The notes beneath the pieces are model-generated. The model did no database searches. It worked only from the letters and a program-made list of their open reading frames with translations, and was not told the DNA's origin. A stretch of 33,250 bases of DNA from an uncultured Gammaproteobacteria bacterium (GTDB lineage Bacteria; Pseudomonadota; Gammaproteobacteria; Enterobacterales; Succinivibrionaceae). The position numbers were made by a program, and so were the translations under genes. Shown in pieces: positions 1 to 33,250 of this stretch (the stretch's first letter is position 1; each line of letters starts with the position of its first letter). The stretch lies in assembly GCA_900315395.1 (NCBI GenBank), contig OMZC01000073.1, positions 1 through 33,250 on the forward strand. Direction: 5' to 3'.

Positions 1-2
1 TG

Positions 3-113
3 GCTAGACTTCAGTTACCTCTGTCAGAACACAACTCAAATTATATTGAGCTAAACTTAGATCTGAAACTGGGTCTTGGGAAAGTTACTATTGATGGTAG
101 CTGGTGGATATAA
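3..113 (+). CDS. C-terminal fragment of an unidentified protein (cut by window edge)
   Basis: The frame is open from the left edge to a TAA at 111-113 and encodes about 36 residues, ending in a Leu/Asp/Gly-rich stretch and a final GSWWI. The composition looks like real protein and no other plus frame stays open this far from the edge. The stop overlaps a possible GTG start at 104, as in translationally coupled genes. I do not recognise the family. A chance open frame cannot be excluded because only 37 codons are visible. Confidence 0.35.
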   Translation, partial: ARLQLPLSEHNSNYIELNLDLKLGLGKVTIDGSWWI

Positions 114-472
114 TTCAAACCATTATATTGTTAGTTTCAGCTATTGCTGCTGCTTATGCTGTAATTTAGCATCGAAAATTAACCAAAAGACCTCAATACT
201 TCAAGTTATTCTATCTGATACTTCTAGATGAGAGAATTGTTGAAGCAAGTTCGAACGTGTACAAGATGATAACCTCAAAAAAAATTTTTATGAGGTTTTA
301 ATTCAACAGTCTACAGAAGACAAAAACGAAGTTGAGTCTTTAAAAATAATCCTTAATAGATATGAGTTCTACGCAACTTGAATTAAGAAAAGAAAAAGAT
401 TGTAAAACTTTGTTCCAAGAATTTGAAAAAGTTATGGAAGATTGGGAAAGACATAACTTAAAGAGTTATTAG
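104..472 (+). pseudogene. Apparently decayed gene for a membrane-anchored, coiled-coil-like protein
   Basis: From GTG at 104 the frame reads as a typical membrane helix (about 20 residues: ILLVSAIAAAYAVI), then meets TAG. After the stop the same frame continues with plausible protein to about 300. Further Lys/Glu-rich, coiled-coil-like pieces lie in shifted frames: around 290-390, and 362-472, where an ATG starts 36 residues before TAG. Several short pieces of protein-like sequence joined by stops and frame changes suggest a broken gene. The family is not recognisable. A small intact ORF at 362-472 is the alternative, but no clear ribosome-binding site precedes it. Confidence 0.3.
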
Positions 473-516
473 AAAACGATTTATTGTTAACAGTATTGCT
501 CTAACCTGATTGCATA

Positions 517-560
517 CCCCCATTGTTACAGATTCTGCTTACAATGGGGGTTGTTTTTTA
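517..560 (+). terminator. Rho-independent terminator, rightward
   Basis: A perfect 10-bp inverted repeat, CCCCCATTGT at 517-526 and ACAATGGGGG at 541-550, encloses a 14-base loop and is followed by TTGTTTTTTA. The U-rich side is on the plus strand, so it ends transcription coming from the left edge. Its tail overlaps the stop codon of the minus-strand gene that ends at 558. An intact terminator suggests the region to its left was once a normal transcription unit. Confidence 0.8.
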
Positions 561-1202
561 TGCTCTCAAACCTCTAACCGAAGTACAGGTATGAAGCTTT
601 GGAATTCTCTTTAAAAGTTCAATCACTGAACTTGAAAAATCAGCTTCACTGATAAAGCTGTCGCCTTCTAATCCGACAGGCAACACATCATCATGAAACT
701 CGAATTTACCTGAAGCATATCCTTCTTTATCTAAGAGCAATGGAGGGCAGAGAACTGACCACTTTACATTTCTGCATAATGACAGTCTCTTGTATGCATT
801 GATGCAGAGTCTTTCATGTTTTAGTTCACTGTCATCTAAGATCTCATTGTCACCAGATCCTACATAACGCTGTCTGGTGTTATCTGAATACAGGAAGGTA
901 CAACTACCTAACTCTAAGAGCTTTACCTCACTGTCTTTTAAGATTTCAAGTAAATGCCATAATGGCAGATCGTCTGATGAGAACTTAGAAATAGAAAGAA
1001 AAGATATGGTATCAATTACATAGTGACAATCTTTAACATCGTCTTTTGTAAGCTCAAGGCAAGGCTTAATTAAAACCTTGCCGTTACCTGGAACATTAGA
1101 GAAACTGTCAACAACACAAACTGAAGCTATACCCTGTTCTTCAGCTTTTAGAACAATCTTGCTGCCAATGGAGTTATTTGCACCTAATACAGCGATCTTC
1201 AT
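558..1202 (-). CDS. NAD(P)-binding Rossmann-fold protein (YwnB/COG2910-like)
   Basis: This 214-residue protein starts with a beta strand and dinucleotide-binding loop, MKIAVLGANNSIG, a variant of GxxGxxG at residues 7-13. The central HLLEILK and LLELGSCTFLY segments and the late SFISEADFSSSVIELL stretch match the pattern of the atypical short-chain dehydrogenase group that includes YwnB. These are NAD(P)H-binding proteins of mostly unknown substrate. The classical YxxxK pair is not evident, so catalysis is uncertain. The start is the ATG at 1202, preceded by AGAAGG about 5 bases upstream. It lies 2 bases behind the HNH endonuclease gene and is almost certainly cotranscribed with it. Family assignment is by pattern memory. 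Confidence 0.7.
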   Translation of the reverse strand: MKIAVLGANNSIGSKIVLKAEEQGIASVCVVDSFSNVPGNGKVLIKPCLELTKDDVKDCHYVIDTISFLSISKFSSDDLPLWHLLEILKDSEVKLLELGSCTFLYSDNTRQRYVGSGDNEILDDSELKHERLCINAYKRLSLCRNVKWSVLCPPLLLDKEGYASGKFEFHDDVLPVGLEGDSFISEADFSSSVIELLKRIPKLHTCTSVRGLRA

Positions 1203-1204
1203 AA

Positions 1205-2227
1205 TTAACCTTCTCTAGGATGCATTGGTAAAGCATCGATTAAAGAAAACTCTCCGTACTTTAACCAATTCTCAAATCTGATATCGTTATGCCACTTTAA
1301 GTATTCTGGATTTGGCCAGTATTCTTTATTCTCAGGTAAAGACAGCTTTTTACCATCTAATTCAGAATACTCAGGATCCAAATTTAACTTCATATTCTTT
1401 GAGATTTTTACTCTTACAGAGCCATCAGTATCGTAATAGAAAGTTAAATAACCTTTTGAGAATAAATGGTGAATATCAGAACGTAAAACCACGCCATTGT
1501 TCAGGTCAAGATATCTGTCATCATAAATTGTCTTGATATGAGCAACAGATAAAGCTGGCATTAGAGTACAGCCAGTAACAGCACATTTAAAACCGTAGGC
1601 AGATAGTAGCTTGGTTCTATACTGAGAAGCCTGCTCAGCACTCTTATGGATAGAAGCTACGTAATAAATGCCTGGCCAAGTGCAGGATGACTGATCGATT
1701 TGAGTCTTACGTCTTTCTAGACAAACCTTTTTTAAGTACATACCAAAAGGTTCATCACTAGGAATAGTTACACGTGATCTGTCATCAAAATTGATGTTGA
1801 ACATTTCAGGTATGTGAACCATGTTCTTTCTGATAAAGATAAAAGAGCCATCAGCAATGTAGCAGCTTAAAGGATCATTCATATCTGCTTTGAACTCTTT
1901 TGCTCTTCTTAAGAAGTCATTCAAGTTCATATAGCCTGATAGCACACCATATTGATTCCAACATGATGTAATATCCATATTAAGATGCTTTAAAAAGAAA
2001 CCACCGCCACAGATAACCTGCTCACCATCCTTCTCTACTAAGAAAAGGACAAGAGAACCTGGAGGGGGTAATTCCTCATCACTCTTATCATGAGCAAATT
2101 CTTCAAACGGAGTGTACCAACAGTTAGTTACAGATGATCCGTTTGATATGAAGTTTGACTTAATAACCTGATACCAGTTATAAGAAACCTTACATATAAG
2201 GATTTTAGAATCTACATTGTTATTCAT
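1205..2227 (-). CDS. HNH endonuclease with N-terminal sensor-like domain (COG3440-type)
   Basis: The protein has 340 residues. The C-terminal nuclease domain (about 195-325) holds CAVTGC at 215-220, AHI with H230, and NNGVVLRSDIHHLFSKG from 243, giving the His-Asn-His set H230, N244 and H253 or H254. It ends with the family's YLKWHND segment. The N-terminal half has the PPGSLVLFLVEKDGEQVICGG and CWNQYG features that I associate with putative restriction endonucleases of this architecture. The domain may recognise modified DNA, but this is inference. The ATG at 2227 has AAGGAG 7 bases upstream. No methyltransferase is beside it, so it is either a modification-dependent or orphan nuclease. The gene behind it, 2 bases away, encodes a Rossmann protein. 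Confidence 0.8.
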   Translation of the reverse strand: MNNNVDSKILICKVSYNWYQVIKSNFISNGSSVTNCWYTPFEEFAHDKSDEELPPPGSLVLFLVEKDGEQVICGGGFFLKHLNMDITSCWNQYGVLSGYMNLNDFLRRAKEFKADMNDPLSCYIADGSFIFIRKNMVHIPEMFNINFDDRSRVTIPSDEPFGMYLKKVCLERRKTQIDQSSCTWPGIYYVASIHKSAEQASQYRTKLLSAYGFKCAVTGCTLMPALSVAHIKTIYDDRYLDLNNGVVLRSDIHHLFSKGYLTFYYDTDGSVRVKISKNMKLNLDPEYSELDGKKLSLPENKEYWPNPEYLKWHNDIRFENWLKYGEFSLIDALPMHPREG

Positions 2228-2542
2228 ATCAAGCTCCTTATCCGATATCTAAAGTTTAAAAGCGTTCTATGAAAAATTCCATAACTATCTTAAGAATTTG
2301 CAAATCGTGACACAGACAAGAACAAAATCTTGAGCTGAAATCTTAATAAGCTGTTATGGCAGCATGAACCAAGCTGATTTTACCTAGTAAATCTATCTAC
2401 TCACTATGAATGCTTTGTGCGAAAAATGAGTATACAAAATTGACTGCACGATTTTATGTTATACAAAATTTTGATAGACACTTCACATTTTAGCAAAATT
2501 TTACAATAATTTTTTATCTTATATTTCAACATGTTATTTCAA
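2228..2542. other. AT-rich intergenic region, upstream half
   Basis: This lies between the divergent HNH gene and the first symporter. No open frame with a ribosome site was found. At 2472-2487 TGATA-N6-TCACA matches the CRP consensus at 8 of 10 positions, a weak hint of catabolite control. The promoter of the leftward HNH gene should also lie here, but no convincing -35/-10 pair stands out. Confidence 0.3.
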
Positions 2543-2556
2543 TGAAACCGATTACA
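2543..2556. promoter_or_regulatory. Upstream LacI/GalR-family-like operator of the first symporter
   Basis: TGAAACCGATTACA fits the GalR/LacI-family consensus TGNAANCGNTTNCA at every fixed position, with the central CG at 2549-2550. It shares the core AAACCGAT with a second site at 2791-2798, in reverse orientation and about 244 bp away, at the transcription start of the sodium/sugar symporter. A repressor binding both by looping would be the natural reading, as in the E. coli gal operon. The binding protein is unknown. Confidence 0.5.
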
Positions 2557-2777
2557 TAAATTAAAAAATTGTTACATTTTTTAGAATTTTATTCAGATTT
2601 ATATTTTGCATAAAATTAACCTAATTTATTTTTATCCCTTTGAAATTTAAGTACTTTTTAAACTGTATTTTTGCAACTAATACTGAGATTTACTTCACTA
2701 AATAAAAAATCTTAACGATACGGTTTTTGGCAACTTTTACGCCTTATGCGACAGGTGGTTGAAAAGAAAATTTTTTG

Positions 2778-2800
2778 TATAATCACCTCGATCGGTTTTA
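2778..2800 (+). promoter_or_regulatory. Promoter -10 and overlapping downstream operator, first symporter
   Basis: A perfect TATAAT lies at 2778-2783, followed by CACC and then the operator half ATCGGTTT at 2791-2798, the reverse complement of the upstream operator core. The operator centre is 10 bases past the -10 box and so covers the start site. No good -35 is visible at 16-18 bases, which suggests activator help. The second symporter promoter has the same layout: TATTAT, CACC, and an operator centre at the same distance. Confidence 0.55.
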
Positions 2801-2853
2801 GAGGCAGTTTATAAGCCTTTAAGATTTTTATTTCAAACACAAGGTTAGTTAAT

Positions 2854-4515
2854 ATGGAAAATGTAGTTGCAGGCTTAAGCACCATTGATTACGTAATCTT
2901 TGGTATTTATGCCCTTGTTGTAATTGCAATTGGTCTATTCGCTTCAAAGAAGAACACCAAGAGCGCAGAAGGCTACTTCTTAGCAGGTAAGTCAATTCCA
3001 TGGTGGGCCGTAGGTGCATCATTGATTGCTGCAAACATCTCTGCTGAGCAGTTCATCGGTATGTCAGGTTCTGGCTATGCTATCGGTTTCGGTATCGCAG
3101 CATACGAGTTCATGGCAGCTATCACCTTAATTCTTGTTGGTAAGTACTTCTTACCTATCTTCATCGAAAAAGGTATTTATACAATTCCTGAGTTCGTTGA
3201 GAAGCGTTTCAACAAGACCTTAAAGACAATTCTTGCTGTATTCTGGATCTGCTTATACATCTTCGTAAATCTGTCATCAGTTCTTTACTTAGGTGGCTTA
3301 GCATTAGAGACAATTTTAGGTATTCCTATGATGTACACTATCTTAGGTTTAGCTGCATTCGCTCTAATCTACTCTGTTTACGGTGGTCTATCAGCTGTTG
3401 TATGGACTGACGTTATCCAGGTTGCAGTTCTAGTAATCGGTGGCTTTGCAACATCATACTTAGCATTAAAGCTAATCGGTGGTGACGCAGGTGCTTTCTC
3501 AGGTTTAGGTACCTTAATCAACGAGATCCCAGATCACTTCACCATGATCTTAGACCAGTCAAATCCACAGTTTAACAACTTACCTGGTATTGCTGTTCTA
3601 ATCGGTGGTCTATGGGTTGCTAACTTATACTACTGGGGCTTCAACCAGTACATCATTCAGCGTACCTTCGCTGCTAAGTCAGTTGATGAAGCTCAGAAGG
3701 GTTTAGCATTTGCTGCATTCTTAAAGTGCATCACCCCTATCATCGTTGTAATTCCTGGTATCGCTGCATACTACATCACTGTACAGAACCCAGCTCTATT
3801 AGAGCAGTTGCAGGCAACTTATGGTGACATCGTAGCTAACAACATTCCTACTGCAACACAGACAGACCGTGCTTACCCATGGGTTGCACAGTTATTACCT
3901 ATCGGTGTTAAGGGCTTAGTATTCGCAGCTCTAGCAGCAGCTATCGTTTCATCTTTAGCTTCAATGTTGAACTCAACAGCTACTATCTTCACAATGGATA
4001 TCTACAAAGAGTATATCAACAAGAATGCTTCTGATATCGCATTAGTAACTGTAGGTCGTATCACTGCTATTGTAGCTTTAGTAATCGCTATCTTCTTAGC
4101 TCCAATGTTAAGCTCTTTAGGTCAGGCATTCCAGTACATCCAAGAGTACACCGGTGTTGTTTCACCTGGTATCTTAGCTGTATTCTTATGCGGTCTGTTC
4201 TACAAGAAGGCAAACTCAAAGGGCGCTGTTGTTGGTGTTCTAGCATCAATCGTAATCGCTCTGTTACTGAAGTTCTTACCTATCAAGATGCCATTCATGG
4301 ATCAGATGTTATACACCTGCATCCTAACCATCGCTATCATCGTATTCGTTTCATTATCAACTAACGAAGGCGACGACGATGCTAAGGCTATTGTTACTAC
4401 CTCAAAGACCTTCAAGACTTCAGGTGGTTTCGCAATCGCATCATATGCAATTCTGTTAATCGTTGCTGTAATTTACGCAGCATTCTGGAACCCAAGCTTA
4501 GGCTTTGCATTCTAA
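2854..4515 (+). CDS. Sodium/sugar symporter, SSS family (vSGLT-like), copy 1
   Basis: This 553-residue membrane protein is strongly similar to Vibrio SGLT, the Na+/galactose symporter, from memory of that sequence. Diagnostic blocks are GYFLAGKSIPWWAVGASLIA (41-60), ANISAEQFIGMSGSGY (60-75) and GGLWVANLYYWGFNQY (251-266). Residues equivalent to the vSGLT galactose site are present: Q66, E85, N257, gate Y260, K291 and a Gln near 427. The vSGLT Ser91 position is Ala88. Sodium-site serines fall at S366-S367. It appears to end after helix 13, lacking the last helix of vSGLT. The ATG at 2854 follows AAGG. Likely substrates are galactose or glucose-type hexoses. It is followed by its own terminator and an 80%-like paralogue. 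Confidence 0.9.
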   Translation: MENVVAGLSTIDYVIFGIYALVVIAIGLFASKKNTKSAEGYFLAGKSIPWWAVGASLIAANISAEQFIGMSGSGYAIGFGIAAYEFMAAITLILVGKYFLPIFIEKGIYTIPEFVEKRFNKTLKTILAVFWICLYIFVNLSSVLYLGGLALETILGIPMMYTILGLAAFALIYSVYGGLSAVVWTDVIQVAVLVIGGFATSYLALKLIGGDAGAFSGLGTLINEIPDHFTMILDQSNPQFNNLPGIAVLIGGLWVANLYYWGFNQYIIQRTFAAKSVDEAQKGLAFAAFLKCITPIIVVIPGIAAYYITVQNPALLEQLQATYGDIVANNIPTATQTDRAYPWVAQLLPIGVKGLVFAALAAAIVSSLASMLNSTATIFTMDIYKEYINKNASDIALVTVGRITAIVALVIAIFLAPMLSSLGQAFQYIQEYTGVVSPGILAVFLCGLFYKKANSKGAVVGVLASIVIALLLKFLPIKMPFMDQMLYTCILTIAIIVFVSLSTNEGDDDAKAIVTTSKTFKTSGGFAIASYAILLIVAVIYAAFWNPSLGFAF

Positions 4516-4536
4516 TTAACAGTTAATTAAATCTCT

Positions 4537-4566
4537 AAGCCCTGCCCTGTGCAGGGCTTTTTGTTT
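4537..4566 (+). terminator. Rho-independent terminator after symporter copy 1
   Basis: A 9-bp stem, AAGCCCTGC at 4537-4545 and GCAGGGCTT at 4551-4559, with a 5-base loop CCTGT, is followed by TTTGTTTT. It lies 21 bases past the stop codon, so the two symporters are separate transcription units. Confidence 0.9.
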
Positions 4567-4863
4567 TGGTTTTATTCATAAAATTTAGCGTTCAAACCGT
4601 AAATAAAAAAACACCTTCGACAAGATCCAGTCTCCAACCAATAACCGATTCCCCTAACCTCAAGATTACTTCTAAAGCCATTGTGAAAATCATCAATGCA
4701 AACTTATAAGCATTTAACTTCAAGTTAATTTGATAAACATCCTAATGCCTCATTAAGAAACATCTCAAACAAACGTGCCAAGAAAAAGTGGCACAAGATC
4801 ACAAAAATGAATTTTATCTAATTTTTAACTTATTCTTATTTATCATATAGTTAGTTAAATCTA
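4567..4863. other. AT-rich intergenic region between the symporters
   Basis: No open frame with a ribosome site was found. AACCGATT near 4643-4650 weakly resembles the operator core of copy 1 but lacks the outer bases. Otherwise nothing recognisable. Confidence 0.3.
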
Positions 4864-4871
4864 AAACGTTT
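4864..4871. promoter_or_regulatory. Upstream operator-like palindrome of symporter copy 2
   Basis: AAACGTTT is a perfect palindrome with the central CG typical of LacI-family operators. An identical core lies at 5083-5090, 219 bp downstream, on the start site. The paired arrangement copies that of symporter 1, but the core sequence differs (AAACGTTT against AAACCGAT). Confidence 0.45.
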
Positions 4872-4897
4872 ACGATTTGTTTAATTTGCTAACACAA

Positions 4898-4917
4898 ATT
4901 GTGAAAATGCTTACAAA
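4898..4917. promoter_or_regulatory. Possible CRP-type site
   Basis: TGTGA at 4900-4904, six bases, then TTACA at 4911-4915 matches the CRP consensus at 9 of 10 positions. It is about 175 bp upstream of the likely transcription start, which is far for direct activation. Control of a sugar transporter by CRP is plausible, but this rests on one motif. Confidence 0.3.
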
Positions 4918-5048
4918 ATTCATTTCTCTGTTTTTATATATTTACTTGATCTTTAAACACTTTTTCTAAATTATTTATAACAATGTTCATTGTAAAATAC
5001 TTTCGATTTTTACGAATTTTCAATTAAAAATAGAGTAAATAGCTAGAG

Positions 5049-5092
5049 TTGCAATGTTTTTAAATACTGCTATTATCACCGTAAACGTTTGT
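5049..5092 (+). promoter_or_regulatory. Promoter and downstream operator of symporter copy 2
   Basis: TTGCAA at 5049-5054 and TATTAT at 5071-5076 are separated by 16 bases, a reasonable sigma-70 promoter. CACC follows, then the palindrome AAACGTTT at 5083-5090, whose centre lies 10 bases past the -10, exactly as in copy 1. Repressor binding here would block initiation. Confidence 0.55.
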
Positions 5093-5129
5093 ATCGTTTC
5101 AATTAGTCAAATAAATAAAGGGAAAACAC

Positions 5130-6791
5130 ATGGAAACTGTAACTTCTGGTTTATCTACCATTGATTACATCATCTTTGGTATATATGCTATCGTTGTCTT
5201 GGTTATCGCCCTTTCAGCTTCTCGTAAGAATCACAAGAGTGCTGAGGGTTATTTCTTGGCTGGTAAGTCAATTCCTTGGTGGGCTGTTGGTGCATCACTG
5301 ATTGCTGCTAATATTTCAGCAGAACAGTTCATCGGTATGTCAGGATCTGGCTACGCTATCGGTATGGGTATTGCTGCATACGAAATCATGGCAGCTGTTA
5401 CCTTAATCTTAGTTGGTAAGTACTTCATTCCTATCTTCATCGAAAAAGGTATTTACACCATTCCTGAGTTCGTTGAGAAGCGCTTCAACAAGACCTTAAA
5501 GACAATTCTTGCAGTTTTCTGGATCAGCTTATACATCTTAGTTAACTTAACCTCAGTTCTATACTTAGGCGGTTTAGCATTAGAGACAATCTTAGGTATT
5601 CCTCTAATGTACTCAATCTTAGGTTTAGCTGCATTCGCTTTACTATACTCAGTATATGGCGGTCTATCAGCTGTTGTTTGGACTGACGTTATTCAGGTTG
5701 CAGTTCTTGTAATCGGTGGCTTTGCAACATCATATGTTGCTCTAAAGTGGATTGGTCAAGGCGAAGGCTTCATGGCAGGCTGGTCAGCCTTAGTTAATGA
5801 TGTACCAGAGCACTTTGAAATGATCTTAGACAGATCAAATCCAAACTTCTCTCAGTTACCTGGCATCTCAGTTCTAATCGGTGGTCTTTGGGTTACTAAC
5901 CTTTACTACTGGGGCTTCAACCAGTACATCATTCAGCGTACCTTCGCAGCTAAGTCAGTACATGAAGCTCAGACCGGTCTTGTATTTGCTGGCTTCTTAA
6001 AGTTAATCATTCCTTTAATCTGCGTAATTCCAGGTATTGCAGCTTACTACATCACTGTTCACAATCCTGCTTTATTAGACTCATTAAAAGAGCAGTATGG
6101 CAACCTTGTAATAAACAACATTCCTACAGCTGAACACCCTGATAAGTCATATCCTTGGGTTGCACAGTTACTACCTACAGGTCTAAAAGGTGTTGTATTC
6201 GCAGCTTTAGCAGCAGCTATCGTATCATCACTAGCTTCAATGCTAAACTCAACTGCAACTATCTTCACCATGGATATTTACAAAGAGTACATCAATAAGT
6301 CAGCTTCAGACTTATCATTAGTAAGAGTAGGTCGTTTAACCGCTATCATCGCTTTAATAATCGCAATCTTTATTGCTCCTCTATTAAGCTCTTTAGGTCA
6401 GGCATTCCAGTTCATTCAAGAGTACACCGGCGTAGTATCACCTGGTATCTTATCTGTATTCTTATGCGGTCTGTTCTATAAGAAGGCAAACTCAAAGGGC
6501 GCTGTAGTTGGTGTATTATGCTCAATCGTAATCGCATTCTTACTAAAGTTCTTACCTTTACAGATGGGTTTCTTAGATCAGATGTTCTACAACTGGATTT
6601 TAACCACTGCAATCATCGTATTCGTTTCATTATCAACTAACGACGGTGATGACGATCCTAAGGCTATCGTAACCACAGCTAAGACTTTCAAGACCACTGG
6701 CGGTTATGCTGTAGCAAGCTATGCAATCTTAATTATCGTAGCTGTAATCTACACCGCTTTCTGGAACGTTAAGTTAGGTTGGGCTCTATAA
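5130..6791 (+). CDS. Sodium/sugar symporter, SSS family (vSGLT-like), copy 2
   Basis: This 553-residue paralogue of the preceding gene has the same length and no obvious gaps against it. Substrate-site equivalents Q66, E85, N257, Y260 and K291 and the Ala at 88 are all kept, so a shared or closely related sugar is likely. Most differences fall in the periplasmic-loop regions near 206-245 and 305-340 and in the termini. RNA start: ATG at 5130, preceded by AAAGGGAAAA about 6 bases upstream. It has its own promoter, operator pair and terminator, so the two copies can be expressed independently. A recent tandem duplication with regulatory divergence is the simplest reading. Confidence 0.9.
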   Translation: METVTSGLSTIDYIIFGIYAIVVLVIALSASRKNHKSAEGYFLAGKSIPWWAVGASLIAANISAEQFIGMSGSGYAIGMGIAAYEIMAAVTLILVGKYFIPIFIEKGIYTIPEFVEKRFNKTLKTILAVFWISLYILVNLTSVLYLGGLALETILGIPLMYSILGLAAFALLYSVYGGLSAVVWTDVIQVAVLVIGGFATSYVALKWIGQGEGFMAGWSALVNDVPEHFEMILDRSNPNFSQLPGISVLIGGLWVTNLYYWGFNQYIIQRTFAAKSVHEAQTGLVFAGFLKLIIPLICVIPGIAAYYITVHNPALLDSLKEQYGNLVINNIPTAEHPDKSYPWVAQLLPTGLKGVVFAALAAAIVSSLASMLNSTATIFTMDIYKEYINKSASDLSLVRVGRLTAIIALIIAIFIAPLLSSLGQAFQFIQEYTGVVSPGILSVFLCGLFYKKANSKGAVVGVLCSIVIAFLLKFLPLQMGFLDQMFYNWILTTAIIVFVSLSTNDGDDDPKAIVTTAKTFKTTGGYAVASYAILIIVAVIYTAFWNVKLGWAL

Positions 6792-6833
6792 AGATTAAAC
6801 CTCATATAACTACATTTCATATTAACTAACCTT

Positions 6834-6860
6834 AAGCTCTGCTCTGCAGAGCTTTTTTTA
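6834..6860 (+). terminator. Rho-independent terminator after symporter copy 2
   Basis: AAGCTCTGC at 6834-6842 pairs with GCAGAGCTT at 6846-6854 around a 3-base loop and is followed by TTTTT. The stem is similar in form to the terminator behind copy 1. Confidence 0.9.
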
Positions 6861-6949
6861 TTTGAGGAAGATGCAATTAAGAAATGAGGTTAACTTCAGA
6901 GCTGTAAAATCACAGAGCTTTTAATGAAATGAAGTAAGTTAATTTAAGA

Positions 6950-8101
6950 CTAATCCTGAGGCAAAGCTGGCAACTCGTGATCTTTACCGATACACTCTTG
7001 ATACCAAGAGGTAAAGATTTTAGGAGTTGAGTTTTCTTTTAAAGCTTTAAAGTAATCGTAGCAAAGTTGCTTTGAGCTTATGAGTTCTTCGTTAATCCCC
7101 TGTTCTTGAGCAATAAGAGCTAGAACATGTTTTAATTTCTTTACAGCCTTACCTACATTTCTGTCCGATAAGATATGCTCAATTGGGTATTCAATTGAAG
7201 CTTCTACAGGAACCTTTTTAGCTTCATTAAACCATGCTATAACCTGTTTGCCATATTGCCTTATAGCACCTGGTTTTACCCCTGCTTTGGCAAGTGAACC
7301 TATTGAGATTGTCTTTAATCTTGCAATTGGTGTTAGAGCGCAGCCTGTAATGATCCTGTTTAAAGCTACATTCTGTTCCATGCCAAATTCCATGCGCTTT
7401 TTACATAGATGCTTTAACACTGTAAGTTCAGCTTTACTCAAAGATCCTGCCCCTTTTACCCCAAGATAAGCAGTTTCAGGTACAGGGATCACCTTACAAT
7501 TGTCTTTTTGGAGTTTCATCTCATCATAGAACCAGTGCAATCGAGGATCTGAGGACTTGAACTTTAATAGAAGATTTTGATAGAGAAGATTTAAATAAAG
7601 CACGTCATTTGCTGCATACACAATCTGTTCATCGGTCAAAGGACGCAATGACCAGTCAGATCTGGTCTGATCTTTTGGTAAAGATACGTCAAGCTCTTCT
7701 TCTAAAGATGCCTGAAGACCTTTTGAATATCCAAGACCTAAAAAAGCCATCAGAAGTTGCAGATCAATACATTTTTCAGGAAGAGTATTCTCAAGTCTTA
7801 ACTTGTATGCTTCAAAAGACAGAATTTCAAGATCTTCTCTAGCTGAAAAGAACAGACAATTTGCCTTAGTATTTACAAAAGCTTTTATAAAAGAGCTGAT
7901 ATCAAGAGCATGAGGATCGACAATATAGACGGTATCGTCAATGCCTACTTGAATTAAATCTAAGATAGGATAATAAGTCTTAGTTCTTGTAAATTCAGTA
8001 TCAAAACTTACGTTCTTATCTTCAGATAGTGATGATAAAAACGTATTTAAGATATTTAATGAAGTCTCATTATCAACTAAGACAATATTATTAGTGCTCA
8101 T
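6950..8101 (-). CDS. rnd: Ribonuclease D
   Basis: This 383-residue protein compares with 375 in E. coli. It is a DEDDy 3'-5' exoribonuclease that trims tRNA precursors. Exo I is FDTEF with D34 and E36. Exo II is SAREDLEIL with D90. Exo III is YAANDVLYL with Y162 and D166. An HRDC nucleic-acid-binding domain follows at roughly 215-300. The ATG at 8101 has AGGAGAG about 4 bases upstream. The gene lies 47 bases behind fadD on the same strand, the order also found in E. coli, and probably closes the serC-fadD-rnd transcription unit. Confidence 0.95.
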   Translation of the reverse strand: MSTNNIVLVDNETSLNILNTFLSSLSEDKNVSFDTEFTRTKTYYPILDLIQVGIDDTVYIVDPHALDISSFIKAFVNTKANCLFFSAREDLEILSFEAYKLRLENTLPEKCIDLQLLMAFLGLGYSKGLQASLEEELDVSLPKDQTRSDWSLRPLTDEQIVYAANDVLYLNLLYQNLLLKFKSSDPRLHWFYDEMKLQKDNCKVIPVPETAYLGVKGAGSLSKAELTVLKHLCKKRMEFGMEQNVALNRIITGCALTPIARLKTISIGSLAKAGVKPGAIRQYGKQVIAWFNEAKKVPVEASIEYPIEHILSDRNVGKAVKKLKHVLALIAQEQGINEELISSKQLCYDYFKALKENSTPKIFTSWYQECIGKDHELPALPQD

Positions 8102-8148
8102 GTGCTCTCCTGTATTGCGAGCACATTATAGAATAAGAAAAAGGTAAT

Positions 8149-9840
8149 TTAAACTTTAAGTCTATTCTGTTTCAAATAGCGACGTAACACTTTACCTACT
8201 GGTGACTTAGGTAAGGTCTCAACAAACTCAATATGCTTTGGAAGCTTGTATCCTGTTAAATACTTCTTGCAATAAGCTAAAACTTCATCACGGGTTAAGG
8301 TAGGATCACGTCTAATAATATAAAGTTTGATTGACTCACCTGTAGTCTTTGATGGCACACCAATTACAGCGCACTCTAAAACTTTGTCGAACCTACTTAC
8401 AACGTTCTCAATTTCAGTTGGGAAGACATTAAAACCTGATACTAGGATCATATCTTTAATTCTGTCGATGATCTTCAGGTAACCACCATCGCACCATTGA
8501 GCGATATCACCGGTTCTAAGCCATCCATCATCAAAGACGTTTTCTGTCTCTTTAGAGTTCTCAAAGTAACCTTTCATTACCTGAGGACCTTTAAACTCAA
8601 GCTCACCTGGTACTCCTTTATCCCAAATTTCTTCACCAGTTTCGATATTCACGATTCTAGCTAAAGTTGATGGTGTAGGCAGACCAATAGTACCGTTATA
8701 TTCAGTTTGAGTATATGGCACTACACAGCACAATGGAGAGCATTCAGTTAAGCCATAACCTTCAAGAATTGGAATACCACCTGAAGCTTTTAGGAATCTT
8801 TGAGCTACACCTGACTGTACAGCAGTACCTCCACCTACAACTAAACGTAAGCGAGAGAGCTTAACCTTATCAAAGAGGTTGTAGTTTACAAAAGCGTTAA
8901 AGAGTGTATTAACACCTGTGATAATTGAGATATCAGGATTTTTCTTTACCTGGGCAATCAGATCATCAAACTTTCTAGGATCAATAATCAAAAGATTGGT
9001 GCAACCTATGTAGAAGGCATACATCAGGTTAATAGTCATAGCAAAAACATGGTATAAAGGAAGAGCTGTTAGAATAGCCTCCTCACCTTTGTGCAGTCTA
9101 GGACTGTACATACCATCTGCCTGAGCAACGTTTGAGATGATGTTTCCATGACTTAACATGGCACCCTTTGGCTTACCTGTAGTACCGCCTGTGTACTGTA
9201 AAAAGGCAATATCATCAAAATCGATATCTACTTTATCAAAAGTTCTATCTTCAGCTTCCTTAAGGCAGGTATTAAACATGATAACTTTATCTTTATCATA
9301 TTTAGGTACCATGTGAGTAAAGTGGCGCAGATAGAAATTAACGAAGGTGCCTTTTAAAGGAGATAAACAATCACCTACAGAGCAGGAAATGATGTGATCA
9401 AGATAAGTCTGATCGTGAATTTTTAATACTTCTGAGGTGATACTTTCAAGACAGATCACGATCCTAGCGCCACTGTCACGTAGTACTCCTAAGATTTCAT
9501 GAGAAGTATATAAAGGATTGATGTTTACAACCTGCATACCGCATTTTAAAGCTGCAAACACCGAAATTGGATATTGGATGACATTAGGCAGGATTACCGC
9601 CATTCTGTCACCCTTTTTAGCTTTTAATACCTTCTGAAGATATGTGGCTAAAGCACAAGTCTTCTCATAGATATCATTATAGGTTACAGAGCAATTTAAA
9701 CTTATAAAAGCATTTCTCTTACCATACTTCTGACAGCAGTCGTCAAATAAAGCTGGAAGATTATCGTACAATTTTGGATTGATGGTATGTGGCACATCAT
9801 GTGGATAACTTTCAAACCAAGGGGTACGATTTAACTCCAT
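8149..9840 (-). CDS. fadD: Long-chain fatty acid--CoA ligase
   Basis: This 563-residue protein (E. coli FadD 561) belongs to the adenylate-forming superfamily. It activates fatty acids with ATP and CoA at the inner face of the membrane. The ATP-binding loop YTGGTTGKPKG is at 216-226, GYGLTE at 361-366, the fatty-acyl signature and TGD (DGWLRTGDIA) at 438-447, and the catalytic lysine is K550 in PKSPVGKVLRR. The ATG at 9840 has AAAGGAC upstream. It sits 34 bases behind serC and ahead of rnd. In an anaerobe without visible beta-oxidation genes nearby it may serve uptake and reuse of exogenous fatty acids for phospholipids; this is inference. Confidence 0.93.
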   Translation of the reverse strand: MELNRTPWFESYPHDVPHTINPKLYDNLPALFDDCCQKYGKRNAFISLNCSVTYNDIYEKTCALATYLQKVLKAKKGDRMAVILPNVIQYPISVFAALKCGMQVVNINPLYTSHEILGVLRDSGARIVICLESITSEVLKIHDQTYLDHIISCSVGDCLSPLKGTFVNFYLRHFTHMVPKYDKDKVIMFNTCLKEAEDRTFDKVDIDFDDIAFLQYTGGTTGKPKGAMLSHGNIISNVAQADGMYSPRLHKGEEAILTALPLYHVFAMTINLMYAFYIGCTNLLIIDPRKFDDLIAQVKKNPDISIITGVNTLFNAFVNYNLFDKVKLSRLRLVVGGGTAVQSGVAQRFLKASGGIPILEGYGLTECSPLCCVVPYTQTEYNGTIGLPTPSTLARIVNIETGEEIWDKGVPGELEFKGPQVMKGYFENSKETENVFDDGWLRTGDIAQWCDGGYLKIIDRIKDMILVSGFNVFPTEIENVVSRFDKVLECAVIGVPSKTTGESIKLYIIRRDPTLTRDEVLAYCKKYLTGYKLPKHIEFVETLPKSPVGKVLRRYLKQNRLKV

Positions 9841-9874
9841 AACCTATGTCCTTTTTATAATATATTCTAGGTAA

Positions 9875-10963
9875 TTACTTATGAGCAGCTGCAAACTTCT
9901 TTAAGAAGTCTACTAATACTTCTGCGCCTTCAATTGGCATTGCATTGTATAAGCTTGCTCTCATACCGCCTAAAACTTTATGACCTTTGATACCAACTAG
10001 ACCGTTCTTCTTACCTTCAGCTACGAACTCATCATTTAATGACTCATCCTTTAAGTTGAAGACGCAGTTTACGCGTGATCTATCTTTAGCTGCAATTCTT
10101 ACACGATAGAAATCTGAGCTCTCTAGATAATCATAGACCATTTTTGACTTAGCGATGTTTCTTCTTTCCATTTCTTTAACACCGCCCAAACTTTTTATCC
10201 ACTTTAAGTTCAAGCAAGCCATATACCATGAGAAAGTGCATGGTGTATTGTACATAGACTCAAACTTGTCTAATACTGACCAGTTCATGATAGATGGGCA
10301 ATATTTTCTAGCCTTACCTAATAAGTCTTCACGAACGATAGTAACAGTCATGCCAGCAGGAGCTACGTTCTTCTGAACACCGAAGATGATGGCACCAAAC
10401 TTTGAGACATCAATAGGTCTTGTTAAGATATCTGATGACATATCAGCAATTAAAGGTACATCACCAGTATCAGGTAACTCGAATGACTCAATACCATTTA
10501 CTGTCTCGTTGATGCACATATAAGCATAAGCAGCACCTTCTGTTACCTTCATCTTTGAGTAGTCAACTTCATACAGACCATCTTTGTTCTCAAAGGTGCA
10601 CTCATGCAGAATAGCTTTACCAAAGTGCTCATCACACTCTTTAAAAGCACAGCGTGACCAGTGACCGGTTACAAAATAATCAGCATGACCGTTTTCTGGT
10701 AATAAGTTTAGAGGGATAGCAGCAAACTGACCACGACCGCCCCCCTGCTCGAATAATACTCTGTAGTTTGAAGGAATATTTAAAAGCTCTCTTAATAAAG
10801 CTTCAGCTTCTTTAGCAACCTTCATGAACTCAGCAGAACGATGAGAAAGTTCTACTACACCCATACCAGTACCTTCAAAATCTCTGAATTCCTTTTGAGC
10901 CTTTTCCATAACTTCAACAGGAAGCATACAAGGACCTGCATAGTAATTCCAAACTTTACTCAT
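9875..10963 (-). CDS. serC: Phosphoserine aminotransferase
   Basis: SerC converts 3-phosphohydroxypyruvate and glutamate to phosphoserine and 2-oxoglutarate, and also serves pyridoxal phosphate synthesis. With the start chosen here it has 362 residues, equal to E. coli SerC. The cofactor lysine is K198 in IIFGVQKNVAP, and GGGRGQF at 74-80 binds the phosphate of the cofactor. The frame is open upstream to a TTG at 10978, but the ATG at 10963 is preferred: it has GGAG 7 bases ahead and gives the family N-terminus (MSKVWNYYAGP). The gene lies downstream of gyrA, a neighbourhood also seen in pseudomonads, but the gyrA terminator separates them. Confidence 0.95.
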   Translation of the reverse strand: MSKVWNYYAGPCMLPVEVMEKAQKEFRDFEGTGMGVVELSHRSAEFMKVAKEAEALLRELLNIPSNYRVLFEQGGGRGQFAAIPLNLLPENGHADYFVTGHWSRCAFKECDEHFGKAILHECTFENKDGLYEVDYSKMKVTEGAAYAYMCINETVNGIESFELPDTGDVPLIADMSSDILTRPIDVSKFGAIIFGVQKNVAPAGMTVTIVREDLLGKARKYCPSIMNWSVLDKFESMYNTPCTFSWYMACLNLKWIKSLGGVKEMERRNIAKSKMVYDYLESSDFYRVRIAAKDRSRVNCVFNLKDESLNDEFVAEGKKNGLVGIKGHKVLGGMRASLYNAMPIEGAEVLVDFLKKFAAAHK

Positions 10964-11048
10964 TTTGTTCTCCAACAAAAGTATTAAGGATAATGGTTAT
11001 TAAATTTTAAACGGAATAAAACTGTAAATGTATTTGTTTAAAATCAAC

Positions 11049-11080
11049 TAAAAAAGACATGGAGTTGTTTCTCCATGCCT
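11049..11080 (-). terminator. Terminator after gyrA
   Basis: CATGGAG at 11058-11064 and CTCCATG at 11071-11077 form a 7-bp stem with a 6-base loop. On the minus strand the stem is followed by TCTTTTTTAG, a good U tract just past the gyrA stop. The plus-strand side also has CCTTTTAT, so it could work in both directions. Confidence 0.75.
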
Positions 11081-11086
11081 TTTATA

Positions 11087-14032
11087 TTATTGATTATCTG
11101 AATTGTTATCGCCACTGTCAACAGTATTACTATCACTGCTATTTTCAGGTGCGACCGCATCAGGTTTGTCACTTAACTCTGACTCAGGACTTGGTGTTGA
11201 GTTTTGAGCCTCTTGCGCTGCCTTTAACTCTTCACGTTCCTTCTCTCTAGCTTCAGCCATCTTCTTAGAGTTTTCTACAACGTCCTCTGGAATTGACTGG
11301 AGAGCCATTACGGTATCACCCTCATACATACGCATTAAGATGTTACCAGCAGCAGTACGTCCAACTAGAGGAGTATCAGACATTGATGATCTGATTAACT
11401 GTCCCTGGTTAGTAATTAACATGTAGTCTGAGTTGTCGTCAGCAGGAACAGCACCTACAACCTCACCGTTTCTATCAAGATTCTTGATAACGATGACGCC
11501 CATACCGCCTCTGTTACGTAATGAAACATCAGATAGACGTGTTCTCTTACCATAGCCGTTAGCACATGCAATTAAGAACTGCTTATCGATTTCTGATGGA
11601 GGAATTACCATTAGAGATACAACTTTACCGTTCTCTCTTAACTTGATACCACGGATACAGCCTGAACCACGTCCTGATGGACGAACACCTGTACCTGAAT
11701 GTCTGTCAATTGAGCTGTCATCATTATCGTCTGATGATTCTTGAGAATTATCAGAGCTATCAGCTTCATCTGAAGACTCATCATCAGCTACAGCTGAGCC
11801 TTTATAGTATTCACAGAAATGCTGAGCATAACCATTTGAGGTGAATAAAAATACATCATCATCACCTGATGATAACTCAACACCGATTAACTCATCACCC
11901 TCGTTTAACTTAAGAGCAATTAGAGCATTAGTACCCATTCTGTTAACGAATGAAGCATAAGCGCTCAAAGAGGTCTTCTTAACTAAACCATTCTTGGTTG
12001 CCATAAAGAAGTATTGCTCAGAATTAAACTCTGAAATTGGCAATAGGGCTGTAACCACCTCACCGTTTTCTTTATCAATATTAAAGAAGTTCTGTACAGG
12101 TAAGCCCTTAGAGGTACGGCTCTCTGAGGTAGGTAAGTCATAAACTACGCTAACAAAGGCACGGCCCTTGTTAGTAAAGAACATCATCTTATCGTGGGTT
12201 GAAGCCACAACTACCTTGGTGATGTAATCTTCATCCTTTAACTTGGTTGCAAGCTTGCCTTTACCACCACGATTCTGGCTCTCATAAGTTGAGATATCCT
12301 GATACTTAATATAGCCCTGAGCTGAAAGAGTAACAATTACATCACGACGAGCAACTAAGTCACCCTTGTCAATCTTGCCTAAGTCAACAGTAAATGCTGT
12401 CTTACGCTCGTTGCCATAGGTTTCCTTAACTTCCTGTAACTCAGTTCTAATTTCCTGCTTCATTCTTTCAGGATTATTTAGGATCTCTAAGTACTCATGA
12501 ATTGCAGCAACTAATTCGTTGTACTTATCACGGATCTCATCCTGAGCTAAATGAGTTAACTTGGATAATCTTAACTCAAGAATTGCTCTTGCCTGAGGAT
12601 CTGATAAGTAGTACTTATCCCCCTGAATACCCTTATCAGCAGGAATGCCCTGAGGTAATGAGATATTTGAACCGTCTTCAGCTCTCTGGATTAGAGGTGA
12701 AATTACAGAAGCATCCCATGCTTCAGCCATTAACTTAATTCTTGCGTCTTCTGCGTTATCAGCAGCTGTAATAATATCGATTACACGCTGAATGTTTGCC
12801 TTAGCAATCATCAAGCCTTCGTTGGTGTGAGCAGTTCTTCTTGCCTGACGTAACAGATAAACTGTTCTTCTAGTTACGATCTCACGACGGAACTTAACGA
12901 ACTCGGTTAAGATTTCTTTTAAAGACAGCTGCTTTGGATGATTGTGGACTAAAGCTACCATGTTAATTGGGAAGCTTGCCTGTAACATAGTGTTCTGATA
13001 CAGGTTGTTTAACACAGCCTCTGGATAAGCATCACGCTTTAGGTCAATTGCAATCTTAACAGCACAATCTTTATCAGACTCATCAACAATACTTGAAATA
13101 CCCTCAATCTTCTTTTCTTTTAAGAGTTTTTCAATCTGTTTTACGATATCAACTTTATGTACTACATAAGGGATCTCGTCAACATAGATGGTCTGCTTGC
13201 CTGACTTGTCTGTCTCAACTCTGGTCTTAGCTCTAATGATACAACGGCCTTTACCAGTTGCATAAGCCTGTCTGATACCATCAGTACCTACGATAATACC
13301 GCCTGTAGGGAAATCAGGACCAGGAATATAGTGCATCAGTTCATCAAGACCGATTTCAGGGTTATCTAAAACAGCAATAACACCGTCGATAACTTCTGAA
13401 AGGTTATGAGTAGGAATGTTAGTTGCCATACCTACAGCAATACCTGATGAGCCGTTTACCAATAGATTAGGGAATTTGGTTGGTAAAACTTCAGGGATCT
13501 GCTCATTACCGTCGTAGTTAGGATAGCTGTCAACAGTTTCTTTGTCGATATCAGCTAACATCTGCTCGGCAATCTTAGTCATCTTAACTTCGGTATAACG
13601 CATTGCAGCTGCGCCATCACCATCGATATCACCAAAGTTACCCTGACCGAAGATTAAAGGTTCACGCATTGAGAACCATTGAGCCATACGAACGATAGTT
13701 TCGTATACAGCAGTATCTCCATGTGGATGGAATCTACCAATAACGTCACCTACGATACGAGCTGACTTTTTAGTCTGACCTGAGCTCCATACCTTAAGAT
13801 CATACATATCAAAAAGCACACGTCTGTGAACTGGTTTTAAACCATCACGAACGTCAGGAAGAGCACGGTCTACGATAACAGACATCGCATAGTCAATGAA
13901 TGACTGCTTTAACTCGTCTTCTAGTTTTACTGTTGGTACTGATGAATTAACGCTTTGTGCTGTAGTTAATTCATTTTCAGAAGACTGTGATGCGTTCTGT
14001 TCTGAATTTGGATTATCGGTATTATCTGACAT
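11087..14032 (-). CDS. gyrA: DNA gyrase subunit A with acidic inserts
   Basis: At 981 residues this is about 100 longer than E. coli GyrA (875). Catalytic Tyr146 lies in AAAMRYTE. The quinolone-determining region reads [10 protein letters not shown], placing Thr107 and Glu111 at the E. coli Ser83 and Asp87 positions. The GyrA box QNRGGKG opens the DNA-wrapping beta-pinwheel domain. Three parts are extra: a Ser/Asn/Gln-rich N-terminal extension of about 24 residues, a Ser/Asp/Glu-rich insert at about 746-781 between pinwheel blades, and an acidic Ser/Asp/Asn-rich tail from about 925. Acidic tails modulate supercoiling in E. coli gyrase; the internal insert is unusual. The ATG at 14032 has AAGGTAG upstream. 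GyrB is not in this window. Confidence 0.96.
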
Positions 14033-14074
14033 TAGTTCTACCTTGTAATTTTCATTAGTCTAATAGGCATAAAT

Positions 14075-14101
14075 ATTATCATTTTTGTATTAAAAAATCA
14101 A
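14075..14101 (-). promoter_or_regulatory. Possible gyrA promoter
   Basis: On the minus strand TTGATT (14101-14096) and GATAAT (14080-14075) are separated by 15 bases, shorter than ideal. It is the best sigma-70-like pair in the short divergent gap between gyrA and rdgC. Confidence 0.35.
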
Positions 14102-14197
14102 TGAAATAAATGGGTTAAACATAGCATTAGAACTTGAAAAAACAGCCATTTTTGTCCATAATTTAGGCAAAATTTTTTAAGTAGGAAAACATAAAAT

Positions 14198-15115
14198 ATG
14201 TGGTTTAAAAATCTTCGTTTCTACACTGTTGATTTATCAGAATTAAACGGTGTTTTAAAAGACGATGCACTAGTTGAAGAAGCACTAGAAAAAGCTAGTT
14301 TCAAGCCATGTGCAGCTCAAGAGCTGGCATCTATTGGCTTTGCTCCTATTTTCTCACATGAAGGTTTGTATCACTTCTCTTCAGGTGAAAATCACTTTTT
14401 TAAACTGATTGAAGAAACCAAGCTATTACCTTCATCTGTTGTAAAGACAGAATTAAACGAAATTACCGCTCAAAAAGAGATTGAGCTAAAAAGACAATTA
14501 CGTAAAAACGAAAAAGAAGCTTTAAAAGCAGCTGTTGCTGGCAAGCTTTTAGCTCAAGCTTTTGCAACTCGTCGTGAGCTTTTAATCTGGATCAACACCG
14601 ATAAAAGCCTAGTAGGTATTGCAGCAACCTCAAGCAAGAGAGCAGAAAAAGCTCTTGCTATGTTACGTGAAGCTTTCTCTACATTCCCAGCTAAACTTTT
14701 AGCACCACATGCTATGGTAGATGAGAAGATGACCTCATGGCTAAAAGATGCAACTACTCTACCTAAGCGCTTTGCTTTTGGCTCAGAGACAACATTAAAG
14801 AGTACCGATGAAGATGGTGGCGTAATCAGAGCTTCAAAAGAAGATCTGACCTCTGAGGAAATTGCAGTACATTTAGAGGCTGGCAAGGTAGCAACTGAAA
14901 TTGGTCTGTCTTTTGATGAGTCTTTAGAACTTACCTTAACCTCAGATTTAGCTTTAAAGAAATTAAAGCCTACTGATATTTACCTTGAAAAGAACCTTCC
15001 TGAAAAATCAGATGATGAAACTGCTGATGCTCAGGCTCTACTTGTTTTACAAGGTGAACTTTTAAGCGAACTGTGTGATTACCTAATGGAGATTTTTAAC
15101 TGTGAGCGTAACTAA
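14198..15115 (+). CDS. rdgC: Recombination-associated protein RdgC
   Basis: This 305-residue protein (E. coli 303) matches RdgC along its length: MWFKNLRFY at the start, the KNEKEALK segment, GGVIRASKEDLTSEEIAVHL near the centre, and LVLQGELLSEL near the end. RdgC forms a ring-shaped dimer that encircles DNA, binds it without sequence preference and restrains RecA. It is limited to beta- and gammaproteobacteria, which supports the taxonomic reading. The ATG at 14198 is preceded by AGGAAAAC. Its last 14 bases overlap the start of trhP in another frame, so the two are cotranscribed. Confidence 0.95.
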   Translation: MWFKNLRFYTVDLSELNGVLKDDALVEEALEKASFKPCAAQELASIGFAPIFSHEGLYHFSSGENHFFKLIEETKLLPSSVVKTELNEITAQKEIELKRQLRKNEKEALKAAVAGKLLAQAFATRRELLIWINTDKSLVGIAATSSKRAEKALAMLREAFSTFPAKLLAPHAMVDEKMTSWLKDATTLPKRFAFGSETTLKSTDEDGGVIRASKEDLTSEEIAVHLEAGKVATEIGLSFDESLELTLTSDLALKKLKPTDIYLEKNLPEKSDDETADAQALLVLQGELLSELCDYLMEIFNCERN

Positions 15116-16412
15116 AAAGCCTGAACTCTTAGCTCCTGCTGGAAGCTTAAAACACTTACATATGGCTTTAGCCTATGGTGCTGATGCTGTATATGCCGGC
15201 GTTCCTAAGTGGTCTTTACGTGTACGTGGTAACGGTTTTATCCGTGAGGACTTCATTAAGGGTATCGAAGAAGCTCATGCTATGGGTAAGAAGGTACATG
15301 CCGTACTGAACATCATTCCTCATGTAAGACGTGTAGCTGCCTTTGAAAAAGTCGTTGATGAAATGGCTCAGCTAAAACCTGATGCTTTCATCATGGCAGA
15401 TCCTGGTTTAATCGACATCGTACGTAACCGTTACCCTGATATTCCAATTCATTTATCAGTACAGGCTAATACTGTAAACGCAGGCTCTGTAAAGTTCTGG
15501 CAGAAAGTAGGTCTTACAAGATGTATTTTAGCTCGTGAGCTTTCATTAACTGAAATTGACATGATCAAGCAGGAATGTCCTGATATGGAAATTGAGGTTT
15601 TCGCACACGGCGCTTTATGTATTGCTGTATCTGGTCGTTGCTTAATTTCAGGTCTTTTATCTCACCGTGATGCCAATATCGGTGCCTGCAACAATTCATG
15701 CCGTTACGGTTTTAATATCCGTAATGTACATGCAGCTACAGCTGATGATGTAACTACATTTGAAGCTGATGACGGCACTACACTGTCAGCTCAGATTGAA
15801 GAGTCTATGCATCATCCAGGTGAATGGATGACCATGGAAGAAGATCTGAACGGTTCATACTTAATGAACTCTAAAGATCTGTGCACTCTGCCAGTTTTAA
15901 AGAAACTTATCGAGATTGGCGTTGACTCATTGAAGATTGAAGGTCGTTCAAGATCTCCATTCTATTCAGCTGCTATCTCTCGCGCTTACAGATTAGCAAT
16001 TGATGCTATCTGTGAAGGTAAAGAGATCCCTGATGAGAGCTACAACATCGTAAACTCAATTCCATCTCGTGGTTACACTACAGCTCTGTTAGAGCCACAT
16101 CGACCTGATAAGACTCAGGATTATGAGACTAACTCACCAAATCCAGGTAAGTTACAGATCTGCGGTGAGATCACCTCTCAAGATCCAGACGGCACTTTAA
16201 ATATCGATGTAAAGAACCGCTTTGAGAAGGACTCTCACATTGCCTTATTTACTCCTAATGGATTAGTAGATCTTGATGGTTCTACACTTACAAACGCAAA
16301 AGATGGTAAGCCTCTAGATGTAGCACCAGGTACAGGTTGGTCAGTTAAATTAAAGCATAACGGAAAGGTTGATTTATCAACTGCTGTAATGCTGAGAATT
16401 GACGATAAGTAA
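15102..16412 (+). CDS. trhP: tRNA 5-hydroxyuridine synthase (U32 peptidase-like), TrhP/YegQ
   Basis: This 436-residue protein is close to E. coli YegQ, now named TrhP. TrhP carries out prephenate-dependent hydroxylation of uridine 34 in tRNAs. PELLAPAGSLKH and YGADAVYAG form the family N-terminus. Four cysteines, C173, C180, C196 and C200 (HGALC, SGRC, GACNNSC), are the expected iron-sulfur ligands. SLKIEGR occurs further on. Translation starts at GTG 15102, with GGAG about 10 bases upstream, inside the end of rdgC (14-base overlap); the next Met is too deep to be the start. A terminator follows at 16429. It is called a collagenase-like protease in older annotations, but proteolysis is not the likely role. 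Confidence 0.93.
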   Translation: MSVTKKPELLAPAGSLKHLHMALAYGADAVYAGVPKWSLRVRGNGFIREDFIKGIEEAHAMGKKVHAVLNIIPHVRRVAAFEKVVDEMAQLKPDAFIMADPGLIDIVRNRYPDIPIHLSVQANTVNAGSVKFWQKVGLTRCILARELSLTEIDMIKQECPDMEIEVFAHGALCIAVSGRCLISGLLSHRDANIGACNNSCRYGFNIRNVHAATADDVTTFEADDGTTLSAQIEESMHHPGEWMTMEEDLNGSYLMNSKDLCTLPVLKKLIEIGVDSLKIEGRSRSPFYSAAISRAYRLAIDAICEGKEIPDESYNIVNSIPSRGYTTALLEPHRPDKTQDYETNSPNPGKLQICGEITSQDPDGTLNIDVKNRFEKDSHIALFTPNGLVDLDGSTLTNAKDGKPLDVAPGTGWSVKLKHNGKVDLSTAVMLRIDDK

Positions 16413-16428
16413 TCTGAAATGATTTTTT

Positions 16429-16456
16429 AAAGCCTCCACAATGCGGAGGCTTTTTT
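16429..16456 (+). terminator. Terminator after trhP, convergent with diguanylate cyclase gene
   Basis: AAAGCCTCC at 16429-16437 pairs with GGAGGCTTT at 16445-16453 around a 7-base loop and is followed by TTTA on the plus strand. The minus-strand gene stops two bases beyond, so the same hairpin probably serves both directions. Confidence 0.88.
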
Positions 16457-16457
16457 A

Positions 16458-17660
16458 TTAGATCTTAGAGTAGTCTTTACGAGAACTGCGTTTAGTCTCA
16501 TACATAAGTCTGTCGGTTGCTTCAATGAAGTCTTTAGCTGTCTTAAAGCGCTTATCAAAACGAACGTAACCGGTTGATACTGACAACTCATATGGAGATA
16601 GAGATAAAACCTTTAATCTTGCTAAAGTTTTGTCAATATAGCGACATACACCTGCAGCTCTTTCTTCATTAGCATTCTTCTTAATCAGGATAAACTCATC
16701 ACCACCATAACGGCACAAGAAGCAGTTAAAGGTCTCAGCTACACCTTTTAACAGTCTTGATAACTGCATTAAGACAACGTCACCTTCATTGTGACCATAG
16801 TTATCATTGATGGATTTGAACTTATTAACATCAATGAACATCATATAGGTAGTCTTTCTTTCAGCCTCTGATAATGACACTAGGTTTAAAAGATAGCTCT
16901 TTAACTCGTTACGGTTGTTTAAAGTGGTCAAATCATCAATTGAAATACGCATATGCTGATGCAAGGTCATCAGGAAGAAGAAACATACGGCATAGCATGG
17001 AGATACTAATAAAACTTCATCTACTAATAAGTTAACTGGAGCTAGTATGAATGGAAGCGTACAGGTTAAATAGAAGAGAATGTAATCAACCTTTGAGATT
17101 GAAAACTCAATCATTCTATCCTGACGTGAAGCAACCACATACATAAAGTTAATTAAAGCTAAGATTGAGTAAAATCCTACAGTTCCAACAAGAGCTGAGT
17201 AGTACTTACCATGAACATAAGCACCATGATAAGTTAAGAACTGGACATAACCATTAGCAGGAGATGTAACTACAAAATAGGTTAAAATTACAAAAGGAAT
17301 TGAGAAGACACACAGCTTAATGACCTTGGTTCTTGATTTTTCAGCCTTTAATAAATAGCTTTTTACAAAGAAAACGTATGGCACAAAGAGATTAAAGAAA
17401 GAAACAATACAACTAAAGAGCACTACCTGAGTTACATCTTTAGTACATACTTCATTCTTGGCAAAAAGAGCATAGCAACTGATACTGGTATAGGTCTTAA
17501 GGCAGATATCAGCTAAGCACTGTAAAGTAACCAATGCTAATACCATGATATAACCGAATCTTGATCTGTCACCACTTTTCCAGATATTGGAAATTACACA
17601 GATAAAAACAACAATGCAGACGATATCAATTTCGACTGAATAAAATAGTGTGGATGTCAT
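16458..17660 (-). CDS. Membrane diguanylate cyclase (GGDEF), second of tandem pair
   Basis: The first 235 of 400 residues contain about seven hydrophobic segments; a GGDEF domain follows. FIDVNKFKSINDNYGH (275-290) holds the metal-binding Asp and the substrate-contacting Asn. The active-site loop RYGGDEF (317-323) is intact, so c-di-GMP synthesis from two GTP is likely. The RxxD inhibitory site expected just before it is absent (TFNC instead), so product inhibition of that type is not expected. The ATG at 17660 uses AGAGGA lying inside the last codons of the upstream cyclase, with a 2-base gap, so translation is probably coupled. The membrane part is not a sensor type I recognise. Confidence 0.9.
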   Translation of the reverse strand: MTSTLFYSVEIDIVCIVVFICVISNIWKSGDRSRFGYIMVLALVTLQCLADICLKTYTSISCYALFAKNEVCTKDVTQVVLFSCIVSFFNLFVPYVFFVKSYLLKAEKSRTKVIKLCVFSIPFVILTYFVVTSPANGYVQFLTYHGAYVHGKYYSALVGTVGFYSILALINFMYVVASRQDRMIEFSISKVDYILFYLTCTLPFILAPVNLLVDEVLLVSPCYAVCFFFLMTLHQHMRISIDDLTTLNNRNELKSYLLNLVSLSEAERKTTYMMFIDVNKFKSINDNYGHNEGDVVLMQLSRLLKGVAETFNCFLCRYGGDEFILIKKNANEERAAGVCRYIDKTLARLKVLSLSPYELSVSTGYVRFDKRFKTAKDFIEATDRLMYETKRSSRKDYSKI

Positions 17661-17662
17661 TA

Positions 17663-18811
17663 CTAATTATTCCTCTGTGCATTGTTAATCTTTTTGATAC
17701 GCTTTTGCTCATACATGCGTCTATCAGCAATCTTGATAATGTCATTCATAGATGCATTAGGAATATCAAGAGAAGTAGTACCTAATGAGAATTTAACCTT
17801 AAACTCTGTAAAGTTAGCTGATGCCTTTTCATCTAATAACTTTGACAGTGACTCGACCATCTTGTCATATTCGTTCTTAGTGTTATGACCTGAGATAATT
17901 GCAAACTCATCACCGCCTAAACGAGCAATGAAAGAACGAGTCTGCTCACCTACTTCACGCATAGCTTCAGCAACAGTTCTTAAGGCAAGATCACCTACCA
18001 CGTGACCGTAATTATCATTGATCTTTTTAAACTCATCAACGTCAATGTAGGTTAAGTACATATTTGATCTATTTACTGAAGAAGAGGTCATCACAGTAGA
18101 TAAGTACTTCTTAAAGCGGTTTCTGTTATTAAGACCGGTTAGAGCATCAATAAACACTCTGTCTTCATGAACGTTAATGAAGGTAATAATACAGAAAACT
18201 GTTTCTGTTACATAGAAAATATTACTCATGTAGTAGCTTGTAAAGGTCTGAATACCACCGCAGATAATGGTTGGGATGGTAAGGTACATGGCATATTTTT
18301 TAAGTTCACTGTTAGATGAGAGTAAACTTGTAGTCAAACATAAAGCCAATGATGCTGTGGTATATAAAGCTACAAAAATATCCATGACATAGGTATAACT
18401 ACCCTTTACAGGATCACCAAACAGATTTAATTTAAACAGCAATGGTACAAATGGGGAGATACAAGCCATGATACCTACAATTACCAGTGGAGCTTTCTTT
18501 AAATAAACCACAGCTCCCTGTTTTAAGTAATGGCCATAACCTAATTTTTCAAAGACAAAGTGCAACCACCAGTATGGCATGAAGATCCAGAGTACTGTTT
18601 CAATAACATATAAAACCTGATGAACCTCTGAATAATTGGTATAAGATACAATCGCCTCTATATAATGCATAGAGCAACAAACGATGAGGGCATAGCAGGT
18701 ATAGACAAATGGCTGATTAAATCTGTCATGCTCTCTAGAAAATGAGCGCACCACGATTACCATCAGTAAGATCAGCAGTATATTGATTTCAAACTTTAAT
18801 ATGTACCACAT
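17663..18811 (-). CDS. Membrane diguanylate cyclase (GGDEF), first of tandem pair
   Basis: This 382-residue protein has about seven hydrophobic N-terminal segments (to residue 212) and a GGDEF domain. YIDVDEFKKINDNYGH (255-270) and RLGGDEF (297-303) are complete, so it should make c-di-GMP. The RxxD inhibitory site is missing (QTRS at its position). It shares layout and the DALTGLNNRN-type entry motif with the next gene and is probably its paralogue, though the membrane halves have drifted far apart. The ribosome site before the ATG at 18811 is weak. It follows the exported-protein gene by 12 bases, suggesting a three-gene operon in which that protein could act in the periplasm on the sensors (inference). 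Confidence 0.9.
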   Translation of the reverse strand: MWYILKFEINILLILLMVIVVRSFSREHDRFNQPFVYTCYALIVCCSMHYIEAIVSYTNYSEVHQVLYVIETVLWIFMPYWWLHFVFEKLGYGHYLKQGAVVYLKKAPLVIVGIMACISPFVPLLFKLNLFGDPVKGSYTYVMDIFVALYTTASLALCLTTSLLSSNSELKKYAMYLTIPTIICGGIQTFTSYYMSNIFYVTETVFCIITFINVHEDRVFIDALTGLNNRNRFKKYLSTVMTSSSVNRSNMYLTYIDVDEFKKINDNYGHVVGDLALRTVAEAMREVGEQTRSFIARLGGDEFAIISGHNTKNEYDKMVESLSKLLDEKASANFTEFKVKFSLGTTSLDIPNASMNDIIKIADRRMYEQKRIKKINNAQRNN

Positions 18812-18823
18812 AAAGGCTTTTCA

Positions 18824-19375
18824 CTATTTTAATTTCTTAAAGGCGTTAGAAACAGAACCTGCTTGATCCTTAAACAAATGGGAATCACCCTCTTCTTTCT
18901 TTTTATCAAGCACTTTATATTTCTTTTTATCAGTCTTCTTTTTATCAAAGCTGGACATCAGCCCCTGCTCAAGATTCTGACTTTGTTTCTTTTTTAAACC
19001 GCCGTTTTTTCTTTCAGCTAAAATTTCTTCACCATGAACTCTTGCATTCTCAAGATTTACCGATCGCTTTAATTCTTTTAATTCAGGATCTTCTGGTGCT
19101 TTATAGTTTCTGTATTGAATAGCTTCTTGAGTTTTGCTTCTGATCACAGACTCAAGTAACTTATCCTTTGGAGTTTTGTTAGCTTCTTTTTGCTGCAAAG
19201 TATCGTTATTCTGCTCTACTATCTCTAACAGAGAAGAATCCAAATCGTTATCATGCTGGTATGCATTTTCTGCACAATACGCCTTTTCTGAACCAAACAA
19301 TACATAACATACCGTTACTGTAAACAAAAAAGACACAACAGAAAGCACACTTACAAGGTTCTTTTTTCTTTGCAT
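18824..19375 (-). CDS. Small exported Lys/Glu-rich protein of unknown function
   Basis: With the start chosen here the product has 183 residues: a basic N-terminus (MQRKKN), a hydrophobic stretch (VSVLSVVSFLFTVTVCYVLF) and a probable signal-peptidase site after AYCA. The mature part is very hydrophilic, rich in Lys, Glu, Gln and Asn, probably helical or disordered, with no catalytic motif. The frame is open to a GTG at 19420, but the ATG at 19375 has GAGG about 7 bases ahead and gives a normal signal peptide. It shares an [RH]GE[EK]IL segment with the protein at 21723. Function unknown; its place ahead of two cyclase genes may matter. Confidence 0.75.
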   Translation of the reverse strand: MQRKKNLVSVLSVVSFLFTVTVCYVLFGSEKAYCAENAYQHDNDLDSSLLEIVEQNNDTLQQKEANKTPKDKLLESVIRSKTQEAIQYRNYKAPEDPELKELKRSVNLENARVHGEEILAERKNGGLKKKQSQNLEQGLMSSFDKKKTDKKKYKVLDKKKEEGDSHLFKDQAGSVSNAFKKLK

Positions 19376-19420
19376 ACAAAACCTCACAGTTGCATTAATT
19401 ATAAGCTTGTTACAATGCAC

Positions 19421-19725
19421 AAATCAGTGAGCCTTCTTGCAAAAAGGATTAAAAATGTTTGCATAATACCCTATACAAAGCGCTTATTTTTCAAATTCTT
19501 TGAATTTTAACGTTTTCATATTGTTAAAACGTGCGCCTGTTCATGTGCACACAGAAAAGCTAAAAACATGGTCATAAACTCTGCAATTACCATTTTCAAA
19601 GTTAATTACTCTTAATAATCCTTGCAGTTGCATGAATTTATCTTAATTAACGAAAAAAGATATTTAAAAAAATTGATATCAAAGGTAAAATCTTCACAAT
19701 TACTACATATTAAGGATAATCAGAA
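19421..19725. promoter_or_regulatory. Divergent control region upstream of asnA
   Basis: There is no gene in these 305 bases. Overlapping inverted repeats occur at 19505-19532: TTTTAAC/GTTAAAA (7 bp, 11-base gap) and ACGTTTT/AAAACGT (7 bp, 9-base gap). They could be a regulator site for asnA or for the divergent secreted-protein gene; AsnC-type control is known for asnA in E. coli but I cannot match a consensus. No clear -35/-10 pair was identified. Confidence 0.3.
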
Positions 19726-20763
19726 ATGAGTAATCTAATCATTCCAAAGGACTACACTCCGCTCTTAGACAAAATTCAAACAGAAAAAGGAATTAAGTTA
19801 ATCAAAGATTTCTTCCAGCAGAATCTTGCTACAGAGCTTCGTTTACGTCGTGTTACCGCACCTTTATTCGTATTAAAAGGTTTAGGTATCAATGATGATT
19901 TAAATGGTATCGAAAGAGCTGTTACCTTCCCAATTAAAGATTTAAACGATCAGAAAGCTGAAGTTGTACACTCTTTAGCTAAGTGGAAGAGACTGACCTT
20001 AGGTGAATTAAAGATTCAGCCTGGCTACGGTATCTATACTGATATGAACGCTATTCGTGCTGATGAGGAATTAGATAATCTTCACTCACTGTATGTTGAT
20101 CAGTGGGACTGGGAAGAGGTTATCACTAAAGAAGATAGAAACTTAGCTTTCTTAAAGCAGATTGTAAGACGCATTTATTCAGCAATTTTAAGAACTGAAT
20201 ACTTAGCATGTGAAAGCTATGAGAATATCAAGCCTTTCTTACCTCAGGAGATTACTTTTGTTCATGCTGAAGATCTGTTACAGATGTACCCTGACAAGAC
20301 TCCAAAAGAGCGTGAGGATTTAATCTGTAAGAAATACGGCGCTGTATTCTTAATGGGTATTGGCGGTCAGTTATCAAATGGTGAGAAGCACGATGGTAGA
20401 GCTCCAGACTATGATGATTGGTCAACTAAGAATGAAGATGGCAAGTATGGTTTAAACGGTGATATCTTAATTTGGTACCCTATTTTAAACCGTTCATTTG
20501 AGTTATCTTCAATGGGTATCCGTGTTGATATCGAGGCTTTAAACCGTCAGTTACGTTTAGAGAACAAAGAAGAGCGCAAAGAGCTGTATTTCCATAAGAA
20601 GTTATTAAATGGCGAGTTACCATTAACCATCGGTGGTGGTATCGGTCAGAGCAGACTATGTATGGTTCTTCTGCACAAGGCTCACATTGGCGAAATCCAG
20701 GCAAGTATCTGGCCTGAGAAGATGAGAGAAGAGTGTGCAAAGCACAATATGCCTCTAATCTAA
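19726..20763 (+). CDS. asnA: Aspartate--ammonia ligase (asparagine synthetase A)
   Basis: This 345-residue protein (E. coli AsnA 330) makes asparagine from aspartate, ammonia and ATP. It has a fold related to class II aminoacyl-tRNA synthetases. Family blocks include LRRVTAPLFV and GLGINDDLNGIERAV near 40-65, SLYVDQWDWE at 121-130, DGRAPDYDDW in the centre, and GGGIGQSRLCM near the C-terminus, the class II motif 3-like arginine. AAGGAT precedes the ATG at 19726. It is a single-gene unit with its own terminator. Direct ammonia use fits an ammonia-rich gut habitat (inference). Confidence 0.95.
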   Translation: MSNLIIPKDYTPLLDKIQTEKGIKLIKDFFQQNLATELRLRRVTAPLFVLKGLGINDDLNGIERAVTFPIKDLNDQKAEVVHSLAKWKRLTLGELKIQPGYGIYTDMNAIRADEELDNLHSLYVDQWDWEEVITKEDRNLAFLKQIVRRIYSAILRTEYLACESYENIKPFLPQEITFVHAEDLLQMYPDKTPKEREDLICKKYGAVFLMGIGGQLSNGEKHDGRAPDYDDWSTKNEDGKYGLNGDILIWYPILNRSFELSSMGIRVDIEALNRQLRLENKEERKELYFHKKLLNGELPLTIGGGIGQSRLCMVLLHKAHIGEIQASIWPEKMREECAKHNMPLI

Positions 20764-20766
20764 TCT

Positions 20767-20792
20767 TTAGATAACAAACTTAGATAACAAAC
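20767..20792 (+). repeat. 13-bp perfect tandem duplication
   Basis: TTAGATAACAAAC occurs twice in direct succession between the asnA stop codon and its terminator. It looks like a small slippage duplication without obvious function. Confidence 0.8.
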
Positions 20793-20797
20793 AATAT

Positions 20798-20829
20798 AAA
20801 GGCAGAGCTTTTGGAGTTCTGCCTTTTTC
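20798..20829 (+). terminator. Terminator after asnA
   Basis: AAAGGCAGA at 20798-20806 pairs with TCTGCCTTT at 20818-20826. The stem continues inward through a G-U, C-G and T-A pair to a 5-base loop. TT follows directly, then C. The minus side has CTTTATATT, so it may also stop leftward transcripts. Confidence 0.85.
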
Positions 20830-20882
20830 GTAAGTAGAATTTAAAAATCAAGTTTTACCAAGATTTGAAAAACAAACAAAAA

Positions 20883-21464
20883 CTACTCTTTGTTTACCTT
20901 TTCTATCTTGCCTATAGATTGTTTCTTAACAATCACTGTCTCTGAGTTACCATCTAAAAGATTCTTTTTAAGCTCTTCTTTCTGTTCATACTTCATAGCA
21001 TCTTTATGAGAGATCTTAGAGTCAGAATCTAACATCATGTTACTGTTAACCCACTTCTGGAAGGTCTTAGTACGCTCATCAGCTTCCCTAGGACCATTAT
21101 TAACGGTCTGAGATGCTGTTTTTTGTTCTTTATTGTTCTCTAAATCTGGAGCTTTTTCTTCAGGAGTTGGCTCATCACTAACTAATGAATCTGCATCTGC
21201 CTGCTTTCTTAAGGCGTTATAGTAATCAGCCTTATCGTTTTCAGCTTGATTTTTCTGCTTATCAAAAGCTCTTCTCTGGAAAGAATGAGCCTGATCTTGT
21301 TTTAAAGATTCACGCAGGCGAGCTCTCTTTAAATCTAATTCCTGTTTTTTAATTGCCTGCTCTGTCTGTGCATTTACGTCGTCAATGCTTTCTGCATTAG
21401 CGATAAATAAAGATGAAAAGAATGAGATTAGAGTCGCAACTGTAATCTTAAAAAAATGCTTCAT
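20883..21464 (-). CDS. Exported Lys/Glu/Gln-rich protein with C-terminal W-N-L motif
   Basis: The ATG at 21464 gives 193 residues; an in-frame GTG three codons upstream is less likely. The signal peptide MKHFFKITVATLISFF... has a good cleavage site after IANA. The mature part is a charged helix-like region (to about residue 100), a Pro/Glu/Asn-rich linker, then FQKWVNSNMMLDSDSK and a Lys-rich end. The FQKWVNSNMML segment resembles LSDWMKQNALLNDDEK at the end of the protein at 21723, suggesting that the two are related. No enzyme motif. Function unknown; a periplasmic structural or adaptor role is possible but unsupported. Confidence 0.72.
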   Translation of the reverse strand: MKHFFKITVATLISFFSSLFIANAESIDDVNAQTEQAIKKQELDLKRARLRESLKQDQAHSFQRRAFDKQKNQAENDKADYYNALRKQADADSLVSDEPTPEEKAPDLENNKEQKTASQTVNNGPREADERTKTFQKWVNSNMMLDSDSKISHKDAMKYEQKEELKKNLLDGNSETVIVKKQSIGKIEKVNKE

Positions 21465-21722
21465 AATATCCACTGCTTGGAAATTAAAATCTTAACGTTA
21501 CGTTTTTATTTCCTACTAATTCAGTATAGTTCTAAAAAGTTCAAATTACTATCAAAATAAGAATAAATTTTATTTTGTATTTTGATGCTCTAATGAAGAG
21601 CAACAATCACTTTCATCTGAGAATTGTAAGAATTGGAATCGTCTTAATTTTGATTATTTTATTATACAAATTAAGTAGTAGCATGAGAGATACTTAAATT
21701 GATAAATGAGATCTTGAAAGGA

Positions 21723-22196
21723 CTATTTCTCATCATCATTTAAAAGAGCGTTCTGTTTCATCCAGTCAGACAGCCCTTTAGCTTTAACTTTGCCTGTCTT
21801 ATTTTTAAAAGCAGAACCATCAGATGAGCTACCTGTTGTGGAGCTTTCAGAGCTAATCCCCTGTTTTTCTAAGATCTTTTCACCTCTTTTTCTTGAGGTG
21901 TCTTCCTGAAAACTCTGCTGTGTTTTAGGATCAACTTTATCGTAAAGTTTTTCCTGACTTATATACTGTGAGCTACTGACTCTAAGTCTCATCTGATCAT
22001 AGGTCTTTGAATGCTCTAACTGTTGACGCAGATAGTATCTTTTTTCATTATTCTCTTGAGTACTGTACTCAGTGACAGAGCTAGGATATGAGTACTGTCT
22101 AGGATAGAGGAAAAAATCAGAAATAATGACAACCACCATCAGACCTAAGCCCAGTCTGATTGCCACTTTTCTTCTTTTAAATAGGCCTGAATCCAA
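21723..22196 (-). CDS. Small type II membrane protein related to neighbouring exported protein
   Basis: This 157-residue protein begins with a short basic segment (FKRRK), one membrane helix (LGLGLMVVVIISDFFLY, about residues 16-32) and a long hydrophilic outer part rich in Gln, Ser, Lys and Glu, ending in LSDWMKQNALLNDDEK. Translation appears to start at TTG 22196, because AAGAGGA sits 7 bases ahead and no ATG precedes the helix; a GTG ten codons in is the alternative. The end motif matches that of the protein at 20883, and RGEKIL resembles HGEEIL in the protein at 18824. No known family recognised. Confidence 0.7.
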   Translation of the reverse strand: MDSGLFKRRKVAIRLGLGLMVVVIISDFFLYPRQYSYPSSVTEYSTQENNEKRYYLRQQLEHSKTYDQMRLRVSSSQYISQEKLYDKVDPKTQQSFQEDTSRKRGEKILEKQGISSESSTTGSSSDGSAFKNKTGKVKAKGLSDWMKQNALLNDDEK

Positions 22197-22262
22197 TTTA
22201 CTTTCCTCTTAAAACCTATTACTTCATTAAAACTAATGCTCAAAAACAATCAAGTTTTAATT

Positions 22263-22886
22263 CTACTCAAAATCAGAAACATCTCCAGAGCCGTAACGAG
22301 CAATCTCAGGGACTCCATCATTGAAGACAATCACTGAAGTTGGGCTTGGAGACAACACGCCACCATCAACGATGACATCAACTACAGAACCAATTTCGTC
22401 ATTGATGGTTACAGGATCTGACTCTGCATCTTCATGATCCGGAAGAATCAAAGAGCAACTCATTAAAGGCTCGTTTAACTCACTAATAATCGCATCAACA
22501 ATTGCATTAGCTGGCACTCTAATACCGATAGTCTTTCTCTTTTCGTTCATCAGACGACGAGGCACTTCCTTAGTAGCTGGAAGAATAAAGGTATAAGCAC
22601 CAGGAGTGTGATTCTTTAGTAATCTAAATACACTATTTTCAACTTTTGCATAAGTTGATAATTCAGAAAGATCACGACATAACAGAGTAAAGTTATGGTG
22701 TTTATCAACCTGTCTGATTCTGGCAATTCTTTCCATTGCCTGCTTTTGCTCTAGCTTACAGCAGAGTGCATAAGCTGAATCTGTTGGGATAACCACAACT
22801 CCACCATTATTTAGACATTCACAGATCTGCTTAATAAAACGTGGCTGTGGATTGTCTGGGTGAACACTGATAAATTGTGCTGACAT
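22263..22886 (-). CDS. yciO: YciO, Sua5/YciO/YrdC-family protein
   Basis: This 207-residue protein closely matches E. coli YciO (206). The Sua5/TsaC fold binds nucleotide and forms threonylcarbamoyl-AMP in its best-known members. YciO is a divergent branch whose cellular role is less certain than that of TsaC. Matching segments are FISVHPDNPQPR, VIPTDSAYAL, RIRQ, HNFTLLCRDLSELSTY, TKEVPRRLMNEKRKTIGIRVP, and the closing ARYGSGDVSDF. The ATG at 22886 has AAAGAG about 9 bases upstream. A palindromic element 160 bases upstream may contain its promoter. Confidence 0.93.
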   Translation of the reverse strand: MSAQFISVHPDNPQPRFIKQICECLNNGGVVVIPTDSAYALCCKLEQKQAMERIARIRQVDKHHNFTLLCRDLSELSTYAKVENSVFRLLKNHTPGAYTFILPATKEVPRRLMNEKRKTIGIRVPANAIVDAIISELNEPLMSCSLILPDHEDAESDPVTINDEIGSVVDVIVDGGVLSPSPTSVIVFNDGVPEIARYGSGDVSDFE

Positions 22887-23042
22887 TTAAAATACTCTTT
22901 ATGATATCGACAGTTATCAAAAGATCTTTATCTTTAAAGCATTGTGATCTTCAAAACTATCTTTTAGATTTATCTTTTTAGATACTTACTAATCTTTGCT
23001 TGTTTTTGTAATAAGCTTAATAAAACACTTTTCACATAAACA

Positions 23043-23088
23043 AATTGACACCATTTTATAGCAAATTTGCCATAACACGGTGTCAATT
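23043..23088. promoter_or_regulatory. 46-bp concentric double palindrome, promoter/operator or terminator
   Basis: Arms AATTGACACC (23043-23052) and GGTGTCAATT (23079-23088) are perfect inverted repeats. Between them, exactly on the same centre, lies the palindrome GCAAATTTGC (23061-23070); five of the eight remaining spacer pairs also match. On the minus strand the right arm contributes TTGACA, and TGCTATAAA lies in the spacer as an extended -10 directed at yciO. It could instead be a hairpin ending the gene at 23108, though the run after it (TTTGTTTA) is a weak U tract. Confidence 0.5.
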
Positions 23089-23107
23089 CTTATAAAAATG
23101 AGAATTA

Positions 23108-24493
23108 TTACTGTTGATTTTCAGTTGTAGGAACAGAGTTATCTAAAGTTTCTTTCTTCTCTTCAGTAGCTACTTTCTTTATTTCATCATCATTAGCAGC
23201 TTTTTCTACAGCTGTTTCTTCTGTTTTAGTTAAAACAGGTGCCTGAGCTGTTGTGCTTTTAACTGGTGCTGATGCTACCTGTTTTGGAACATCAATAACG
23301 TTCTCTTCCTCTTGTACTGTCTCTTCTTTGTACTCAATATCAAGTGCACCGAAGATCTCTGATAGAGGAATTCTCTCTAAAGGTAAACGTGCTTTTCTGC
23401 CAAAGACACCAGCTGCTAACATATTATATAAAGTAGCTTCTGTTGAAGTTAATGCCATTGAGGTATTGAGCTCTTCAATTTCAATATCATCAAATGACCA
23501 TAAATCAGAATTAGCCTCAAAGAATTCTCTGCTTAAAGTTACGCTCTTGGTATTTGGCAAGTGAACGCGCAGATTGTTCAATACAGCAAAGGCTTTCATT
23601 TCAATATTTGAAACATAAGCGCATTGAGCATGTGCAATCCATGGAATAGTACATACTCTTGAGGTCTGGAAGGGTAAAACAAGACATACCATACCAGGTA
23701 CATCAGGTACTGATAAAGCTGTTGCTAAATCATCAAAGAATAAGACTTTGCGTGGCTTGATATCAAGCTTTGCCAAATCTTCAACGGTAATGCCAATATC
23801 GCGTAGACCACCTACTCTGCTACGTAAAAGTTTGTCTAATAAAACTAAACGAACAGTAGGAGCTGGAGGTACTAAACCTAGCTGTAATAAATCTCTTCTT
23901 AATGGATTTAAGTCTAGGTACTTGCGCATAAATGCAAGCACTACGAATCTGTACTTTTCAAACCATAAAGTATCAACACCACGTACAGGGATCTGACGGA
24001 TCATAGATGAAGAATCTTTATGAGCACATAACCACTTGCATACAAGTAAGAATCGCTCAAAATCCTGATCTTCTAGAGTGGTTAAAGCATGAATATTTTC
24101 TACAGCAGAATCTAATAGTTCAGGTAAATTTTTCTTTACAGTCTGAAGGCGGTTTTGAGCTGAGTGGAATTCCACAAGATGACCTGCCCAAGCAGCAAGT
24201 TCATCAACTTTCTCAAAAACCAAATGAATAGGTACTTCGATTTTTCCTAGGTCAGGATAAGTCTTATCTAAGAACTCAACTTTTCCTGCATTAAGCTCTT
24301 TGTGCCAATCGTTACAGAAACGAACAAACTCATCTTTATTTGTCAGTACGTCCTCATCACGAGTAGGAGCGCCCAAATAAATTCTTACAGCTTCAAAATT
24401 CTTTTTAGACTTGACTGAATCACTTAGCCAGCCTATTACTCTTTCGTTATATAGTGCATTAATTTCTGCACGAATGCTGTTGCGTGTTTTCAC
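23108..24493 (-). CDS. Orphan JetD-like protein (DUF3322-DUF2220) with degenerate Toprim site
   Basis: This 461-residue protein has the two-domain pattern of JetD, the Toprim nuclease of the Wadjet anti-plasmid system. A DUF3322-like part (about 1-200) ends in RQIPVRGVDTLWFEK (166-180, family YLRQ-GVDTKFIE). A DUF2220-like part (about 201-385) follows with VRLVLLD, then LFFDDL (251-256), AYVSNIEMKAFAVL (292-305) and RLPLERI (369-375). In active members the last three read vENE, YWGDIDTHGFAIL and RLEQERI, so the catalytic acidic residues appear lost. A Glu/Thr/Val-rich disordered tail spans 388-461. The GTG at 24493 has GAGGAG 8 bases upstream. No jetA, jetB or jetC lies within the window. Homology is called from family pattern memory; function is unknown. 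Confidence 0.72.
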   Translation of the reverse strand: MKTRNSIRAEINALYNERVIGWLSDSVKSKKNFEAVRIYLGAPTRDEDVLTNKDEFVRFCNDWHKELNAGKVEFLDKTYPDLGKIEVPIHLVFEKVDELAAWAGHLVEFHSAQNRLQTVKKNLPELLDSAVENIHALTTLEDQDFERFLLVCKWLCAHKDSSSMIRQIPVRGVDTLWFEKYRFVVLAFMRKYLDLNPLRRDLLQLGLVPPAPTVRLVLLDKLLRSRVGGLRDIGITVEDLAKLDIKPRKVLFFDDLATALSVPDVPGMVCLVLPFQTSRVCTIPWIAHAQCAYVSNIEMKAFAVLNNLRVHLPNTKSVTLSREFFEANSDLWSFDDIEIEELNTSMALTSTEATLYNMLAAGVFGRKARLPLERIPLSEIFGALDIEYKEETVQEEENVIDVPKQVASAPVKSTTAQAPVLTKTEETAVEKAANDDEIKKVATEEKKETLDNSVPTTENQQ

Positions 24494-24574
24494 TGCTGTA
24501 GCTCCTCAAAACAAGGTCACATCGTTATTATTATTTATATAATGCAGAATAATCTTAAATCTGCTCATCTGCAT

Positions 24575-24583
24575 AGTATAGCA
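24575..24583 (-). promoter_or_regulatory. Possible extended -10 promoter of the JetD-like gene
   Basis: On the minus strand TGCTATACT (24583-24575) is an extended -10 match about 80 bases upstream of the GTG start. No good -35 accompanies it. Confidence 0.35.
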
Positions 24584-24743
24584 TAATGAAAACGATCAAA
24601 GATTTGATTTAGCGTCAGATCTCACAAAAGCGGTCACAAATTGAGCAGAGTTCTTAGGTGTTTTTTCGTAGTTGTTCAGATTACTTTACAGTAAAAGTAT
24701 GAGAGATCGGAGTTTAGAACCAATATTGAAGATCTTTAAAAGG

Positions 24744-25247
24744 CTATGAGTTATTTGCCTCTTCTGCTGACTGTTTTTTCTGCTCTTTTTTAGCCTTTCG
24801 GCGCTCTTTAAAGAATTTAGATAACAGCATGGAGCATTCATCTCTTAAGATGCCTCCTTCAACTTTGATCTCATGATTGTGCTTTGGATTTGAGATTAAA
24901 TTAAAGGCTGATCCACAAGCTCCAGTTTTTAAGTCATACGCTCCAAAATAGAGATTTTTAAGTCTTGAATGAATTAAAGCCATGGCACACATGCAGCATG
25001 GCTCCAAAGTCACGTAGATTGAATAGTCAGGAAAGCGGTAATTTGAAACAGCCTTGCCTAATGCACGCAAGGCAACAATTTCAGCATGAGCTGATGGATC
25101 ATTTGAACTGATTGTCTGATTGTAGCCTGTAGCTATAACCTCTCCCTTAGGATCTACGATAACCGCACCTACAGGGATCTCTCCTACTGCTTTAGCCTTT
25201 AATGCTTCTTTAAAGGCTAAAGACATGTAATATTCATGATCTTGCAT
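24744..25247 (-). CDS. tadA: tRNA adenosine(34) deaminase
   Basis: This 167-residue protein, the same length as E. coli TadA, deaminates A34 to inosine in tRNA-Arg(ACG). Zinc ligands are H54 in HAE, with catalytic E56, and C84 and C87 in PCCMC. IPVGAVIV and N43 in the substrate loop are also typical. The ATG at 25247 has only a weak ribosome site (TAGTAG). It lies 29 bases behind dgkA on the same strand and is probably cotranscribed with it. The C-terminal tail is Lys/Glu/Ala-rich, as in many TadA proteins. Confidence 0.95.
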   Translation of the reverse strand: MQDHEYYMSLAFKEALKAKAVGEIPVGAVIVDPKGEVIATGYNQTISSNDPSAHAEIVALRALGKAVSNYRFPDYSIYVTLEPCCMCAMALIHSRLKNLYFGAYDLKTGACGSAFNLISNPKHNHEIKVEGGILRDECSMLLSKFFKERRKAKKEQKKQSAEEANNS

Positions 25248-25276
25248 AAGCTACTACTAAAACTTTAGAGCTATTA

Positions 25277-25666
25277 TCAAATGCAGTGATCAGCAATAAT
25301 TACTACCCATGTTACTAAAGTCAAGATCAGCATTACAAATACAGCTGCTGATCCTAAATCTTTAGCACGGCCTGATAGTTCATTAAATTCAGTACCAATT
25401 CTGTCAACTACTGCTTCAATACCTGAATTTAAAAGTTCAGTTACAACAGTAATCCATGGCATTGCAATTAAAGCTAACAGCTCTAATGTTGAATAAGCAA
25501 AATCTGAAAAATATCTTAAATAAAAAGCGACAGCAGTTAAAATTACAGCAAGGAACATCTCCTGTCTGATTGCAGCTTCATTTTCAAGACCTGCTTTAAA
25601 ACCTTTCATGCTGTATTTACCAGCATTATAAATTCTTACTAATCCTTTTTTCTGTACCTTTGCCAT
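25277..25666 (-). CDS. dgkA: Diacylglycerol kinase
   Basis: This 129-residue integral membrane protein (E. coli 122) has an amphipathic N-terminus, ENEAAIRQE at 28-36, and three membrane helices. The signature ELLNSGIEAVVDRIGTEFN is at 77-95, followed by SGRAKDLGSAAV at 98-109. It phosphorylates diacylglycerol released by membrane-derived oligosaccharide and lipopolysaccharide modification. E77 is the catalytic-site glutamate. AAGGATGACTT precedes the ATG at 25666. Confidence 0.96.
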   Translation of the reverse strand: MAKVQKKGLVRIYNAGKYSMKGFKAGLENEAAIRQEMFLAVILTAVAFYLRYFSDFAYSTLELLALIAMPWITVVTELLNSGIEAVVDRIGTEFNELSGRAKDLGSAAVFVMLILTLVTWVVIIADHCI

Positions 25667-26008
25667 AAGTCATCCTTAACTTAATGAGATATATTTCATT
25701 AACTAACCTAAGGTTAAATCTTCTTTTACCTTGTTTATATGCAATTTTATTTGCAATCCTACTTGGTATTTAGTTTTGCCATTATATGAAATTGTTCTTT
25801 ATTTTTATAGCTAAGAAGTGTTTTTTACGAAAAGTGATTTTAAGAACTTTTATAAGACAAAGTACTGTAAATTTTATTTGCTAATTCGTATCAAAGTATT
25901 TGATGCTAGATTTGCTACAATCGGACATGTATATAGATAGATATAGATCTTGTTACATTTACTTTTATACACAAGAGTTATGGCTACTAGTCTTTACACG
26001 GAGCATCC
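25667..26008. promoter_or_regulatory. Divergent control region, dgkA / alpha-2-macroglobulin
   Basis: No gene is seen in 342 AT-rich bases. TTAATGA (25681-25687) and TCATTAA (25696-25702) form an inverted repeat in the dgkA leader. For the rightward gene, TGCTACAAT at 25913-25921 is an extended -10 candidate, and GGAG precedes the ATG. Nothing else stands out. Confidence 0.3.
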
Positions 26009-29000
26009 ATGAATCACAAGTTATCACTTTTATCATTGTGCACTATTCTTTTGACCTCTCCTGTTTTGCTCACTAAATATGCTGATGCAAAAGAAAACAA
26101 TGGAGATCCTCAAAAGCTCTCAGTTGAAGTTAAAAGAGCTATTGATGAGAATACGCAAGGCAAAGCACTAACTTGTTTTATCACCGATAAAGACATAGTT
26201 TCAGAACAGGACTTAAGCTCAGCTATTGAAGTTTTTGTAAATAAAAACACAAAAGTAAAAGATGCTTACCCTTTTGTAAAAGATGGTCGTCTGTGCGTAT
26301 CTGGACTTAACTTTGGTACAGAGTATTCTTTAAAACTCCATAAAGGACTCAAATTTACTCAAAAGAGCAAAGATAAAGTCAAAACCTTAACTACTGACGT
26401 AGGCTCTGAAACTACCTTTACAACCATCGATGAAACAAGCTCCGTTAAAATTGCCAAAGGCTTAATTCTGCCTGGCAACAACGAGCACAAAGTAATTGAG
26501 CTAGAGACTGTTAACTCTGATGCTGTAACTTTAGGTGTGTTTAAGATTTCAAACAACTCCTTGCCACAGGCAGAGCTCTTTAGCCTGTATTCAGAAAATC
26601 CTGATAAGTATGACATTCGTAAACTTATCTTTAATAACGGAAAATTATTAGGATCAAAGACTGTTAACTTTAAGAATAAAAGAAATGTTGTAGAACACAC
26701 ACCTGTTGATATCAGTGAGTTTGTAAACACTGATAAAAGCGGTGTTTATGTCATCTGTGTTATCAAGACTAAAGATAACGATTACCTTACTATTGATGAC
26801 TTTATCTCCTATGATGACAATGCACTTCAGTTATCAAAACTTGTCTTTGTGTCAAACTTGGGTGTTACCTCATATCAAGGAGATAATGGCATTGATGTCA
26901 ATGTAAGAGCTCTTACTGACGCAAAGCCTGTTAAAGGCGCTACAGTTACCCTAAAGTCATTGTCTAATGATGTTCTAGATACTAAAACTACTGATGACAA
27001 TGGCTTTGTTCATTTTAATAAAGAGTTATGCAATGGCGAAAATGGACAGAGTGTAGCTACAGTCACAGTTAACCATGATGACGATTTCTTCCCCTTAGAT
27101 TTAAGAGCAAGTCCTTTATATTTTGAAGAAGGTGCTGGTATTAGTGATAGCAATGACTACAAAGTCTTTGCCTACACAAGTAGATCACTTGTAAGACCTG
27201 GTGAGAAAACTGTATACCAAGCACTAGTAAGAAATAAAGATCTCAGTGCTGCATCCTTAAAGGTATTAAAGCTCTTTATAAGACGTCCTGACTATGTAAT
27301 TGAAAGAGAAATTCCTCTATCAAGAGCAGTAGAGAACAGTTTTGAGTATGAATACACCTTACCTGAACATGCTCAATTAGGAAACTGGAGTTTTGAATTA
27401 GGCTTTGATGAAAAGCATCTTTTAAGCACTACAAATCTTACAGTATCTGCCTTTACACCAGCATCTTTAACCTCAACCTTAAAGGTAAAAGATATTGTAA
27501 ATACCTCAGATAATATCACCGTTAACACCGACTATAACTATGGTGCTAAAGCATCTGATATTGGTATTTCTGGAAGCTATAACATTCTTCCTGACAGTCA
27601 TGCTGTTAATAGCTATAAAGACTTTTCCTTTGGCCTTGATGATGAAAGCATAAATGATGGTAATCACACTCAGTATGTGCAGATAGATTCTGGCAACTCC
27701 AGTGATGACGGTGTCTTTAACTTTAAATTTAACGCCGAGAATAAGAACTATCCAAACAAAGTTAAATTTGATATCTATGTTCTTGATCCTGTAACCGGAT
27801 CTGCTTACTTGACTAAAGAAGCAAAGGTAAAGTACAGCGCACCTTTAATTGGTGTAAGACTCACTAAAGCGGATAACAAATACCAGCTTGATTCACTTTT
27901 ATGTTATCAGGATGGTAAAAGAATTGAGGGTAAGGCAAATTACACTCTGTTAAAACGAAACATCTCGTATCAGTATGCTTATGTAGATGGTAACTGGAAG
28001 TTTGTTAAAAACGAGTATACAGAGCCGGTTGACTCAGGTGCACTTACATTTACCAAAGACAAGTTAAGCTCTATTCCACTTAATCTTGAGGATGGACTAT
28101 ATAGCGTTGAAATTAAAAACGATAAAGCCTTTACCAAATTTAACTTTGTAAAAGGCTATGTAAATGAAGATAACGATCTGACACCAGAAAAGATCTTGTT
28201 AACTTCGGATAAAGAGCAATATCACAAAGGTGACAGAGTAAATTTAAGCTTCGAAAGTGAATTTGAAGGTTATGGCTCTTTGGTTGTTGGAAACTCATCT
28301 GTTGAACTTAAACAAACCTTTAAGGTAAACAAAGGTCATAATGAAATTGGCTTTGACTCTGCTGACATTAAAGATACAGGTACCTATGCTCTTGTTACAA
28401 CCTACAAAGGTACAGAGTCTAAATACAGAACCGCATCTCGAGCAGCGGGTCTTTCTTATATCAGATTTGATAATCATGACAGACTTTTAAAGATTAAATC
28501 TCAAGATTTAGGTACAGTAAAACCAAAGAGTACTCTCAATGTAAATCTTGAGGTGGACAATAGCGATGATGATACCTATTTAAGAGCCTATTTGATCGAT
28601 GAAGGTATTCTTGCTATTAACAACCAAAATTCCCCTGATCCATTCAAGTTTTTAACCGATAAGAGAGCTTTTTCAACCAAGGTAAACGATATGTATGCCT
28701 ATGTGATGAAAGCTTTATCTAAAGACGGTCAGGGCTATGGTTCAGATGAAATGCTAGCAGGCGCCAGTGCTCAGATTTTATCTAATACCACTAAAGCTTT
28801 ACTCTCTTTAACTTCAAATAGAACCAAAGTAAAAGATGGCAAAGCCACTGTTACCTTTGATATTCCTAAATTCTCAGGTAAAGCAAGACTGATGGTTGTA
28901 GCTTGGAATAAAGATAGAGTTGGCAGTTATTCAAAAGATATTACTATCGCAGCTGATGCGGTTACCAAGTTAGCAACTCCAAGCTATATGCATGTTGGTG

Positions 29001-30760
29001 ATGAACTAGAAGCAAGAGTCTTATTTGATGATTTAGTCAAAGACAAAAAAGACGTTTCATTTAAAGTAACCTGTACAGGTGCCTTAGAATGCTCTCTTGA
29101 TAAGAGTATTGCTTTAGATAAAAGTAAAGCTCACGAGAGCTTAAAACTTAAGGCTTTAAATGAAGGCGTGGGAACTGTATCTTTAAAGGTAAAATCTGGT
29201 AGCTACACCTATGATGACAGCTACGAGGTAGACGTCTTACCAAACAAAGGTAAAGTACTTGAAAGCGCTATTCTTCCATTAAAAGTAAATGAGCAAGCTA
29301 CTTTTAAATTTAAGAACACCTTTAAAGATGGTACTCTGGTAAAGTTAAGCTATGGTTTGTTGCCAGCAGCAAATCCAAAGGATATGTCAAAAGAAGCTTA
29401 CAGCTCATTTAAGAGTAATTACTTTGATACCTTATCTGATCTTTCAACCCTGTTAGATTATTCAGAGAAATTCCTAGATAAAAGTTCAGAGGAATACAAA
29501 AACTATCAGAGCAAGATAAGTTCACTCATAGACTACGTAAATTCAACTATCAATAATCAAGGTTATGTTGATTATTCTTTAGTCAATTATGAAGATGGTG
29601 GCTATGCTGCAGCTTATGCCTACCTTGTATTAAACAAGGCTTCAGAAAAAGGCTATAACACAAACTTTAATGTTTTAGATAAGCTTTTACAGAATATTAA
29701 GAGAAATGCAAACTCTGACAATGAGTCTACAGCAGCACTATGCCTGTATGCCCTGACTTTGTCAGGTGACAATCAAAGCTCTACTCTTACCTTCAGATTT
29801 GACCATTCAAAATCTAAAGCGATCAATGCTTATCTCTCTTATGCTAAAGCTTTTGCTCTGTATGGAGATTTAAAGCGTCAGGAGCTTGCAATTGAAAAAG
29901 CTGTTGAGCTGTTAAAAGAAGCTGAAAACTTAAGAATAGCTATAGATAAAGGCAACCTAGCCAATAACAAGCTTTTAAATCTCATTCAGGCTTTACAAGA
30001 GTATGAACCTTTATATATTACTGATACAGCTTATGACAGTCTGTGTGTTTTAGATGCTCTTTTAAGACAAAAAGAGAGTGGCAAATCATCAAAAACTTTA
30101 AATGAAGTATATGAGATTGTAGCTACAGAGAACTCTTACAGCTATAAAACAGCAGCTCAAAGAGCCATGATGATGGAAATGCTCTTACATGAGAATAAGA
30201 GTGACAACGTATTCACAGACTGTGTTCTTAAAGGAAACGAAATTACTTTAGTCAATGACGGAGAGAGTGACACTTTAATCAGTGCAAGTATCTTCTCAGT
30301 ACCAGAGAAATATGCTGTATCAAAAGATAGACAGAACATCAGTGTTAACTACTACTCTTTAGATGGAACTGAGCTTGCCTCACCTCTTCACGTTAACGTC
30401 AATGAGGATATTATCGTTTTGGTAAAAGTTCATCTAAATAAGCTTGCAAGTAAGCTCTCTGTTGAATCTTTACTACCAGCAAATATGCTCTATTTAAGAA
30501 ACATTGATGCTAACGAAGCTTCACAAAAATATCCTTTCTTAGGAGAACTTACAGACAGTTATGCTCTCAATATCACTAAAGGAGACAGCTCAATTGTAAG
30601 TACCAGTCAAAGTAAGAGAAATGATTTTGCTTTTGCCTATATCCTAAAAGGAGCATATAAAGGCACTTCTGTACCTTTAGCACTGACAGTACACAATACC
30701 TCTTTTAGAACTACTTCAGAGGTATTGTACAAAGCTCAAGATACTATCGAAGTAAAATAG
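26009..30760 (+). CDS. Bacterial alpha-2-macroglobulin (YfhM-like), apparently without thioester
   Basis: This 1583-residue exported protein compares with 1653 for E. coli YfhM. A signal peptide (1-27) ends in YADA; there is no usable lipobox, since the only early Cys follows LSL. Macroglobulin-type beta domains follow, including YTSRSLVRPGEKTVYQALVR near 390. The conserved DGKATVTFDIPKFSGKARLM and VVAWNKDRVGS block lies at about 943-975. A mostly helical thioester-domain-like region (about 1115-1400) comes next. The thioester motif CxEQ is not found. Such proteins trap or inhibit proteases in the periplasm and work with PBP1C, whose gene starts 24 bases later. GGAG precedes the ATG. A non-thioester, YfaS-type mode is likely. 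Confidence 0.88.
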   Translation: MNHKLSLLSLCTILLTSPVLLTKYADAKENNGDPQKLSVEVKRAIDENTQGKALTCFITDKDIVSEQDLSSAIEVFVNKNTKVKDAYPFVKDGRLCVSGLNFGTEYSLKLHKGLKFTQKSKDKVKTLTTDVGSETTFTTIDETSSVKIAKGLILPGNNEHKVIELETVNSDAVTLGVFKISNNSLPQAELFSLYSENPDKYDIRKLIFNNGKLLGSKTVNFKNKRNVVEHTPVDISEFVNTDKSGVYVICVIKTKDNDYLTIDDFISYDDNALQLSKLVFVSNLGVTSYQGDNGIDVNVRALTDAKPVKGATVTLKSLSNDVLDTKTTDDNGFVHFNKELCNGENGQSVATVTVNHDDDFFPLDLRASPLYFEEGAGISDSNDYKVFAYTSRSLVRPGEKTVYQALVRNKDLSAASLKVLKLFIRRPDYVIEREIPLSRAVENSFEYEYTLPEHAQLGNWSFELGFDEKHLLSTTNLTVSAFTPASLTSTLKVKDIVNTSDNITVNTDYNYGAKASDIGISGSYNILPDSHAVNSYKDFSFGLDDESINDGNHTQYVQIDSGNSSDDGVFNFKFNAENKNYPNKVKFDIYVLDPVTGSAYLTKEAKVKYSAPLIGVRLTKADNKYQLDSLLCYQDGKRIEGKANYTLLKRNISYQYAYVDGNWKFVKNEYTEPVDSGALTFTKDKLSSIPLNLEDGLYSVEIKNDKAFTKFNFVKGYVNEDNDLTPEKILLTSDKEQYHKGDRVNLSFESEFEGYGSLVVGNSSVELKQTFKVNKGHNEIGFDSADIKDTGTYALVTTYKGTESKYRTASRAAGLSYIRFDNHDRLLKIKSQDLGTVKPKSTLNVNLEVDNSDDDTYLRAYLIDEGILAINNQNSPDPFKFLTDKRAFSTKVNDMYAYVMKALSKDGQGYGSDEMLAGASAQILSNTTKALLSLTSNRTKVKDGKATVTFDIPKFSGKARLMVVAWNKDRVGSYSKDITIAADAVTKLATPSYMHVGDELEARVLFDDLVKDKKDVSFKVTCTGALECSLDKSIALDKSKAHESLKLKALNEGVGTVSLKVKSGSYTYDDSYEVDVLPNKGKVLESAILPLKVNEQATFKFKNTFKDGTLVKLSYGLLPAANPKDMSKEAYSSFKSNYFDTLSDLSTLLDYSEKFLDKSSEEYKNYQSKISSLIDYVNSTINNQGYVDYSLVNYEDGGYAAAYAYLVLNKASEKGYNTNFNVLDKLLQNIKRNANSDNESTAALCLYALTLSGDNQSSTLTFRFDHSKSKAINAYLSYAKAFALYGDLKRQELAIEKAVELLKEAENLRIAIDKGNLANNKLLNLIQALQEYEPLYITDTAYDSLCVLDALLRQKESGKSSKTLNEVYEIVATENSYSYKTAAQRAMMMEMLLHENKSDNVFTDCVLKGNEITLVNDGESDTLISASIFSVPEKYAVSKDRQNISVNYYSLDGTELASPLHVNVNEDIIVLVKVHLNKLASKLSVESLLPANMLYLRNIDANEASQKYPFLGELTDSYALNITKGDSSIVSTSQSKRNDFAFAYILKGAYKGTSVPLALTVHNTSFRTTSEVLYKAQDTIEVK

Positions 30761-30784
30761 GCTCGTATCTAAAGATAAACGGTA

Positions 30785-32881
30785 ATGAGTAAGCGTCAAC
30801 GCAACATATATGTAATTCTGGCACTTTTAATACTAAGTGTTTTAAGTGCCTGCACTGTGTTCGTGTATGACTGCATTGATGAGATATTTTTAGACAAATA
30901 TGAAAAAAGATCATATGTGCTCTATTCAGATAAAGGAAACGTGCTTGCCTATACTTTAAGTGATGATAACTCATCACTTAGATTTAAAACCACTAAAGAC
31001 GATGTCTCAGATCTTTATTTAAAGATGCTGATTGCCAATGAGGATAAGCGCTTTTACAGCCACATTGGAGTTGATCCTCTTTCTCTTTGTAGAGCAATCT
31101 TCTATAACCTAAAAAATCAGAGTGTAGGCTCAGGTGCCTCAACTCTTGCAATGCAGGTTGCCAAAAGACTTACAGGACACAAAAGAACCTACTTTAATAA
31201 AATAAAGGAAATGGTTCAGGCTATATACCTTACATTAAAGTACAAAAGAGAAGGCATCTTAACTTTATATCTTACTCTCTCTCCTTTTGGTGGAAATGTT
31301 GAAGGTGTAAAAGCAGCTTCTTTAACTTGGTTCAACCATTTACCTAATACTTTAAATCCTTCTGAAGCAGCTCTCCTTACGGCTCTTCCAAGAGCTCCTG
31401 AACTCATTCGTCCTGATAAAAACAAAAAAAGAGCTCTCTACTACAAAAACGAGGTTTTAAAGCTTGCTAATAAAGCAAACGTAATAACCAAAGAGCAACT
31501 TACGCTTTCACTTAAAGAGACTCTTCCTTGCAGAAGATACTCCATTTCGCAAAATTCACTTACATTTGGTAACTATGTATTTAGTTTAAAAAAACAAGAT
31601 CTCAATTTAAAGAAAAGTGAGAGTACGACGGCGTCAAATAATAGTAATAGCTTAAACAGTGCTGATAAAGAGATCTTTTCTAGTCTTGATGACGCATTGC
31701 AAATTGAACTTAATAATCTTGCAGAAAAATTTGAACATACGGCTGATAAAAACTATGTTTTAAGTGCGATCGTACTAGATATAAAAACACATCAAATTAA
31801 AGGTGTTTTAGGATCTTCATCTAATGAAAAGAGCTCGCTGTGTTTACCTTTTAGATTAAGATCTCCAGGCTCTGCACTAAAACCTTTTGCCTATGCTTAT
31901 GCTATGGAAAAAGGATTGTTACACCCAAATACCATATTGCATGACAAGCAAAATCTGTACGGGACTTGGTCACCTAATAACTTTAGTCGAAAGTTTACAG
32001 GAGAAGTAACAGCTAAAAAAGCGCTTACATATTCATTAAACTTACCTGCTTTAGAAGTACTAAATCTAGTTGGAGCAAACAGCTTTTCAAAGAAGCTTAA
32101 CTTACACGAAGATCTCTTAAAACTAAGACACAATAAAAGTGATCTTTCGATTGTCTTAGGTAGCGCTAGTATCAATCTGTATAACTTAGCAAGACTTTAT
32201 GCCATGTTAAATGAAGATGGTCTAATGCATGAGTTTACTTACCAAAAGAACTCAAACTCAAATTTAAATGAATACAGAATATTTGCTAAAGACAGTGCTA
32301 GAGCTGTGTTTGATATCTTAAAAGAGACGCCAAGACCATACCTATATCCTGAACAGAAACAAATTTCATACAAAACAGGGACTGCTTACGAGTTTACAGA
32401 TGCCTTAGCGATTGGATCATTAAACAACCTTACTGTAGCGGTCTCTATAAGTTCTCCTTACAACATCAAAGGCAACACTCACTACACTGGGTATGATAGT
32501 GCAGCACCTTTTCTTTTTGAGATCTTGTCAAAAAGTAAAACTTCAAAACTAAATAAAGAAACTCTAACTTCTCCTCTTTTAAGCACTGAAGCTCCTATAG
32601 CTTTAAAAGAACTTAATCTTACAAGGCTAAATCATTCTTTTAATAATGAGAAAAAGTTAGAAATCACATTTCCTTCAAATGGGCAGACTGTGTCTCCTGA
32701 TAGTCTTGGAAAAATTCACATCAAAACAAAAGGACAATCAGGATCACTAGTTATTACAGTTAACAACGAACAATTTGAGCAAAACTATTTTGAACCTAAA
32801 GATGAAGGCTTTTACTGTATTACTGTTCTCGACGAAAAAGGACAAACAGATACTTCAAAATTCAAAGTAGAGTTTAAATAA
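30785..32881 (+). CDS. pbpC: Penicillin-binding protein 1C
   Basis: This 698-residue bifunctional peptidoglycan synthase (E. coli PBP1C 770) has a glycosyltransferase family 51 domain with EDKRFYSHIGVD from E86 and GSGASTLAMQVAKRL near 115-129. Its transpeptidase domain has SALK (S363, K366), SLN (417-419) and KTG (530-532). A short C-terminal beta domain (about 615-698) corresponds to the PBP1C-specific C-terminal domain. The N-terminus has one hydrophobic segment that ends in LSAC (20-23), a fair lipobox; PBP1C is normally a transmembrane protein, so this may be chance. The ribosome site before the ATG at 30785 is weak, so coupling to the macroglobulin gene is likely. In E. coli the same two genes are also neighbours. 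Confidence 0.93.
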   Translation: MSKRQRNIYVILALLILSVLSACTVFVYDCIDEIFLDKYEKRSYVLYSDKGNVLAYTLSDDNSSLRFKTTKDDVSDLYLKMLIANEDKRFYSHIGVDPLSLCRAIFYNLKNQSVGSGASTLAMQVAKRLTGHKRTYFNKIKEMVQAIYLTLKYKREGILTLYLTLSPFGGNVEGVKAASLTWFNHLPNTLNPSEAALLTALPRAPELIRPDKNKKRALYYKNEVLKLANKANVITKEQLTLSLKETLPCRRYSISQNSLTFGNYVFSLKKQDLNLKKSESTTASNNSNSLNSADKEIFSSLDDALQIELNNLAEKFEHTADKNYVLSAIVLDIKTHQIKGVLGSSSNEKSSLCLPFRLRSPGSALKPFAYAYAMEKGLLHPNTILHDKQNLYGTWSPNNFSRKFTGEVTAKKALTYSLNLPALEVLNLVGANSFSKKLNLHEDLLKLRHNKSDLSIVLGSASINLYNLARLYAMLNEDGLMHEFTYQKNSNSNLNEYRIFAKDSARAVFDILKETPRPYLYPEQKQISYKTGTAYEFTDALAIGSLNNLTVAVSISSPYNIKGNTHYTGYDSAAPFLFEILSKSKTSKLNKETLTSPLLSTEAPIALKELNLTRLNHSFNNEKKLEITFPSNGQTVSPDSLGKIHIKTKGQSGSLVITVNNEQFEQNYFEPKDEGFYCITVLDEKGQTDTSKFKVEFK

Positions 32882-33250
32882 AAAGTGATAAAAGACAGAA
32901 GAACTTTACAACTTAGAAAAGATAACAACGGTGGTTCTAGTATTCTAGGCCACTGGAATGACCTAAAAACTAGAACCTTGTATCAACTCAAAACAAGGAT
33001 TTCATTATGAAATATTGTTTTAAGTAATGATTCTAGTGTTACTAATTGTGTAAGTCCAGCCTGGTAAACAAGAATCACTAAAAGAAACAGATGTATTCCT
33101 GTACCCCTGTTTCCCATTATAGATGATAACTAAACATCTTCAAGAATAAAATCACAAAATTAGTAGTTACGCATCAAACTGACCATATTTCGACCAATTC
33201 TAAGAATTTCACCTTTAGTGCGTATTATAGTCAAATATAATACATAAATT
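32882..33250. other. Intergenic region at the right edge with hairpins, no clear gene
   Basis: No classical terminator was found. GGTTCTAGT (32933-32941) pairs with ACTAGAACC (32969-32977), with an inner TAGG/CCTA pair. CCTTGT (32976-32981) pairs with ACAAGG (32993-32998), sharing two bases with the first hairpin. A 41-codon GTG frame (32885-33010) covers both but has no ribosome site. On the minus strand a frame open from the window edge stops at 33160 and would encode the last 29 or so residues of something unknown. Confidence 0.4.

Follow-up and report, generated by a model that had tools for sequence, protein, structure and literature searches.

The window, by which we mean the whole stretch of 33,250 nucleotides analysed, contains an open reading frame of 461 residues on the reverse strand at 23108–24493. 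According to the sequence and the profile searches, it encodes a relative of JetD that is full-length but altered at the Toprim site, and it is called the orphan below. Its coordinates, strand and length were given correctly in the first-pass annotation. The features are as follows.

23108..24493, minus strand: orphan JetD-like gene, 461 residues, GTG start (open reading frame and profile matches)
24502..24507, minus strand: GAGGAG ribosome site, 8 bases ahead of the GTG (sequence)
23933..24475, minus strand: CAP-like N-terminal domain, DUF3322, residues 7–187; of the two halves, the better conserved among the orphans
23357..23875, minus strand: Toprim-like C-terminal domain, JetD_C, residues 207–379 (Pfam)
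23729..23734, minus strand: D254-D255, where other JetDs have Glu-Asn (MksG E236; E248 of the 8q72 JetD)
23600..23617, minus strand: YVSNIE (293–298), YWGDxD in other JetDs; N296 replaces the Asp that is MksG D279
23372..23386, minus strand: LPLER (370–374), LEQER or a close form in other JetDs; E373 is kept
23111..23338, minus strand: acidic low-complexity C-terminal tail, residues 386–461, net charge −9; far longer than the tails of other JetDs
24744..25247, minus strand: tadA (tRNA adenosine deaminase), the gene most often found 5' of the orphan outside genus g2
25277..25666, minus strand: dgkA (diacylglycerol kinase), usual second 5' neighbour
22263..22886, minus strand: tsaC/Sua5, found 3' of the orphan only in part of the genus

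The orphan is flanked by tadA-dgkA on the 5' side and by tsaC on the 3' side, which is the housekeeping setting described before. The codon use is native, as was also described (r = 0.93 against 11 other genes of the window), and the GC content is 0.376, close to the 0.365 of the window. The closest named record is from Succinivibrio faecicola (Succinivibrionaceae). Several other genes of the window were seen in passing. The stretch 558–2227 contains an HNH endonuclease gene, which shows a match below the cut-off to a phosphorothioate-DNA restriction enzyme model, and beside it a 214-aa reading frame with no Pfam family. Two sodium:solute symporter genes of the same length (553 aa) are located in tandem at 2854–4515 and 5130–6791. 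Two reading frames at 20883–22196, of 196 and 157 aa, lack any noteworthy family match; the 157-aa frame is found again downstream of tsaC in some genomes of the genus, with 30–34% identity.

In the Pfam search, DUF3322 (residues 7–187, E = 2.7e-26) and JetD_C (residues 207–379, E = 8.5e-17) are both matched well above the curated cut-offs. The PADLOC JetD1 model matches residues 1–385 (2.3e-63), and the single solved chain matched by phmmer is MksG 8b7f (residues 71–324, 6.7e-19). No NCBIfam model is matched up to E = 1. The two domains are present in the order of the JetD/MksG family and at full length, and all 25 members of A1 match both models. The JetD (DUF3322-DUF2220) assignment over about 385 residues, proposed from the sequence at first, is borne out by the Pfam, PADLOC and 8b7f matches, and the profile matches to both domains are significant. 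The orphan is a JetD homologue.

For the motif census, 38 orphan orthologues were aligned with 38 other JetDs. The latter are extracted frames outside the orphan clade that match the search model, irrespective of motif; nine are from Succinivibrionaceae and the remainder from the order and class, and jetC was profile-checked beside only five of the 38 and in the operon of the window's own genome. In the 8b7f alignment, the VEN motif contains MksG E236 and the YWGDLD motif contains D279 (chain position minus 106). The mutations E236A and D279A drastically impaired cleavage by MksG of Corynebacterium glutamicum, according to the available sections of PMC10123090. At column 296 (MksG D279), the other JetDs have Asp in 38 of 38 sequences, whereas the orphans have Ser (25), Gly (11) or Asn (2). 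At column 254 (MksG E236), the other JetDs have Glu in 38 of 38, whereas the orphans have Asp (30) or Glu (8); the E248A mutation of the 8q72 JetD falls in this column. Thus, of the acids by which a Wadjet nuclease was tested, the first Asp of DxD is found in none of the 38 orphans and in all of the other JetDs, and the Glu is kept in only eight orphans. Trp at column 294 and Gly at columns 275 and 301 are lost in all 38 orphans. Column 371 is Glu in 37 other JetDs (with one gap) and is occupied in the orphans by Asp (18), Pro (14), Ala (3), Glu (2) or Ser (1), which makes it acidic in 20 of 38. Glu373 is present in every orphan, and Asp or Glu is present at column 298 in 34. When 26 orphans are compared, their commonest residue differs at 16 of the 38 positions that the other JetDs conserve. 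Over all 38 orphans, the usual Asp returns as the commonest residue at two of these 16 (columns 298 and 321).

The motifs of the orphan were read correctly in the first-pass annotation as FFDD, YVSNIE and LPLER. The site named there as ENE is altered at E and N as claimed; the third position is variable among other JetDs (ENL, ENV, ENK and END also occur), so only E and N count. When the Toprim domain is aligned with other JetDs, the missing acids are not found displaced to other positions. The proposed catalytic degeneracy is thereby upheld, the essential first Asp of DxD being absent from 38 of 38 copies. The Glu is changed to Asp in most copies, and an acidic remnant persists.

The orphan gene is under purifying selection. 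Ten orphan pairs were compared over the first 385 codons; the nine usable pairs gave dN/dS of 0.026–0.223, three of the dS values used exceeding 1.3, and the tenth gave no usable dS. The value is below that of tadA in five of the eight pairs where both were obtainable. The frame is open in 38 of 38 genomes, and the gene is maintained, as had been claimed. The selection is distributed unusually over the two domains. Among 26 orphans, the CAP domain is more conserved than the Toprim domain in 287 of 325 pairs (mean identity 0.575 versus 0.492), whereas the reverse is observed among 36 other JetDs, where the identities are 0.272 and 0.390 and the CAP domain is ahead in 2 of 630 pairs (in both sets the pairs are not independent, and the partial sequences C_L097 and C_L104 were omitted). 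In the group nearest to the orphans, which comprises six JetDs, the CAP domain is ahead in none of 15 pairs. At matched divergence of 40–55%, the CAP/Toprim identities are 0.521/0.424 for the orphans (n = 214) and 0.430/0.513 for the others (n = 89). The domain constraint is therefore reversed in the orphans, with CAP held harder than the cutting domain.

Since acids are kept at columns 254 and 373, it is possible from the sequence that the orphan is still a changed enzyme with a changed metal site. The chief rival to a loss of nuclease function is for this reason a rewired metal enzyme, in which D/E254, D/E298 and E373 would hold the metal and another substrate would be used by nicking, phosphodiester or nucleotide chemistry. 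The acid at 254 and E373 in every copy, D/E298 in most, and the restriction of column 296 to Ser, Gly or Asn favour such an enzyme; the Asp of column 296, however, is needed in MksG (PMC10123090, available sections). The loss of the Trp 294, Gly 275 and Gly 301 columns, the five different residues at column 371 and the lower conservation of the Toprim half also argue against it. We regard a rewired enzyme as unlikely.

The genomes searched are for the most part drafts. The orphan was found with more than 300 bits in 38 of 56 Succinivibrionaceae genomes, and all other matches in these genomes have 61 bits or fewer. By genus, it is present in 18 of 19 genomes of g1, 10 of 10 of g2, four of five of g4, both genomes of g9 and both of g13, and in one each of g3 and g14. 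Among the 56 genomes it is absent from genera g5, g6, g7, g8, g10, g11 and g12. Two genomes counted as lacking it are G070 (89% complete, with a distant JetD match only) and G017 (59% complete). In the sample of the order (394 genomes), all matches above 570 bits are from Succinivibrionaceae, and the next best has 161 bits; in the sample of the class (369 genomes), the best match after that of the window itself has 236 bits and is a JetD whose motifs are intact.

An unrooted tree was built from 62 JetDs; the partial C_L097 and C_L104 were omitted, C_L085 was cut to its last 420 residues and the orphans were cut to their first 420. The 26 orphans form one clade in this tree (support 100/100), and the stem of the clade measures 2.32 changes per column. 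This clade spans seven genera. The nearest sequences are six gammaproteobacterial JetDs (L078–L083, 97/89), and the branch joining these six with the orphans has support of 95/88. The GyrA tree, which covers 22 genomes, requires two changes. The distribution is most simply explained by a single gain in the family followed by a single loss, in G029 (genus g12); this is the best reading of a single-gene species tree built by a quick method, with several weak forks and two partial GyrAs. G029 is 98% complete and lies inside the clade, so there is at least one genome of high completeness without the orphan, which indicates that the gene is not indispensable.

Close copies on mobile elements were not found in the sets searched. 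Nine plasmid records contain distant matches only, the best about 25% identical; no match was found in the phage set or in PHROGs, and pattern scans of viral contigs gave one JetD fragment and no orphan. With one gain and one loss on the GyrA tree, and with no close plasmid, phage or viral copy, the orphan does not behave as a mobile defence gene. For the immunity or anti-defence function suggested earlier, no evidence was obtained; vertical inheritance in one family argues against both, as does the failure to find close copies in the plasmid, phage and viral sets searched.

No jet gene is present within the 33,250-nt window. The genome to which the window belongs (G000), however, contains a complete type I jetABCD on contig C51 (L045:2985-10195), next to a UvrA-like frame, and searches of the whole genome with JetA, JetB and the SbcC/JetC Walker B model gave matches on this contig only. 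The earlier statement that Jet partners are absent therefore holds for the window only and fails for the genome. Of 36 genomes of the family, 26 have the orphan and 10 do not; jetA and jetB are both present in 17 of the former and 6 of the latter, so there is no association. Nine of the 26 have no complete jetA-jetB pair: eight have neither gene, and in G021 only a fragment of jetA is present; five of these nine are drafts of 87–89% completeness. In none of the 26 genomes is jetA or jetB encoded near the orphan, as would be the case for a Wadjet nuclease. They are absent or on other contigs, except in G014, a single contig that, if circular, separates the orphan from jetAB by about 0.3 Mb. The orphan is thus independent of jetAB, and with nine genomes lacking a complete pair a Wadjet-linked role is not supported. 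As it lacks two tested defining features, the acids and the operon, we read it as a JetD homologue but not as a Wadjet nuclease.

The same results bear on the idea that the orphan regulates or antagonises Wadjet, for example as a dead JetD that replaces the nuclease on JetABC and protects the host DNA. It is indeed a JetD homologue, and the 17 genomes with jetA and jetB include its own. But jetA and jetB are also present in 6 of the 10 genomes without the orphan, 9 of the 26 with it have no complete pair, orphan and jetAB share a contig in none of the 17 genomes except G014, and the JetD of its own genome is distant from it, elsewhere in the tree. Such a regulator is very unlikely.

The Succinivibrionaceae seem to lack a housekeeping condensin, according to searches for MukB, ScpA and SMC_N. 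MukB gave weak matches only in 36 family genomes (27.5 bits or fewer, mostly in jetC frames), whereas nine genomes of the order score 342–408; no ScpA was found in 22 family genomes; and in 11 family genomes, among the SMC_N matches listed, only frames of RecF and RecN size are on top (named from length). Two of the weak MukB matches lie in 502-aa frames of G002 and G009. G014, with 3.5 Mb in a single contig, is among these family genomes.

Whether the orphan is suited to DNA binding was judged from conserved residues and from the charge of the CAP domain. Column 176 is an invariant Lys in other JetDs; none of the 38 orphans has Lys there, and 14 have Arg. Column 217 is an invariant Arg in other JetDs, and Arg is kept in five of 38 orphans. 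The net charge of the CAP domain averages −6.1 in the orphans (zero or below in 36 of 38) and +4.7 in the other JetDs (zero or below in 5 of 34, with C_L082, C_L085, C_L097 and C_L104 left out). The CAP domain is also negative in four of nine ordinary Succinivibrionaceae JetDs, one of them from the window's own genome, so the charge is only weak evidence against DNA binding. The DNA-binding role offered in the first-pass annotation is weakened by the two changed columns and the charge, though the ordinary JetDs of the family blunt the latter point. These results and the condensin searches were also considered for a DNA binder that organises the chromosome and helps a family without condensins. 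The missing MukB and ScpA and the RecF- and RecN-sized SMC_N frames agree with it; the seven genera without the orphan, however, have no real MukB either, and the changed Lys 176 and Arg 217 columns and the negative average charge fit it badly. The chance of such an organiser is slight, and both it and the Wadjet regulator are poorly supported as explanations.

The added tail noticed at first, residues 386–461, is confirmed as acidic and of low complexity. The tails are net negative in 38 of 38 orphans, with a median of 66 residues (3–191) against 2–16 in 34 other JetDs; 33 of 38 have more than 16 residues and five have 3–16.

In 22 of 38 genomes (19 of 26 and 3 of 12), tadA precedes the orphan on the same strand by no more than 550 bp. 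In three genomes (G008, G020 and G031) tadA is 1.3–5.4 kb upstream, and in one (G004) the contig ends. No tadA was found upstream in 11 of 38, namely all ten g2 genomes and G071, where the stretch read was 1.5–2.1 kb in nine and about 10 kb in G019 and G032. In G018, tadA and the orphan form a single frame of 669 aa (L054:848-2857); this may be a fusion, a lost stop codon or an assembly fault, and was not weighed as evidence. In the neighbour clustering, no gene besides tadA and dgkA was seen to recur beside the orphan across most genera. We take the adjacency to tadA as a lead only.

A decaying relic of a Wadjet operon would also have lost its catalytic site and its operon partners, but an intact frame in every genome, low dN/dS and a single clade across seven genera do not fit decay, and this reading is hardly credible.

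We consider that the orphan was domesticated together with loss of the JetD-type nuclease function, with a probability of about 0.7. A JetD gene akin to that of the type I Wadjet nuclease would have been gained a single time, in an ancestor on the Succinivibrio side of the family. The Toprim metal site was probably lost early after the gain, and the gene would since have been inherited vertically, free of jetABC and under purifying selection. The protein presumably does not cut DNA. It may persist as a putative, probably dimeric, scaffold that plays a constitutive role outside defence and holds a partner by its N-terminal CAP domain. A protein is a likelier partner than DNA, and the acidic tail may tune the binding. 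The step from CAP to a protein partner, taken alone, is tentative and has less than an even chance. An AlphaFold2 model of the orphan from three sequences (the window, L031 and L032) had a pLDDT of 39, which is too poor for judging the Toprim dimer. The full proposal is that a plasmid-cutting nuclease of an SMC system was turned, in a single domestication, into a core protein that no longer cuts and whose CAP domain serves a constitutive process. It would be a Wadjet effector exapted outside defence, in a family where no MukB, ScpA or full-size Smc was found. It is offered as a conjecture that we would sooner doubt than assert.

In the literature examined, JetD features solely as the nuclease that an anti-plasmid SMC complex uses. 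An apparently nuclease-dead JetD that is family-wide, under selection and without its SMC genes would mean that the fold is useful without cutting and without a motor. In a family of gut bacteria, a DNA-cutting weapon has seemingly been turned to another use, and is now an ordinary, strongly preserved chromosomal gene. As the orphan scores 2.3e-63 against a JetD model, a profile match alone need not mean defence. The 38 orphans are a natural set showing which parts of JetD matter once cleavage no longer does.

Among known systems, MksG of C. glutamicum (8b7f) shares the order of DUF3322 and Toprim, residues 71–324 of the orphan being aligned with it. MksG has and needs E236 and D279, where the orphan has Asp and Asn, and works with MksBEF, according to the available sections of PMC10123090; no such genes are beside the orphan. 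The JetDs of L078–L083, the nearest group in the unrooted tree, are from six gammaproteobacterial genomes and, unlike the orphans, have intact motifs; the gene is directly 3' of jetC in the five with upstream sequence. The JetD of the window's own genome (G000:C51, L045:2985-4208) is of the same family. The orphan profile reaches it weakly (1.7e-7) and a plain sequence search with the orphan did not reach it; in contrast to the orphan, it belongs to a full jetABCD operon, has ENV, GDLD and LEQE intact and lies on a distant branch of the tree. The 8q72 JetD (E248A variant), which we take to be that of E. coli GF4-3, and 7til (Pseudomonas aeruginosa PA14) fall in the same family in a profile search with alignment A2, which combines the orphan with twelve other JetDs. 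Both have the EN (A in the mutant), GDxD and LEQE motifs and are part of JetABCD, and the orphan differs in these respects. No nuclease-dead or free-standing JetD was found in the open literature searched. Spo11 and the topoisomerase VI A subunit differ from the orphan by a catalytic tyrosine and metal acids. They have in common with it an architecture of a CAP-like domain and a Toprim domain (PMC10123090, available sections).
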